Assembly: GCA_003116975.1 (NCBI GenBank) | Contig: BGKB01000021.1 | Coordinates: 682,001-746,000 of the forward strand | Direction of reading: 5' to 3' | Length of the DNA stretch: 64,000 nt | Origin: Aurantiochytrium sp. KH105 | Lineage: Eukaryota > Sar > Bigyra > Thraustochytrida > Thraustochytriidae | Shown: piece after piece, positions 1 to 64,000 of the stretch | How the letters are laid out: every line of letters begins with the position of its first letter | Numbering within the stretch: the first letter of the stretch is position 1 | Position numbers and translations under genes: made by a program | The notes under the pieces: model-generated | Databases searched by the model: none | The model's input: the letters and a program-made list of their open reading frames with translations, nothing else | Told to the model about the DNA's origin: nothing

Positions 1-645
1 CGGCGTCTCGCGCTCCGTAGCGGACTCCGCGGCAGAGTCCGTGGCAAGAAGCTGGGACATAAGATTCGGATTACCAACTTCCTTAGAGAGCAGCGTGGAC
101 TTGAAGATATCGAACGCCTCATGCGTGTCATCGCCAAAGTAGGTCCAGGGTTCGATGAATCTGGGCTGGAAAATCCAGGGGACGCCGCCCGCAGATCTGG
201 TTGCTTGAGACGTTCTCACCACTGAAGACCTGAAAGGGGGCGGCACGGCTACGGCTCCAGTTCCGCTTGAAACCATCGCGGCAATCTCGCGTGCGCGAAG
301 TTCGCTCGTTCGTTCACGCGCGGCGACAGGTGGAGCGACGTGCGCCACGTCACCGTCAAACCACTTGTAAATCGTGCGGTTGTCGCGTTCACTTACGGCA
401 CCGAGAAGCATTACCTTTTTACGACTAAAGTTTACTTCAAGTTCGTCCGCACGCGCGACGAATGCATCAACTTCATCGGCGGAGAGTCGCTCGATCCACG
501 GAGAATTGACCCTGGCGAGCAGTTCCTTTCTTCCCCACCCCTCCATGGCTTCGAGCTCCTCGTCCGGTACAGGCACCAGGAAAGGCGCACCGACGCCATC
601 CTGGGGTCGGACGCCAGTGTCACGAGCGCGCGCGCCCTCCGCCAT
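1..645 (-). CDS. Repeat-encoded protein, copy 1 (partial, possibly gag-like)
   Basis: An open frame starts at the ATG at 645 and runs leftwards for 215 codons to the window edge without a stop. It is nearly identical to the reading frame at 2277-3030, with a few substitutions. The protein is acidic at the N-terminus, with an Ala/Arg/Glu-rich middle and a Trp/Phe-rich stretch near residues 160-185. I recognise no named domain. Being one of two direct copies beside an assembly gap, with a CTTT-repeat leader, suggests a retroelement gag-like protein, but no zinc knuckle, protease or reverse transcriptase is visible because the downstream part lies off the window. A recently duplicated host gene is the alternative. 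Confidence 0.4.
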   Translation of the reverse strand, partial: MAEGARARDTGVRPQDGVGAPFLVPVPDEELEAMEGWGRKELLARVNSPWIERLSADEVDAFVARADELEVNFSRKKVMLLGAVSERDNRTIYKWFDGDVAHVAPPVAARERTSELRAREIAAMVSSGTGAVAVPPPFRSSVVRTSQATRSAGGVPWIFQPRFIEPWTYFGDDTHEAFDIFKSTLLSKEVGNPNLMSQLLATDSAAESATERETP

Positions 646-1020
646 GGCTCAATGGCTGCTTGTTTGCAATTTGCTGACCAGACTTTCCTTCTTTCTTTCT
701 TTCTTTCTCTGCTGTCCTTTAGGCCTTTTACAACGAGTAAATTTGTATTTGCGCCTGCCGACGCTTTCCACGATCCTGGTGCAGTCCATCAGAGTGTCTT
801 TGATGCCTTGCAGTGAGGCTGCGCTCGTCGAGTAGCGTGCGATGAGACGCACTTTGGAATGGAGACTGTGATTGTTGTCTGCCCGTCCCCAGAAGAAGCG
901 TTTGCTGAAGCCGACTGCGAGTTCGTTTTGCATTTAGAATTGGGTGTCAAAATCAAAGAGGCTGTATAGGTGTGTGTGGTTCGGGTTATTTCGTCAGTCT
1001 AGGCCTACTAGGTAAGTCGG
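646..1020. repeat. Leader of repeat copy 1
   Basis: This stretch, upstream of the copy-1 ORF start, matches 3031-3400 closely up to about position 925 and then more loosely to about 1000. It contains a short CTTT run (about 684-706) and a conserved block with a minus-strand open frame (649-933). It would correspond to the 5' leader or LTR side of the element. No clean terminal repeat or primer-binding site could be identified. Confidence 0.55.
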
Positions 1021-1353
1021 TTCGGTGGCAGGACGAAGTCATCGCGACGAGTGTTATATAAGGGCTGTGGCGTCTCCTCTACCATACTAGGTAGGCAAAA
1101 AGGGGGCTGTTGCAACTTCGTCGTATGCCGAATGCCGACGCAAAGTAAAGACAAGGGTACGAACGGCGACCCCTCCACCTTGTTAGAAAACAGCAACAAC
1201 AAATTATTTTCATTATGCCTTGTCGATTCGGCCCGTGATCTGTCTAACAGACACAAGTCCTTTTGGTGGTTGGCCTCGTGAAGTGTCACGATCGACGGCA
1301 ACAGTGCGGTGCAAGGTCGGGAGTACCTTGCCTCGCATTGACTATGGTAAACT
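1021..1353. other. Non-repeated stretch before the gap
   Basis: About 330 bases between repeat copy 1 and the run of N. No convincing gene was seen. It holds a TATATAA-like motif near 1053, also found near 3481 upstream of the virus-like island. Long ORFs that enter the N run are artefacts. Confidence 0.4.
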
Positions 1354-2276
1354 NNNNNNNNNNNNNNNNNNNNNNNNNNNNNNNNNNNNNNNNNNNNNNN
1401 NNNNNNNNNNNNNNNNNNNNNNNNNNNNNNNNNNNNNNNNNNNNNNNNNNNNNNNNNNNNNNNNNNNNNNNNNNNNNNNNNNNNNNNNNNNNNNNNNNNN
1501 NNNNNNNNNNNNNNNNNNNNNNNNNNNNNNNNNNNNNNNNNNNNNNNNNNNNNNNNNNNNNNNNNNNNNNNNNNNNNNNNNNNNNNNNNNNNNNNNNNNN
1601 NNNNNNNNNNNNNNNNNNNNNNNNNNNNNNNNNNNNNNNNNNNNNNNNNNNNNNNNNNNNNNNNNNNNNNNNNNNNNNNNNNNNNNNNNNNNNNNNNNNN
1701 NNNNNNNNNNNNNNNNNNNNNNNNNNNNNNNNNNNNNNNNNNNNNNNNNNNNNNNNNNNNNNNNNNNNNNNNNNNNNNNNNNNNNNNNNNNNNNNNNNNN
1801 NNNNNNNNNNNNNNNNNNNNNNNNNNNNNNNNNNNNNNNNNNNNNNNNNNNNNNNNNNNNNNNNNNNNNNNNNNNNNNNNNNNNNNNNNNNNNNNNNNNN
1901 NNNNNNNNNNNNNNNNNNNNNNNNNNNNNNNNNNNNNNNNNNNNNNNNNNNNNNNNNNNNNNNNNNNNNNNNNNNNNNNNNNNNNNNNNNNNNNNNNNNN
2001 NNNNNNNNNNNNNNNNNNNNNNNNNNNNNNNNNNNNNNNNNNNNNNNNNNNNNNNNNNNNNNNNNNNNNNNNNNNNNNNNNNNNNNNNNNNNNNNNNNNN
2101 NNNNNNNNNNNNNNNNNNNNNNNNNNNNNNNNNNNNNNNNNNNNNNNNNNNNNNNNNNNNNNNNNNNNNNNNNNNNNNNNNNNNNNNNNNNNNNNNNNNN
2201 NNNNNNNNNNNNNNNNNNNNNNNNNNNNNNNNNNNNNNNNNNNNNNNNNNNNNNNNNNNNNNNNNNNNNNNNNNNN
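1354..2276. other. Assembly gap (923 N)
   Basis: An unbroken run of N lies between two direct copies of the same segment, so the gap probably results from the repeat and its true size is unknown. All reading frames crossing it are meaningless. Confidence 0.99.
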
Positions 2277-3030
2277 TCTGATATTTGCACCCAAGAGTCA
2301 CGGAATCCTGCGAAAGATGTTCGATGACCGGGTGGAGGCCGTGGGCGAGAACGCGCTGGTGGTACGTCTGTGCCCAGGCCTGCACCGGCGTCTCGCGCTC
2401 CGTAGCGGACTCCGCGGCAGAGTCCGTGGCAAGATGTTGGGACATAAGATTCGGATTCCCAAATTCCTTAGAGAGCAGCGTGGACTTGAAGATATCGAAC
2501 GCCTCGTGCGTGTCATCGCCAAAGTAGGTCCAGGGTTCGATGAATCTGGGCTGGAAAATCCAGGGGACGCCGCCCGCAGATCTAGTTGCCTGAGACGTTC
2601 TCACCACTGAAGACCTGGAAGGGGGCGGCACGGCTACGGCTCCGGTTCCGCTGGAAACCATCGCGGCAATCTCGCGTGCGCGAACTTCGCTCGTCCGTTG
2701 CCGCGCGACTTCCGGGGGAGCGATGTACGCCACGTCGCTGTCGAACCACTTGTAAATCGTGCGGTTGTCGTCTCTTTGCACGGCACCGAGAAGCATTACC
2801 TTTTTACGACTAAAGTTTACTTCAAGTTCGTCCGCACGCGCGACGAATGCATCAACTTCATCAGCGGAGAGTCGCTCGATCCACGGAGAATTGACCCTGG
2901 CGAGCAGTTCCTCTTCCCCCCACCCCTCCATGGCTTCGAGCTCCTCGTCTGGTACAGGCACCAGGAAAGGCGCACCGACGCCATCCTGGGGTCGGACGCC
3001 AGTGTCACGAGCGCGCGCGCCCTCCGCCAT
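2277..3030 (-). CDS. Repeat-encoded protein, copy 2 (interrupted by gap)
   Basis: The ATG is at 3030. About 251 codons are readable before the frame enters the N run, so the C-terminus is missing. It is the second copy of the protein at 1-645 and extends about 36 codons further, with a segment rich in Gln, His and Leu (about residues 215-245) that could be the start of a gag-like helical region. No catalytic motif is visible. The leader upstream (3031-3400) is shared with copy 1. Gag-like retroelement protein is the best guess; an unassigned multicopy gene is the alternative. Confidence 0.45.
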
Positions 3031-3074
3031 GGCTCAATGGCTGCTTGTTTGCAATTTGCTGACCAGACTTTCCT

Positions 3075-3105
<31 letters not shown>

Positions 3106-3400
3106 CTGCCAGCCAGTCAGTTAGGCCTTTTACAACGAGTAAACTTGTGTTTGCGCCTGCCGACGCTTTCTACGATCCTGGTGCAGTCCATCAGAGTGTC
3201 TTTGATGCCTTGCAGTGAGGCTGCGCTCGTCGAGTAGCGTGCGATGAAACGCACTTTGGAATGGAGACTGTGATTGTTGTCTACCCGTCCCCAGAAGAAG
3301 CGTTTGCTGAAGCCGACTGCGAGTACGTTTTGCATCAAGATTCAGAGGTCAAGATCCAGGAGGGCGCAGGCGTGTGTGGTTAGGGTCGTTTCGACAGCCA
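3031..3400. repeat. Leader of repeat copy 2
   Basis: Direct repeat of 646-1000. The CTTT run here is longer (about 3068-3106) than in copy 1, so the copies have diverged at the microsatellite. Similarity fades near 3400, marking the approximate element boundary just before the virus-like island. Confidence 0.6.
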
Positions 3401-3477
3401 TAGACTGGTCCAATAGTTTGAGAGCAAGAGGAAGCCATAAATTGGTTCGTCAGTTTGAGAGCAAGAAGAACTGAAGT

Positions 3478-3490
3478 GTGTTATATAAAG
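3478..3490 (+). promoter_or_regulatory. Possible TATA box for the virus-like ORF
   Basis: A TTATATAAAG-type motif lies about 95 bases upstream of the ATG at 3582, at the junction between the repeat and the island. A similar motif occurs near 1053. Position and sequence fit a TATA element, but this is a motif match only. Confidence 0.3.
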
Positions 3491-3581
3491 TCACGATGTC
3501 TTTTGAGTAGAAAGAAAGAAGAAGACGCTGCAAACTCATTTAGTACATACAACGTTAAGCATAGCATAGTTGAGACGGAGC

Positions 3582-4157
3582 ATGCACGGCGTCAGCAGTA
3601 GTAGCCACTCCGGGACTCCATCTATTTCGTCTTCTTCCTCTCCATCGACAGGGCTCGGCGGCAGCAGCAGCAGCTCTTACCATGTCCCTTCTATTCGTAC
3701 CGTGTCTCTAGCAGATTCAAAGCCCTTGACTGTCGGACTTGTGACGCGACCTGATGGTAAGGCGTGGTGGAAGGTCGAGAGCTCTCTGCCTCGCATGCGT
3801 CCTAGCCCTCTCAAGTCTCTTACAATGGCAACGTCTTTCGCAAGTTCTTTTCCTGTGCGTTCGTATTTGATCGAACATGCTCTCCTGTCAATGATCGCTT
3901 TCAACGACCTTGCGCTTGGTCGTGCTCAGAAGTTCTTGATCGACGGCTGCGACTTTGTGTACTTTCTTGATGAAGGGGAGAAAATCACAGTTCCGCGTCT
4001 ACCACCTAGGGTGCGGATAAAGTTCTCACTGTGGGGCGAAAACAAGCACCCTATTTTCAAAGTTTGCGTGGTGGAGGGGCGCGGTAACAGCAGCGGCAAA
4101 CCCGAATTTCCAGCTGCATTGGGTGCAAAACGAAGACGTCGGAGCGGTAGTGAGTGA
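3582..4157 (+). CDS. Unassigned ORF in virus-like island
   Basis: A 191-aa frame starting at the first ATG (3582). The first 35 residues are Ser-rich. The core (about 40-170) is a mixed alpha/beta globular-looking region, and the C-terminus ends in a basic cluster (KRRRRS) that could be a nuclear localisation signal. I recognise no family. The stop is only 54 bases before the ATG of the TBP-like gene, a packing much tighter than elsewhere in the window, and base composition is visibly less GC-rich than in the neighbouring myosin genes. Context suggests a viral gene; function unknown. Confidence 0.5.
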   Translation: MHGVSSSSHSGTPSISSSSSPSTGLGGSSSSSYHVPSIRTVSLADSKPLTVGLVTRPDGKAWWKVESSLPRMRPSPLKSLTMATSFASSFPVRSYLIEHALLSMIAFNDLALGRAQKFLIDGCDFVYFLDEGEKITVPRLPPRVRIKFSLWGENKHPIFKVCVVEGRGNSSGKPEFPAALGAKRRRRSGSE

Positions 4158-4211
4158 AGTGATAGGTGGGTCGGCTAATCCATCAATCTATTGATTGACC
4201 AAGTGCGCGCG

Positions 4212-5407
4212 ATGGTGGTGGGAGCTCAGAGAGGCGCGCGTGACGGCGAGGGGGGTACGACCACTACTACGACAGCCACAACGCCGATCGCGATACCGCA
4301 CAAGACTAGTTTGACTCTCTTTCGATTCATCATTAAGGTCGACCTTCAGCTTGATGACTTTGCTCATCGCACGGTGAACTGTGTGCTGTCCACAGAGAGC
4401 AATTGGCGGTGCACATACTATGGTTCTGACTTCACCGTGAACATCTTTGCTGCAAAAAAGCTTCCTTACCCTGCTATCGTGTGCATGGCTTTCACAAAGG
4501 GAAAGAGCGAAGAGGACTTCCGGCGAGACTTTGTTGAACTATTCGGTGTGAGTGGAGACTGTGTGGGCAAGCCAACACTGGTGAACTGGGTTGAGAAATT
4601 CTACACGCCATATCGCCCACTCGATTTGGACGGTTTGTTTGCTACCTTGAATGCTGAGGCCGACACGTCTGTCTCCATGAGAAGAGGAAAGTCTATGGTG
4701 ACGGCAGTAGCACGTGAAGATCAAAGACGAGTTTCAGGGACTCGGGGTAGGCGTCCAAAGAGTGGCGTGAGAGGATACGGTAGCAGCAGCAGCAGCAGCA
4801 GCACCGGCGGCGGCGGTGATAACAAGGCCAGTGCTGCTCCTCGTACGGCCAATAAGATCCACTCCTATGACGCAGACGCTGCCAACTACCCAGAGGACAC
4901 GTGCTTCATTGTGAAGAACAACAGCAACGACAGCGACGGCATCAACATTGTGCGCGGTGGGGGAGAAGATGCTGCAGCTGGGACCTACGGGCAAAAGCCA
5001 GCCCTGTCGATGATCAGCAATCGTTCTGTGCGCTTGTGGTGCACCCTTTCCCACTTGATTTCAAGCTTGCCATCGAAATATTTACATCAGGAACGCTCAA
5101 TGTGGCAGGGATTCCAAGCCAAGAGTGTTTCGAGCGAGTGCAAGAGTACATTACGACGCGGTTGGCGCCGATGATGGCTCAGCACGCACTCTGTGATACG
5201 AGAGACGCCGAAGAAGGTGGTGACGAGTACGACAGCGACTCTCTCTTTTTTTTTAAAAATCAATCAATCAACAAGTCAAGTCAAGTCAAGTCAAGTCAAG
5301 TCAAGTCAAGTCAAACTAACAAATTTTGTATTTGTGTGCATACCAAACAGCTTGAAGCAGTGCATCTGCGACGTCATCGCGCTTTGCTGCAGTCACGCGC
5401 GACATGA
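4212..5407 (+). pseudogene. TATA-binding-protein-like gene, frameshifted
   Basis: Frame one runs from the ATG at 4212 to a stop at 5174. From about 5030 the recognisable signal continues in the frame offset by -1, which stays open to 5407. That second segment carries a strand pattern typical of a TBP lobe (hydrophobic strand, then IEIFTSGTLNVAG, then a helix with CFERVQEYI), with a Ser/Gly-rich linker before it (about 4780-4820). The N-terminal half (4310-4640) plausibly forms the first lobe but is weaker. Loss of one base near 5020-5045 explains the break; sequencing error or real decay are both possible. The tail reads into an AAGTC repeat and overlaps the antisense resolvase. The TBP-like assignment is from fold pattern only. 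Confidence 0.5.
5273..5314. repeat. AAGTC pentanucleotide repeat
   Basis: About eight tandem copies of AAGTC lie between the TBP-like frame and the 3' end of the resolvase on the opposite strand. The unit length is not a multiple of three, so any frame crossing it is unstable to repeat slippage. Confidence 0.9.
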
Positions 5408-5878
5408 ATTTGGGGAAGAGACTGTGTGCTTTTCCAACAGCAGCTCGCTTGTTCGCGGCGTGATTCTTTTTAGCGCCCTTGACAGACTTGCCGCTTTTCT
5501 TGCGAGAGAATTTACAGTTACCAGTGTTGAAGTGTGCTTTCACAGATCTCGGACTGACAAACTCGTAAGCAAAGTTGCTTCGGAAGCATACAGCTCCTAT
5601 CACGTGTTGGTGAGGAGCATTTTTCTCTTCATCTGCTCCTCCACAATGACCACGCGCGCTTGTTCGATCATGGCCTTTAGAGGTGACTCCTGGTGGAAGA
5701 AAAGCTTGAAAACGCGGGGAATGATCTCGGCCTCGTCTTTCATCGCCTTCATCGATGGCGCAAGAGATAGTTTGTCAGCAAAGACCACATCCTGGCCGTT
5801 CGCTTCGTAAAATGCTACACCAATGTTGACCACACCAACGTCGATGCTGAAGATGAGCGAGCTTGTTGGATCGCCCAT
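5316..5878 (-). pseudogene. Poxvirus A22/giant-virus-type Holliday junction resolvase, frameshifted
   Basis: The first true ATG is at 5878. Frame one ends at 5600. Frame two overlaps it at once (a GTG at 5603) and continues to 5316, about 187 aa in total, the usual size of viral A22-type resolvases. RuvC-fold acidic motifs are seen in order: SIDVGVVNIG near the N-terminus (catalytic Asp), VVIVEEQ mid-protein (catalytic Glu), and KRDDVADALLQAVWYAH at the C-terminus (paired Asp). The two frames join with loss of one base near 5600. These enzymes cleave branched DNA during viral genome maturation. The mitochondrial CCE1/Ydc2 family is the main alternative, but the neighbours favour a viral origin. 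Confidence 0.65.
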
Positions 5879-5919
5879 AGGGCGGGCACAAAATGTTACG
5901 CTACACAACACATAAACTC

Positions 5920-6234
5920 CTAGCAGATGAGGCAAGTGCCTTTCGCTGCACCCTCGCCGTTTGGTTTTGAAAGTTTCGTTAAATGATGCATGATCCCGTT
6001 TTCATTGCAGTTTTCTTCTTCTTCTTCTTCTTCTTCTTCTCCTTGTTTTTGATCTTCTTCTGCCGTTCCCTCTTCGATCGCTTCGAGGGGCACGAGATCA
6101 AAGCCGTTGTCTTCAAAGTATCGAATCTTTTTGCTTACTTTCGCTTTTCCTTCAAAATTAGAAAGATGGGCGACTGTGCTTGGAGTCCATTCATCTGCTT
6201 GTATCAAGCCTTGGAAATTGCGTAAGGCGGCGTG
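5920..6234 (-). pseudogene. Unassigned minus-strand ORF, apparently broken
   Basis: An open frame of roughly 100 codons lies just upstream of the resolvase on the same strand, about 40 bases from its ATG. It has no convincing ATG: the frame opens after a stop at about 6235, and the region before it reads coherently in another frame (about 6215-6275), suggesting a further frameshift. The N-terminal half is globular-looking (LSNFEGKAKVSKKIRYFEDN); the C-terminal half has a polyglutamate run from GAA/GAG repeats near 6013-6045. No family recognised. Its spacing suggests it belonged to the same viral gene cluster. Confidence 0.35.
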
Positions 6235-6279
6235 CTATCATTTCCTCTTCCGGCAGAATTTCATAAGAAAACCTGGCCG

Positions 6280-7677
6280 TTCAAACAAGCTTTTGCAGCG
6301 CTGAACGGGAGACTTGATCATTTGCTTTCCAAGTGCCCCCGCTTCGACCCAAGTGCTTCCGCTTCGACCCGAAGGAAAGAGCAAGATTGGGAACAGCCAG
6401 AAAGTTTTGGCTATCTCGCACAAGCAAGCCAGCAGACTTTCTTCATCCCAAATTCCATTGCGGTCTCACTCTTTACAAACGTGCATCTCTGCTATCATGC
6501 TCTTGATCAGCACTCCGAGGAGCTAGACCTTTGTATAAAAACGATTTGCCCTCGACGTCAACGATAAGCCTGTGCATTCTTCTCGTCCTCTGCCGTAATT
6601 GCGAGCTCTACAGTTGAAGAACGCTCGGGCTCCGCGCAGCGCAGACACCCTCGGTACCCCGCCTTTGCCCTGCCCTCGCGCCTTTGCTTGGCCTTACCTC
6701 ACGCCGAGAGAGGGGTACGCGGCGCAGTCCATGTCCCCGAGCGCGCTGTCGACCTTATGGCAGCTCTCCTCACGGCATCCTTGACGCGCGGTCATCGAGA
6801 CGACAGTGAGGTCTCCGGGACCCTCTCGAGCCGCTCCTAAAGGCTGAGGCTGGCCGCAGCCGACGTCACCAGCACCACCACCACCAGCAGCAGGAGGAGC
6901 CCGAGGAGGTCTCGCCCGGGCGCTCAGAAGCCGGAGCGGCGCGGCGCGGCGATGCACTTTATGCGGGCACTGCCTGCGTGCTTTACGCTGGTAGGCAGAC
7001 ACAGGCAGCGAAAAACACACGTTCGCCGTCCGCCGCTGCGGCCGCTCCGGCCGCTCCGGGCGCGGCGCGCAGGGAGGACGGGAGGGAGCCCCGGCCGCGA
7101 CGCGCGCAGAGGCGGCGCGGCGAGGCGGGAGAGGGCCCGCCGGCGGACGCGCGGCGGCGGAGAGCAGGCGTCGAGGCGGGCGAGCGAGGGTGCAGCCAGC
7201 TGCAGCGTGCGCAGGCCCGCTGGCAGCACGTGCCGCCCGGAGGCGCGCGCACACAAGCACACGGAGGATAGAGCAGTGTATAGGCAAAAGAATAAACAGA
7301 GTAGTAAGTAAGAAAACAGAAATATGGAGAGAGAAACACGGGGAGAGAGAGAGAAACAGGGAGAGAAAGAAAGAAAGAAGGAAGGAAAGAGGAAAGAAAG
7401 AAAGAAAGAAAGAAACAGAGAAGAAAAAGGATTGACGGGAAGCAGGCAGCAGAGCCAGAACGAGGCGCGCGTGCTGCACGCGCCGAGCGAGCGAGCGAGC
7501 GAGCGAGCAGCGGCGCGCAGGGCGGGCGAGGAGCGCGCGCGGAAGACGGGCGCCCGAGGGCGGGCGGCGCTGGGGATCGGCGCGCGGCCGCAAGCCTTCG
7601 GCGAAACGACCGGGTCTCTGGAGCGACTCGAGTGGACCCACGTGCACACGCGCCCCAGCACGCTCGCACGCCAAGAA

Positions 7678-7712
<35 letters not shown>

Positions 7713-7781
7713 GAGCGAGCAAGCAAGCAAGCAAAGCGAGCGAGCGAGCGAGCACACGGGGCCCAAGCTGTACGCAAGAAG
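6280..7781. other. Intergenic and 5' leader of the first myosin
   Basis: No gene supported. It holds a TATAAAA motif near 6534, a purine-rich GAAA/GAAG tract (about 7361-7430), GAGC repeats (about 7486-7510) and a long AAGC/GAGC array (about 7676-7755) ending about 25 bases before the myosin ATG. The long Leu/Ala/Arg-rich minus-strand ORFs here are translations of these repeats. Confidence 0.6.
7676..7755. repeat. AAGC/GAGC tetranucleotide array
   Basis: Tandem AAGC units interspersed with GAGC lie directly upstream of the myosin start codon, in its probable 5' untranslated leader. Confidence 0.9.
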
Positions 7782-10700
7782 ATGTCGAGGGCCACCAAGG
7801 GAGGCACTTTTGCCAATGCCGCCATCTCAGAGCGCAAGGTGGTGGGCGTGGAAGACATGGTAATGTTGTCGCGCATCGAAAATGAAGCCATCCTTGAAAA
7901 CTTGCGCAAGCGCTTCGTCGCCAAGGAGATCTACACCTACATCGGAGACGTGCTCATCGTGTGCAACCCGTTCGAATGGCTGCGGCTCTACGATACACCT
8001 TTCATTAAGATGTACGAGAATGGTGTCCGCGCCGACCTTGCACCACACATCTTTGCTGTTGCCGAGTCCGCCTTTCGCAACATGCTTCTTGAAGAGGAAA
8101 AACAGTGCATAATCATCTCGGGAGAGTCTGGCGCCGGCAAGACTGAGGCCGCCAAGCAGGTCATGAACTACATTGCCGCCGTCTCGGGAAGCGGCGCTGG
8201 AGACCGCAAGGTGACCGAAGTCAAGCAGATCGTTGTCGAGTCCAACCCGGCCCTCGAAGCCTTTGGCAATGCCATGACGCTGCGCAACAACAACTCCTCT
8301 CGTTTCGGAAAGTACTTTGAGCTCAAATTCGATCTCGCCAACGGCGGCACACCCCGCGGCGGCTTCGTCACCAACTACCTGCTGGAGAAGTCACGCGTCG
8401 TGCGTCCAGGGCCTGGTGAGCGCTCATTTCACATCTTTTACCAGCTTTGCCGCGGTGCCCCTCGCGATGTCATCGAGAACCTCGGCCTCTCCGACCCCGA
8501 GTCCTTCCAGTGCCTAGCCATGTCGGGCGTCACTGATATTGACAACGAAGGCGGTCGTGTCGACGACACAACCGAGTTCAAGGAGACTGTGCACTCGCTG
8601 CAGACCATCGGCGCCTTTCCGGAAGACCAATTCGATCTCTTTACTGTCGTGGCCATTTGCCTCCATCTGAGTAATGTGAGTTTCTACGCCGTCAACGTTG
8701 ACGGCGCAGAAGGCAGTGAGGTCGCCGATGCGCGGGCGCTCGAACCCGTCGCCGCGCTCATGGAGGTCGATTCCAGCGCGCTCGCCTACGCGCTCACGTA
8801 TCGCACCCTCACGACCATGGCCCCTGGCGGTCGCCTCGAGACCTACCAGGTGCCTCTCAACCCGACGCAGGCCACTGCGGCTCGCGACGCGCTCGCCAAG
8901 GATCTGTACTCGCGTCTCTTTGACAATCTCGTCATGCGCGTCAACAAGGCGCTCGAGAATACTGGCAATAACACGCGCATTTCTATGCGGCGCGACATGC
9001 GCAAGATCGGCGATGAGGACGGCCTCAGCATTGGTGTTCTCGATATCTACGGCTTTGAGATTTTCGAGAACAACCACTTTGAGCAGTTCTGCATCAACTA
9101 CGTCAATGAAAAGCTCCAGCAAATCTTCATCGAGCTCACCATCAAGTCCGAGCAAGAGACGTACGCTTCTGAAGGCATCCAGTGGCAGTCCATTCCGTAT
9201 TTTGACAACAAGGTCGTGTGCGACCTGATCGAGGCCAAGAAGCCCCCTGGCATCTTTGCCATTCTCGACGATACCGTCAAGACCGCCCATGCGCTCGGCA
9301 GCGCTGACGACAAGTTTCTCGAGAAACTCCAGTCGTTCCATAGCTCCCACGCGCACTACAGCAAGTTCCGCGGTGGCTTTTCCATTCTCCACTACGCCGG
9401 TCGCGTCAACTACAACGGTGACGGCTTTGTCGAGGCAAATAAGGATACCCTTAGTCAGGATCTTCAGCTCTTGGTGCAGAGCAGCACCAACACCTTTGTC
9501 GCCGGACTTTACCCGGAAAAGATCGACCTTGATCAACGTCGTCAGCCCACAACGGCCGGCTTCAAAATCAAGCGTCAGTGTGGCGATCTCGTCTACGCAC
9601 TCATGGATTGTGCTCCGCACTACGTGCGCTGCATCAAGTCAAACGACGAAAAGCGCGCAGGTGGATTCGATGACGACCGCGTCATGTACCAGGGCATGTA
9701 CCTCGGTCTTCTCGAGAACGTCAAGGTGCGTCGTGCCGGCTTTGCCACGCGCATGGAGTTTGACCGCTTCATCGCCCGCTTCAAGGTTCTTGGCGCCGGT
9801 CGCCTCGACCCGCAAGTGCTCGCGCATGGCACGGACTACGACATTGCTGCGGCAATTCTCACCGTTGCCATGGACACCGTTACGGAGCTGCAAAAGCCGG
9901 GAGAGGCGCAGCTCGGTCGCTCCATGGTCTTCATCAAGTCTCCCGATACCTACTTTAAGATGCAAGAAATGCGCAAGTCTCTCGTCGGTGAGCAGGCCAT
10001 CAAGATCCAAAACCTCTGGCGTCGCTTCGCGAACCGCCGCGACCTTGTCTCGCTGCGTCTTGAGATGGCCGAGCTCTGGAACGAACAGGGCAAAGAGGCC
10101 ACGCCTGCCGATCTTCTGCGCAACTACTATGCCTTTTACATCAAGGACCGCCCCCTGCTTTCGGCCATTAGCGACCTTCTCGAATGGTTTCAGGCCAACG
10201 AAATCAAAAAGGAGCGTATTCAGTATACAGAGCAGCTCTCGCGTCTCGATGTCCACGGCCGCTTCGTCCCCATCGTTTTTGTGCTCACCGATGCTGCCAT
10301 GTACCTTGCGGAGTGGCGTGTTAAGCCGGGCCAGCCGCGCATGGCCCCTGGCGGTCGCGGCCTTGCCCGCGAGCAAGAATACCAGCTCTATCTTCGTCGC
10401 CGCACGGCGCTCAACAAGATTCAGGGCGTCATGCTCAGTCTGGAGGCCGATGATCTCGTCGCCATTCTTTGCGAGCCCCAGGAGAAGCTCAAGAAGCCCA
10501 TCAAGGACGGCTTCGAGGATAAGAAGAAGATCAAGCGCTGCCAGGAGACACAGCAGCCCTTTTCCTTCTTTGGCGCCTCCAAACACCAGTGCTCCTCTAC
10601 CGGTGGAGTCTACGTCAAGGAGGTCATGTCCCCGGAGAAGATCCCATTGCCCGACCGTGGCTTCTACACGCCTGTGGAAGTCCACTCGAGCGTCCCGGGT

Positions 10701-11762
10701 CTCGTTTCCGTCGAGATGCGCGAAGACGTGGTGGTCATGTCTGAGAAGAAGGCCGAAATTGTCGCCGTCTTGCGTAACCTCGTGACGCTCGCCAAGGGTG
10801 GCGCCGCGCAGATGAATCAGCTTGATCGTGAGGCGCTCCGCAAGCAAATGCAGACGCCCCAAGAGGCCCCCATGGCGAACGTTCTGTACGACTATGCGGC
10901 TACCCAGGAGGACGAACTTGAACTCACGGAAGGCACCAAGGTGGAGCTCCTCGACACCGCGCATAGCGATTGGTGGCTCGGCAAGTACAAGGGCAAGACG
11001 GGTCTTTTTCCTGCCTCGTACGTACAAAAGCTCGCCGCGCCCATTGTCAAACCCAAGCGAGCCAACCCGAACCGGTACAAGATGGACGTCAGGTTTGAGA
11101 ACACGTGGCACCTGAACCAGGCGACCGTGCCTGCGCTGAGCAACACGCCCAAGGGCGCGATCGAATTCCGACGGGACGAGGGCATTTCCGAGATGCGTCT
11201 GGGCAAATCCGGAGGCAAGATTGTTGTTCACGTCCCGCTTGGTGTAGCGGGTCGCAAGCTGCGTGAGATTCAGGCTGCTCAGGCTGAGCGCGCAGCGCGT
11301 CGCGAAGCCGAGCGCCAGGAACTCTTTGAGCTGCGCAAGCAGAATGCTCAGCGTCGCGAAGCGCAGCGCCGCGCCGATCGCGAAAAGCGTCTCGACGCGA
11401 AGAAGGCCAAACGTCGGCAGGAAAAGGCCAAACGCGACAAGGAGACGGACGCGATGAACTTTGGTGCTCGGAATGCCGCCATGGGTGGCGCCTCTTTTGC
11501 TGCGCGCATGGAGGCCCAACGCCGCGACGATGGCGGCCGTACGGGAGGAGGCAGTGCCGCGAGCGCCGCACCTCCGCCCTGGGTCACTGCTCGTTCCAAC
11601 AAGCCTGCGGCTGCGCCCAAGAAGCCCGCGCCTCCCAAGAAGAAGGAGGTGTGGGAGGCCTATCGCGACGACGACACGGGCGACATTTACTACTACAATG
11701 TTGAGTCCGGCGAAACCACCTGGGACAAGCCTCGCGGTTTTACTGGCCAGGTCATTGCCTAA
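7782..11762 (+). CDS. Class I-type myosin with TH1, SH3 and WW domains
   Basis: A 1,326-aa single-exon frame from the ATG at 7782. Motor domain about residues 20-730: P-loop GESGAGKTEAAK at 114, switch I NNNSSRFGK near 168, switch II DIYGFEIFENN near 420. One IQ-like motif follows (QAIKIQNLWRRF, about 738). Residues about 770-1000 match the membrane-binding TH1 tail, including the hydrophobic LTDAAMYLAEW strand. An SH3 domain (about 1030-1082, ALYDY-type start, WWLG) is followed by an Arg/Glu/Lys helix (about 1165-1225), an Ala/Pro linker and a C-terminal WW domain (about 1290-1318, with two spaced Trp and DIYYYN). It should link actin to membranes and proline-rich partners, as in endocytosis. 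TH1-SH3 is classic long-tailed myosin I; the WW end is the unusual part. Confidence 0.93.
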   Translation: MSRATKGGTFANAAISERKVVGVEDMVMLSRIENEAILENLRKRFVAKEIYTYIGDVLIVCNPFEWLRLYDTPFIKMYENGVRADLAPHIFAVAESAFRNMLLEEEKQCIIISGESGAGKTEAAKQVMNYIAAVSGSGAGDRKVTEVKQIVVESNPALEAFGNAMTLRNNNSSRFGKYFELKFDLANGGTPRGGFVTNYLLEKSRVVRPGPGERSFHIFYQLCRGAPRDVIENLGLSDPESFQCLAMSGVTDIDNEGGRVDDTTEFKETVHSLQTIGAFPEDQFDLFTVVAICLHLSNVSFYAVNVDGAEGSEVADARALEPVAALMEVDSSALAYALTYRTLTTMAPGGRLETYQVPLNPTQATAARDALAKDLYSRLFDNLVMRVNKALENTGNNTRISMRRDMRKIGDEDGLSIGVLDIYGFEIFENNHFEQFCINYVNEKLQQIFIELTIKSEQETYASEGIQWQSIPYFDNKVVCDLIEAKKPPGIFAILDDTVKTAHALGSADDKFLEKLQSFHSSHAHYSKFRGGFSILHYAGRVNYNGDGFVEANKDTLSQDLQLLVQSSTNTFVAGLYPEKIDLDQRRQPTTAGFKIKRQCGDLVYALMDCAPHYVRCIKSNDEKRAGGFDDDRVMYQGMYLGLLENVKVRRAGFATRMEFDRFIARFKVLGAGRLDPQVLAHGTDYDIAAAILTVAMDTVTELQKPGEAQLGRSMVFIKSPDTYFKMQEMRKSLVGEQAIKIQNLWRRFANRRDLVSLRLEMAELWNEQGKEATPADLLRNYYAFYIKDRPLLSAISDLLEWFQANEIKKERIQYTEQLSRLDVHGRFVPIVFVLTDAAMYLAEWRVKPGQPRMAPGGRGLAREQEYQLYLRRRTALNKIQGVMLSLEADDLVAILCEPQEKLKKPIKDGFEDKKKIKRCQETQQPFSFFGASKHQCSSTGGVYVKEVMSPEKIPLPDRGFYTPVEVHSSVPGLVSVEMREDVVVMSEKKAEIVAVLRNLVTLAKGGAAQMNQLDREALRKQMQTPQEAPMANVLYDYAATQEDELELTEGTKVELLDTAHSDWWLGKYKGKTGLFPASYVQKLAAPIVKPKRANPNRYKMDVRFENTWHLNQATVPALSNTPKGAIEFRRDEGISEMRLGKSGGKIVVHVPLGVAGRKLREIQAAQAERAARREAERQELFELRKQNAQRREAQRRADREKRLDAKKAKRRQEKAKRDKETDAMNFGARNAAMGGASFAARMEAQRRDDGGRTGGGSAASAAPPPWVTARSNKPAAAPKKPAPPKKKEVWEAYRDDDTGDIYYYNVESGETTWDKPRGFTGQVIA

Positions 11763-12278
11763 ACAACGTTGTGAGCGTGTATGCACGCGCTCACAAATGT
11801 GCTCATTTACCTTTTTCTCGTCTGCTGTCGTCTCGTTTGGTCTCCTCTCGGACTTGCCCATTTCTGTGTGTTTTGTGGGCCTTTGTTGCCAAGTCGTAGA
11901 ACTGACGAAATGGTGGAGGAGGAGAAAAGGGTTAACACTTGTCTGCACTGTCTGCAAATCTCTAAATTCCCCAAAAATTATCTTCTGTTTTCGTTGCTCA
12001 CTTTTTTTTTTGGACTGAAAGGGGTGTCATCCTCTGTTTTACCAGCACTGGTCCACGATGTTGTCTTTTCAAAACGTCATCCGAGATAAGGCCTGACTGT
12101 AAATGTCGCTATCGCAGCATTGACCGAGACCTTCGCAAAATCGATAGTAACAAGGGGAGAGAGAAGACTTCAACAAAAAAAATAAAGAAAAGGATAGGAG
12201 AACACAATCGTATCCTGCGAGGTATAGCTAGGCAGTAAGTAGCTGACCAACAACTAACGAGCATGCTGTGGCGACCAA
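11763..12278. other. Convergent 3' intergenic region
   Basis: Shared 3' flank of the two convergent myosin genes. T-rich and A-rich runs (about 12001-12010 and 12175-12190) could serve as polyadenylation regions for the plus and minus genes. No ORF here looks coding. Confidence 0.6.
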
Positions 12279-15200
12279 CTAGAGCGTTTCCGGAAGCTTG
12301 CTTTCATACTTTTGCGCAATTTCCCGCAAGTACGGGTTCAGGTCGTTGATGGCCTTCAAAAACGCCTTGTCAGGAACGGAAGGCAAAGCACTCGCATCTT
12401 TCTTGACCAGAGCCTCGATTTGCTCGTCGCGCCACGACAAGAGGGTACACAGCGTCTCGTTCGCCTGTTCAGCATGCTCTGCACGGGAATCCGCCTGAGC
12501 AAGCTTGCGCAGGACTGTGTTGTGACGGGCGCGTGTCTCGACGATCTCGTCCATGAGCGCAATGTTCTCCTTCATGAGCGAGGTAATCGACGCGGGAAGC
12601 TCCTGCATCATGGCCGCCGTCACTGTTGACGTTATCTCTCCCGCATCCTTGTGCGGCTCCTTTCGGTCATCATCGTACATATCGAGCGTCTTGGACTCTT
12701 CGTGCTCCCGTCTCTCTGCACTCTTTTGCAGTCTTCGCACCTGGTCGCGCAATGCATCGAGTTCAAGAGCTTGGTCTTCGTTCTCCCGTTTCAAGGTCTC
12801 GATTTTGACGCGCTCTTGCTCGAGCGAAGCGTCAGCGAACCCGCACTGCTTGAGCGCTTCTTCTGCGCGCTTATCGGCGAGTTGGGCGCTGTTGCGAATC
12901 TTTTCGAGCTCGGCCTGAAGATGCTCGACACTACGCTCTGCGGTCTCGGCGCGACGCAAGAGTTCGTGCTCCTCCCTTTTCCTGTCGCCATCGCCACGAA
13001 TATGCTCCTGGACCGACTTGAACACCACATCCACTGCATCCTCCATGGTCCGAGGAGAGACGCGGCGACCTTCCGTTCGCGGTGAAGTGACCGCGGAGGT
13101 CCCTGTTTCGCTACCCTGGCCAAAGAGTGCCAGCACAAAGGAATTGAGATCGCTCAGCCGCGACACGACCGTCTTTTCGCGCTGCTCCCACCTGAGGATG
13201 GCGAGCTCTTGATCCGGGGATGCCATCAAGCTTACGACAGACGCACGTGGAGATCGCGGCGATCGCGGTGTTCGTGAGGTTTTCGACGCCCGTGATTGCG
13301 AGCGAGGACGTGCGGGGGATGTGGCAATATCTACCGCATTTGGCCGCACAGCGCCGTGGAAAAGTCGCGGTGAGGGCCCACCTGCGGGTGACTTGGCGGC
13401 GGCCTTCTCGGCGCGAACGTCCGTCTCCGAGGCAAGCTCGCTGTCCGGAGTCTGCGGAGAGCTGTCAGGCGTGCTCCATAGCGAGTGGGCGGCGTCCACC
13501 TTTTGCTGACCTCGCTTCAAAGCGCGCGCGAGCTCTTCGCGAAAAGCAGCTCGCGTTCGCATCCCACGGATGAAACTCTGCACGCGAACAATTTTGCGCA
13601 CAAATCCTACAAAGCGTACGCGAACGGAGAAGGCCTGAATGCGCAACGCGGCGCGCTCGCGCTTGGCAAGCATGGAGCGTCGAAAGGTGCGCGAAATGAT
13701 GCGCGAGGCGGCTGTCAGCCTCGAGGCAACGGTGCGGTCGAGCTTTTCGGCAAGCTCGCGCCGCAAAAAGACCTTGGTGTGACCAAGCTGCCATTGCGCG
13801 TTGTCGTTGAGCCCAAAGATACGCGAGACGTAGCGCACGAGCTCACTGCAGTCGCGAGCCGTCGGCGCGAGCACGCGAAACCTGCGATAGAACGCCTCGT
13901 GGGGTTCCCGCAGTGCATAGCCCTGGTCCCGAATGCGGATCGTCTCGAGCATGCCTGCATGGCGGAGCTGATCAAGGCACTTTTTGGAGTGGAAGAACCC
14001 CGGGCGCTTGACCTCGTTTGGCTTGATGCAGCGAATAAAGTGCGGCTCGCAAGCCTCGAGACGCGACATGAGCGTATTGAGCTGCTTTCGGAACTGCTCC
14101 GACACGGTCGGCGGGCGCAGCGACGCGGCGCGCTTGCGGGCGCGCTGCTTGCCGGACTTGGCGTCGCGGGCGCCTCCAAAAAGATTCTGGAACCACATCT
14201 CGGAGGAACCTCTCATCACCGCGGCAAGACCTTCCGAAAGGGAGTCATTGTTCTTTTGCAGAAAGCCGTCGACAGTGTATTGCACCGCGCCAGCGTAGTG
14301 GGCAACGCCAAAGCAAGCATCATTGCCAAAGCGAGGAAAGACATAGTGAGGATGGATGCCCTTGTGATTCGTGTGCAGTTTGCGCAGCAAGCTCTGGTCG
14401 GAACCACGCGGCATTAGACATTCCTCGTCGAGCAGACTGAGCAGAGACACGTTCGAGGTCTCGATGAGGTCCAAACAAGCCTTGTTGTCATTGAACTCAA
14501 TGCGCGACCAGTCAATACCCTCGCAGGCATACTCTTCCTGTTCGACCTCGAAGATGTGTTTGTTGAAGTGGCGCTGCAGGCGTTCATTGGCAAAGTTGAT
14601 TGCGAATTGCTCGAAAGAATTCGTTTCAAAGACCTCAAAGCCGTAAATGTCGAGAATCCCAATCGAACGGCCCGTCCCTGGGGAACACAGCGAGTCGATG
14701 GTTGCTGTCGAGTCGAGCGAGGCGGAGCGGCGCAGAACAGCCTGCTGTCGACTTCCCACCGCGTTCATGGCATGCCCCGCAAGGCTCGTGTTGATGCGCT
14801 GAATGAGCCAGCGGAATAATAGCGCGTAGAGCGCCTTCGCCAGAGCGTCGCGCTTGCCTCGCGCGGTGGTCGCTTTGACGGGCGTGTGGATCGTCTCGCC
14901 GCCAACGGTGACGACGTTGGTGCATAGGGCCATTTCCAGCTCTGTTTCCTCGAGACCAAGCGCTTTGGCAGCGGCGGCGAGCTCGTCGGGCTCGCACCGA
15001 GAACCTTCCTGCTGCTCGAGACGCGAGTCGTGGATGGCGATCTGGCCAAGGAGAAGGACGGCCGCCAGGGTCTGGAAGACGGCATTTCGTTCCACCTCCG
15101 AAACGCCGACAGTCTCCATGCAGTGCACCGTGCGGGCAAATTTGGTGGCGTCGTTGGTCTCCTGCAAGGCCAAGCCCACGCCCTCGGCAATGTAGACAAT

Positions 15201-16115
15201 TTCATGCTCGGGAAGGTCGGAGAGTCCAATTTTCTCTAAGAGCTCGGCAGACCCGCCCCGAAGCAGCTGATAAAAAATGTGGTAGTTGCGCTCACCCTCG
15301 CCCTGGCCAATGATGCGGCTTTTCTCGAGCAGATAGTTGAGTACCTTGGCACCTTTGATAAGGCCCGACTCGTCGATTTCGATCTCTATAAATTTTCCGA
15401 ATCGCGATGAGTTGTCATTGCGCACCGTTTTGGCATTGCCAAAAGCTTCGAGAAGAGGATTTGAATCGAGCACGCGCTGTTCAAGCCCTGGAGGTGCCGC
15501 CTTGCCATCGGTGCTCTTTGTTTCACAAAATTGGCGCCCTGCACTCGACAGGTATTTCATAATGATCTTGGTGGCCTCCGTCTTGCCAGCGCCACTTTCT
15601 CCACTAATGATGATGGCTTGGCTTGCACCGGGCTTGGCGGTGGCGCTGCCATCGCCGTTTCCCTCCACGGCAGCTCGATATGCATTTTCTGCCGTCAAGA
15701 ATACGTGTGGTTTGACTTGCGCCTTACGCTTGCCTCGGTAAGAAGCCATGTCACTTTGCGAGTAGATATCGCACCATTTGTACGGATTAATGGACACGAG
15801 AATGGGACCGACCATGGAGTAGAACTTGTCCTGCTCGTAGCGCTCGCGCAGACTGTGCAACAGCGACTCTTCGCTGAAATCGCTTAGGTGCAACAGGTCC
15901 TCGACTGGATCGACGACTTGCGCATGTGTCGGTGTTAGCATTTCTGCCGCCACCTTGAGTTGCTGGCCACGGAGCGTGGTCACGGAGTACTCGCATGCAT
16001 CGCTGATGTGCGTGACCTCGGCGAACTCGAAAAGCCGTCTTTCGTCCGTGAGATTGACCCAAACCTTGGACCCCACGAGAATGTGCTGCGCGCCTTTGCC
16101 GGCGCTGTCAGTCAT
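12279..16115 (-). CDS. Unconventional myosin with N-terminal SH3-like region, IQ motifs and coiled coil
   Basis: The in-frame ATG at 16115 gives 1,278 aa; an upstream extension to 16250 has no ATG. An SH3-like N-terminal module (about residues 12-55) precedes the motor (about 60-770): P-loop GESGAGKTEATK near 168, switch I NDNSSRFGK, switch II DIYGFEVFETN near 485, and the actin-side CEPHFIRCIKPNE near 685. The neck (about 795-865) has several IQ-like Arg-rich helices. The tail has a Ser/Pro/Arg-rich linker (about 920-1000), a coiled coil (about 1045-1160) and a short conserved-looking helical end. The layout resembles the class V/XI group or a stramenopile-specific class; cargo cannot be read from the sequence. 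It converges on the neighbouring myosin I. Confidence 0.92.
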   Translation of the reverse strand: MTDSAGKGAQHILVGSKVWVNLTDERRLFEFAEVTHISDACEYSVTTLRGQQLKVAAEMLTPTHAQVVDPVEDLLHLSDFSEESLLHSLRERYEQDKFYSMVGPILVSINPYKWCDIYSQSDMASYRGKRKAQVKPHVFLTAENAYRAAVEGNGDGSATAKPGASQAIIISGESGAGKTEATKIIMKYLSSAGRQFCETKSTDGKAAPPGLEQRVLDSNPLLEAFGNAKTVRNDNSSRFGKFIEIEIDESGLIKGAKVLNYLLEKSRIIGQGEGERNYHIFYQLLRGGSAELLEKIGLSDLPEHEIVYIAEGVGLALQETNDATKFARTVHCMETVGVSEVERNAVFQTLAAVLLLGQIAIHDSRLEQQEGSRCEPDELAAAAKALGLEETELEMALCTNVVTVGGETIHTPVKATTARGKRDALAKALYALLFRWLIQRINTSLAGHAMNAVGSRQQAVLRRSASLDSTATIDSLCSPGTGRSIGILDIYGFEVFETNSFEQFAINFANERLQRHFNKHIFEVEQEEYACEGIDWSRIEFNDNKACLDLIETSNVSLLSLLDEECLMPRGSDQSLLRKLHTNHKGIHPHYVFPRFGNDACFGVAHYAGAVQYTVDGFLQKNNDSLSEGLAAVMRGSSEMWFQNLFGGARDAKSGKQRARKRAASLRPPTVSEQFRKQLNTLMSRLEACEPHFIRCIKPNEVKRPGFFHSKKCLDQLRHAGMLETIRIRDQGYALREPHEAFYRRFRVLAPTARDCSELVRYVSRIFGLNDNAQWQLGHTKVFLRRELAEKLDRTVASRLTAASRIISRTFRRSMLAKRERAALRIQAFSVRVRFVGFVRKIVRVQSFIRGMRTRAAFREELARALKRGQQKVDAAHSLWSTPDSSPQTPDSELASETDVRAEKAAAKSPAGGPSPRLFHGAVRPNAVDIATSPARPRSQSRASKTSRTPRSPRSPRASVVSLMASPDQELAILRWEQREKTVVSRLSDLNSFVLALFGQGSETGTSAVTSPRTEGRRVSPRTMEDAVDVVFKSVQEHIRGDGDRKREEHELLRRAETAERSVEHLQAELEKIRNSAQLADKRAEEALKQCGFADASLEQERVKIETLKRENEDQALELDALRDQVRRLQKSAERREHEESKTLDMYDDDRKEPHKDAGEITSTVTAAMMQELPASITSLMKENIALMDEIVETRARHNTVLRKLAQADSRAEHAEQANETLCTLLSWRDEQIEALVKKDASALPSVPDKAFLKAINDLNPYLREIAQKYESKLPETL

Positions 16116-17356
16116 GTTGATGGTCTTTTGGTTCGTCTGGCCTTTTCCTTTTGTCTGGCCTTTTCCTTTTGCCCTGCTTTGCGCTCTGCACCGTGCAGTG
16201 CGACGCGACGCGACGCGGCGCTGTCGGCGCGAGAATCCGCGGAAATGCAAACCCGCGCAACGGCCCCAGCCCCCCCTCGCGCAAAAGAATTTATTCCCCG
16301 CAAAGACGAGCCGGCGGCCGTGAGCTCAGCGCAGAGGAGCGCAGCGCGGTCGCGTGCGCGCTTTTTATCTAGGTCGAGAGCTCTAGCGGTCACTTTTTTT
16401 TTTAGCGCTTCTTCTCGTGACCGCCGCCCGGAGCAGCTAGCTCAACGGATATGTTGGATGCTGATAGTGCGAGATCTGCACTGCAACGCCTAAGCGCGTA
16501 GTGGTCGATTATACGCCCTCCTGATGCGTGTTGGACTGACTCACTGTCAGCACAACTGCAGCAACTCGCCACTGTCTGCAGCGGCCAGCGCCGAGATCGT
16601 GGAGAGCAATTAGCCGCTTACTTGCTCACTCACACTTGCCTACTGGCCCCCCCCCATTCGTATCAGCAGCTCGCTACTACAAGCCGAGAAGTGAAAGGAC
16701 AACCTTTCCCAACCAAGCCGACCTCGCGATCGTCAGGAGGCTGGCTACACAAGCTTCTGGCCGAAGCAAGCTCTCTCCATGGCCCGCTCGACCGCACCGT
16801 CTCAACCACTATACATTCATTCATTCATTCACTTGTTCCCTGGTTCGCTTGCGTCCGGCCTGAGCCCGGCCTGCGTCGCTCGTCAGTGGCCCCTGGCCGA
16901 CCTCGGCGTGCCAGGCCGTGCCCGCCCAGCAGGGTCCGTCGCGGTCCTCCCACGACGACGATCTTCGCCTCCGGGCCCTCCTGCTACGTAAGCAGCGCGC
17001 ACGCGCTGCCTGTGAAGCAGGCGCCGTGAAGACGCCGATGCCGGTGACGATGCGCGCCGCCGAGGCCCGGCTCGCCCGCCTCCCTGCGCGCGCGGCGCGG
17101 CGGGGCGGTCGCCGGCGACGACGGAGACGGCGGAGGCGCTGAAGAAGGCGGAGACGAAGGCGACGCCGAAGGCGCCGCAGACGGAGACGGCGCAGACGAC
17201 GAGCGAGGAGATGGATGCCGAAGAATGGAATGGGATGCGATGCCTGCGAGCAGCGCGGCAGCAAACGCGGAAGCGGAAAGGCGGCGCGGCGGCACGCGGC
17301 GAGCGAGGTTGCGCGGCGCAGGCGACGCGGGCGGCGGCGGCAGAGCGGGCGGGAGC
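16116..17356. other. Divergent intergenic region, myosin and ferredoxin
   Basis: About 1.2 kb between divergent starts. It holds C-rich and CCTTTT-type repeats just upstream of the myosin (about 16139-16165), a CATT repeat near 16809-16832 and very GC-rich sequence with GGCG/AGACG periodicity (about 17080-17210). The Arg-rich ORFs on both strands are composition artefacts. No gene supported. Confidence 0.5.
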
Positions 17357-18285
17357 ATGCTCGCGCGGCGGGCGGCGGCGGCGGGGCTGCGGATGCAGCG
17401 GGGGCTCGGCACGCAGCGCAGGGGCCTGATCACGACCACGGCCATGCGCGCGCTGGCAGGCGCCGACGCCGCCGGCGGCGTGCAGCCGCGCGCGGCGGCG
17501 ATGCGGAGAGAGGTGGGCAGGCAGGTGCGCTGGCACGGCGACGACCACGTCGACCCGAACGCCAAGACGTAAGTTCCGCAGAGGCTCCGCGCAGAGCGAA
17601 GGAGACGAGGAGCTCGGAAGCCCTGGCGACGCCGAGCGATGGGTCGGCGTCGCAGGGGCCGGCGACGTAGGGGCGACGAGGAGGAGAAAAGAACGCCACG
17701 CTAACACGCTCTCACGCGAATCGGGCTACTTGTTGGCCGGTGAACACGCTGTTGTCGCTGCCGATGGTCACGCTGTACTTTGAATGTCCGCTCGTGATGA
17801 AAAACACGCCGTTCTCAGGGTGCATCTTTCCTTTGTCCTGAAGTCGGGAGAAGAGGTGCCCGTGGAGGCCAAGGTTGGACAGAACCTCTTGCGCCTGGCT
17901 CAAAAGAACGACGTCCCTCTGGAGGGCGCATGCGAGTGCAGCACAAGCTGCTCCACTTGCCATGTGATCCTGGAGGATGATGTCTTTGAGGGCCTCATGG
18001 ACGCCGGCAACGAGCCCACAGAGGACGAGGACGATATGTTAGATCAGGCCTTTGGCCTCACCGAGACGTAAGTTTCCCAGGCAGGCGGATGCATCTCCCA
18101 ACTGCGACGACGCCCGACAACTAACTGACAGTTCGATGATTGTTTGCTCGTTCGTTTTCCCGCTCTTCAGCTCCCGTCTTGGCTGCCAGGTTCTCATTGC
18201 CGAGTACATGGAGGGCACCAAGGTGCAACTTCCTTCTGCGACGCGCAACTTTTACGTCGACGGCCACGTCCCAGAGCCACACTAA
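17357..18285 (+). CDS. FDX1: Mitochondrial [2Fe-2S] ferredoxin (adrenodoxin type), three exons
   Basis: Exons 17357-17568, 17819-18067 and 18171-18285, joined by GT-AG introns of 250 and 103 bases, both phase 2, with both donors reading GTAAGT. The product is 191 aa. The first 55 residues are Arg/Ala-rich without acidic residues until late, a typical mitochondrial presequence. The mature domain has the adrenodoxin cluster ligands C-x5-C-x2-C (in GACECSTSCSTCHV) and the fourth Cys in SRLGCQV from exon 3. An acidic stretch (EPTEDEDDML) matches the partner-binding helix. It passes electrons from ferredoxin reductase to Fe-S cluster assembly and possibly haem A or ubiquinone synthesis (family knowledge). 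Each exon alone looks truncated, so splicing is needed. Confidence 0.92.
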
Positions 18286-19024
18286 CTTGAAGAGCGTTTT
18301 TTTCTTTTTTATAAAACAAGAAAGCCCTGGGGCTATAGCGTTTTTGGCAAGACATCGTGTCCAGCAGCAAGCGTGCACAACAGACACAGATTCAGACTCA
18401 GACACAGAAAGAGCACCCTTGCTTCGTCCAGTTCATTTCCCTTAAGCATAAGCAGAATTTCTTGCACCTCACTTCGAACCAGCCTTCTTCTTTCTCTCTT
18501 CTTGCTCCTCCTCCCCGATCTAGTCTGTTTCTTGTTCTTCAGAATTCTGGCTCCGCGGCCTTCTTCGAGGTCTCGCCACCCCCTCCAGTGGCCAGCCTTG
18601 CTTGCCGCTCCAGAAAAGAAAAGGCAATCTTTGTGCCAGCCAGCTGCACTGCCGCTGCTGCAGCTGCTGCTGATAGTGAACGCGGGGAATGCAAGATCGT
18701 GCGGCTGTGAGTAGCTGGAGCTAGCTAGCTAGCTACAGCTAGCAGGCTGCCTGCCACTGCTGAGGCAACTCGCCTAAGAATGTGACAGCCTGTGCAGAGC
18801 GGCGAGGAGCGCGGCGCGGCAGACCACTAACTTCGACAGCTGGCCAGACCGTGCGCGACAGGCAGGCGGGCGGGCGGCGGACCCGAGCGCGCGGCACGCG
18901 CAGCGCAGCGCACGCCAGCAGCGGCCAGGTCCGCGCGGCGACGTCCGAGCGCGGGCGAAACCGCGGAGAGACAGCGAGGCGAGGGAGGAGCAGACGTCCG
19001 AACGAACGAACGAACGAACGAACG
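18286..19024. other. Intergenic region before the tryptophanyl-tRNA synthetase
   Basis: Contains pyrimidine-rich tracts, a TAGC palindromic repeat (about 18716-18742) and GC-rich sequence. An AACG tetranucleotide repeat (about 19000-19024) abuts the ATG of the next gene. No coding signal seen. Confidence 0.5.
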
Positions 19025-20624
19025 ATGGCCGAGGACGCCGCCGCCGTGGCCGCAGCTGCGGCCCCCGCCGAAGGCGAGAGCAGCCAGAACATCACCCCGT
19101 GGGATGTGGAGGCAGGCGATGATGGCGTCGACTACGAAAAGCTCGTTCGGGACTTTGGCTCGAGTCATATCGATGACGACCTCCTCGACCGCATGGAAAG
19201 GGTCACCGGTAAAAAGGTGCACCACTGGCTGCGCAAGAAAATTTTCTTCTCGCACCGGGATTTGGGCGAGATGCTTGACCTGTAAGTTTTTTTTGTTTCC
19301 CCTTCGAACCTCCTCGTTTCTGAGGCGTGTTTGTGTGTTGCGCGCGGTGGCTTTTATGAACCACGAAATCTACCGTCGTTGATGTTGTTGTTATCGCCGC
19401 ACTGTTGATTTGCAGTCGCTTGCATAGCAGCGCTTTTTTCTCGCTTGGGAGTGATGATTTACACAAAAAGCATAGTTCAGCTGAGAGTCCAATGACGACA
19501 CCATTCTGAAATTAGTCTTTCGCTCCTATCTGACCCAAGCGAGCGACCAAGTTTCGTAAAAGCAAAAAAGCACAACATGCCAGACGAGCTTTCTCATATA
19601 TTGTTTTCTCTGAGACTGACCTGACCTGACCTGACCTGACGCGACATGGCTTCATCTCTTTAAAATGCACAGCTACGAGGCCGGCAAGCCCTTCTATTTG
19701 TATACAGGCCGCGGCCCTTCCTCGGGCTCGCTGCATTTTGGCCACCTTCTTCCGTTTCTGTTCACCAAGTATCTTCAGGAGGCCTTTGACGTGCCACTTG
19801 TCATCCAGCTTACCGATGATGAAAAGTTCCTCTGGAAGGATCTTACTCTCGAGGAGGCCAACTACCTTGCCTACGAGAACGCCAAGGACATCATTGCGGT
19901 GGGCTTTGACCCAAAGAAAACCTTCATTTTCTCCAACATTGACTACATGGGCCATCTCTATGAGACCGTCCTCCGTATCCAGAAGAAGGTGACGCTCAAC
20001 CAGGTCAAGGGCGCCTTTGGCATGACGGAGTCAATGAGCATTGGGCAACACTCGTTCCCGGCCATTCAGGCCGCTCCGTCCTTCTCGAGTGCCTTTGCCA
20101 TTCCCTTGCGCGGCCAGACGGACCTCCCGTGCCTTATTCCCTGTGCCATCGATCAGGACCCGTACTTTCGCGTCACGCGCGATGTCGCCCCTCGTCTCGG
20201 CTTCCGCAAGCCCGGACTTATTCACTCCAAGTTTTTTCCCGCACTCCAGGGTGCCCAGACCAAGATGAGCGCCAGTTCCGAGACGAGCTCCATCTTCCTC
20301 ACGGACACGCCGGACATCATCAAAACAAAGGTCATGAAGTACGCCTTTTCTGGCGGCGGTGAGACGCTCGAGGAACATCGCAAGAACGGAGCCAACCTAG
20401 AGGTTGATATCTCTTACCAGTGGCTTCGCTTCTTCCTCGACGACGACGAGAAGCTGGAGCACATTGCCGAGGAGTACGGCTCTGGCCGCATGATGACTGG
20501 CGAGGTCAAGCAGACCCTTGTTGACGTGCTCTCCGATATCGTTCTCAAGTTCCAGGCCGACAGGGCCAAGGTCTCGGACGAGATCCTTGCAGAGTTCATG
20601 AGTGTGCGTCCTCTCGACTTTTAA
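19025..20624 (+). CDS. WARS1: Cytosolic tryptophanyl-tRNA synthetase, two exons
   Basis: Exons 19025-19281 and 19673-20624, with a 391-base GT-AG intron (donor GTAAGT), give 402 aa. Class I synthetase signatures are present: the HIGH-type motif in [12 protein letters not shown] near residue 100 and the KMSKS-type loop TKMSAS near 285. The N-terminal 85 residues resemble the short extension of eukaryotic cytosolic enzymes (TPWDVE...) and no WHEP domain or targeting peptide is seen. It charges tRNA-Trp. The start ATG directly follows an AACG repeat. The intron carries a CTGAC pentamer repeat near 19615-19640. No conserved residue is obviously missing. Confidence 0.95.
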
Positions 20625-20749
20625 TTTTAAAAACGAGGAAAAAGGGGAAACCTGTTTGTTTGTTCTACCCGGCATGTAATTGATTTTGTGATACATTTTG
20701 ACTTACTTTTTTCTTTTCGTTTTCTTCAATCTTCAAACTCATCTCAACA

Positions 20750-20908
20750 ATGCCGCCTTGGCGAAGAAGATCCGAGCATTTATATTTTCATGCCATCAAA
20801 AGTATGCACAACGTCTCAAGCCGCACGAAGCTCGCACATGCGGATTCGTCGCTGACGGACCCGGACTACTCGAACATGGAACTGGATTTGAACCACATTG
20901 CTGCTTGA
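20750..20908 (+). CDS. Possible 52-aa protein
   Basis: A short frame starts with ATG in AACAATG context 125 bases after the synthetase stop and follows a pyrimidine-rich stretch. The product has a basic N-terminus (PPWRRRSEHLYFHA) and an acidic Asp/Leu-rich C-terminus (DPDYSNMELDLNH). It shows no simple repeat, unlike most spurious ORFs here. No family recognised. It could be a small mitochondrial or regulatory protein, an exon of an unrecognised gene, or chance. Confidence 0.3.
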   Translation: MPPWRRRSEHLYFHAIKSMHNVSSRTKLAHADSSLTDPDYSNMELDLNHIAA

Positions 20909-21130
20909 TCGTTTGAGTGCCTACAAGAACAGCAATATCAACGGAGTCTCCGAGCAACAGCACGAAACTCATAAGTTTCTTTTCTGCCCTCTCTCGCGCT
21001 TTGTGCGGATGGGGAATTATCTCTACCTTTATTTCACGAGCACGAACCAAACACAGGCCTATCTTTTTCATTCGTTGACGTCAAAGAAATTTTCGCTCTT
21101 CAATTCTTTTTCATAGGTTATGCATGCGGT

Positions 21131-24100
21131 TTAGGAGATGATGCATGCGCTTGACTTGGTGCGTTCGACCTTTGGCTTGTCGTCTCTTTTGTTGGTTTTT
21201 CTCATCTCGGGAACTGCGTCTCTTCCGTCTTTTGCTTCTTGGTCTTGCTTCTCTTCCGCCAGGACATCTTCTTTTTCTTCTTTTTCTTTTTCTTCTTCTT
21301 TTTCTTCTTCTTCTTCTTCTTCTTCTTTTCCTGGAATCGTTTGCTTGTGGGTCTCTTGCTCTTCGTCTAACGCCTGGCCCTTATGCTTGTTCTCAAAGGT
21401 TTTTGTGACGCTCCGAAGCTTTTCAAGTTTGTCTCGGACCTCATTGAATCGCCGCTTTTCAGACGTAGAGTGAGGCTCGGCGGACCCGACAGGAGAAGAG
21501 AAGAAGTCGTCGATGTGCTGCCAGACATTCTCGGAAAGAGCATTGTCCTCGTCTTTGGCCTTCTCGAATGACTTATGGACAAGATCGAGTACTCGCTCGT
21601 ACCTCTCCTCGAGTGGGTCTGGCTTCGGCCGAGTGCGCAGCTCATCGAGGAGTCGATGTGAAATATTTGTCGACGGAACCCAGGCTACTTCGTCGCAAAG
21701 GTACTCCATGAAACGATACGTTGACTCGTGAAGTGCCAATGACGGGCTCGTGCAACATTCTCGCGCAAGAACTTCATATACGAGTTCATCGTGAAACGGT
21801 TCCTCTTTAGCGTTCTCTGTCAAGTACCATTGTCGAAGTAAGGCTTCAAGAGCATATAGCTCCTGAGGCACCGCTGTGGCTCTCATTATGCGCCTTGTCA
21901 ATGCGACGATGTCCTTCCCATTGATGCGAGAAATGACGAGCTCTGGAAGCAACTCAGTGATACACTCGAGTGCTGCTGTTCGCTCCACCGGCCCGGCATC
22001 AAGGCAGTGCCGGACAAGAGAGCCAAATCCCGCCTCTTTGATGATGGGAACCTTCACGTCTGCAGGTATGGGAATATTTTTCGCAAGGAGGGCTTTGCGC
22101 AATCGATCATCAAGTGGATCCGCTACGCCTTGAATTAACTCAGGCCCGCCTGTCTCGCCTCCGATATCGGTGCCGCCTCTTGCAGACGCCATCTGAGAAG
22201 TTAACGCTTCGCCGGCGTCCTCAGGTGACTGGTCTTTCGTCTCGTCAGATGTAGAGCTCTGATCAAAATCTGCGGGCGTTTTTTGCACTTCTCCATCGAC
22301 ACTTTTAGTCGCATCGTGTTCCTTTTGTTCACTAATATCATGCGATGACTCTATTCGACGAGCACTTTTGTCCTTGTCTTCCTTTTGTTCATCGACTTCA
22401 TGTGATAAAGTTTTTGCCCGAGCATCTGCATCGACATCCTCTTTCTCTTCATCATTTCTGCGTGCCGACTTCTTCTTCTTCTTGTTGTTGTTGCTGCGTG
22501 CGCTGTTTTCGTTGTCTCGTGGACTTCGCGGACTTCGCGGACTTCTTGGCCAGAGACGACCCATGAAGCCTCGAGACGGACTTGTCGATCGTCCCGTGGA
22601 ACTTGGGCGATCATCCTCTGGCTCAGCTGTGATTGGCTCTGGCTCAGCCGTAATTCGCTCTGGCTCTGGCTCAGTCTTGGATTCAACGTCGTCCTTTACA
22701 CCTTCGTTTGGCTTCACCTCCTCTTGCCTTCGCAATATCTCCTCATCCTCCGTCTTCATAATAGTTTCTGAACGTGCACTCTGCGCTCTGTTTAAGGGGA
22801 TTGACGAGTCTTGCTCGTTCGACTTCTGCTCGCCTTCCTCCTCCTCGGCAATATATTGTGTATTGGCACTGCGAAATGTGCCGTTACTCATTCTCGTCTC
22901 GGCTTCCACTGGACTTGACTTGTCTTCATCAGTGAGCCTTATTTCTTCTGAAGCATCATAGAGACGTGATTCTGCCGCTTGCGGGAGTTCTCGCTCAAAG
23001 TTATCACTTCTTGCGGACATGGGAGGTTCGCGCGCTAGATCGACACAGTTTCCATGAATACTTTCGAAATCCTCTGCAGCGGCACAAGCAACGCTTTCGA
23101 TTTGTAGGCGAAGTTTGTTGCACGCTTCCACATCACCGCCATCTTGTTCCACGAGAAGGAGCGCCTCGAAACGCGCGAGTGCAGTGCCAAGCTCCAGTAG
23201 TTCGTCCACAGCGCTCTGAAGTCGCCACACAGCGTCGAGCAATTCTTCCTGAGAAATATCGAGCTTTCCAGCTAGACAGTCCTCTTCCAGCAAGAGAAGC
23301 TTTTCAACGCGGTCTTGGAGACCCCCAACAAAGCCAGCAGTCGTCTCGGATATGCGGTAAGGCGTTGCTGTAGTATTGATGACATTCATGGCGATGCCAA
23401 GAGAAAGAAGAGCCTTGTCAACCTCGGTCATTTGCGCATGGTCGTAGCCGTGTTCGCGTTCGTCGCAGTCTATATTGTTCGTAATGACTTCGAATCGCCG
23501 CCGCTGGCGAAGACCTCGACGGCTTGTGTCAACTGCAAGCTTGGTACCTGATCTTGTTTCGGTTTCGTCGTCTATTTGCGGACGAGGTGCAGGCGATTCA
23601 TACAGTAGATCCGTGGCAGATTCGCCGAAAACGCGCACAGACAAAAGACTTGCCTGGTCAAAGAGGTTGCGTTTGTTGGAATAGCATTCCGGAATACGAA
23701 GAATAAGCCCTGTCCCATACGCGTCGACCCGAGCGCGCTTGCACTCATTCAATGAGTGATCCTGGAGTAAGTTTGAGTCGAAAGACATGCGACCAATGTA
23801 ATAAGCTCCGCCTTGAGTCTGGAAACCAGTCACAAAGACATCGACGCTACGCGGGGTTCGAAACGAGTGAGCAACAATTTCGATATCATCAATTCGGGTG
23901 CAGCTAGGAAAAGAGAGCTCTATCTCTTGCGGCCAGACACAGAAGCTTTCGGTGCACCAGCCTCTGAGGTCCTGGTTCGTTTCATCGGAGTTCCAATCTT
24001 CTAGGGCTTCGGCCGGACACAAACCGTCCTGCGAGGTCCATCCGCAAACTTGATACCGTACGAGTCGGTCCTCGTCGTCTTGCGCAACAGCCTTTGACTT

Positions 24101-24217
24101 TCCCGCCCCCCTGATCATGTCCTTGCCGCCCTCTTGCCGTATCCATGGTTCACCTTTGTCTGTCAGCAGGACAGTGGCGCCATCGACTGTCTCTATGCTC
24201 TCCACGCGCGTATCCAT
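21131..24217 (-). CDS. CEP104/FAP256-like ciliary tip protein with CaaX end
   Basis: A single-exon frame from the ATG at 24217 gives 1,028 aa. Residues about 50-215 resemble the N-terminal jelly-roll of CEP104: a Trp-containing strand, then FCVWPQEIELSF, then CTRIDDIEIVAHSF. A helical region follows (about 290-400), then a long acidic Ser/Glu/Lys-rich linker with SPRSPR repeats (about 400-680). Residues about 695-885 form an all-helical repeat region resembling the CEP104 TOG domain. The C-terminus is a Glu/Lys helix ending CIIS, a potential farnesylation (CaaX) box. CEP104 binds tubulin at ciliary and microtubule tips. The family zinc fingers were not seen. Assignment rests on the N-terminal block and domain order. 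Confidence 0.65.
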   Translation of the reverse strand: MDTRVESIETVDGATVLLTDKGEPWIRQEGGKDMIRGAGKSKAVAQDDEDRLVRYQVCGWTSQDGLCPAEALEDWNSDETNQDLRGWCTESFCVWPQEIELSFPSCTRIDDIEIVAHSFRTPRSVDVFVTGFQTQGGAYYIGRMSFDSNLLQDHSLNECKRARVDAYGTGLILRIPECYSNKRNLFDQASLLSVRVFGESATDLLYESPAPRPQIDDETETRSGTKLAVDTSRRGLRQRRRFEVITNNIDCDEREHGYDHAQMTEVDKALLSLGIAMNVINTTATPYRISETTAGFVGGLQDRVEKLLLLEEDCLAGKLDISQEELLDAVWRLQSAVDELLELGTALARFEALLLVEQDGGDVEACNKLRLQIESVACAAAEDFESIHGNCVDLAREPPMSARSDNFERELPQAAESRLYDASEEIRLTDEDKSSPVEAETRMSNGTFRSANTQYIAEEEEGEQKSNEQDSSIPLNRAQSARSETIMKTEDEEILRRQEEVKPNEGVKDDVESKTEPEPERITAEPEPITAEPEDDRPSSTGRSTSPSRGFMGRLWPRSPRSPRSPRDNENSARSNNNKKKKKSARRNDEEKEDVDADARAKTLSHEVDEQKEDKDKSARRIESSHDISEQKEHDATKSVDGEVQKTPADFDQSSTSDETKDQSPEDAGEALTSQMASARGGTDIGGETGGPELIQGVADPLDDRLRKALLAKNIPIPADVKVPIIKEAGFGSLVRHCLDAGPVERTAALECITELLPELVISRINGKDIVALTRRIMRATAVPQELYALEALLRQWYLTENAKEEPFHDELVYEVLARECCTSPSLALHESTYRFMEYLCDEVAWVPSTNISHRLLDELRTRPKPDPLEERYERVLDLVHKSFEKAKDEDNALSENVWQHIDDFFSSPVGSAEPHSTSEKRRFNEVRDKLEKLRSVTKTFENKHKGQALDEEQETHKQTIPGKEEEEEEEEKEEEKEKEEKEDVLAEEKQDQEAKDGRDAVPEMRKTNKRDDKPKVERTKSSACIIS

Positions 24218-25793
24218 TGCTTCTCCAGCTCGCTCGACTGAGCTCGCCGTAGCTCACAACCCCACGCAACGCCGCCTCCGCTGTCTCGCGTGCGCAGCTT
24301 CAGCCACGCATTGCCAGTCGCAAACCCATCCCTTGCCTTCTCTCCCTCCTCCCTCCTCCCCACGCTCGCCGCTCGTCCCATCCATCATCACCTGGCCGGC
24401 TGGCGCCTCCGCTCCGCGCCGCACGGCCTTCTCGTACCTCCGTCCCGGAGCTCGCGTGCCAAAACGGTGTGCACCCGCTTCTGCGCACCAGGGTGTGCGC
24501 TCGTCGCGGACCCCCCCCGCCCCGCGCGTCCCCGTTCGTGTTCCCGGGTCCTGTGAGTCCCCGCGCGCGGAGATACGGGACTGGGAAAGTGACCGTTGGG
24601 CCACTTGGAGCGCGGCGGAAAGGGGCTCAACAGCCACGCTCGCCGAGCCCGCGCCCGCGGCGGTCGGCGGCGGCGCGCGCGTCGAGGCCGCGGCCGGCGC
24701 AGGCTCCGGGCGCGGGGGACCGGCCAGCACCTTCGCGCAGGCCCGCGGCCGCGGCGGCGGCGCCGGAGAGCCCGCGGAGGGGGCCCTGGAAGCCGCCGAG
24801 CGACCGGGGCCCGGGGCGTGCTCTGCGCAGAGCTCTCAGCCTGCTTGCTCGCTTCCGCGGCAGCACCGTGCACGCGCTGCGCTGGCGAGCGCCCGCGCGA
24901 GGCCTGGCAAGGGAAGCGGCGCGCCGGTCGTGCTGCTGCTGCTTCTTCCCAGCCAAGCCGAGCGAGAGCCGCCCGACCTGGCTGGCTGCAGGCCGCCTGC
25001 CTCTCTGAGCTGGCACGGGACCGCAGCTGCAAGGCGACCCGCGGTAGCCCTCGTCTAGCTGGCTACGCTACTTGCAGGCCCCTCCCTGGCAGCCCAGGCC
25101 GTGCACGGCCGGGAGGGATCGATCCTGTGCCAACCGAAGGCAAGAAGTCCCCGCTGACGAGCGAGCGGGCAAGCGAGCGAGCAGGCAAGCGAGCAAACGA
25201 GCAAGGCGGCACATAGGCAGGTAGGCAGGCACGGACACGGCCCTCGCGCGGGTTTGTCGATATCGAGGCGAGCGTAGTGGTGAAGTGGGGCGACTCGGAG
25301 CTTACGCGCACCGTCACTTCAGAGCAGACAACAAACAGACTTCGAAAAGCGAGGCAAACCGACTCGGTCGAGCCCTTTTTCTTGACCCGGAGCCCGGGCC
25401 CAGGTCCCGAACGCCATCGGCTGAGGTCTCGGAGAAGAGGCGTAGGCGAGCGAGCCAGCAGGGCGAGGCGAAGCGAGGCGAAGCGAGGCTGCCGAAGCGA
25501 GGCTCCGAGTCGAGTGGACCGTGCTCGCGCAAACGGGTTTCTTGAAAGACGGCCGCTCTCGCCCCGAGGTCGTTCGTTCGTTCGTTCGTTCGTTCAATCG
25601 ATCGATCGATCGTTCCTCAACGAGTGGGACGTGTGCGAGCGCAAAAGTACTGTCGTTGCCATTGCCGCTGTTGTCGCCAGCCACCGACGTCGCGGCCGAC
25701 GCTACTGTCGCGCGGGATTGACGCTGCAGCGGCAATACTCAGGTCGAATCGGTACGGCACGGCGCCTGGAAGCATTCCAACGAACGATTGATC
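24218..25793. other. Divergent intergenic region, CEP104-like and MYB
   Basis: About 1.6 kb, strongly GC-rich (about 24480-25020), with GAGC/AAGC repeats near 25158-25210 and a CGTT array followed by an ATCG array at about 25573-25614, about 180 bases before the MYB start. All ORFs here are Arg/Ala/Pro composition artefacts. No gene supported. Confidence 0.5.
25573..25614. repeat. CGTT and ATCG tetranucleotide arrays
   Basis: Several CGTT units are followed directly by ATCG units in the leader of the MYB gene. It is one of many tetranucleotide arrays upstream of start codons in this window. Confidence 0.9.
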
Positions 25794-27404
25794 ATGGAGT
25801 CAAGTCTACGGCGCAAGAATGGCAAGTCCTTCCAACGAAGGGCATGGACCAAGGCCGAAGACGTTGTCATCATGAGACTTGTAGGCAACTCTGCTGCAGG
25901 CAAACAATGGTCTCAAATTGCGTCGCAGCTAAATCAGCAGCTCCCAGAGGCGAATCGCACAGGGAAACAGTGCCGTACGCGATGGATGAATCATCTCGAC
26001 CCGTCGATCTCAAAAGATCCTTGGACTTGCGCAGAGGAAAAAACCCTCGTGGAAGCGCAGGCTTCCTTCGGGAATCAGTGGGCTAGAATCGCCAAATTAC
26101 TGCCTGGGCGTACAGATAACGCCATCAAGAACCACTGGTACTCCACTCTGCGCAAGCGGAAACGAAAGCTTTCACGGCCCGACTCGATGGCTTCCATTCC
26201 GGACTCGTACTCTAGCGTTCCTCACGGCCATCACGTCTATGGTTCCGGAGCGCCGCATCATTTGCCGCAACACCCTCCACTGCTTTCTCCACAGCAGTAC
26301 GCTCCGATGCCAATGCCACCTAATCACATGTACGGTTTTCAACCAAATGGATATGCTGGGGTACATTCACCAGGTGCAAGTCCGTACCTGAGTTGGGGTG
26401 GCCCGCCAACGGTGTCGTCCTGTGTCCAGCACCACTATTCGGGGCCCTCGATATCGTCTTGTCAGCCGCAACATGGAGGTCACGCTACGCCAAGCTACAT
26501 TGGACAAATGCAGTCTCCTTATGCCAGCACGCACACTGTTTCGTGGACCTCTTCCAAAAAGGCTTCGCGTAGAAGGAGGTCCACCAGCACTAGCTCCGGA
26601 ACGACCAAAACGCAGCTGCAAACGCAAACGAAACAAACGCAGCAGCAAACACAAACGCCAAAGAACTTGCCAGCTTCTGCTTCTGTAACCACAGTAAGCC
26701 CCTTGCAGACATCGTCATCCTCCTCTTCATCTGCAACAGCGTCAATCAGCGCTGAGTCCATGCTCGAAGGATCGCAAGGGGTTCTCGTCGAAAACACCGC
26801 AAATGGCTCAGTGGGTCCGAGTGAGGCACTCTCGACCGCACCATATGACAAGGCCTTTTCAGACCACGAATTTAAAGGCCTTGCAGCCAAGAAAGAGAAC
26901 CTCGATAGTGCCAAGAACGAACGTAACGAAAAGAAGCAGATCCGTCCTCCAGCGATCAACACATGCATGCCAGCACGAATTTTCGATGCGAGCGCAAGTG
27001 CCATTCCTTTTCCTGGCACGGATCGTCTTTCTACACATACCGTTTCGCCTGGGCTGCTCCCCTTTGGTTTCAGTCCGCGCAACGCAGACGTCAGTAGCCC
27101 CCAAGTATCCACACCGCGTGTCCCTGACCTGCGGAATTTGGGGGACTCTGCATATCTATCCATTTTGACCAGCCCGCTCTCGGTTCGCGGCGAGACTGGC
27201 GGGGATGGTGTGGAGCAAACTCCGATTCGGAAAAAGAGACGGGTTCAAGACTTTGTTTTTCCTGAGGCTATCTCCCCCATGCCCTTTTGTCCATCGCCGT
27301 TTTTTCGGGATAGTCGGCCGTCGCCGCGAGTGCCTCTTGGAAGCGCGGGCAATGCCTTTAGTTTCGAAGACGAGATCCTTGCAAACGGCTCCATCGTGCC
27401 ATAG
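25794..27404 (+). CDS. R2R3-MYB-type transcription factor
   Basis: The first ATG is at 25794 and the product is 536 aa. Two MYB repeats occupy about residues 15-118: R2 with Trp spacing in RAWTKAED, QWSQIA and RWMNHL, and R3 with PWTCAEE, QWARIA and HWYSTL. The R3 recognition helix GRTDNAIKNHWYS is typical of MYB proteins that bind AAC-type sites. A basic cluster (KRKRK) right after R3 may be the nuclear signal. The rest is low-complexity His/Pro/Ser and Gln/Thr-rich sequence, with short Pro-rich conserved-looking blocks near the C-terminus (SPMPFCPSPF). It should act in the nucleus as a DNA-binding regulator; its targets are unknown. No intron is needed. Confidence 0.92.
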   Translation: MESSLRRKNGKSFQRRAWTKAEDVVIMRLVGNSAAGKQWSQIASQLNQQLPEANRTGKQCRTRWMNHLDPSISKDPWTCAEEKTLVEAQASFGNQWARIAKLLPGRTDNAIKNHWYSTLRKRKRKLSRPDSMASIPDSYSSVPHGHHVYGSGAPHHLPQHPPLLSPQQYAPMPMPPNHMYGFQPNGYAGVHSPGASPYLSWGGPPTVSSCVQHHYSGPSISSCQPQHGGHATPSYIGQMQSPYASTHTVSWTSSKKASRRRRSTSTSSGTTKTQLQTQTKQTQQQTQTPKNLPASASVTTVSPLQTSSSSSSSATASISAESMLEGSQGVLVENTANGSVGPSEALSTAPYDKAFSDHEFKGLAAKKENLDSAKNERNEKKQIRPPAINTCMPARIFDASASAIPFPGTDRLSTHTVSPGLLPFGFSPRNADVSSPQVSTPRVPDLRNLGDSAYLSILTSPLSVRGETGGDGVEQTPIRKKRRVQDFVFPEAISPMPFCPSPFFRDSRPSPRVPLGSAGNAFSFEDEILANGSIVP

Positions 27405-27836
27405 TTTTCATACTGTGGCCCCCTCATTGTTCGACAAGACCGACTTGAATGAATGAAGGAAATTGTGTTTGCCAAACTCACCAAAACCACTTTAATTTTT
27501 GCAAGGGTACATTATTCCTGGCCCTTGTCAACGGATTTAAGAAAAGGTTTGAGGTCGGATAATTTCTTTCTAGAAGGATCACACGAATTTCCATTGCCCA
27601 CGCGGGTTGTTCTCTTTTGATCTGCTTCGTGTGTTTCAGGTCAGATTTGACAAAGAAAATTGGAACTTGACTGGTGGAGACGATTGCTCGAATAATTGCT
27701 TGTCGGATAAAAGCTCATGATGATGATGGTTTTTAGGTGTTTGGCATCAAAGGAAGAGAAAAACATTACTTCGGAATTGCAAGAGTAGGGTATATTATCT
27801 TATCGCGACAGCAAGCTTTCACTCCAACGTGTCTAG
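27405..27836. other. Convergent 3' region, MYB and COQ4
   Basis: AT-richer than the flanking genes, as expected of 3' flanks. No ORF with coding character was seen. Confidence 0.5.
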
Positions 27837-28754
27837 CTATGACGAAACCGGCTTTCCGGAGGTTCCCTCTTTTGCTCGCTGAGCCGCCCGAGCATCGAGC
27901 GCCTGGAGATAGGTCTCGAATGGCGAGCGACGTGCACGCTCGGCCTGGGAAAGCCCAGGTCCAAGGGCCTGAAGAGCCATCTCGTAATGCTTGCGCATGA
28001 GTGGAACTCGTGACGGCTCCCACGAGGCGTCAAGACTTGCGAGCGACTCGGGTAGGGCGCGAAGACCCACACGCTTTCGCATTTCGGGAAGAGGCTCTTC
28101 CCAGCATTCTTCAAAGTAAATGTTGAGAAAGAAATCCGAGCGCTTGGCCATTTGTACACACCACATGACGTACGCGCTCAGCGCAGAAGGCGGTCCATTC
28201 CCCAACAGGCTGTGCAATGGCCCACCACGCAAAAGAGAGCTGCGCATGCTGGGCTCTGCGCGGAGGCCCCCAGCAAAAGCGGCCAGCGCTGTCATGGGCA
28301 GCCCAGTTTGTACCATTTCGAACCACTTGAGTGCAACCTCGCCGCTGACGCTCACGGGCACGCCGCAGATGGCGTGCAGGAGATCGTGGGTATCTCGGTA
28401 GCGCTGCATAATGTACGCAAGCTCTGGGTCTTCGACGTAGCGCACCTGAGGGCGCGTACCAAACTCAAAACCGTGCATATTCAGGTACGCTGCAAAGGCG
28501 CCGCCGACGGTATCTGCAGGCAGCTTTTCGAGGCGCGCAAAGTCAACTGCGCGCTGCTCAAGAACAGGTCGCTCACGCAGGATCCTTCGGCCGGTTTCGT
28601 GACGCATCATCTTGCCACGCATCTCGCGCAGCGCAGCGTCTCCCGTGGCTTCTGCTACCGCCGCCACAGACTCTCCGCCCAGGTATGGGTCTCGCAGAGC
28701 GCGCAGCGCCTCCCGGACGGCCACGCCCAGGCGTCCCGCGCCCGAGAGCGCCAT
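27837..28754 (-). CDS. COQ4: Ubiquinone biosynthesis protein COQ4
   Basis: The ATG at 28754 begins 305 aa; longer in-frame extension upstream is low-complexity Lys/Arg/Glu and is not used. The protein matches the Coq4 family through most of its length: an N-terminal block with DPYLGGESVAAVAE, the family zinc motif HDxxH...GxxxxxxGE in HDLLHAICGVPVSVSGE (about residues 119-135), and a C-terminal region with the MRKRVGLRALPESL-type element. Coq4 acts at the matrix face of the inner mitochondrial membrane, organises the CoQ synthetic complex and is linked to C1 decarboxylation and hydroxylation of the ring. The N-terminus (Arg/Ala/Gly-rich) could serve as the targeting signal. Divergent from the villin-headpiece gene. 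Confidence 0.93.
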   Translation of the reverse strand: MALSGAGRLGVAVREALRALRDPYLGGESVAAVAEATGDAALREMRGKMMRHETGRRILRERPVLEQRAVDFARLEKLPADTVGGAFAAYLNMHGFEFGTRPQVRYVEDPELAYIMQRYRDTHDLLHAICGVPVSVSGEVALKWFEMVQTGLPMTALAAFAGGLRAEPSMRSSLLRGGPLHSLLGNGPPSALSAYVMWCVQMAKRSDFFLNIYFEECWEEPLPEMRKRVGLRALPESLASLDASWEPSRVPLMRKHYEMALQALGPGLSQAERARRSPFETYLQALDARAAQRAKEGTSGKPVSS

Positions 28755-29478
28755 CTTTATCTTCTCTTTATTCCCTTCTCTTCTCTTCTCTTTGCTTGCT
28801 TCTCTTTTCTTCTCCGCTCGACCACGCAGACGAGCCTTGCTCGCCCGCCCACCCGCCCACGCACGCACCCACGCACGCACGCGAGCCCTCTCGCCCTTGC
28901 TCGCGGCAGTCTCGTCTAGATTGCACGTCTTGTGTCTGTCTAGTATCTGTGCGAGAAGCTCACCAGCTTGAAGCACGAAAACTCGTTTGTCGCTCAGCCA
29001 GATCGCAAGGATCTCTGCGACAGTGGCTCGCTCGAGGCCAACATCACAATCGCATTCATCGGCCAGCGCCATTCGACTGGCAGGCCGCCATGCGCACCCG
29101 TGAGAGCTGAAGAAGAATGCAAACGTAGGAGCAAGCCTAGCATGATGAGCAATCCAACCAACTCGTTCGTCTCCGTGCGACGTCTCTGTGCATAAATACA
29201 TGAGCACGAGCGACTCAAAGGTTGACAAATGTTGCTTTTGCACAAGCAAGACGAACGAAAAGGACTCCGCCTGCGGAGGCGGAGAGATTCTTTTTGCCAT
29301 GCACAATGGTCCCTCGGGGTTCCCACCTAGTGCCAAAGGTGGCCCGGGCGGACTCGGCATTATGATCATAGTACTAGTAGGACTACTAGGCCTAGGCCCT
29401 ATTCGTGGAAAGCTGCCTCTTCTCGAGGACTTCAGACAAAACCTGAACGTGCTTGAACTCTACCTGACTAAAGCGAGC
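28755..29478. promoter_or_regulatory. Divergent promoter region, COQ4 and headpiece protein
   Basis: About 720 bases with a CTTCTCTT pyrimidine tract next to the COQ4 start, a CACG repeat (about 28845-28885) and a CTAGGCCTAG palindrome region near 29365-29400. The frame of the downstream gene stays open back to an ATG at 29200, so part may be coding. Confidence 0.4.
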
Positions 29479-30039
29479 ATGGTGCGGACGGAAGAGGAGA
29501 CGCGGGCGCCGAGTGTCAAAGAGCCCGCGTCGCTGCTGGAACTCTGCGAAGAAGCCCTGCGCTCGCGTGCGGCAACGAGGTCGCGCGAAGTTTTGGACAT
29601 CTTGGAGCTCGCACGGTTCACGCACAGAACGGCCCTGGAGGAGGCGTGCGTGCGAGCAATATGGCGAAACTTTGCAATGCTCCGCGAACGCCACGGACCA
29701 GAGGAACTGCGCGCGGCACTCGGAGATGCGCGCTACGAAAAATTCGAGGCAGAGTTTGTCGACTTCCTCGAGTCCAAGGCCGAGGTCGCCCGCCTACGTT
29801 CGGGCCAGGTCATTGAGCTCGAACCGTGCGCAGATATTGAGCCGGATGGACAAGGCAACTTTCCGCTCGAAGTGCTACGTACGGGGGCTGTCTGGCCTTC
29901 GGGTGTTGACCCAGCGAACCGCGAGATGCGCCTTCATGACGAGACCTTTCAGCAACTCTTCAAGATGGACAAGGCCGAGTTCGCAAAGCTGCCGAGCTTT
30001 GTGCGTATTCGCGAAAAGAGAGATCATGGTCTTTTTTGA
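29479..30039 (+). CDS. BACK-like plus villin headpiece protein
   Basis: From the ATG at 29479 the product is 186 aa. The frame is open upstream to another ATG at 29200 (279 aa), but that extension looks like untranslated leader (Gly-rich, then a repeat-derived Leu/Gly run). Residues about 15-110 are helical and resemble the BACK region found after BTB domains (VLDILELARFTHRTALEEACV). Residues about 127-186 form a villin headpiece: FPLEVLR, the GVDPANREMRLHDETFQQLF block, FAKLPSF and the terminal HGLF. Headpieces bind F-actin. A gelsolin or kelch core is absent, so this is an unusual minimal arrangement. Start site uncertain. Confidence 0.75.
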   Translation: MVRTEEETRAPSVKEPASLLELCEEALRSRAATRSREVLDILELARFTHRTALEEACVRAIWRNFAMLRERHGPEELRAALGDARYEKFEAEFVDFLESKAEVARLRSGQVIELEPCADIEPDGQGNFPLEVLRTGAVWPSGVDPANREMRLHDETFQQLFKMDKAEFAKLPSFVRIREKRDHGLF

Positions 30040-30332
30040 ACTTTCTTGAAAGAAGCGCGCTTAGGATCTCATTCTTTGAAGGAAAGGAAAATACCGCACA
30101 ACAAACACTGCGCTCTGATGCTCTGACTCTCATCGTTTGTCTTCCGTCATCGCGGCGCAGACATGGGATCGACTGGTTCTTTCTTAAAAGAAGAAAGTGG
30201 AGGCAATGATGCGTGCTGATGCCACACCGTAAATAAATTGAACAATTGGTCCTCTGATGCTCGAAAGCAGGACAGCAGTAGCGGGTAAATTGAGAACGCA
30301 GCGAGAGAATTTTCGCCAGGCGCGTGCAAATA

Positions 30333-31220
30333 CTACATTTCCTCGCGTCGTTGCCTTTTCCTCTGCTCCTTTTCTGACGTATGCGTTGCTGCTAGGTCAT
30401 CGCCCCGCTTCTGCTTTCCTTTTACAGGCTTGAAAAATGCACGAAAGGACCGCGACTCTGAACGTGTGCTGCGCCAAACACGCAGCGCGGCACGCCATGC
30501 GCGTGGACCGAATCCCTCTTTGCGGTCTACGCGATGAGCAGCGATTCCAAGTCTTCGCGCCGTCTGAATGTTTGGCTCGAGATCATCGAAGAACAGAGCA
30601 TCGCCGGGTGCAACGCCCCGATTCCTGCTGAGCAAACGCCGCAAATGAGGCTCCTTGTTGCCAGCGAAAACGCAAATAGAGTCCGCTTTGAAGGCGCCAA
30701 AAAGACCCAGCGCTCGAAGAGCTTCCTCTGCACGCTGTATGCTCGGGGAGCTGCTCGCAATCGCAAGTCTGACGCCCCTTTGCTGCAGTACATTGAGCAT
30801 GGACATCACCCCAGGATAGATGACCAGCTCGTCCTCGTCGCCATCTGCGTCCACGCACTTGCAAGCCCCTGTGCGTCCAGGAATCGCCGTAAATGGAGGC
30901 CTCTTGCGCACGAGCAACGTCGTGGGCCACACGGTATGATCGAGGTCCAGGATGACCATCTTGGGCAACACGCCGTCCAGCGCGAGTCCTGCGTCTGGAC
31001 GCAGATCCGTCCGGACGTCGTCCTCCTCCGAGGCGCTGCCGACGGCTGCAGCAGCAGTCTCCTCGCCAGCGCCCCGCGGGAGCTCGCCGACTACGACGAC
31101 CTCGTCGTCCCGCTGGCCCGGGTCTTCTTCGCCAGGCCTGAGGTCCCTGGCAGCGCCATCCCCTGCGCCACCATCTCCCTCAGCGGCGGCGGCGCTCGCG
31201 TCGCAGGTCTGCAGAGGCAT
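30333..31220 (-). CDS. MDP1: HAD-superfamily phosphatase, MDP-1 (Acid_PPase) family
   Basis: The ATG at 31220 gives 295 aa. The first 80 residues are a low-complexity Ala/Gly/Glu-rich extension not typical of the family. The catalytic core (about 85-240) begins with VILDLDHTVWP, where the two Asp are the HAD nucleophile and acid and the trailing WP is characteristic of MDP-1. It continues with an IASSSPS motif (HAD motif II) and FFDDLEPNI (motif IV). The C-terminus is basic. MDP-1 is a magnesium-dependent phosphatase proposed to act on protein tyrosine or on glycated substrates; the real substrate here is unknown. Divergent from the zinc transporter. Confidence 0.85.
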   Translation of the reverse strand: MPLQTCDASAAAAEGDGGAGDGAARDLRPGEEDPGQRDDEVVVVGELPRGAGEETAAAAVGSASEEDDVRTDLRPDAGLALDGVLPKMVILDLDHTVWPTTLLVRKRPPFTAIPGRTGACKCVDADGDEDELVIYPGVMSMLNVLQQRGVRLAIASSSPSIQRAEEALRALGLFGAFKADSICVFAGNKEPHLRRLLSRNRGVAPGDALFFDDLEPNIQTARRLGIAAHRVDRKEGFGPRAWRAALRVWRSTRSESRSFRAFFKPVKGKQKRGDDLAATHTSEKEQRKRQRREEM

Positions 31221-31624
31221 GGGTCGGGCGCCGCCGCCATGGCGCGCGCCACCGCGAGGCGGAGTGCGGCGTGGCGCGAGAGCGTTTTGCTCTGCGTGCT
31301 CGGCAGCCTCGAGCTTGAACCTTTAGGTTCAGGCACGCCAAGGCAAGATAAGGCGAGACAAGGCAAGGCAAGATAAGGCAAGGCAGAGCAAGGCAGAGCA
31401 AAGCGCCCTTGGCAAAACCTTGCGCGCGGAAAACCACCTGGCCGGCGCCCGGCTGCCCCGGCTGGCTGCGCGGGGAGGAGGGAAAACGCAGAGCCCCCGC
31501 GCGGCGCGACGGGCGCGAAGCCGGCTCGTCGGAGTCGCCTTTGCAGCGTCTCGCAAGAGGCTCGGCGTGCCGAGGAGCAACGGCGAGCACGCAGCCGCCG
31601 GCGTGGACGGGAGCAGCAGCGCCC
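31221..31624. promoter_or_regulatory. Divergent promoter region, MDP-1 and zinc transporter
   Basis: Includes an AAGGC-based repeat tract (about 31330-31405) with interspersed AGAT and AGAGC units. The transporter frame is open here without an ATG, so the region is taken as non-coding leader. Confidence 0.45.
31330..31405. repeat. AAGGC-type imperfect pentamer repeat
   Basis: Imperfect tandem AAGGC/AAGAT/AGAGC units on the plus strand, between divergent genes. Confidence 0.75.
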
Positions 31625-34438
31625 ATGTCCGCGTCGACGGGAGCGACGAGGAGCGCGACGACTGCAGGGCCGTCGATGACAACGCCAACGTCAACGTCGA
31701 TGTCGACGTCGTCGATGTCGACAACGAGCGCCGCGATGATGCCAGGTGACGCCAATGCGCAGTCGGGAACAATAACGTGGGGCGCGATGCCTGGATCTAT
31801 TTCGGCAGCCGCAAACGCGGCACCTAGGGGATCGTGGCCAGCGTCCGGGGAAAGAAGAAACTCCTCGCGTGGGGCTCCCTCGCGAATGAGGGTAGACAGT
31901 GGCTTGAAAAGATCCCGACCTCCAATGTTGGGCCGACGCAAGAGCGTCTCGGACGCGCAGGCTCAGGCGAAGCTCTTTGCAGCCAAGAGCCTTCGAGCCC
32001 TTGGCGTCGGCCTCTGCGGGGAACTTCTCACGTCGGATGCGCACGGACTTCCTGTTGTGGTCTTTGGGTTTCTGACCCTTTTTGTTGCGGCCATTGTTGT
32101 ATGCATGCTGCAAAAGCCTTGGCAAGCAGCGCGGCAGATTCCCCATCAGGAGTGGGCACGGATTGTCATCAATGGCTTCCTCTTTGGCACCTCCTGGGTG
32201 TTATGGGCCAAGGGTCTTCAAGCATGTGGACTCGTACGCACTCTCATCCTCGAACACTCCCATGTCTGTGTCACGGGTGTGCTCGCTGTCCTTGCAAAGC
32301 GCAAACAAGATGGGCCCGCAAAAACAATGCTTGCCCGTCTAGCAAGTGGCGAGCTTCTGTACGTTGTGGCCTTTTTCCTCCTCAGCTACGACGGAGAGCA
32401 ATTTTTCGGAGGCGTCGTGATCTTGCTCGCGAGCTCGCTGATGCGAGCCGTTTGGACGCGATTCTCCCACAAGATTGCGCGCGATATTGGCGGCCCTAAA
32501 AAGCTCCACGCCCTGTCACTATGCTCGGCAACAGCTCTCCTCATGCCACTCGTGATCTTGGACGTTCTCGGGGAGGCGCTCGTGGGCGCGGACTACGACT
32601 ATAGCGTCATGTCTTTTCGAACGCTCCTTTTCGCTGCAGGAGCCGCCTGCCTCGCGCTCGTCCTCAACTTTTACGCCGAGGCCGTGTATGCGGGCGCACC
32701 GTTGATGGGCCCCATCTCACTCGCGGCTGGAGTAGCTATGTCCGCGCTCCTAGGACATTTCCCAAGCATGCTTGAAGGCGTTGCGTCCATTTGCGCCCTT
32801 GTCAGCTTGAAAGAGGACTCACACCGCAGCATTGGCGCTTCATCAGACTCGCTCTTGCCAACGACTGCAGGCGACCCACACGCGTGGTCTGGCGCCGGGG
32901 AGGGAGCGCTCGAGGCTGCCATCTTGGGTGACCCTCTGCGTCGTCTCGCGCAGTTTATTCTCAATGACGATTCTGCCAGCGTGCGGGAAAACTTTAGTTT
33001 TTTCGCTCCTTGGCCACGTCATCTCTCGCAAAAAGGTGGGACGTCTGTTTTATCTCTGGCTGGTCTTGCAGACGGCTCCAGACGACTCTGGCGGCACGCC
33101 ATGGGCTCGCCAGATTCCAGACGCATCGTTCTCTTTCTTTTGCTCAACTTGGCTTTTATGTTTGTAGAAATCCTCGTCGGCCTCTGGAGTAATTCGCTTG
33201 GTCTCATCTCGGATGCCGGGCATATGCTATTTGACTGCATGGCGCTCTTCATTGGACTCTTTGCTTCATTTGTCTCGCGGTGGAACCCCGATCACTTTTA
33301 CACCTATGGCTATGCCCGCTTCGAGACGCTTTGTGCTTTTGTAAATGGGGTTTTCCTCGTTTTTATTGCGATCTTCATCATGACCGAGTCTCTGGAGCGC
33401 ATTTCTGACCCTCCAGAGCTCGGCACTTCGGGACTGCTTACCACGTCTATTCTAGGTTTTCTGGTGAACCTTGTAGGCCTTGTGTTTTTTCATGGACACT
33501 CGCATCTTGGCGACGACTCGTGTGGCGGCCATGGTCACTCACACGGCGGCGGTCACAGCCATGCACACCACGGGAATGAAAACATGCATGGGGTTTTTCT
33601 TCATATCCTTGCGGATGCGCTGGGTAGCCTCGGCGTCATCGTTTCCTCCATCCTCATTGAGTATCGCGGCTGGTTCGTGGCGGACCCAATTTGTTCATTG
33701 CTTATATCGCTGCTGATCTTAAGCAGCGTTTATCCGCTTTTAAAGTCGACGGCTTCGACTCTCCTTCTGTCGGTGCCACCGCGAGTCGCGGCCAGCTTCA
33801 AGAAAACTCTCAACGAGATCCTCCTCCTCGATGGCGTCAGCTCGATTCGGGAACCCAAGCTTTGGATGCAAAGCGCAAGTCTTGTGGTCGTCTCACTTCA
33901 CGTCATCATCGAGGACAGCTGGGAAACGCAGCAAGTCTTACGTCCTGTCGAGGACCTCCTGCGCGCGAGAATACCCAACTTGCGACACAGCACGATTCAG
34001 GTGTACCATAAGGGCACCTATTACACCTTGGTAGAATCGCAGCGGCAACGGAGCATTCCTGTGTTCTGGAGTCCGGAAACAGACGAGCTTACCCGAACAA
34101 CTGAGCAGTTTCTCACGCCCGATACCAAACATGCGCTAGCGCAGCGCATGGGTCATCTCCATCACCACAATCATCACCATCAGCATGGCCATCACAACCA
34201 AAATGGAGACCACGGGCATGGACATGGACATGGACATGGACATGGACATGGGCATGGACATTCGCAGCAACGAGAACAGGAACAACACAATTCTGCCCAT
34301 CACGGGCATGCACACAACCATGGGCACGCTCACGCGCACCACAAACATACGTTACACAGTCAAGGTGGTTACGGTTACATACATGACAAGCAGGGCGCAC
34401 GCCAAGGTGCGGATAGCGGCCAGCATTTCACTCTGTAA
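31625..34438 (+). CDS. ZnT5/Msc2-like cation diffusion facilitator zinc transporter
   Basis: The first in-frame ATG (31625) gives 937 aa. The first 120 residues are Ser/Thr/Met low complexity, so the real start may be further in. Residues about 130-430 hold many hydrophobic helices, as in the extra N-terminal membrane part of ZnT5 and Msc2. The CDF core starts about residue 498; zinc-site motifs are HMLFD in TM2 and HILAD in TM5. A His-rich loop (about 635-655) sits between TM4 and TM5, the cytoplasmic ferredoxin-like domain follows, and the tail contains an uninterrupted Gly-His alternation (34215-34262). It should load zinc into early secretory compartments, often as a heterodimer with a ZnT6-type partner (family knowledge). 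Confidence 0.9.
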   Translation: MSASTGATRSATTAGPSMTTPTSTSMSTSSMSTTSAAMMPGDANAQSGTITWGAMPGSISAAANAAPRGSWPASGERRNSSRGAPSRMRVDSGLKRSRPPMLGRRKSVSDAQAQAKLFAAKSLRALGVGLCGELLTSDAHGLPVVVFGFLTLFVAAIVVCMLQKPWQAARQIPHQEWARIVINGFLFGTSWVLWAKGLQACGLVRTLILEHSHVCVTGVLAVLAKRKQDGPAKTMLARLASGELLYVVAFFLLSYDGEQFFGGVVILLASSLMRAVWTRFSHKIARDIGGPKKLHALSLCSATALLMPLVILDVLGEALVGADYDYSVMSFRTLLFAAGAACLALVLNFYAEAVYAGAPLMGPISLAAGVAMSALLGHFPSMLEGVASICALVSLKEDSHRSIGASSDSLLPTTAGDPHAWSGAGEGALEAAILGDPLRRLAQFILNDDSASVRENFSFFAPWPRHLSQKGGTSVLSLAGLADGSRRLWRHAMGSPDSRRIVLFLLLNLAFMFVEILVGLWSNSLGLISDAGHMLFDCMALFIGLFASFVSRWNPDHFYTYGYARFETLCAFVNGVFLVFIAIFIMTESLERISDPPELGTSGLLTTSILGFLVNLVGLVFFHGHSHLGDDSCGGHGHSHGGGHSHAHHGNENMHGVFLHILADALGSLGVIVSSILIEYRGWFVADPICSLLISLLILSSVYPLLKSTASTLLLSVPPRVAASFKKTLNEILLLDGVSSIREPKLWMQSASLVVVSLHVIIEDSWETQQVLRPVEDLLRARIPNLRHSTIQVYHKGTYYTLVESQRQRSIPVFWSPETDELTRTTEQFLTPDTKHALAQRMGHLHHHNHHHQHGHHNQNGDHGHGHGHGHGHGHGHGHSQQREQEQHNSAHHGHAHNHGHAHAHHKHTLHSQGGYGYIHDKQGARQGADSGQHFTL

Positions 34439-34464
34439 GCTATATTCTGTCTTTTCGCGCCAGA

Positions 34465-37400
34465 TTAAGTTGTTTCAAGGGAACCAAAAAGGTCGTCTGC
34501 GAGATCCTTGACGATGCTGTGGCACATGTGGATACGCTGCGCAAATTCACGAACGTCTCGAAAGGCTTGAAGAGTTGCTTTGTACACTCCTGTCTCCTGC
34601 GTTGAAGTGGCCAAGAGACGGTTCTGCAAAAAGTCAATACCATCATCGCTAAAATGCAGAAAGGCGTACCCGTTGCGGTGCACCAGCGTCGGCCATTGCG
34701 TCTTTTTCACCACAAAAACCGAGTCGCTCGCGTAGTCCAGCCGCGACTTGATAGACGTTGTAAGTGTCCGTAACAGAGAAACGTTCGTAGCCAACGGGGT
34801 TCCGGGGAAGGTGACGGTCTTGGGAAGTACAAAAGGGTGCAAAACGCGTCGAGAGCCAACTTCGGCCGTCGATCGACAATATTCCGGAATTTGCTGCAGC
34901 GTGACACCAAAGAGCTTGGCTTTGCGCTGAAGTGAATTTGAAAACTGCTGCACCGCCGTGCCACCAGCTACCATCCACTGAATCACAATGTGGTACGTCT
35001 GGTACGGAGAAAAGATCGGGTCGTACTCGAGGACAAGCCACTCGTATCGATCTGACTTTTTGGGCAGCTCAACTCGCACTTCGACGCCCTTGCATGTAAA
35101 AGGCTCGAGTGCGCTATCGTCGATCAAGAGATCCATGTCCTCCGCCTTTTGACTCTCTTTTGGACTGTGCTCATCGGGCGCGTTTCCTTGTTGTTGCACG
35201 GGCACGCGCGTATACCTGCGCCGAATCTTGACCTCGACCTTTTCCCCCTTTTTCGTTTTAAGATTCAGCCACTCACACAACTTTTTGAAACCGTTGATCG
35301 TAGCGGTCTCTTCGCTCTCAGAAAGTATCTTAGGCTCCCACCCTGCGAGATTCGTGGGAGGCGGGCCCACAGTGGACGCAAGATCATTGCTCGGACTCGT
35401 AGACGAGGTATGGACTGCTGAACCGTGGCGTCTCATGCGACTCAGACGTGGCGCTTTCTCGGCCGTTGACGTTGATGCGAGGTCTTCCGAGGCAACACGA
35501 ATATGTCGAGATGTATCCGAGGTGGCCGGGTCCAAGACCTGGTCCTCGGCAAGACGAGCTACCCCCGTTGTGGCCCCGGAAGCACGCAAGGCGTCAAAGG
35601 CATTCGGCTTCCCTTGAACGCCCGGAATTTTTGCCAATTCGCTCTGCAAGGAAACCCGAGACAGCGGGGCGCCCGTTGGGTCCATGGGGGGAGAAGTTGA
35701 CCGTGCCGAGGTCGCCGACTTGGGGGCCACGACCGTTGGGGGAGGCACGACCGGTAGCTGGTTGGGCGCGCCTTCGATAGCACCCTTGGCTGTGGAAGAC
35801 GTCGCCGACACTGGCGTCACAGTCGAGGTCGGAGGCGTCGATGCGATTGCGAGCTTTCCGGTAGGCGAGACACCGCCCTTTTTCGGCGCCTTAGGCAGCG
35901 CGCTCAACATAATGCGCCGGTAACGCTTTTGCGATGCAACACGGTCATCTTGGTAGCCACACAAGAGGTTGTCGCACTTGTTCCATGAGAAAACTGCGCC
36001 GCTGGCCTTGAACTTGAGCTTCATGAGTTGTGCGCTGCCTTCAGCGCTGTCGTAAAGCAAGTACTCATACGACCACTCCGGGATCGGAGGATCTTGGTTA
36101 TCTTGATGCTTCCTGTCCTCCATTTTCTCGTCTGACTTGTTTTGATCATAGTTTTTGTTGATGTATCTGGCAACACGAACCTCGCGCGCGTCGGCCGCGT
36201 ACCAGAGCTCATGTATCTCGTGGCCCATCGTGAGCATGTACCTCATGTTGTCCGAATCGGCATTTTCTGGCACGCTCGCTTCCTCGTCCTCATCTCTGCT
36301 GTCGTCATCGTTGTTGCTGTTGTTGTTGTTGTTGTTGTTGCTACTGTTGGCCACTATAAGTTGAAAATCCTGAGAAAGTCGCTGACACACCATCTCCATG
36401 ATGAGATCCTCGTACGTTTCGTAACCCGAGTTGTTGATTTCTGCCATTGTTAGAGAGTACGAATTACGCGTATATTGTGTAAACACCGAGATATCCGGCA
36501 AGTAGTCTGTGGTCAGAGGCAGGATGCCGGGCGATTGCAAAGATTTCCAGTTCAAGCGAAATGACTCAATCGTCAGTGGCGTGACCTCCTCCTTTGTCTG
36601 CTTGCCGCTGCCGCTACGCGAGGCTCCATCGTCGTCTTCGTCAGACGAGGAGGACTCTTCTTCATAGTCCTCTACGCGCACGCCGTGGCTTTCGTCGTCG
36701 AAACGGCCCGTGGGAAAAAGGTGACTCCATCGCCGTCGATTGTGCGTGAGGCGCTCCTGATACAGCTCACTCGTGAAGATGCTCCAGTCGAAAGGATTAA
36801 TCGCTGCGTTGGGTGGCGGCGTCAAAGACACAGGGCTTGTCGCACTGGATGGACCCGATGATGACTGCATGCTGCTTTGTCGCCCCTTCTTGGCCACTGC
36901 GCCGCGCGACCACACACGACTCAGGTGACCTCCGTCCAGGCCTACGCTTCCGCTGCCACTTCCAGGAGCGCCCCCAACGCTTCCGTTTGACCCAGCACGA
37001 AGGGCAGCACGGATGATACTTGTGCGCTCCGGTGACCCGGTCGGCACATACTGAGAGGTCATTTGTGGTCCTGGTGAACGATCGGGCGACATTCCAGCCC
37101 ACGTCACTTTGGACCGCGAGTCATGGTGCATCGACTTGCGGCTTGCAGATGAGCGATGAATGAGACTCCCCCCGGTTCCCGTAAACGACGAGGACACTCG
37201 CATCGTCTTACCTCCTCGATTGTCCAAACTACTGCTGACACTCATTGTGCTATGATGGCTCGTGCTCGGCTCAATCGTGGATGTCGTGAGCTGTGACGGT
37301 GAAGCAGGCTTGGACATCGGAGATTGCTCGCGCGGAGACCGCGCAGAGGTCTCCTCGCCCGAGTCGCCAACACGGCGCAACCTCGGAGAGCGGGTACCAG

Positions 37401-40400
37401 AGCGCATATTCATCGTGCTGGTGATTGTGGAGCTGCTTCCGCCGGCGCCACTTGCAGAAGGCGCGAATATAAAGCTAGCATTTGCCTTGACCGTAGAAAA
37501 CGCCGCATGGCTCGAAGATCGAATCATGCCCATCTTGTTGCTGCGTACGGAAACGCTTGCAGAGTCCATCGAGGTAGCGTGCAGGCGCTGTGGCCTTGCC
37601 GGGCGCTGAAAGACAGCCGCATCGTGTTCCTTGGCCGCTTGAGCCATTCTACTGTACCGTTCGGAGCTTTGGTCATTTCTCGATTGCTCGTATCGACTTT
37701 GCTGATGCTGCGATGCGTGCGCAGACTCGGACAGACTAATAAAAGGCATCGGACTGTGATGATGACCTTCTGACGACATTCGGCGAAGCGTATCCCCGAC
37801 ATAGATTGCCTGGAGACTTGGCGAGCCTCGCTGAGGCACGTACATGTGAGACTGCTGGAAAGTTCCTGACGTCACGTTGGTTCCTGTCAGCGTAGGAGAT
37901 GGGGGAAGCGATGGGGTGGCGAGTGAGAAGGAGCGCGCTTCGACGGAAGAGAGGCCGCCCTGTTCAGCGACGAGCGGAAACCATGGCTTCATGTCCTTTC
38001 GGCGTGGTGCAAGAAGGAGTTGATGTCGAGGAAAGTCCTTGAGGTGATTGACGAGGGCAATTGGCATGTTGCTGCGGTCCGAGTCCGTGAGGTCAAACAT
38101 GCGATTGTCAGGAAGCGGTTCGAATTGCTCGCCCCATGAGAACGAGCCCATTGTCATGAGTTGCAGCTTGGCGAACACAGTGTCGGATGTGCCCAGCTCC
38201 TCTAGGGGCACGTCAGGTCCGCCAACGGGACGCACGCTTGTCTTGTGAAACGGAAAGCTGAGGTGGACCCAGTGCGGAATGTTGTACACGGGAAGTATGG
38301 GTCTGTTCCTTTTTTTCTCGTCGTCGTCTGAAATTACAACCGGGACATTTGGAGAACCTGCAACGTAATACTGCGTTGCGGCTGCGAATGGATGCGGACG
38401 ATCGAGTATGTCAAGCACCGAACCATCAAGAGAAGGTTTGTAAATGAAGAGGGGTGCAACGTGAAGTGGGGCGCGCGACAGACTGACAAAGTCGCACCCA
38501 ATAGCGTTGTCCATCATGCGCCGCTTTGTGATTGCGGTGAGGTCACGATCGACCTCAAAAACGCCACTGCCCGCTGTGACTAGCACCATGGCCTGACCCG
38601 TGCGCATGAGGTCACGATCCATAAAGTGCTTGTCGAGAATATTGAGACAAAGATTGATGGCCTCGAGACAGTTGCCTTCCTGCGCTGTGCCAGGAAGCCC
38701 ATAGGCAACCCTTTTCCGATTGCTGCTGACTCTGCTACCGCTGACACCGCTGGTCCTATTCCCAATTGACACTCGAGATCGTCTTCGCGGCGCATATTTG
38801 CTAGATGATCCGGGTGCATTGTCGTGACTGAGGGACCTTTGCAGGCGCAGATGCATCGCATCGAGTGAAGCCGAACGGGACATGTCCGGTGAAGTCCGGA
38901 GAGGAGGGTGTCGTGTATTGCGCCCCGCATATGTCATGTCAGGGCTGAATGAGGGTAAATGCGGCGCTCGTAGTTCTCCGACCCCAGACATGTCACCGTC
39001 ATCATCATCATTGCCATCATCATCATTGCCATTGTCATCTCCATCACTGTTGCCGGAACTGTGAAACGAGACGTTTTCATTCTCATCTTCGTCGGCGCTC
39101 TCGTCGTTCACACCTGATTCGTCATTACCCTCTTCATTGGCGGATACAGAGTCTTCATAATGTTCGTCGTCGTCGTTGTCGTCATCACGATTCCCGCCGC
39201 TCTTGTCCTTCTCGAACTGACTTCTTCCATGGAATAACGAGGAAGAAAAACCTTGGTGCGCAGACGTGCTCGCATTAAAGTTACGAGTGGCGGCATCTGG
39301 GGCAGCGCTCGCAGAGCCTCTCGTGCGGAAAGGATTGTCTGCAGACACCGAACCCACGTGAAAAGGCGGCGGGTGCCGATGCGCGGAGCGGCCGAAGGCA
39401 GATTTTTTTCTTGCAAAACATTGGGGCGGGCCGTTCCACTTGCTCATGCGAGGAAATTTGAGAAATTCTCTCTTGAGAAGCGATTTCAAGGACATCCAAT
39501 CTTGCCGCGTCTCATTTTCTACGACCGTGTGATACAGGTCAGTGTAGTAGCGCCCATCGTAATCCATGCGGACCGCGGGCGTTCCCTCCGGGGGCTTGAT
39601 GTCGAAATAAGTACGAGTAAAATACAGTACGGTCAGCCTGTGCGTGACTGATTTTGCCGTCCATTTCTCCAGAACCTGTGTCACAAAGCGATTGAGGAAT
39701 CGTTCAAAGTACAGTTCGCCATCTTCGGTAAAGTTCCACATTTCCTTGCTCATTTGCACGAGCCAGAAGACACGCGCAGAGCACGAGCGGAAGATGAACT
39801 TTGTTGACTCCCGAACAATGCCGCAGGCGACGGGCCTATTGCCCCGCTCTAGCATCTCGTCGACCGAGACATTGTGCCCGTTCACAGACAGCTTTTGGCC
39901 AATGTAGCAGCAGCGTCCATGCATGGCCGCGCGGAAGCGCCAAAACTCGCCCTGCGACACGTACTGGTCCTTGAAGCTGATCTCGATGTAGCAGAGATCA
40001 TAGCGTTTCGCGTCCACCTTTGACACCACAATAGGCTGGAAAGTATGCAAGTTGAAGGCGGGGTTCGTGGTGATCGACTTGAGCAGACTCACTGTAAAAC
40101 TTCCGCGCGTTTCGACTTGCGTCACTTGCTGCAGGAGTTTGCGTTTGGTGTCGACCTCCCCTGGGTGATAAATCTCAACGTAGTCGCCGACCTTGAGGTC
40201 TCGAAAATGATCCAGATTGAGGACAAGGTCTGACTTGTAGTCGGTATGCGTATGGCTCGTGAGAATTGCGTTTTCAATGGTTTGCTCGCTGCGCCGATCG
40301 ATACCCTTGGAGGAGGAGCTGCTCGACTTTGCACTGATGTCCTCTTCCTCGCCACCGCCGTCGGCTGTTTGTTGTTGTTGCTGCTGCTGCGCCATTGTCG

Positions 40401-41793
40401 GGGGTTGTGACGACGTTGAGCCGGCGGTACCGATCGGCACTGCCGCGGCTTTGGAGCTTGGGGCTTTATCTCCCATTTCCTCCTGGCTTGGAATCGACGA
40501 GGCTGAAGCAGGCGGCATCGTTGCTACACTTGCTGCAGATGCCGAGTTTGACGCCGAAGCAGGCGTAGCCAAGGGCGCAAACTGGGATCCAGTAGCAATG
40601 GGCGCAGTGCTCTCACCCGATTTCCTCTGCATCGCTGATGCTCCTGACTTGCCTGTAAAACTCCCAGGAGCAGCCGAGGTTGCGGACGACAAAGTCTGCG
40701 CAGACGGCGCCTCGGTAGATGCTTCGCGAATATTGGCCTCGCCTTTGCTTTGGGGGCTTGCCATGGGCGACGTCAAGCCGGTCTCACTGGTGGCCCCTAG
40801 CATGGTATCCACCTTGAGTTCGGAGCGAATATTGTCCAAGCTCAAAGAGCGAACTTGCGCGCCTGAATTGAGGTCGCCTCCTTCCGCAATCGCGCTAGGA
40901 AGAGCGCTAGGCACCGTGGGCCCTACAGCGTTGTCTTGATTTCCCACCATGAGCGAGGCGGCGCGATGTAGAGGTAGCACCGGGAGGGTTTGACTCAGTG
41001 CTTTGTGAGGATCAGTTTCGTGAATTTCTGATGCCGCGCGCTTGAGAAGTGGGCTCAAGACTTCTTCGTGCTGCATCGAGGGTGGCGGTGGTGTTCGCGA
41101 CATCCCAGCCTTTGGCAGCGTACCAAAGAGACCGCTCTCCCGACTTGGCGATGTGAGGTGGGCATGCGGGCCTGACTGCAAGGTTGGTGGACTAATGACA
41201 GGAGTTCGTGGTGCCGCGGGTGGTGACAGTGGAAACGCAGGCGACGCCGACGAAGGTTCTGCTGGTCTTGACGATGGCACCTGCGCTGAGGCACGCAAGG
41301 CCTCGCCTTTGGCCTCATCAGCATTGCTATCATCTTGGACGGAAGAGCCTGTTGGGGTCTTTGTCGCGGTCGTGGTTGTGGTTGTCGCAGTAGATTTAGC
41401 CTTGATCTTTTTCTTCTTTTTCTTTTTCTTTTTCTTCTCGGCAGCATCGTCTTGATCTGTCGCGGCGGTGGCAGCAGCAGCAGCATCGTCAGCATTCCCA
41501 GCATTACGAGCAGCGCCAGCACTAGCACTCGCACTAGCGCTACTTCCCTTGTTGCTGGTCGCGCCTGCGTCCCCTCCTCGGGACGAGGACTCCGTTTCTG
41601 TCGCTTGGGATGCCGCAGGGGGCGGGGTTTTTAACTTTGTCTGCTGCAAAGCGGGGGTCGGCACCGCCGCTTGCGTAGCCGTGGCCACCGCCGCTCCCGT
41701 CCCTGCTCCTGCTCCTGCTCCCGCTCCGCCCGTCGCAGGCGGGGCTTTGGCCTCGCCGTTCTCGCCGCCGGGGTCGTCGCGCTCGCGCGGCAT
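34465..41793 (-). CDS. IML1: GATOR1 subunit IML1/DEPDC5
   Basis: The ATG at 41793 opens a 2,442-aa single-exon frame, about half again the size of human DEPDC5. A low-complexity N-terminal third contains poly-Lys and Ala/Ser/Gln runs. The family N-terminal domain lies at about 514-730 (KVGDYVEIYHPG, then YVSQGEFWRF and VRESTKFIFRSCSARVFWLVQMS). The von Willebrand-like block is near 1025-1090 (NLCLNILDKHFMDRD, MVLVTAGSGVFEVDRDL), followed by conserved strands near 1665-1812 and a C-terminal domain near 2220-2440 (YHIVIQWMVAGGT, GYAFLHFSDDG). The long spacers are Ser/Asp-rich. GATOR1 inactivates Rag GTPases and so TORC1 upon amino-acid loss. I did not find a clear DEP domain, which sits between the last two blocks in animals. 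Confidence 0.9.
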   Translation of the reverse strand: MPRERDDPGGENGEAKAPPATGGAGAGAGAGTGAAVATATQAAVPTPALQQTKLKTPPPAASQATETESSSRGGDAGATSNKGSSASASASAGAARNAGNADDAAAAATAATDQDDAAEKKKKKKKKKKIKAKSTATTTTTTATKTPTGSSVQDDSNADEAKGEALRASAQVPSSRPAEPSSASPAFPLSPPAAPRTPVISPPTLQSGPHAHLTSPSRESGLFGTLPKAGMSRTPPPPSMQHEEVLSPLLKRAASEIHETDPHKALSQTLPVLPLHRAASLMVGNQDNAVGPTVPSALPSAIAEGGDLNSGAQVRSLSLDNIRSELKVDTMLGATSETGLTSPMASPQSKGEANIREASTEAPSAQTLSSATSAAPGSFTGKSGASAMQRKSGESTAPIATGSQFAPLATPASASNSASAASVATMPPASASSIPSQEEMGDKAPSSKAAAVPIGTAGSTSSQPPTMAQQQQQQQTADGGGEEEDISAKSSSSSSKGIDRRSEQTIENAILTSHTHTDYKSDLVLNLDHFRDLKVGDYVEIYHPGEVDTKRKLLQQVTQVETRGSFTVSLLKSITTNPAFNLHTFQPIVVSKVDAKRYDLCYIEISFKDQYVSQGEFWRFRAAMHGRCCYIGQKLSVNGHNVSVDEMLERGNRPVACGIVRESTKFIFRSCSARVFWLVQMSKEMWNFTEDGELYFERFLNRFVTQVLEKWTAKSVTHRLTVLYFTRTYFDIKPPEGTPAVRMDYDGRYYTDLYHTVVENETRQDWMSLKSLLKREFLKFPRMSKWNGPPQCFARKKSAFGRSAHRHPPPFHVGSVSADNPFRTRGSASAAPDAATRNFNASTSAHQGFSSSLFHGRSQFEKDKSGGNRDDDNDDDEHYEDSVSANEEGNDESGVNDESADEDENENVSFHSSGNSDGDDNGNDDDGNDDDDGDMSGVGELRAPHLPSFSPDMTYAGRNTRHPPLRTSPDMSRSASLDAMHLRLQRSLSHDNAPGSSSKYAPRRRSRVSIGNRTSGVSGSRVSSNRKRVAYGLPGTAQEGNCLEAINLCLNILDKHFMDRDLMRTGQAMVLVTAGSGVFEVDRDLTAITKRRMMDNAIGCDFVSLSRAPLHVAPLFIYKPSLDGSVLDILDRPHPFAAATQYYVAGSPNVPVVISDDDEKKRNRPILPVYNIPHWVHLSFPFHKTSVRPVGGPDVPLEELGTSDTVFAKLQLMTMGSFSWGEQFEPLPDNRMFDLTDSDRSNMPIALVNHLKDFPRHQLLLAPRRKDMKPWFPLVAEQGGLSSVEARSFSLATPSLPPSPTLTGTNVTSGTFQQSHMYVPQRGSPSLQAIYVGDTLRRMSSEGHHHSPMPFISLSESAHASQHQQSRYEQSRNDQSSERYSRMAQAAKEHDAAVFQRPARPQRLHATSMDSASVSVRSNKMGMIRSSSHAAFSTVKANASFIFAPSASGAGGSSSTITSTMNMRSGTRSPRLRRVGDSGEETSARSPREQSPMSKPASPSQLTTSTIEPSTSHHSTMSVSSSLDNRGGKTMRVSSSFTGTGGSLIHRSSASRKSMHHDSRSKVTWAGMSPDRSPGPQMTSQYVPTGSPERTSIIRAALRAGSNGSVGGAPGSGSGSVGLDGGHLSRVWSRGAVAKKGRQSSMQSSSGPSSATSPVSLTPPPNAAINPFDWSIFTSELYQERLTHNRRRWSHLFPTGRFDDESHGVRVEDYEEESSSSDEDDDGASRSGSGKQTKEEVTPLTIESFRLNWKSLQSPGILPLTTDYLPDISVFTQYTRNSYSLTMAEINNSGYETYEDLIMEMVCQRLSQDFQLIVANSSNNNNNNNSNNDDDSRDEDEEASVPENADSDNMRYMLTMGHEIHELWYAADAREVRVARYINKNYDQNKSDEKMEDRKHQDNQDPPIPEWSYEYLLYDSAEGSAQLMKLKFKASGAVFSWNKCDNLLCGYQDDRVASQKRYRRIMLSALPKAPKKGGVSPTGKLAIASTPPTSTVTPVSATSSTAKGAIEGAPNQLPVVPPPTVVAPKSATSARSTSPPMDPTGAPLSRVSLQSELAKIPGVQGKPNAFDALRASGATTGVARLAEDQVLDPATSDTSRHIRVASEDLASTSTAEKAPRLSRMRRHGSAVHTSSTSPSNDLASTVGPPPTNLAGWEPKILSESEETATINGFKKLCEWLNLKTKKGEKVEVKIRRRYTRVPVQQQGNAPDEHSPKESQKAEDMDLLIDDSALEPFTCKGVEVRVELPKKSDRYEWLVLEYDPIFSPYQTYHIVIQWMVAGGTAVQQFSNSLQRKAKLFGVTLQQIPEYCRSTAEVGSRRVLHPFVLPKTVTFPGTPLATNVSLLRTLTTSIKSRLDYASDSVFVVKKTQWPTLVHRNGYAFLHFSDDGIDFLQNRLLATSTQETGVYKATLQAFRDVREFAQRIHMCHSIVKDLADDLFGSLETT

Positions 41794-42381
41794 GGCGCCA
41801 CTTTTCCCGCTCCGCGAACCCTATCAATCCCACGGCCGGGCCGAGCCCGAGGCTGCCCGCAAGCGCGCCCTTTCGCCAGCCCTTTCTTTCGCCCGCCCCT
41901 CCGCACGCACGCCCGCCCGCACGCACGCACGCACGCGCACGCGCGCCGCAGGCCTCGCGACGAAGATCTGCTGCGCTGCTGCTGCTGCTGCTGTTTTTCA
42001 AATCCTCGAGGCGCCTCGGCCTGCTCGGGTGGGTTCAAACCAAAGTTCAAATCCAAACCAAGCGCCAGTGATGACCGACTGACTTGCCAGCGAAGGAAGT
42101 CACGGTTAACGCCGGCATGTATACTATAATACTATAGGTCTGGCCCTCGCGCAGTCGTGATGGTTGACGAGCCGAGCGGCGGCGAGCAGAAGGCGATCTC
42201 ATCTCGGGAGCGCCGCGAGAGCCCGGGAGACCACGGCACCGGAGGCCGCGCGCCGGCAGGCACGCAGGCAGCCGGGCGGGCCTGCAGGGCGGGCTCGCAA
42301 GACGACGGGCGGGCAGCGAGCGGCCAGGCGCTGCTTGCTTGGTGCATCGCACGAAGGAATCAAACTAGCTGCTGCTGCGCG

Positions 42382-42422
<41 letters not shown>

Positions 42423-42491
42423 AAGAGCTGAGCTGGGCGGAGCTGGCTGGGCGAGAGGGCGTGCGTCCTGGACGGATCGCGCACTCGAACG
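41794..42491. promoter_or_regulatory. Divergent promoter region, IML1 and UBA protein
   Basis: About 700 bases with a CACG repeat (about 41905-41942), a CTG run (about 41972-41996) and a GAC trinucleotide array (about 42387-42421). No gene supported. Confidence 0.5.
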
Positions 42492-43961
42492 ATGAATGTG
42501 GACTGGTCGACCGTGAATAGGGTCATTGCGCGCGAGCTGCGCGTCTCCGAGGCACATTTAGAGACCTCGATGCGAGGACCGCCAGCGCGCCTCGCGAGCG
42601 CGTTCTCCAGAACGCAGCTGCAGACGGCGTTGCGCATTCTTCAGCAATACGGCGTTGTCGAGGCATCGTCCGCAAATGCATTGCCGCTGTTGGGGGGGCC
42701 GCAAGGGCCCACAAACCTCTCGCTTGCCACATATATTCTCGCTCTTGCAGGTCCGCATCGAGCGCAGAGTCGATCCTCGCAGACGCAACAACAATCTGCC
42801 GAAAGGAAGAAACGTCCCATCAACCGCAGCATGCAAACAACATTGACAGCGCACGGTGTCGGTAAAAAACAGCGGGTCCAAGATGGCGCGTCCGGCGCAT
42901 CATTGAATTCTTACGAGCAACTCCAGGCGGTGCCGTTCGTGAACGAGCTCGTCGCCGAAACGCAACGCATCAAGGGTCTCGCGCAAGAGCGGAGCCAGCA
43001 AGAGGAGCGAAGCGGGGATGAAGCCAAAAAGGAACCAGCGCGGCTCAGTGAAGTTCCCTCGGCCTCACCCTTTGAAGAGCAGTCCCTGGCCGCTCTAACC
43101 AAGCTCGGATTTTCAGAAAAACGAACGCTCCAGGTGCTTCGTGAGTGCAATGGCGATGTCATGCGCGCTAAGTCACGACTCCTTGAGGATCTTCGCGACT
43201 ATCAGGACATGAAGCAAATGGACCAGAGTCGGGAGCTATCCGAGGTGACGGCACGAGCCGACGAGGCGCGCGCCGACAAAGATCGCCGCGGACAACTTAG
43301 TTATACGGATGTGCTTTCAGCTGGGGTCTTCAAGAATAGCATGCTTCTCGACCATACGATTGGTGTGCCCGTGTTGCGGGAAATTCTTTGTGTAGAACGT
43401 GATGGCGCTGTGGACCTCACACATGCAGAGCTTAGAGACTCGTGCATTAAGCTGCTCGGCTTGGAGTCGCGGTGCTTCAAGTGGTTCGGCGTGGGCACTT
43501 GCGCCTATATAAGCCAAGTCATTCGTCGTATGCGGAAAATGCATCCCGAGGAATTTGACCTAGACTACCTTTCGGACCTGGCGAACGAATTGAATGCTGT
43601 CATCGTGAGCATGCCGGACAAGGCGGGAAACATGCCTGCGCCCTTTGTCAAGGCTCTGTATGAGGTTTCTGACCTCTCTGATCTTCAGCGTCGTTGCGGC
43701 GATGACTGTTTTCTCTCGGGTAAAACACTTCCGAGCATGGACGACGACGACGTCGTTGTAGAAGACGAAATTGCCGCAGCGTCAGCATCGGGGGTCGATG
43801 CAGGGGCGAGCGCGGCCGCTATCGGTGCCGCTCGTCGGAAGCCATCTTCCTCCTCCTCCTCCTCTTCCTCCTCTTCCTCCTCCTCTTCGTCGTCTTCCTC
43901 TACGTCTGCTGGCCATGGGCCTGGTAATCAAAGCAGTACAGATGTTGTCGATTTGACATGA
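42492..43961 (+). CDS. UBA-domain protein with C-terminal SUMO-interacting motif
   Basis: The ATG at 42492 gives 489 aa. Residues about 195-235 fit a UBA fold (FEEQSLAALTKLGFSEKRTLQVLRE...), which binds ubiquitin. The central part (about 270-410) is well structured and Cys/Trp-containing, with a run of helices but no family I recognise. The C-terminus has a long polyserine run from TCC/TCT repeats (about 43846-43903) followed by DVVDLT, a good SUMO-interacting motif. A QTTLTAHG segment near residue 116 resembles a PCNA-box but lacks the two aromatic residues. Ubiquitin plus SUMO reading suggests a nuclear quality-control or DNA-repair role, which is inference. Confidence 0.65.
   Translation: MNVDWSTVNRVIARELRVSEAHLETSMRGPPARLASAFSRTQLQTALRILQQYGVVEASSANALPLLGGPQGPTNLSLATYILALAGPHRAQSRSSQTQQQSAERKKRPINRSMQTTLTAHGVGKKQRVQDGASGASLNSYEQLQAVPFVNELVAETQRIKGLAQERSQQEERSGDEAKKEPARLSEVPSASPFEEQSLAALTKLGFSEKRTLQVLRECNGDVMRAKSRLLEDLRDYQDMKQMDQSRELSEVTARADEARADKDRRGQLSYTDVLSAGVFKNSMLLDHTIGVPVLREILCVERDGAVDLTHAELRDSCIKLLGLESRCFKWFGVGTCAYISQVIRRMRKMHPEEFDLDYLSDLANELNAVIVSMPDKAGNMPAPFVKALYEVSDLSDLQRRCGDDCFLSGKTLPSMDDDDVVVEDEIAAASASGVDAGASAAAIGAARRKPSSSSSSSSSSSSSSSSSSSTSAGHGPGNQSSTDVVDLT
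43846..43905 (+). repeat. Serine-codon repeat (TCC/TCT)
   Basis: A trinucleotide run inside the coding sequence encodes about twenty consecutive serines, just before the SUMO-interacting motif. Confidence 0.9.
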
Positions 43962-44674
43962 TAGAGTCTGTTGTAGTAAAGCATGCCACGTAAAGTAGAG
44001 CAGAACAGAGCAGAGCAGAGCTTGACAGAACAACGACAATAAAAAGCGCATCTTTTCCTTTCATTCCTCTTCTTTCCCGAGCTGAGAGCGGGCGGTCGTG
44101 TTTCTCCGATTCCTCTCCCCCCTTTTCCCCCCTGCTCTTCTATAATACAAAAGACGGTGCACCCTCCGTGCCTGGTTGCTCATTCCTTCCAGAGACGAGG
44201 CCTCTACCACTGGCAGAGGCAGAGGCAGTGTCCCTGCAACGACGGACCTACTTTCGCGCTGTCAAGGTGCCAGGGCTCAAATACGATTCCGGTATCGCGC
44301 GAAGCGCGCAGCGGACCCGGGGTCCTCGCGCCTGCTTGTCCCGGGTACCACCTGCACCGGACCTTGTATAGAGACCACAGTAACGCGCCGGCCCTGCCTG
44401 ACCGCCCGCCGCGAGTGACCGACCGAGTACTACTACTACTTAAGAGACCGAGCAGAACGCCTCGCGCTCGCTCGCTCGCTCGCGCGGCCAGGCAGGCAGG
44501 CAGGCAGGCGCGCGCGCGCGCAGGCCGGAGGGAGGCGGCCCTGCGCGCAGGCGACGGCGCCGCGCGCGGGCAGCCCGGGCCGTTCCAGCCAGGTTTCTTT
44601 CTTTCCTCGCGCATTCGATCGATTGAATCTCTCTCGCACGCGCCGGGACGCGACGGGACGGGACAAAGCACAGC
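43962..44674. other. Intergenic region before the LRR gene
   Basis: Contains AGAGC repeats (about 44001-44022), a TCGC array and a GGCA/GCGC run (about 44469-44522). The Arg/Ala-rich ORFs on both strands are artefacts. No tRNA-like fold was convincing. Confidence 0.5.
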
Positions 44675-46571
44675 ATGCAGCGCGCGCTGACGAGCGTGCG
44701 GGAGGGCGCAGAGGAGCTCTCGCTGGAGGGGCGCTGCCTCAGGGAGATCAACTTGCGCCCCCTGGTGGCTAAGCTTGAGACCAATAAGACCTTGCGGGCG
44801 CTTGATCTTCACGACAATGCGCTGGGGCCTGAGGGGGCCAAAATGCTCGCAGACATGCTCTTGCAAAATGACACGCTTATCGCGCTCAAGTACGTTCGGT
44901 CTGGGCGCTTCTTTTGGCGCACTCAGATAGTTTGGCATGCGCGCAGCGACGATGTCTTTGCAATGCACTTACTCTTATGCCTGTCTTGCGCAAAACAGCG
45001 TCAGCAATAACAACATCGGGGCCGAAGGTGCAAAACATTTTGCCGCGGCAATTAAAAACCCCGCTTTCGCTCTGAGAAATCTCGAGTAAGTTCTTTCCCT
45101 TCATTCCTCCCGATCTTTGTTCTTCTTCTTATCCTTCCGTCTTCAAGCTGGACCAGGCAGGTCGTGCTGCGAGTTGTGTAGTCTAACTTTTTCTTTGTTG
45201 TGCGCGGCGCAAATGAAAGCCTGAGCTGGAACAACATTGGTCCCGTAGGCAGCGAAAAAATTGCCAAAGCGCTCGAGGTCAACCGCAGCCTTGAAAGCTT
45301 GAGGTACGTTTTTCTCAGCGCTTTTCTAGAAATGACTCTCCACTGACTGAAACCCAAACAAACCTCTCAGCCTTCAAAACAATAATATCGGGAGCAGAAG
45401 CCTTCGCACCATCGCCACCGCCGTGGTCCAATCGTCGCTGAAGAAGCTCGATCTCGGCTTCAACGGAATTGTACTTGCCGACATGACTGCTATTGCGAGC
45501 ATGTTGGAGGATGCCCCACTTGTGGATCTCAACCTTTCAAACAACGTCATCGGTCCTCGTGGGGTGAGAGCAATATCTGACGCAATAAACAAGAGCGAAG
45601 CGCTGACAAGTCTCAAGTACGTTACAAATGACTATCGCACATGCATGCGCACAGTAACGTAAGAGGCTGACGCTGCTTCTCGTGTGGTACTAGTCTTCAG
45701 AACACTTCATTGGGCTCCGGCGGCGCGCAGGCGATCGCTGAGGTGATTCAGACCAACCAGAAACTTTTGCATCTCAAGTAAGCTTCGGTCGCGAGAAAGT
45801 TCAGAAATACTTTGTTGAAAAGAGAAAGAGACTGACTCATTGACGAATGTGTTTGTCCGTGCAGCCTTGGATATAACGCAATCGCTGTGACAGGAGCAAG
45901 CGCTCTCGCCGCTGCCTTGAAGAAAACTACATCATTGGAATGCCTCATGTACGTCTCGCGTCGGCACATGACCCAACCTTCAATTGCAGACTAACATGCG
46001 ATCGACGCCAACGCTTCACAGTCTCCCCTTCACACGTTTGGGAAGTGAGGGTCTGCGGCAAATTGCAGAAGCGCTCTGGTCAAATACATCTCTCATAGAG
46101 CTCGAGTAAGTGCCTTTGCACGATGTTTCTCGCTCACCAGGTTGCACAAGACAGTCCGGCTGACCTTACACTTATTGTTTTGCTTTGTTGCTGACGCGCA
46201 GCTTATCCGGCAATCCTTGCGAGGAGGCGGGCACCAAGGCCCTTGAGGATTTGCTTCGTCTCAATACACATTTACAAAAACTCATGTAGGTGTGAATCAA
46301 TGCATGTCCTCTGAGACAAGACGCCTCTTTCCCCGCGTTCGAACAGGTCTGGCTCACTAACTAACTTTGCACTATGAATGGCAGCCTCGCGTGTGCCTCG
46401 CTCAGCGACGATCACGTTGCCAGTCTCGTTCGCGGCCTCGAGGCCAACACAAGCTCGGCTCTTTGCAAGTTTGTTCTCGCAAACAATTCTCTTGGTCCAC
46501 AAAGTAAACGTATTCTACAAGCCACCCAGGAAAAGTTGACGAATCTCAAGGTCATTCTAGACAGCGACTGA
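44675..46571 (+). CDS. Leucine-rich repeat protein (ribonuclease-inhibitor type), nine exons
   Basis: Exons 44675-44889, 44999-45085, 45220-45303, 45371-45616, 45694-45777, 45865-45948, 46022-46105, 46202-46285 and 46385-46571 sum to 1,155 bases, exactly 384 codons plus stop. All eight introns are GT-AG and phase 2. Five internal exons are 84 bases and one is 87, each encoding one 28- to 29-residue LRR of the RI type (pattern LxLxxNxIGxxGAxxIAxAL). Exon 4 (246 bases) holds three fused repeats. The product is a solenoid with no signal peptide, membrane span or NB-ARC region seen. Such proteins act as interaction scaffolds; the partner is unknown. Most other genes here have no introns. Confidence 0.88.
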
Positions 46572-46780
46572 TTTCCAATACTAATATCGAATTGTGTTCT
46601 ATGTTGTGACAGCCAGGCCCCTTTTTATCCTTTCTTTTGTTTCAGGAAAAATATATGCGATCTCGTTCAGTGTGGCCTTGGCAGACAAAGTATAAGTCGC
46701 AATGCGTCTTGGCCCTTGTCGTCAGTATCGATTGCCCATCAATAGTACTAAGAACGCTTGGTCTGGCCCCTCACGCACGC

Positions 46781-48292
46781 TCAAGTTGAGGCTTCTGCTT
46801 TACCATCCGTCCCAGTGACTTCAAGCTTGGGCTTCGCCTCATCTGTGGGTTTCTTCGCCTCCTCTTGCTTCGCGATGGGATTTTGGTCAGATGTCTTTTG
46901 CCGTTTGTTTGTGCTATTTTCCAATTCTCCCTTTTTATCTTCCTGGTCGTCCTTGTCGTTGTCATCGTCGTTGTCGTCATCGTCGTCGCTGTTCGCATTA
47001 GGATGTTGAGCATCGTTAGCGGCAGCAGATGAAGCGGTGCCATTCGCTTTGCCGTCGGAGCGACCTGCTAGCAAAAATGAAGGTCTGGTAGTCTCGATGA
47101 CCTCTTCAAGACTCGATTCGATCGTGCTTGGGCCGTCACGGTGCGCCACGACTCGCTGCGCACCAATACCTGTGAGCATAAGATCAACAAATCGTGCAAA
47201 GCTGGCATCGCGGTCCATTGCGTCCTCCAAAGCCTTCATCTTGCTTGGTGCCTTTTCAATGTCGACAAGAAGGCCAACGAGGCGTGGGTCACGCATGTAA
47301 TTCTGCACCTGCGCGTCATTGTCGAGGCGTGCGAGGACGTCACTCTTGAGACGGAATCCCATGTCGTCGCACAACTTGTCGACGGCCGCGTCAAGAGAGC
47401 GCCCATTCATGAATGAAAGGTCGATGGCTTCGCGAGGTCGCTTGCGCGATGCCGGCGACCCCTCTGAATTTTGCGTCTTTGCCACCGACGCTTCTCCCGA
47501 ACTCTTGCCGGCGTCAGCCCAAACTTCCGGTCGCACCTGGTCGAGAATTTCGCGAAGAGGCGAAGCAGCTTCTTTGAGCGCCTCTGCGTCATCAGAGCAG
47601 GCATCAAATCGATCTCCCGGCGCAAGATAGACGCGGAGCTTGGTCTTGGACGAGATCGACACCTGTGCATTGAGCGGTTTTTCGGACTGGAAGGGTTTTT
47701 TACAGAACCAGAGCTCGGCATTTGCAAGCGGATTTGCAACCAGCTCGGTCTCTTTGCGGTCTGAGCCTGGCACAAGTTTTGATTCCACGCGCGGATCCTT
47801 GACGTCGCTCCCCTCCGTTTCTTCAGAGTGTTCGCCACTTGGTAATTTGTTTGGGGTTGCAGCAGCAGGCGCGCATGCGTCAGCGGTTGTGTCTGCTTCG
47901 TCTGCGAGCGCGACGCCTGCGCTCTCGTTGTGTTCTTGACTAGCCTCCCAGACTTTGTTGAGCTCGCTGGGGTCCACCCGCTTCCTGGCACGTTCATTGG
48001 GAAAGGCGATTGTCGGAAAAGCGGTGGCTACGGCGATTGCAAGCAATCGTTTCTTCGCGTCTCTTGCGTTGCTGTCCTCTGCTCGCTCCGCCTGGCTGCC
48101 CTCTTGCCCTCCGTTGGCCTGGCTTTCGCGCAGCCAGGCATTGGCGGCCTCGGCGACACGAACTTGCAGGCCACACACGTCTCGCACCGCTGTGCGGGCC
48201 TCTGCAGCGCTGATATCGTCGTCGTCCACAACGACCTCTACGCCTCCCCAGAGCGCCGGGCCGCACGCGGGCTGCACGTCAAAGGTCACCAT
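46781..48292 (-). CDS. CFAP298-like protein with STI1-like helical domain
   Basis: The ATG at 48292 gives 503 aa. Residues about 189-225 (AELWFCKKPFQSEKPL, then a KTKLRVYLAP strand) resemble the ubiquitin-like C-terminal part of CFAP298 (Kurly/C21orf59), needed for dynein-arm assembly and ciliary motility. Residues about 321-376 (NYMRDPRLVGLLVDIEKAPSK...) look like an STI1/Hop DP-type domain, found in co-chaperones. The rest is acidic and low complexity, including a long Asp run encoded near 46960-46990. The CFAP298 resemblance is partial, so a co-chaperone of dynein preassembly is a reasonable but unproven reading. Confidence 0.45.
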   Translation of the reverse strand: MVTFDVQPACGPALWGGVEVVVDDDDISAAEARTAVRDVCGLQVRVAEAANAWLRESQANGGQEGSQAERAEDSNARDAKKRLLAIAVATAFPTIAFPNERARKRVDPSELNKVWEASQEHNESAGVALADEADTTADACAPAAATPNKLPSGEHSEETEGSDVKDPRVESKLVPGSDRKETELVANPLANAELWFCKKPFQSEKPLNAQVSISSKTKLRVYLAPGDRFDACSDDAEALKEAASPLREILDQVRPEVWADAGKSSGEASVAKTQNSEGSPASRKRPREAIDLSFMNGRSLDAAVDKLCDDMGFRLKSDVLARLDNDAQVQNYMRDPRLVGLLVDIEKAPSKMKALEDAMDRDASFARFVDLMLTGIGAQRVVAHRDGPSTIESSLEEVIETTRPSFLLAGRSDGKANGTASSAAANDAQHPNANSDDDDDNDDDNDKDDQEDKKGELENSTNKRQKTSDQNPIAKQEEAKKPTDEAKPKLEVTGTDGKAEAST

Positions 48293-49042
48293 GGCAGCCT
48301 TTTTTCCGTTCGTGGTCGCGGTTGTTGTTGTTCTTCTTGTGGTTTTGCTCCCAAGCCGAAGCCAAAATGAGTCCCCGTCTCCAGCGTCCAGTTCGACTGC
48401 AGGCTGGGCGAGGCGAGCAAGTTCGATCGAGACGATCGTCCATCAGCTCGATCGCGAGATGGCGCGCTGCAGCAGCGATCGCGTTTCCTTTCCTTTCTCC
48501 AAGAATGCTATCAGCTCTGCGGCTCCGTGAGGACGCGCGCGCTTTGCGACGTGAGTTTGCTTTTATGGAGGAGTGAAGAGAAAATACGTACGTATACTTG
48601 GCCGAGGCTAGCTGGCATCATCTTGGCGGAGAAACGAGGCCACGTAGACAGACAGACCCACAAGTCGTGCCGGCACGCTCGCCGCAAGAAGAGAGAAACC
48701 GAGAGAGAGCGCGAGAGCGAGATACGGAGTCCTGCGCTTGCTCCTCGGCGCGTACTCTGCGGGCGGAGAAAGAAGTCGAGTGGAAGGAAGCGCAAGGGAT
48801 CAGATCGCGCAGCGCCGCGGAGCGTGGCCGAGCCCGGTCGCTCGAGGTGCCAGAGGAAGCGAGGCTATTTCTTCGCGGCTGCAGAAAAGGAGCAAGCGTG
48901 CGGGACGAAGCAGCTCTCAGGTCGAAGCCCGGGGCTGCGTGGACGTAAAGCAAAGCTACAGTCGAAACGTTTCGACCAAGTCTAGCTTCTCTTTCTCTTG
49001 GAAAGTCACAAGTACTCCTTCTTGGATTTTAATTTGAACACA
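48293..49042. promoter_or_regulatory. Divergent promoter region
   Basis: About 750 bases between the CFAP298-like gene and the membrane protein. Mixed composition with GA-rich stretches (about 48690-48725). No coding signal beyond short overlapping ORFs. Confidence 0.45.
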
Positions 49043-49798
49043 ATGGCACACCGCGTGGGTCAAGGTTTGGCCGGAGCAATGGGCGGCACAGTGCTTGGGA
49101 CGTGCGTGTCGGTTCTTGTCAACCACGCCATGCTAGAAATTAGCACGAACGGCCTCTTTTCCGCCATCTTTGGATGCTCCCTCATCTTCATGGGAACCCT
49201 CATTCTGTATCGCGTCAACGCGCTGAGCTGGCAAGGAAGCGCTGGCCACTCTGCTGCCAAAAAGACGATGTCAACGTACTTTGTCATGATCTTTGCATGC
49301 CTGGTCGTCGTGGCGGGGCTTTTTTGCTTCATGTTGGAAAAAAATTGGTTCAGGGGCATTTCCGCCGGAATCAAGGTGCCCATGTATATGCTTCTGGGCG
49401 TAGCGCTCTGGTTCGCGCTTACATTTTCGATCATGGACCTGTTTAACTTTTCAGGACAGTACTGCGTGGCCAAGTTGTCCAGGGGTCGGCGTCTTTGGCA
49501 ACCGCTTGTTTCGACTCCGGTGCAAATTGCAGTGGTTCTGGTTGTTGCCGTTCTTTTGGGGCTCTTTTTTGGCGTAGTCTTTGGCACTTTGGATGTCGAG
49601 GACGATATATCCAAAGAAAACGCACGCACGGCTCAAGATTTTCACTACACGCTTCCCGTGGGTGCTCTCGCGTGCGCACTTGTGGGGGCAATCAATCAGG
49701 TCTTTTTGCGCCCTGGCGCTGGAGGTGGTCTTGCTCGAGACGGTCTGGACGAGACCTATGTGCCACGAGGCAAGGCTGCCTTTGACGATGGCATCTAG
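49043..49798 (+). CDS. Multi-pass membrane protein, family not recognised
   Basis: The ATG at 49043 (AACACAATGG context) gives 251 aa. Six hydrophobic segments are visible, at about residues 8-30, 36-58, 75-98, 108-132, 158-180 and 208-228. Loops are short. A charged segment with DVEDDISKEN precedes the last segment, and the C-terminus is polar and acidic. No signal peptide cleavage site, catalytic motif or known transporter signature was found. Probably an integral membrane protein of the secretory system. Its codon usage matches neighbouring genes, so it is very likely real. Confidence 0.7.
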   Translation: MAHRVGQGLAGAMGGTVLGTCVSVLVNHAMLEISTNGLFSAIFGCSLIFMGTLILYRVNALSWQGSAGHSAAKKTMSTYFVMIFACLVVVAGLFCFMLEKNWFRGISAGIKVPMYMLLGVALWFALTFSIMDLFNFSGQYCVAKLSRGRRLWQPLVSTPVQIAVVLVVAVLLGLFFGVVFGTLDVEDDISKENARTAQDFHYTLPVGALACALVGAINQVFLRPGAGGGLARDGLDETYVPRGKAAFDDGI

Positions 49799-50503
49799 AC
49801 CTCGCGAAACCTACACCAAATTTTACTTCTTTTTTTTGTATTTGCAAAGTTTGTCAGAATGGGAGATAAAAATTTGAAGACTCGGTACATAGAGGTAGAA
49901 CTGCCAAGGAAAGAAGAAGGGATGAGGAGACTTTGTTGTGCTTTTCGATGCCAAACTCGGACGATTCAACGAAGTCGAAACACAGTTTGTATTTTGCAAG
50001 GCATGGCACTTTTTCTCTTGTGCGGCGCATGGTAGGATAGGCATGCAGTCTTCTTCATGATCTGAAAGTTAAAGTGAAAGTGAAAGCAAGACAAGTTAGA
50101 GGAACGAGAGCACCAGACGGATAGACTTTTTGGTCTTTTGTATTATTTGTGTGTTAGTTTTGTTTTGTTTGGTTTTGTTTTGTTTGCACAATACATTTAT
50201 GAAAGATGAGTCGTTTCCCTTGCAGCAAAAGAAGAGTGCGTCATGGCGCTGGCCTCCTTTGTGAAAGCTTGCCCGCGTACATGCTGTAAACGTCGTCTAA
50301 ATCTTCTGAGTCCAAATGGCAAATGTTCTTTAGAAGATATAACCCACCCGTGACGTCGTGAGCCCTTTGCTTGCTCGCTCGATTGCTTGCGTCTGGCGCA
50401 ACGCAATGCGGGCGATCGACTCGCCACACTCCGATGTAATCTCACGAGACCCGAGCAGGCATTGCAAGCAAGTATCCCTGGATGCAAGACATCATTACAG
50501 CAT
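49799..50503. other. Convergent 3' region, membrane protein and B55
   Basis: AT-richer with TTTG/GTTTT repeats (about 50140-50190). A 62-codon minus-strand frame (50241-50429) follows the B55 stop but lacks an ATG and is not supported as a gene. Confidence 0.5.
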
Positions 50504-52018
50504 CTATCGCGAGTAGATGAATAGGTTGTTGAGGCCCGCGACGGCGAGCAGAGGAACCTGAGGGTGCCAAGACATGTGCATGGCCTTGCGGTTATAGTCC
50601 ATCGCGCCGTCGGGCTTATCGAATGATTCGGAACAAACCTCCATTGCAGGGCTAAAATCGATACCCTGCGAACGAAAGGACATGGCCTGCTTGGGCGGCA
50701 TCTTGCCCGCCTCAATGCAAAGACTCGACTTGCCGCTTCGGTCGAGAATGTGAAACTGCGAAGAGTACGAGCCCGTGGCGAAACCATTGCCGTCCGGAGA
50801 AACGGCCACCTCGAACTTGTCAAAGATGCACTCGCTCTCGTACAGCTCAGAGAGCTGAGAGCGGAGTTGATCGTGAATGGGGATCGTCTTGACGGGCTTG
50901 TTCTCCATGTTGACATCCCAAACCTTTACGGTAAGGTAGTCGCGCGAGATGATGTACCGGCCATCGTTGGTAAACTTAATGTCGGAGAGGGAAGCAATGA
51001 TCTCAGAGAAGAAGGACTTGTTTCCGGGGACCTCGGGCTCCTCGAAGGTCTTGGCCTGGATGTCGCAGAGCGCGCGCGCGCGCATATCGCCCAAACGGAT
51101 GCTGCCTCGGCTGCTGCTATACATGAAGAGGTTGCACTGCGTTGGGTGGAACTCGGCTGCCGTGATGACCTCGGCCAGCTCCTCCATATTTTCAGGTTTG
51201 ATGTCCACTATATTGTACGATTGGTCATTGAGGTCGAGGTTCCAATAATTAATGCGCAAATCGTCGGCAGAGATGAAGGTGGCGCCATCGCTGTTTACAG
51301 AAACGGAGTTGATGTGGTACGCATGCGCATTCGAGTACACGCGTCGCGCCGTGGAGCTCATACACCGCGAGGCGTACTTAAGTTTGGGCACCACAAGCCG
51401 CGGGACCTGACGACGCTGGAACAGGGGCACGTCCGGCTCCTTGCCGCTTTCTTCGACGATGTCCATCATTTCATCCTCGTGGGGCCCGCGCGCCTGCAGA
51501 GGCTGCTTCGCGTGGGCGCCGCTGCCGCTGACGACGCGGGCGCGCCGCGCCGCTGCGGTGGCGGCCTTTGTGTCTTCGTCCACATTGAGGTTGCACACTG
51601 TCTTGATGGTCTTCTCGTGGACCTTCCAGAGCTTGATGGTCTTGTCATTGGTTGACAGCAGAAATAGGGCATTGTTCGCCGGCCTGCACCAGCGGATCCG
51701 GTTGATCTTTTCCTCGATCTCTAATGATTTGAGGTAGTCAAATTCCGGTTCGTGGCTCTGGAATTCGCTCTGGAAGCGGAATTCCAGTGGGGCTTTCAAG
51801 GGGCGCCTCTTTTTGCTTGTTGCGGCCGCGATGCCTTGCACGGCATTGTGGCCGTCGAGTTCGAAAACGACGACGCGTCCGCCCTTGTCACCTGTCGCAA
51901 GAAAGGCACCGGATTGGTCAAACTCTACGGCGGAGATGATGTCGGCCTCGTTTAGGTCCTCGAGCGCCGTTTTCTCGCCAAAGCACTGGCTGAACTTCCA
52001 GTCATCGTCCTCCTCCAT
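50504..52018 (-). CDS. Protein phosphatase 2A regulatory subunit B55 (WD40 propeller)
   Basis: The ATG at 52018 gives 504 aa, slightly longer than human PPP2R2A because of an insert near residues 150-190. It matches the B55 family throughout: [10 protein letters not shown] at the N-terminus, [28 protein letters not shown] (blade 1), the [18 protein letters not shown] segment, [26 protein letters not shown], and the C-terminal blade with [24 protein letters not shown]55 directs PP2A to substrates such as Cdk1 targets at mitotic exit. No expected blade is missing. Its upstream region is about 1.6 kb of repeats. Confidence 0.95.
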
Positions 52019-53640
52019 CGTGCTCTACGCTGCTCGCTTGCTCGCTTACGCGCGTGCGTGCGTGCTCTGCCAAACAGCCGGCCAGCCAGCCTCGCGCGGC
52101 TAGCAGGCGGGCGGGGCAGGCAGGCAAGCAAGCACGCAGGCAAGCGCTACTTGCTTATGGCCTCCAGGCTCCGTCCCGGCACACACACGGTTGTTCGGTC
52201 GTTCGCTCGCTCGCTCGAGACGGAGACGAGACGAGACAGGAGGCGGGAAAGGGGACAAGCGCCGCGTCAGCGCGCCTGCGCCTTCCGCCGCGCCTCAGGG
52301 GCCCGCCGCTCGGCGCGTCGTCCTCGCCGGTCAACGACCTTCTCCTCCTTCTTTCTGCGCCTCCTCCGGGCGGTTTTCCCTTTTCCCTATCGCCCTTGCG
52401 CACAGCGCGGCGATGGATGGATGGAGGGAGGGAGGGAGGGCGGGCAGCAGAGAGAGCGCAGCGGCGGCGCGCGCGGGGAGGGGGGCGGCGGCGGCGGCGC
52501 GGGCGCGGCGCGTCGCGCTCTGCCTGGCTGCCTGGCTGCCTGGCTGCCTGGCCTGCCTGCGTCGCTCCGGTCGGTCGCTCGCTCGCTCAGGGCGCTCGCT
52601 CGAGATCTGCCGATTTGAATTTATTTGGCTGCGTCCTTGCGTGGACCCGAACAGCCCTGGCCCCGCTTTGCCGCACTTGCGCGGCGCGGCGCAAGTAGAC
52701 TTTATCCGTTCGCGCCACTTGCCGCCCGAAACGTCGCACTGGCGCCGCGCCGGCGGTGGTTACGTCGGCGAAATCCACCACGTCAGCCAGCTAAGCTCCC
52801 TCCGTGACCCCCTTGGCAGGAGGGCGGGTCCGGGCGCGATCGGGACAAAGGGGGGTGCGGAAGGTGTCGCGGGGAAACTGGAGACCAGGGAGACGTTGAG
52901 GACGAAAAGAGGCGGCAGGAGACGGCTGCTCAGAGTCAACTGGAGAAGCACAAGGCGTCGACGGAATCCACTCTGCGAGGCGTTCATTCGACCAGGCAGG
53001 CAGGCGGCCGGGAGGCCGCTCGCACACAGGCCCTCTCACACCGCTACGAATAGCACTCCCACCGGATTCCTCGCAATTTTGTACGAGGCTTTTTTGAGGC
53101 ACTCATTGCGGTTTGTGCTCCTAGTGTTCATTTCGGGTTGGCGCGCTGGCGCGAGCAAACAAGCAAGCAAGCAAAAGTAAAAGCAAGCAAAAGTAAAAGC
53201 AAAGCAAGCAACAAGTGCTAGCTAGCTAGCTATAGCTAGCAAACAACCTAGCAAGCTGGAAGGCAGGCCTCGGACGTAGTGTACAAGAGAGAACAAGTCC
53301 GCAACGACTCTTATTTTAACATGTGAGGGCAAAAGAGTTCATTGATTAGGCAGATGGACTGGCGGATGCTTACAGTCTCGCAATGGATTTGGTGGAAAAA
53401 AGCAGCAATGGCACAACAGCATTCTTGAGCCTCGGAGTCCTAGATTCACCACACCTCCTCTCCCGCGGCCCCTTAACTACCTCTCCGCGCCGTCGCCTTC
53501 GGGCCGGGCCGAGACCGACCGACCGACCGACCGAGGGAGCGAGCGAGCATTGCCGGTGAGGAGAAATCTGAACGAGTCTTTTCGCGTCGACCTTCACAGC
53601 GAGTCCGCCGAAGCTAAGGGCCCACGGAGGCTTCACGCTC
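52019..53640. other. Upstream region of B55, low complexity
   Basis: GC-rich and repeat-rich: GGCAGGCAAGC-type units (about 52118-52145), CTCGCTCG (about 52200-52215), GGAG arrays (about 52420-52440), GGCTGCCT repeats (about 52525-52560), GCAAGCAAAAG units (about 53150-53210) with TAGC palindromes, and CCGA repeats (about 53515-53535). No gene supported. Confidence 0.5.
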
Positions 53641-55360
53641 TCGGCGCTAAATAGCTAGCGAACGAGAGGTTTCGTACAGAAATGTGCTAGAGCACAGGGA
53701 ATATGCCCACCACGGTCCATTTCCACGGTGGAAGCACTCCAAAGCAAGGCTGCAAGAAGAAAGAAAAAGGACGTGCTACTGAGCAAGCAAGAATCCATTT
53801 TGCTGCGCCTGAAGCTGCGTGCGACTTCGCGTTCCATGGCGCTACACGACATGATTGCATGACGTAGTACTGTGGAATCAGAGGAACATGCGCGTTCCAA
53901 GAAGGAGGACGAATTGTGGGCCGCATGCGTATCAAGAAAGCAATCTGCGTTAAGATAGCAATCTGCATGCTCCCGAAGCCCGAACTGTGATGCGCAGCAA
54001 GAAACTAGGCCTTGCCTCGACCCCGCACACAGCTTCATCGAGAAACTTGACCGCGCACAGGCAGAGAGTGGTGGCATGTTGACGCTTAAGTAGACTGCAA
54101 ATCGGGCAAGATCACCTTGCGAAATACGCAGTAGGACACGTCGCGTTCCTCACTAACGTTACAGCCATCGGCCTTGGCGTATCCACAAGTAGACAATTCT
54201 ACACCTCGCTGAGCAGCGATTGCTCTGCCGTCATGGAAATCACAGCCGACAACGTCTGCGCCAACTTTGAAGCTCGTTGGTGAAACGTGCGAGCATGTGC
54301 TTCTGCTTGCTTTTCAGCCTCGTGGGGACCGGCGCATCGTGCATGACACTCTTCTCCTTACAGATCCTCTTGAGTATTGCAAAGTAAGTTGCGACATGGA
54401 AGTTGATTGTGTTGGATTCAAACGAGAGAATCCTACGAAGTGCATCCTCCTCTCTGGGATTGGGCCTGTAGAGTACCTCTTTGACGGCAACCCCCAGAAT
54501 GCAGCCTTGCTTTTAAAGAGCTCTTGATAGTATATATTCTCCACCGCAACGCTTACTCGTCCTGCGAGTATGACGGCTCGCTCTCCACCACTCTGGGGGC
54601 GGCCTTGCGTTTGACATCCACCAAGTCGACTCTTGGCGAAGTATGGTCTTTTCAGCCGCGATTCGCTCGAAGACCGCCTCAATCTCTTCGAGACGCGCTT
54701 CTTTATTTCTTCAGAAACCTTTTTAAGCGGGGCCGCCTCATAACTCTTCTCTTAATCTCTCGCTCAACCCGTTTTTTCTACCCGTTATTTGTCATGATCT
54801 GATTTCCGTTGATCTGCATCTAATGCATCTCGTTCAGCATCGAGATTGTGTTCCCTTGCACGGCAATTTCGCGCCTCAGTGATTCGATGCTGCAAAACGC
54901 TACATTTTTCATCTTGCGCCGCGAGCTTGAGATCTAGCAACGCATTCGTGGCCACACGAATAATATTTTGCACGTCCTCATCCTCAGTTTCTTTGAGTAG
55001 TCCCCTCCGAGCGCTGATTGCTGGTCAAGAAAGAATCGAAAGTGATAAGGCACTCCTTGTTGAAGTAGGCCTACTGCACGTTGCAGGACAGGAGATTCGC
55101 AAAGCCCGCGTCATCGCACTTGGTGGAATCGCGCTCAAGGGGCAGCAGGCGCGAGGAGTCGAGCCCCCCGCGGACTGAGACTGGGACGGCGTGGCAAGCT
55201 TCCCGCGCTCGTCACTCCGCTTCCCCTCCCGCAACCTTGCCGCACTTGTCCTCTCGTTTCCGAACTGCTGCGCATGTGGTTTACGTCACAAAAGTGGAAC
55301 GGAGAGACCGTCGGCGGTATCTGTATCAGAGAGACATGCAGAGATAGATTGCCGACAAGG
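53641..55360. other. Unresolved region, possible degenerate gene(s)
   Basis: Both strands have medium-length open stretches with protein-like composition but no complete gene. On the plus strand the frame 54209-54527 contains a Cys pattern like a PAN/apple domain. On the minus strand coiled-coil-like stretches occur (about 54600-54720 and 54785-55015), separated by stops. Repeated AGCAATCTGC words occur near 53937-53967. It could be a multi-exon gene I cannot splice, or a decayed one. Confidence 0.35.
54209..54527 (+). pseudogene. Possible PAN/apple-domain fragment
   Basis: The open frame ends at 54527, with no ATG upstream of the Cys-rich block. Between about 54370 and 54470 the spacing C-x3-C-x5-C-x-GF followed by PTKCILLS resembles the Cys framework of PAN/apple modules, which mediate protein or sugar binding in secreted proteins. 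No signal peptide or companion domain can be joined to it by eye. It may be an exon of an unrecognised secreted protein, a relic or chance. Confidence 0.3.
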
Positions 55361-57169
55361 ATGGCGAGTCTCGCGCGAAGTTTACGTTTGGCGGCCTTGT
55401 GGGTGGCGCTGGCGGCCCCGCTCACGGCTACTGCTCGCACAGACAGACTCGGAGGCTCGGCCTCGTTGGCTAACTGCACGGAGATCGTCTTTGTCGAGCA
55501 ACCCGTGGACCACTTTAACGGCGGCAGCGCGACGTTCTCGCAGCGAGTTTGCATTCACGACGGGTTTCGTCGACCCGGAGACGGCGAGCATAGCCCAGTC
55601 TTCTTCTACACAGGAAATGAAGGCCCCGTGGACTTGTACGTTAACAACACAGGCATCATGTGGACCTTGGGGGAGACGTTGGGCGCCGTGCTGGTCTTTG
55701 CAGAGCACAGATACTTTGGCGAGTCCTATCCCAAACTTGATGGTATGGAGAACTGCATGGCCTACGTCTCGAGTGCCCAGGCTTTGGCAGATTACGCGGC
55801 AGTCGTACCGTTTGTAAAAAACCGCCTTGGACTCGACCACTTTCACTCTAAGGTGATTGCCTTTGGTGGCTCCTACGGGGGCATGCTTGCCGCCTACTTT
55901 CGTCTCCGGTACCCGCACGTCTGCAATGGAGGCGCTGTGGCCGGATCAGCGCCTGTTCTCGGCTTTGCTTCGAGTCGCCCGGACCTCGATGGTGCCTATC
56001 TTGCGATCTCGCAGGGACTCGAGGATGCCTCGGGCCAAGCGGACCCACAATGTTGGGACAGCTTTCTCGCCGCGTGGACGCTCATTTCTCTGCTCGCCGA
56101 GTCCTCGGGAGGTCGCGCGCTACTCGAGACGGAACTCGGATGGTGTAGTCCATTGCCACCGGTGAGCGAGCTTCTCTCCACGTTGCAAGATGTTCTGTTT
56201 CTGCTTGCGGAATCAAACTTTCCGTATCCCTCAGACTACATTGTCTTTGCAACCATTAACAAGCGCGGCTATAAATTACCTGCTTGGCCAATGCGCGAGG
56301 TCTGCGCACATGTGCGCCAGCCTCAAACACGCGTTTCGCTCTCTGGCAATCGGTCGGACGTGCGCTTCACCGTGGACTTGCACGAAGATCCCAAGGTTCA
56401 AATTGAAGTAGACTGGGATGCCGCCAGGACCACCGACGCTCGTGAACTGAGCTCGCTCTCAAGTGTGCGAGATCTCGTTCGCGGCGTGGGGAAAATGTAC
56501 GGCATGCTCTACAATATCACCGGGGATGTAGAATGCTTTAGCGCCACATCGGATGAGGAGGTTCCGTCTTTGGCGAAGCTGAAGAAAGAGGAAGAAGCGC
56601 ACGGTAAGAGCACATGTTCAGTCGACGCGAAGTCTGTTGGCATGCTCGACGCCTGGGGGGCACTTGTTTGCAACGAGGGATTTTTCCTCGTTCAATATCT
56701 GCTGCGTGGCCTGGGCCGCGACATGTACTGGCCTCCCTCTGTGTCTCGCTCGTCGCTTGCCAATAGCTCGTACGAAGAACTTGTCTTGGCTGCGAGAGCA
56801 GAGGCCTCGTGTTCCTCGTACCGAGAACGCGGTCTTTATGGCGTCACAGACGACCCGGCGACGCTGGACCCATTAGGTCGCTGGCCATTTGCGCAATACA
56901 TGGGTCGGGAGATTTCGCAATACGGCAGCAAAATCATTTTTAGCAACGGACGGTACGACCCATGGTCCGCTGCCGGTGTGCTCGAAAGTCAAAGCGATCG
57001 CGGTATTGAAGCTGTGCAATTTGCGCACGGCGCACACCACACGGACTTCATGTTCCCCACGGCGCAAGACCCCCCTTCTCTACGTGAGGGCCGCGCGCGC
57101 GAGGAGCGCATCATCCGCTCGTGGCTTGGATCCGGGCAAGGCAATGCTATCCCCGCGAGCCAGGTCTGA
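55361..57169 (+). CDS. S28-family serine carboxypeptidase (PRCP/DPP2-like)
   Basis: The ATG at 55361 gives 602 aa; the upstream open extension lacks support. A signal peptide is seen (residues 1-25, hydrophobic LAALWVALAAPLTA). The alpha/beta hydrolase core includes the FVEQPVDHFN start typical of S28, FFYTGNEGPVDLY, FAEHRYFGESYP, the nucleophile elbow GGSYGGM (Ser about residue 170), the acid in NGRYDPWSA (about 530) and the His in GAHHTDF (about 558). Several N-glycosylation sites are present. Members cleave after proline in lysosomes or outside the cell. The cap region (about 330-420) is longer than in human PRCP. Single exon. Confidence 0.92.
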   Translation: MASLARSLRLAALWVALAAPLTATARTDRLGGSASLANCTEIVFVEQPVDHFNGGSATFSQRVCIHDGFRRPGDGEHSPVFFYTGNEGPVDLYVNNTGIMWTLGETLGAVLVFAEHRYFGESYPKLDGMENCMAYVSSAQALADYAAVVPFVKNRLGLDHFHSKVIAFGGSYGGMLAAYFRLRYPHVCNGGAVAGSAPVLGFASSRPDLDGAYLAISQGLEDASGQADPQCWDSFLAAWTLISLLAESSGGRALLETELGWCSPLPPVSELLSTLQDVLFLLAESNFPYPSDYIVFATINKRGYKLPAWPMREVCAHVRQPQTRVSLSGNRSDVRFTVDLHEDPKVQIEVDWDAARTTDARELSSLSSVRDLVRGVGKMYGMLYNITGDVECFSATSDEEVPSLAKLKKEEEAHGKSTCSVDAKSVGMLDAWGALVCNEGFFLVQYLLRGLGRDMYWPPSVSRSSLANSSYEELVLAARAEASCSSYRERGLYGVTDDPATLDPLGRWPFAQYMGREISQYGSKIIFSNGRYDPWSAAGVLESQSDRGIEAVQFAHGAHHTDFMFPTAQDPPSLREGRAREERIIRSWLGSGQGNAIPASQV

Positions 57170-57313
57170 GGAGACGGAAACTAGACAACAAAAGAGAAAC
57201 TGATCATTTGATGGATGGGAGGATACGAGCATAAATGTGCGGTGGAATGCCTATGAACAGTGGGAGAAAAGGGTAACGTGGACGGGAATGACAATTGAGT
57301 CTCGACTGATTTT

Positions 57314-57487
57314 TTACTTCTTCTTGCCACCCTTGCCGCCGGCCAACTTGGCGCGGAGCTCAGCCTCCTTCTTCTGCTGCTCCTTCTGCTTCTTCTTGAA
57401 CTCGATGTCCTCGTCCGTGACGACCTTGCCCTTGGCCTTGGCCTTCTTGGCCGTCAGGGCGGTGCTCTTGCCTCCGGCGCGGGGCAT
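57314..57487 (-). CDS. TMA7: Translation machinery-associated protein 7 (TMA7)
   Basis: A 57-aa frame, ATG at 57487 and TAA at 57314. It matches the TMA7/CCDC72 family: N-terminal GGK, a Lys-rich stretch, the DEDIEFKKKQKEQQKK core, a short helical Glu/Leu stretch (EAELRAKLA) and a GGKGGKKK end. The protein is ribosome-associated and often missed because of its size. It is slightly shorter than the 64-aa human form. Convergent with the carboxypeptidase gene (stop-to-stop about 144 bases) and divergent from the DEAD-box gene. Confidence 0.9.
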   Translation of the reverse strand: MPRAGGKSTALTAKKAKAKGKVVTDEDIEFKKKQKEQQKKEAELRAKLAGGKGGKKK

Positions 57488-58205
57488 GCTTTCTGATGTA
57501 GTCTCGGGTTCTGGGTGTTCGAAAGTTTTCCCCCCTTTTGCTTTCTTCCTGCGCGCGTTCGTTCGTTTATAAATGCGTAAAGCCCATTCACGTTAGACGT
57601 CACTCTCACGTCAACCCAGCACACACCCATTCATCAACGTCGCGAGCGTCCCCGCTTGGACACAGAGTTGCGTACGCTCCCTTTCCCTGCACCATCCTCC
57701 TCCAAGCCAGCCATCCTCGTCTCCTCCAACAGGTCGCGTGCCGTCCGTCGCGTCCTCACTTGGGCGACCTCCATCTGCGCCCATGCATGCCCTCCGGTCT
57801 CGACGTCGGCCCTGCGGCCCGCGCGAAACGGCGCCGCGCATCGCGCTCTCTCCCGGCGCGTGCGCCCCCTCGCGCCCGCGCTCGCCGTAGCCGCCCGCAC
57901 GCACGCACGCACGCGCGCACGCGAGCGCGCTCTCCGCACGTACCGGTTGCTTGTTTGCCGGGGCCCTTTGTTGCCCTTGTTTCTCTCTTCCAAACCTAAC
58001 CGCGAGCCAGTAAACCTGACCGGAGAGCCAGACAAGTCCCACATTGGTGCCGCTGCCTGAGGGCAGGCAGGCAGGCAGGCAGAACCGGGCCACGAGTGGC
58101 GCGCGAGCTGAGGAGCGAGACGCGAGGGTCCGCGAGGGCGAAGGTTGAACGCGAGTGAGAGCACCAGATAGGCGTCCGAGCGGGCGAGAGTGCGAGGCCA
58201 GCAGG
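57488..58205. promoter_or_regulatory. Divergent promoter region, TMA7 and DEAD-box helicase
   Basis: About 720 bases with a CACG/GCAC repeat (about 57895-57920) and a GGCA repeat (about 58062-58083) in the helicase leader. The Arg/Ala-rich ORFs are artefacts. No gene seen. Confidence 0.5.
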
Positions 58206-60004
58206 ATGTTCGCAGACCTTGCTGATTCGGACTCGGAGCCGGAGTCCGGCACGGAGTCTGAGCCGTCTGTGGCGCAAGATAAGAACAAGAAGGCTCAGCA
58301 GGTCGACAAAACTGTTGTGAACGAAGACGAAGACGAAGACGAAGACGGAGACGGCGAGATTGATATTAATGGTGATGATGATGATGACGATGATGATGAT
58401 AAGGAGGATGATGATGAGGAGGAGGATAATAGCGAAGACGACCTCGAAGACGATGCTGAGCAGCAAGAAAGCGATGAAGCTCTCAGCTTTCGCGACCTCA
58501 TTGGCAAAACTTCAAGAACGGGGACGGTCTTGACCGAGGGTTTCGTGCAGGCAGTGTGTGCCTCGTTTGGAGCCCAGAATATTGATGAGCGATCGCCCAC
58601 TGAGGTGCAACGCCAGTCATGGCAAGTGCTACTCGAGTCAGAAACGTGGGATCGAGATGTGATCGCCATTGCTCAAACTGGATCTGGCAAAACCCTTGCA
58701 TTTCTCGTCCCGCTGCTGGCCGAACTCGCGAGCTTGAGCGAAGGTGCTTTGCAGTCTGCAACAACTTCTTGCATCAAGCCTACCGCCATTGTGCTGGCGC
58801 CTACGCGTGAGCTCGCGCGCCAGACCGAGGCTGCGGCTGAAGCCGTTCTGGCACACCCAGGCGTGGGAATCAAGCTTTCTGTGTTCCTGACCATTGGCGG
58901 CGTCAGCTACGAGAAATCGCGTCAAGACCTGCTCGATTCGAATCCGCATCTCATTGTGGCCACGCCGGGCCGCTTCTGGAGTTTTACCAACCCTGATGCA
59001 GAGGATATGTGCGTCTCATTGGATCGAGTTCAATCTTTTGTTCTTGACGAAGCAGATTGCATGCTTGACATGGGCTTTCTCGACGATGTGACCAAGATTC
59101 GGAGCCTCATGCCAGCGGAGACGCGCGTCATTCTGACCAGTGCCACCTGGGAGCAAGACTCTTTGGTGCAGGTCGAAGCGAAAAAACTATGCAGAACAGG
59201 GCAGAGCCCCATCTATATTGGTGTCGATTCGCAAAAAGGTCTCACCGCTGCGCGCACTGTGCAGCAGCGTGTCGAGGTCGTCAAACACAAGGGGGCCCCT
59301 CGGTTTCGCCTTTTGGTGGAAACTCTCGCACCCCTTGTCAAAGACAATGCTGAAACGGATGCACTTGCTATCGTCTTTGTCATGTTCAAACAAGAATCGA
59401 AAAAGGTCGCGCAAGATCTTCGCGAAGAAGGAATTCCTGCAGTTGCGTTGAACGGAGACATGAGTCAGACGGCCCGTCACGAGGCTCTCGAAACCTTTAA
59501 GCGCGGTGAGGCTCTTGTTCTCGTGGCCACGGACGTGGCAGCCCGCGGTCTCGACGTGCCATCCGTGGAGCTCGTGGTCAACTACTCTCTGGGCATGGCG
59601 ATTGAGGAGTATGTGCACCGTATTGGCCGTTGTGGACGTGCAGGGCGCGCGGGTCGTTCCGTGACGTTTTTCCTTCGTCCTGATGACTGCAAGCTTGGCC
59701 CCGAGCTCGTCAAGGTCTTGGAGGATAGCCACCAGCAGGTCCCGGTCGACCTACGCATTCTTGCTGAGAAGGAGGTCAAGGCTCGAGCAAGGAGAACTGC
59801 GTCTGCATCATCATCAACATCATCTACAAATTCGCGTGCACGAGGCGGCGGCGGGGCCAGTGGGGCTGTGGTACTTGACCAAGATGAGGCCGATCGTCTT
59901 GAGCAGCAGAGGGCCAATCGCGAGAAGCAGCTTCGCCTGCAGCGCCAACGCGACGCCAAGTCTGGGAAAAAGGGTGGTGGAAAGTCTCGTCGTGGACGAC
60001 GATA

Positions 60005-60005
<1 letters not shown>
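58206..60005 (+). CDS. DEAD-box ATP-dependent RNA helicase
   Basis: The ATG at 58206 gives 599 aa. The N-terminal 90 residues are acidic with a long Asp/Glu run from GAT/GAC/GAG repeats (about 58365-58445). The core has motif I AQTGSGKT (about 156), Ia PTRELARQ, Ib TPGRF, II DEAD (about 281), III SAT, V TDVAARGLD and VI HRIGRCGRAGR (about 470). The Q-motif region is SPTEVQRQSW, where the usual Pro-Ile-Gln is replaced. The C-terminus is basic with Gly/Arg-rich ends (GGGKSRRGRR), like nucleolar helicases of the Dbp3/DDX5 type. A role in ribosome biogenesis is inferred. The stop codon is followed directly by a GT array. Confidence 0.92.

Positions 60006-60058
<53 letters not shown>
60006..60058. 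repeat. GT dinucleotide microsatellite
   Basis: About 25 GT units start immediately after the helicase stop codon, so they lie in its 3' untranslated region. Confidence 0.97.
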
Positions 60059-60059
<1 letters not shown>

Positions 60060-60418
60060 GTTGGGAGGGTAATCTGAATACGTGATTCATGATCATGTTG
60101 CCGATCAAACCTTTGCAGCGCCAACGCGACGTCAGCATCTGGAGAAGGGAAAAAGCGTGTGGCAATTCGTGTCAACATTGACAGTCATATGCTTCGAAAA
60201 GTAATCTGATCTGGTAACCAAAAAAAGATTTCATGTTTTTGCGATGTGTAGATGTGTGTCGAAGTCTGATCTAGGCAAGGCTGATTGATCGCATAACGCT
60301 AAGCTTTTAAAAAGTATTGATCTGATGGATAGATAGAATCTGGAGGCCAATGCATACGAGATGTGGCTGCTTCCTCCTGCAGGGCATGTTTGCATGCACA
60401 TGCATGCATACCCGAGAG
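60059..60418. other. Convergent 3' region
   Basis: About 360 bases between the helicase repeat and the hydrolase stop. AT-richer with ATGCATGC words (about 60389-60408). No coding signal seen. Confidence 0.5.
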
Positions 60419-62590
60419 CTACAGTTTGGATACAGAGTCCTGCGAGAAAGCGCTGGGCGATGCAAGGTTCATGCGCCGCACGGACATGAGCTGAATGACC
60501 CAGTCTCGAACCACTGGCAACATGTGCGCGGCATCGCAAGAGTGCGCATGACTGGATCCATTGACGTGAATGGTGGTCAAAGGCGAACGAATGCAAGCTA
60601 GATCGGCAAAGAGGCGCTTACGCTGCGATGGCGGGCCATTCGTGGCGCGTGCGCTGCTGACGGGGAAAACGGCCAACACCGGAGCCTCAATGCCTGCGAG
60701 AATGTCCTGGAACGTCGCGCCAGGAGTTTCCAAAACAGGCTTGCGTACACGAAACACCCGCGCATCTACATTGAGCGTCCACGCTGAGCCATCTGCGTCT
60801 GACTCTGCCATACGCGACGCGATGGCATTCGCCGTGACACTGGACTTGGGAAAGTTCGGGTCCGTTTGCAGCCTCGATATGAGCTCTTCGCGGCGCGCAA
60901 AGCGCGGCACGGCTCGTGGCTCGTCCTGGCGCTCGAGGTACGAGTAGTACACCTCTGCCGGAGCCCACTCAGTGGGAATGGTGAGCTCTTGGGCATCAAA
61001 TGCCACAACGCCTGAAATTTTCGAGGGCAAGCCACCAGCCGCATAGAGCGCGACGGTGGCGCCAAATCCATGGCCCCACAGGGCAAAGGGGTCTTCCCAG
61101 CCAAGAGCGTCCGCGACTCGCAGCAGCAAGGTCGCGGTTTCAGACATGCCAAAGCCCCAGTCAAAGGGAGCATTGTTGGAGAGTCCGATGCCCGGGGGGT
61201 CGACAGCGACTACGCAAAGGTCGCCGTTGGGGGATGCGGCAACAGCTCGCTGCGCGAGCTGCTGAAAGCTTCCGCTTGAGTCCCAAGCATCCGGCCACGC
61301 CAAAACGCGATTCATGCTCGATGCCTTTCCCCAACGCTGCGCGCCGAGTCGGAGGCCGTCCACCTCGACCTCAATGTTCTCTGCGATGATTTCTGCGGCG
61401 CCATTTGCCTCATTGGCTGAGCCTTCATTCGAAGTGACCTCTGAGAGCGCAGCGGACTCAGCGCTCGCCGTACTGGGTGAAAGCATGTGCTGCGCGCTCG
61501 CGGACATCCATACGTCGCCTGCAGCTCCGCGCAGATCGATGGGCGGCTTTGTGTCAAGTGGTTGGCGCAGACGGTCTTCGAGCCAGGGAAGCACGGCGCT
61601 CGCGACCTCCTCCGGCACGTCGCCGTGCAGATGATGATGCGCATCTTCGATAATGACAGGTGTAAAGTCCTTGACTGTGGCCGTGCGTTTGCGGACGTCC
61701 CTGACATAAGGCAAAAAGACGGAAGACGGGACTGCATGCCAATTGTAGGTCTTTTGATACGCTTCGGCAGACTCTTCATCAGTAGAGTACTTGACAAGCT
61801 CGGACATGCTGGTTTGGGAGCCATAAATGTTGATGACGGGGGCCCGAAGTGCGCGAAGGAAAGCAACATTGGTCTCCTCGTCAATGAAGCGGGACTGGTT
61901 CTGGCCATATGTTCGCACGTCGTGGCCAAAGGTGAGGCCACCCTCGGGATGCGATATGAGGTGGCGAAGGACAATGGCCTGCCCAATCTCTCGAGACTTG
62001 GGGAATGCTGGGTTGCCCACATTGTGCTGCACCGCTTCTTCGAACTCTTCGAATTTCCGCGGGGTGCGCGTGCGATTCTTGCGATCCATCGCAATGCTCT
62101 CAGAGAAGCTTCCCCAGATTGGGCCTGTCTCTCTGCGATTGGTAATGTAGGTGCCCGCCATGCCGAGCGAGCTTTCAAAGAGGATGACCGCACGGACGCG
62201 GTGCGGGAATGCCGCGGCAGTAAAGGCGGAGATGTTTGAGCCGCGCGAGTGACTCATGAGGATGAATGGCTCGGCACCCCAGCCGAGTCGATCGGCCAGC
62301 ATCATAATGTAGTGCGCCTCCTCAAAGTCGTGGTACCACGCGCAATTTGCGTGGTGCGAAGACCGACCGCATCCAGGTGGGTCGAAGGCGGCGACGGCAA
62401 ATCCCTTTTTCACAAAGAAGGGCGCGATGGGCTCCATGCTTCCCGAGTTATCGAGCCAGCCCGGCCAGGACAGAATTCTCCGATCCGGCGCTGCCTCCTC
62501 GAGACTCTTGACCCCCTCCGGGAGCCACGCCTGGTACGCGAGCTTGAACTCGGGCGCCAGCTCGACCGCGCCATCTGTGAGGTGCTGCAT
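60419..62590 (-). CDS. Tandem alpha/beta hydrolase, second domain lacking nucleophile
   Basis: The first ATG in frame is at 62590 and gives 723 aa. Two alpha/beta hydrolase domains lie in tandem. Domain 1 (about residues 15-350): WPGWLDNSGS, then DPPGCGRSSH, an elbow SHSRGSN with a Ser nucleophile, and a His near the end (EDAHHHLHGD). Domain 2 (about 405-715): WPDAWDSSGSFQ, then DPPGIGLSNN, and the elbow GHGFGA, where the Ser position is Gly; a His is kept near the end (SSHAHSCD). The order resembles SERHL-like serine hydrolases. Domain 1 should be active on an unknown ester or amide; domain 2 looks catalytically dead. No signal peptide seen. Confidence 0.85.
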   Translation of the reverse strand: MQHLTDGAVELAPEFKLAYQAWLPEGVKSLEEAAPDRRILSWPGWLDNSGSMEPIAPFFVKKGFAVAAFDPPGCGRSSHHANCAWYHDFEEAHYIMMLADRLGWGAEPFILMSHSRGSNISAFTAAAFPHRVRAVILFESSLGMAGTYITNRRETGPIWGSFSESIAMDRKNRTRTPRKFEEFEEAVQHNVGNPAFPKSREIGQAIVLRHLISHPEGGLTFGHDVRTYGQNQSRFIDEETNVAFLRALRAPVINIYGSQTSMSELVKYSTDEESAEAYQKTYNWHAVPSSVFLPYVRDVRKRTATVKDFTPVIIEDAHHHLHGDVPEEVASAVLPWLEDRLRQPLDTKPPIDLRGAAGDVWMSASAQHMLSPSTASAESAALSEVTSNEGSANEANGAAEIIAENIEVEVDGLRLGAQRWGKASSMNRVLAWPDAWDSSGSFQQLAQRAVAASPNGDLCVVAVDPPGIGLSNNAPFDWGFGMSETATLLLRVADALGWEDPFALWGHGFGATVALYAAGGLPSKISGVVAFDAQELTIPTEWAPAEVYYSYLERQDEPRAVPRFARREELISRLQTDPNFPKSSVTANAIASRMAESDADGSAWTLNVDARVFRVRKPVLETPGATFQDILAGIEAPVLAVFPVSSARATNGPPSQRKRLFADLACIRSPLTTIHVNGSSHAHSCDAAHMLPVVRDWVIQLMSVRRMNLASPSAFSQDSVSKL

Positions 62591-63662
62591 CTTCGCGACA
62601 ACCAACCCTGCTACCCGCCGCTATCCTCTGCTCCTCCCGACGCCGGGCTGGCTTTGCGAGCGCCCGCTGCCTGCCTTCTTTGCTGCTGCCACCCGCCTCC
62701 CGAAGAAGCCTCGCGCGTGCTCGAGCCTCCTCGGCATGCAGCTCCAGTTCCGGGTTTGCTCGCCTGCCCAATCGAAGTCCGCTCCGCACGTCCGTGCTCC
62801 CAGATCGAACGAAGCGCCGCGCCCGGACCTCCTCGGCCGGCTGGCGGACTGTGCCTGCCGCCGCCGCCTCGAGCGCTGCGGGCCTCGAAGGACGCGGCCT
62901 CCGACCTCTCCTCGCGCACGCCGCGCGACCTGCGCACGCCTCGAGCTGCGCGCTGCTAGCTGCAGGCAGGTCCGTTCGCTGCGCGAGGTGGGCACGCCGC
63001 GGCGCCAGCCAAGGCAGGCTTAGCGGACACGAGCGACACGCGCCGCGCCAGGAGGACCGGCAAGCGGGCACGAGGACTTGATCTATTGCGTGCGTGCGTG
63101 CGTGGGTCGTGGTGCAGCGGGCGGGAGGGAGGAGAGAAGGGCAGACCGAGGTCGAGGCGGGAGATGGAGGAGACCGGACGGTCTTGTGTCCCCATTCCGC
63201 TCGTCTTGTCACGACCCTCGTCATTCGCTGGGGACTAGGCCGAGGACTAGTACTATCTAGGCGAGCGTGTAGATGACGATGGGGAGGACTACGCCGCCGC
63301 GAGCTGCAGTCGCGGGCTGATGTACGCGCTGCAGCTGCAGGCGGCAGCGGCAGCGCCTTCTGCAGCTGGCAGTGGACGACCGTGGTGACGGCGAGGCGGC
63401 AGGTACATTTTTTTGGCTGCGCCGCGAGCGGCCATGCGGACGCGAGTCCACTCCATGATGCGGTATGGTATCTTGGAAGGGAAGGGAGCTGGGTAATAGA
63501 AAAGGTGGGCATGAAAGGAGTTGGGTTCGTTCGGCCTGTGCCAAAAGGCATCCCAGTCTCACTGCCAGGGCCGGACAATGATTGCAAGAGGTGAACCGCG
63601 CCGTTGGTTCTTTTACAGACATGAATCCGATTCATCGCTTACTACTATAAAAAGGCAGCTAA
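62591..63662. other. Upstream region of the hydrolase
   Basis: GC-rich low complexity with GCGT repeats (about 63086-63104) and CTAG-rich words near 63235-63260. Long Arg/Ala ORFs on both strands follow composition only. No gene supported. Confidence 0.45.
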
Positions 63663-64000
63663 TCAATAGGAGCACGAAGAACGTTGCGTGGCGCGGTCCA
63701 AGAGCTCGCTGGCAGCAGCCGACGAAGTTGAGCGCGTAGGAGGCAAGGTTCCGGGAATGACAATAACGTCCTCGACTGGCTGTAGCGGAACCATTGTGCG
63801 CGCGGTGAGCTCGCAAAAAGCGGCACGAAGCCATCGCACGGCCTTGGAACGGTTGACGCGCAAACCGGGGTCCTCCTCGATTGGGCTCTCGAAAATGTCG
63901 CAAAGTGCATCCTGAATGGCTAAGAGCGCCTCCCCAACGTGGCGCATGGCCGCATGATACGCGCTCGACACTACTCCTAATCGTACGTGTACATGGTCGG
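63663..64000 (-). CDS. 3' end of an unassigned gene (partial)
   Basis: On the minus strand an open frame enters from the window edge and stops at 63663, giving about 112 residues. The N-terminal visible part is helical (HAAMRHVGEALLAIQDALCDIF), then EEDPGLRVNRSKAVRWLRAAFCEL, then a Val/Pro-rich stretch and a Ser/Ala-rich end. Codon use looks coding and there is no simple repeat. No family recognised; the start lies outside the window. Confidence 0.5.
   Translation of the reverse strand, partial: DHVHVRLGVVSSAYHAAMRHVGEALLAIQDALCDIFESPIEEDPGLRVNRSKAVRWLRAAFCELTARTMVPLQPVEDVIVIPGTLPPTRSTSSAAASELLDRATQRSSCSY

Follow-up and report, generated by a model that had tools for sequence, protein, structure and literature searches.

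The question raised by this locus is whether a short and crowded group of genes inside a thraustochytrid chromosome is of viral origin and, if so, which kind of virus it came from. The window, that is the whole stretch of 64,000 nucleotides of Aurantiochytrium sp. KH105 analysed here, lies in C21, a contig of 1.04 Mb, and the viral stretch sits inside this contig. A sequence-only reading had proposed that positions 3478..6280 hold a new endogenous lineage, or a fragment, of a large DNA virus, possibly of the mirusvirus kind. Our analysis indicates that the island is very probably a piece of a large DNA virus of the mirusvirus type (Duplodnaviria) that was integrated into the chromosome and has decayed there.

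Extent and composition of the gene block

The short, tightly packed reading frames described at first sight are real: three genes, D, E and F, are crowded into positions 3582-5878, with 54 bases between D and E (Table 1). The frames of E and F are broken, and neither these breaks nor the copies elsewhere in the genome were part of the sequence-only reading. The gene block itself was confirmed but its limits had to be redrawn, as the right edge lies near 6152, with host myosin following, and the left side crosses a gap of 923 N and leaves the window, the block starting at a duplicated kinase-like gene. The duplication is a direct repeat of 91.9% identity (C21 681892-682997 against 684277-685397). 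The myosin gene has a 99.5% identical counterpart on contig C68. The lower GC that had been reported was recovered when GC was plotted along the window, 3478-6280 having a value of 0.501 against a mean of 0.570 (sd 0.031) for 2803-base segments from 6300 onward, 2.0% of which reach a value as low; it is not unique to the island, with similar GC at 20.5-23 kb and 49-51 kb.

Table 1. Features of the viral block and its surroundings, in positions of the window.
Feature	Position	Strand	Remark
Direct repeat, left copy	1..997	.	starts outside the window at C21:681892
Gene C copy 1, N-terminal part	1..645	-	remainder left of the window, C21:680633-682645; 92% to C13 copy
Assembly gap, 923 N	1354..2276	.	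separates the two tandem copies
Direct repeat, right copy	2277..3397	.	tandem duplication of gene C and its upstream region
Gene C copy 2, N-terminal part	2277..3030	-	residues 1-252, 82%; remainder within the N gap
Gene D, 191 aa, open frame	3582..4157	+	no family match
Gene E, TBP-fold, frame broken	4212..5257	+	end placed by eye from C40 homologue
Gene F, RuvC/A22-type Holliday junction resolvase (predicted)	5316..5878	-	two-piece match owing to frame change
Gene G, C-terminal remnant	5920..6152	-	cut by the block's right edge; limits by eye from C40 homologue
Viral block right edge in C21	6152..6152	.	C68 edge the same to within 1-2 bases
Host myosin (Myosin_head, SH3, WW)	7782..11762	+	next gene rightwards; profile match 3.5e-216

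Identity of the resolvase and TBP-fold genes

The assignment of gene F as a Holliday junction resolvase was supported by profiles, conserved residues and fold. It matches a PHROG resolvase at 2e-8 and Pox_A22 at 5.4e-4, under the cut-off of the latter, and an alignment of 32 rows displays invariant D13, E80, D166 and D167 and a nearly invariant D170, which we take to be the RuvC-type active site. The model of the open C40 copy (pLDDT 94.7) has RuvC as its best PDB match (1.2e-6), and canarypox resolvase was matched at 8.7e-4. The gene F family is predicted to be a RuvC/A22-type resolvase with an RNase H-like fold and conserved acidic residues; the window copy is broken, and four of the six copies are broken or cut. 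The fold and the invariant acidic residues are common to poxvirus A22 and RuvC-type resolvases, whereas the 61 relatives of gene F are mostly environmental and 30-64% identical, apart from the only one with a named organism, the thraustochytrid Hondaea fermentalgiana (95%). The refutation by best hits to host genes that the sequence-only reading had named did not occur, and each of the 10 resolvase matches in the genome is an element copy or the C168 locus described below. The adjacent gene G encodes a basic protein of 170 aa on C40.

For gene E, a TBP-like identity was borne out by remote methods only, namely the fold of the C40 model and the Pfam match of the C168 homologue. The 320-aa ORF in the window terminates out of frame; open copies are found on C40 and C282, and the gene is broken in three of the five readable copies. 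Pfam did not match TBP to the window gene, found TBP in 2/15 members of the E family (best 0.0041) and placed the C168 homologue above its TBP cut-off, while a sequence search of the PDB with the E profile gave no TBP and three unrelated matches, none of them better than E 0.11. The structure model of the open C40 protein has TBP or initiation-complex entries as its best 42 PDB matches, and the fold is thus shared with the cellular TATA-binding protein, although the identity in those matches is 10-12% and a long low-confidence insert separates the two halves. In a viral-structure search the same model found NCLDV proteins named as TBP, such as that of Heterosigma akashiwo virus (4.7e-4).

The metagenome matches of E and F have the longest-contig sizes 13585, 9105 and 2251 in common, so the two genes are probably neighbours there too. 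The terminase discussed below and the resolvase have one such size in common (3034), which chance could explain, and it was left out of the argument.

A related locus and the viral lineage

The evidence on the lineage of the virus comes mostly from C168, a low-GC contig of 176 kb with a diverged locus in the gene order of the element together with a terminase and heliorhodopsin, a combination that points to mirusviruses. The order R1-R2-F-E is the same on C40 and C168, on identical strands, with 29-48% identity by BLAST segment. R1 and R2 of C40 have a host-like GC3 of 0.76, and C40 R2 stands at 48% to C168 R2 and 50% to the R2 of C38/C160, which is probably the host's own. GC climbs to 0.55 in the first 2.5 kb of C168, which look host-like, and its start and end have no overlap beyond 3 bases.

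The C168 terminase is 52% identical to one on C182, and further pieces are found on C9, C220 and C73. The terminase matches a PHROG terminase at 2.3e-16 and Pfam PF03237 only under the cut-off, and the terminase profile finds the herpesvirus tripartite terminase subunit 3 as best match (5.6e-11), with T4 gp17 at 0.0044. A Duplodnaviria terminase large subunit is thus present on the contig of the F and E homologues, outside the window fragment. Both heliorhodopsin matches in the genome are on C168, one over the cut-off (2e-31), and no control genome was matched. Neither gene was seen in the examined stretches of C21, C16, C13, C40 and C68, and they are tied to the window lineage only via C168, the terminase also via the pieces on C182, C9, C220 and C73. 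PolB and RNAP A are adjacent on C358, a contig separate from C168 and the window.

In the counts of PMC10132985, TBP is found in 59% of mirusvirus genomes against 0% of Nucleocytoviricota and heliorhodopsin in 64% against 5%. The same paper lists RNR and resolvase among mirusvirus genes, and both are common to Nucleocytoviricota also. Since our viral-structure search found NCLDV proteins named as TBP, the 0% is a count of that paper and not absolute. Of these traits, TBP is found by fold for window gene E and by Pfam for the C168 homologue. Mirusvirus membership is therefore probable on the basis of terminase, TBP, heliorhodopsin and synteny, mostly from C168. The capsid is not part of this basis; the double-jelly-roll family PF04451 had zero matches in the genome, but also zero in 14 controls. 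An NCLDV as the donor would also account for the resolvase and RNR, which both phyla possess, and for the structural match of the E model, yet it is unlikely given that C168, with the same gene order, has a herpes-like terminase and heliorhodopsin. As far as is known, NCLDVs have a packaging enzyme of another kind. Scanning viral_contigs with the RNR small subunit, E, F and terminase gave no confirmed relative.

Copies, integration and fate

Copies of the block on C16, C13, C40, C68 and C282 are 96-98% alike, and on C40 the block continues to a ribonucleotide reductase. The right end of C21 is that of C68, C16 extends 112 bases farther and C13 and C40 continue; the left ends also differ. A tree of the six copies has short internal branches with mostly weak support. 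This similarity, together with the tandem duplication in C21, could be taken as the mark of a self-copying mobile element, a transposon or polinton-like virus with E and F among its genes, but we consider this very improbable as the end points vary on both sides, the block belongs to a longer viral gene order and terminal repeats were not seen by eye in the edges inspected.

Host uL13 and PEX1 lie on either side of the viral DNA in C16, and the probable allele of this site, C41, is without viral DNA, so the C16 copy sits in a chromosome and is confined to one haplotype. Where C16 has 9,778 bases, C41 has 253 that do not align; therefore the site has been rearranged as well and is no clean empty site. 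Contamination, which the sequence-only reading had named as a possible refutation, is unlikely because of this host-flanked copy and the position of the stretch inside a 1.04-Mb contig. Least probable of all is that the region is simply a compact part of the host genome, with E and F as ordinary genes for a host TBP and a CCE1-type resolvase of mitochondria: both functions are present in eukaryotic cells and the GC is just modestly low, but every resolvase match in this genome belongs to the element or C168, hardly any relative of E and F comes from a named organism, and the repeated copies, the differing ends and the probable allele lacking the C16 copy contradict it.

Taken together, the gene identities, the copies and the synteny with C168 bear out an endogenous large-DNA-virus fragment, probably of the mirusvirus kind. 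The TBP-like protein would have served the virus by directing transcription at its TATA-type promoters, and the resolvase by cutting branched intermediates of replication ahead of packaging by a terminase. Host chromosomes may have captured fragments of the viral genome, or a single insertion may have been copied ectopically, in a burst that perhaps dates to roughly the time when the two haplotypes diverged, with decay since. Since neither E nor F has an intact frame here, the island is most likely inert.

Gene C encodes a protein of 671 aa with a kinase-like C-terminus and has 14 full-length copies in the genome. Because 13 of these have no internal stops and dN/dS is 0.33-0.45 (dS up to 0.17; five copies measured), while E and F are mostly broken, the host might have kept and multiplied it, either as a captured viral gene now functional in the cell or as a selfish spreader on viral debris; we hold this only tentatively and think it rather doubtful. 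In the first case gene C would have a present cell function, for instance against other viruses. Profiles support the kinase part only; by eye the protein resembles Crinkler-type nuclease-kinase effectors, the nuclease part being a possible resemblance. Gene D had no family in Pfam or NCBIfam, and its dN/dS is 0.25 against the C16 and C40 copies (aligned 120 aa).

By its viral proteins the genome is near Hondaea, and two mirusvirus-type lineages coexist in it, the better preserved one on C168 and the other as scattered fragments, so that the fate of an insertion (capture, spread, decay and possible gene retention) can be measured within one diploid-looking genome. The element is of a known kind, a further member of the endogenous mirusviruses already published for thraustochytrids; the fragment that had been proposed stands, but not a new lineage in the strong sense. 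According to PMC12911909 and PMC12210455, which describe the work of Collier 2023 and Chung 2025, Aurantiochytrium limacinum has an active subtelomeric mirusvirus genome and an episome, the integrated genome being 300 kb according to PMC12210455. The host group, the kind of virus and the chromosomal integration of one copy are alike, whereas here the copies are short, broken and scattered, that of the window lies within a 1.04-Mb contig, and C168 holds a second lineage in better condition. The scattered giant-virus fragments of Acanthamoeba, as portrayed in PMC12210455, resemble the present case in that several partial copies exist (85-95% alike in Acanthamoeba), some variants are specific to one allele and no transposon ends are reported, but their donors are NCLDVs and the donor here is of the mirusvirus type.

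Extent and composition of the viral block

A virus-like island had been proposed at positions 3478-6280 of the window from the sequence alone; its viral nature was borne out but its limits were not, as the stretch is a piece of a larger viral block. Between 25.8 and 62.6 kb of the window, a Pfam scan of eight more long ORFs gave matches at <=1e-5 for six, all of ordinary cellular kinds, and none for the other two. A TTATATAA motif was spotted by eye at 1054-1061, ~400 bases upstream of the start of gene C copy 1 (minus strand), and again at 3481-3488, ~100 bases ahead of gene D.

Features of the viral block and its right flank in the window
Feature	Position	Strand	Remark
Gene C (kinase-like), copy 1			leftmost, continues left of the window
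N gap	1354-2276		between gene C copies 1 and 2
Gene C, copy 2	2277-3030	minus	
Gene D (no family match)	3582-4157		
Gene E (TBP fold)	from 4212		
Gene F (resolvase)	about 5316-5878	minus	
Gene G (basic protein) remnant			between gene F and the edge near 6152
Right edge of viral block	near 6152		
Myosin gene	starts 7782		first right of the block; Pfam
Second myosin gene	12279-16115		Pfam

The GC content of 3478-6280 is 0.501, against a mean of 0.570 (sd 0.031) in 2803-base windows from 6300 on; the lower GC noted for the island thus stands, with 2.0% of these windows being as low. The GC3 of genes D (0.53) and E (0.58) also lies inside the 0.50-0.73 of the 12 host ORFs measured, and thus the virus would not be recognisable from composition alone.

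Identity of genes E and F

Gene F had been read as a Holliday junction resolvase, and its model (pLDDT 94.7) has RuvC as its best structural match. Alignment of 32 rows gave 11 invariant positions, including D13, E80, D166 and D167, acidic residues of the kind that forms the RuvC-type active site. Among 117 candidates, 61 relatives were found at E <= 0.01, the closest being a Hondaea fermentalgiana protein, 95% identical over 91% of the query, with the remaining 60 at 30-64%. In a tree of 63 resolvases the copy on contig C40 of the same assembly pairs with that of Hondaea (support 1.0), whereas that of contig C168, a diverged locus with the same gene order, groups with other environmental sequences, a placement which indicates that the two lineages are distinct.

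For gene E, neither the window ORF nor the open C40 copy matched TBP in Pfam. A set of 6644 candidates yielded 14 relatives at E <= 0.01, with 36-64% identity, and none of them carries an informative name. An AlphaFold model of the C40 copy had a mean pLDDT of 67 and a pTM of 0.53, with most core blocks at 85-95 and one insert below 50. This model matched 40 PDB structures at E <= 0.001 (best 8.8e-6). All of these, like the two ranked just below them, are entries for TBP or for transcription initiation complexes, two of them, 3eik_A and 3eik_B, bearing no other title than 'double stranded DNA binding protein'. The C168 homologue exceeds the Pfam TBP cut-off (33.6 vs 22.9 bits) over a 35-residue stretch. 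The proposed TBP-like gene is thus upheld, the predicted link being by fold, together with the C168 homologue, since a profile search of PDB sequences with E did not find TBP and only 2 of 15 family members match TBP in Pfam. On contig C282, a 1242-aa ORF (L032:4523-8251) adjoins gene E.

Copies, integration and gene state

A DNA search with window 3400-6300 returned 18 matches including the query itself: five places match over 1.7-2.9 kb at 93-96% (C68, C16, C40, C13 and, at a contig end, C282), C239 holds a 0.6-kb piece, and 11 shorter matches lie at 71-97%, some just 35-38 bases long. Six copies differ by 2-4% over the aligned block; the internal branches of their tree are short, with a support of 0.89 for one and of <=0.53 for the rest. 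A transposon is rated a very unlikely alternative. The window's contig, C21, shares its right edge and host flank with C68 (blastn identity 93.0% for the island, 91.0% and 95.9% for the flanks; myosin dS 0.058), which suggests that C68 is its allele, in which case the insertion would be older than the haplotype split, although the two are not grouped in the tree. Stretches identified by Pfam as uL13 and PEX1 flank the C16 copy, each with two genome matches, on C16 and C41, and the two are separated by 253 unaligned bases on C41 but by 9,778 bases, including the viral block, on C16. This arrangement indicates that the viral DNA at the C16 site lies in a chromosome, and that C41 is most likely the other haplotype, from which it is absent. 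Probable older remnants lie at C17:548336-549613 (L045) and C36:406002-406936, comprising a D-like stretch next to a ribonucleotide reductase (RNR) small subunit riddled with stops.

C40 and C282 carry an open gene E; on C21 and C16 it is interrupted, on C68 matched in two pieces, and on C13 readable only in its 3' part, beside an N gap. Matches to gene F free of internal stops lie on C40 (full length), C68 (residues 1-181) and C239 (1-170, ending inside the contig), and C21, C16 and C13 each match it in two pieces. Between open copies, dN/dS was 0.22-0.28 for B, 0.33-0.45 for C and 0.19 for E; the values for D (0.15-0.25), F (0.32) and two small proteins (0.21 and 0.29) rest on small counts (1-8 changes per kind). 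A ratio below 1 means that selection, in virus or host, was at work during some of the divergence; gene A (0.82-1.17) shows no sign of it, and host myosin gave 0.03. Gene B (L039:3441-4751) is similar to nucleotide-sugar dehydrogenases, with a TIGR03026 match of 3.6e-12 that falls below the cut-off.

Gene C, a 671-aa kinase-like ORF at L039:1011-3026 and present in 13 further places, has at least 68 matches, at least 14 of them full-length (lower bounds, with 66 of 208 candidates scored); pieces or other kinases make up the remaining 54. Thirteen of the 14 lack an internal stop and one has a single stop. The chance of a copy staying stop-free is 0.54, 0.30 and 0.05 at 1%, 2% and 5% divergence, for random substitutions from a common ancestor and ignoring indels. 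Retention beyond chance is therefore likely, but the stop-free copies could also have arisen through recent spread or through selection acting in the virus.

Related, probably viral loci and known mirusviruses

Two small proteins extend the block on C40, together with an RNR small subunit (Pfam 3.7e-89); the large subunit lies ~8 kb further, past a WD40 gene, in two pieces. The order of RNR large subunit, small subunit, F and E is the same on C168, at 29-48% identity by BLAST segment. C168 (176 kb, of which ~16.4 kb was read) combines open genes for RNR, the resolvase and TBP with a low GC content (about 0.37-0.47 in the 10 kb measured), matches to terminase and heliorhodopsin, and a first 2.5 kb that looks host-like. 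This contig is probably a mirusvirus genome in a far better state of preservation, within the same assembly. Both heliorhodopsin matches in the genome are on C168, one over the cut-off. Terminase gave 14 matches, of which those on C182 (468 aa, vs 559-604 in most relatives) and C168 (52%) are long; C9, C220 and C73 carry pieces at 71-88%, and C184, C85, C70 and C181 shorter ones. Its relatives number at least 77 among the 7997 candidates scored, those sharing most words; two of them are attributed to Hondaea by name, at 51% and 76% identity, and both lineages may thus be present in Hondaea too. At C358:20000-29000 (L047, 34-kb contig), a PolB with an intein-like domain adjoins an RNAP large subunit at GC 0.41-0.50, and this stretch looks viral.

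Judged by titles and abstract openings, none of the papers among the matches listed was on scattered mirusvirus fragments in a thraustochytrid, a negative limited by PMC12210455, which also credits elements in 'other thraustochytrids' to Collier 2023. For comparison, mirusvirus gene content is treated in PMC10132985 and PMC12768974 and the mirusviruses of A. limacinum in PMC12911909, with PMC12221091 as a further paper beside these, and PMC12210455 provides a precedent in Acanthamoeba.
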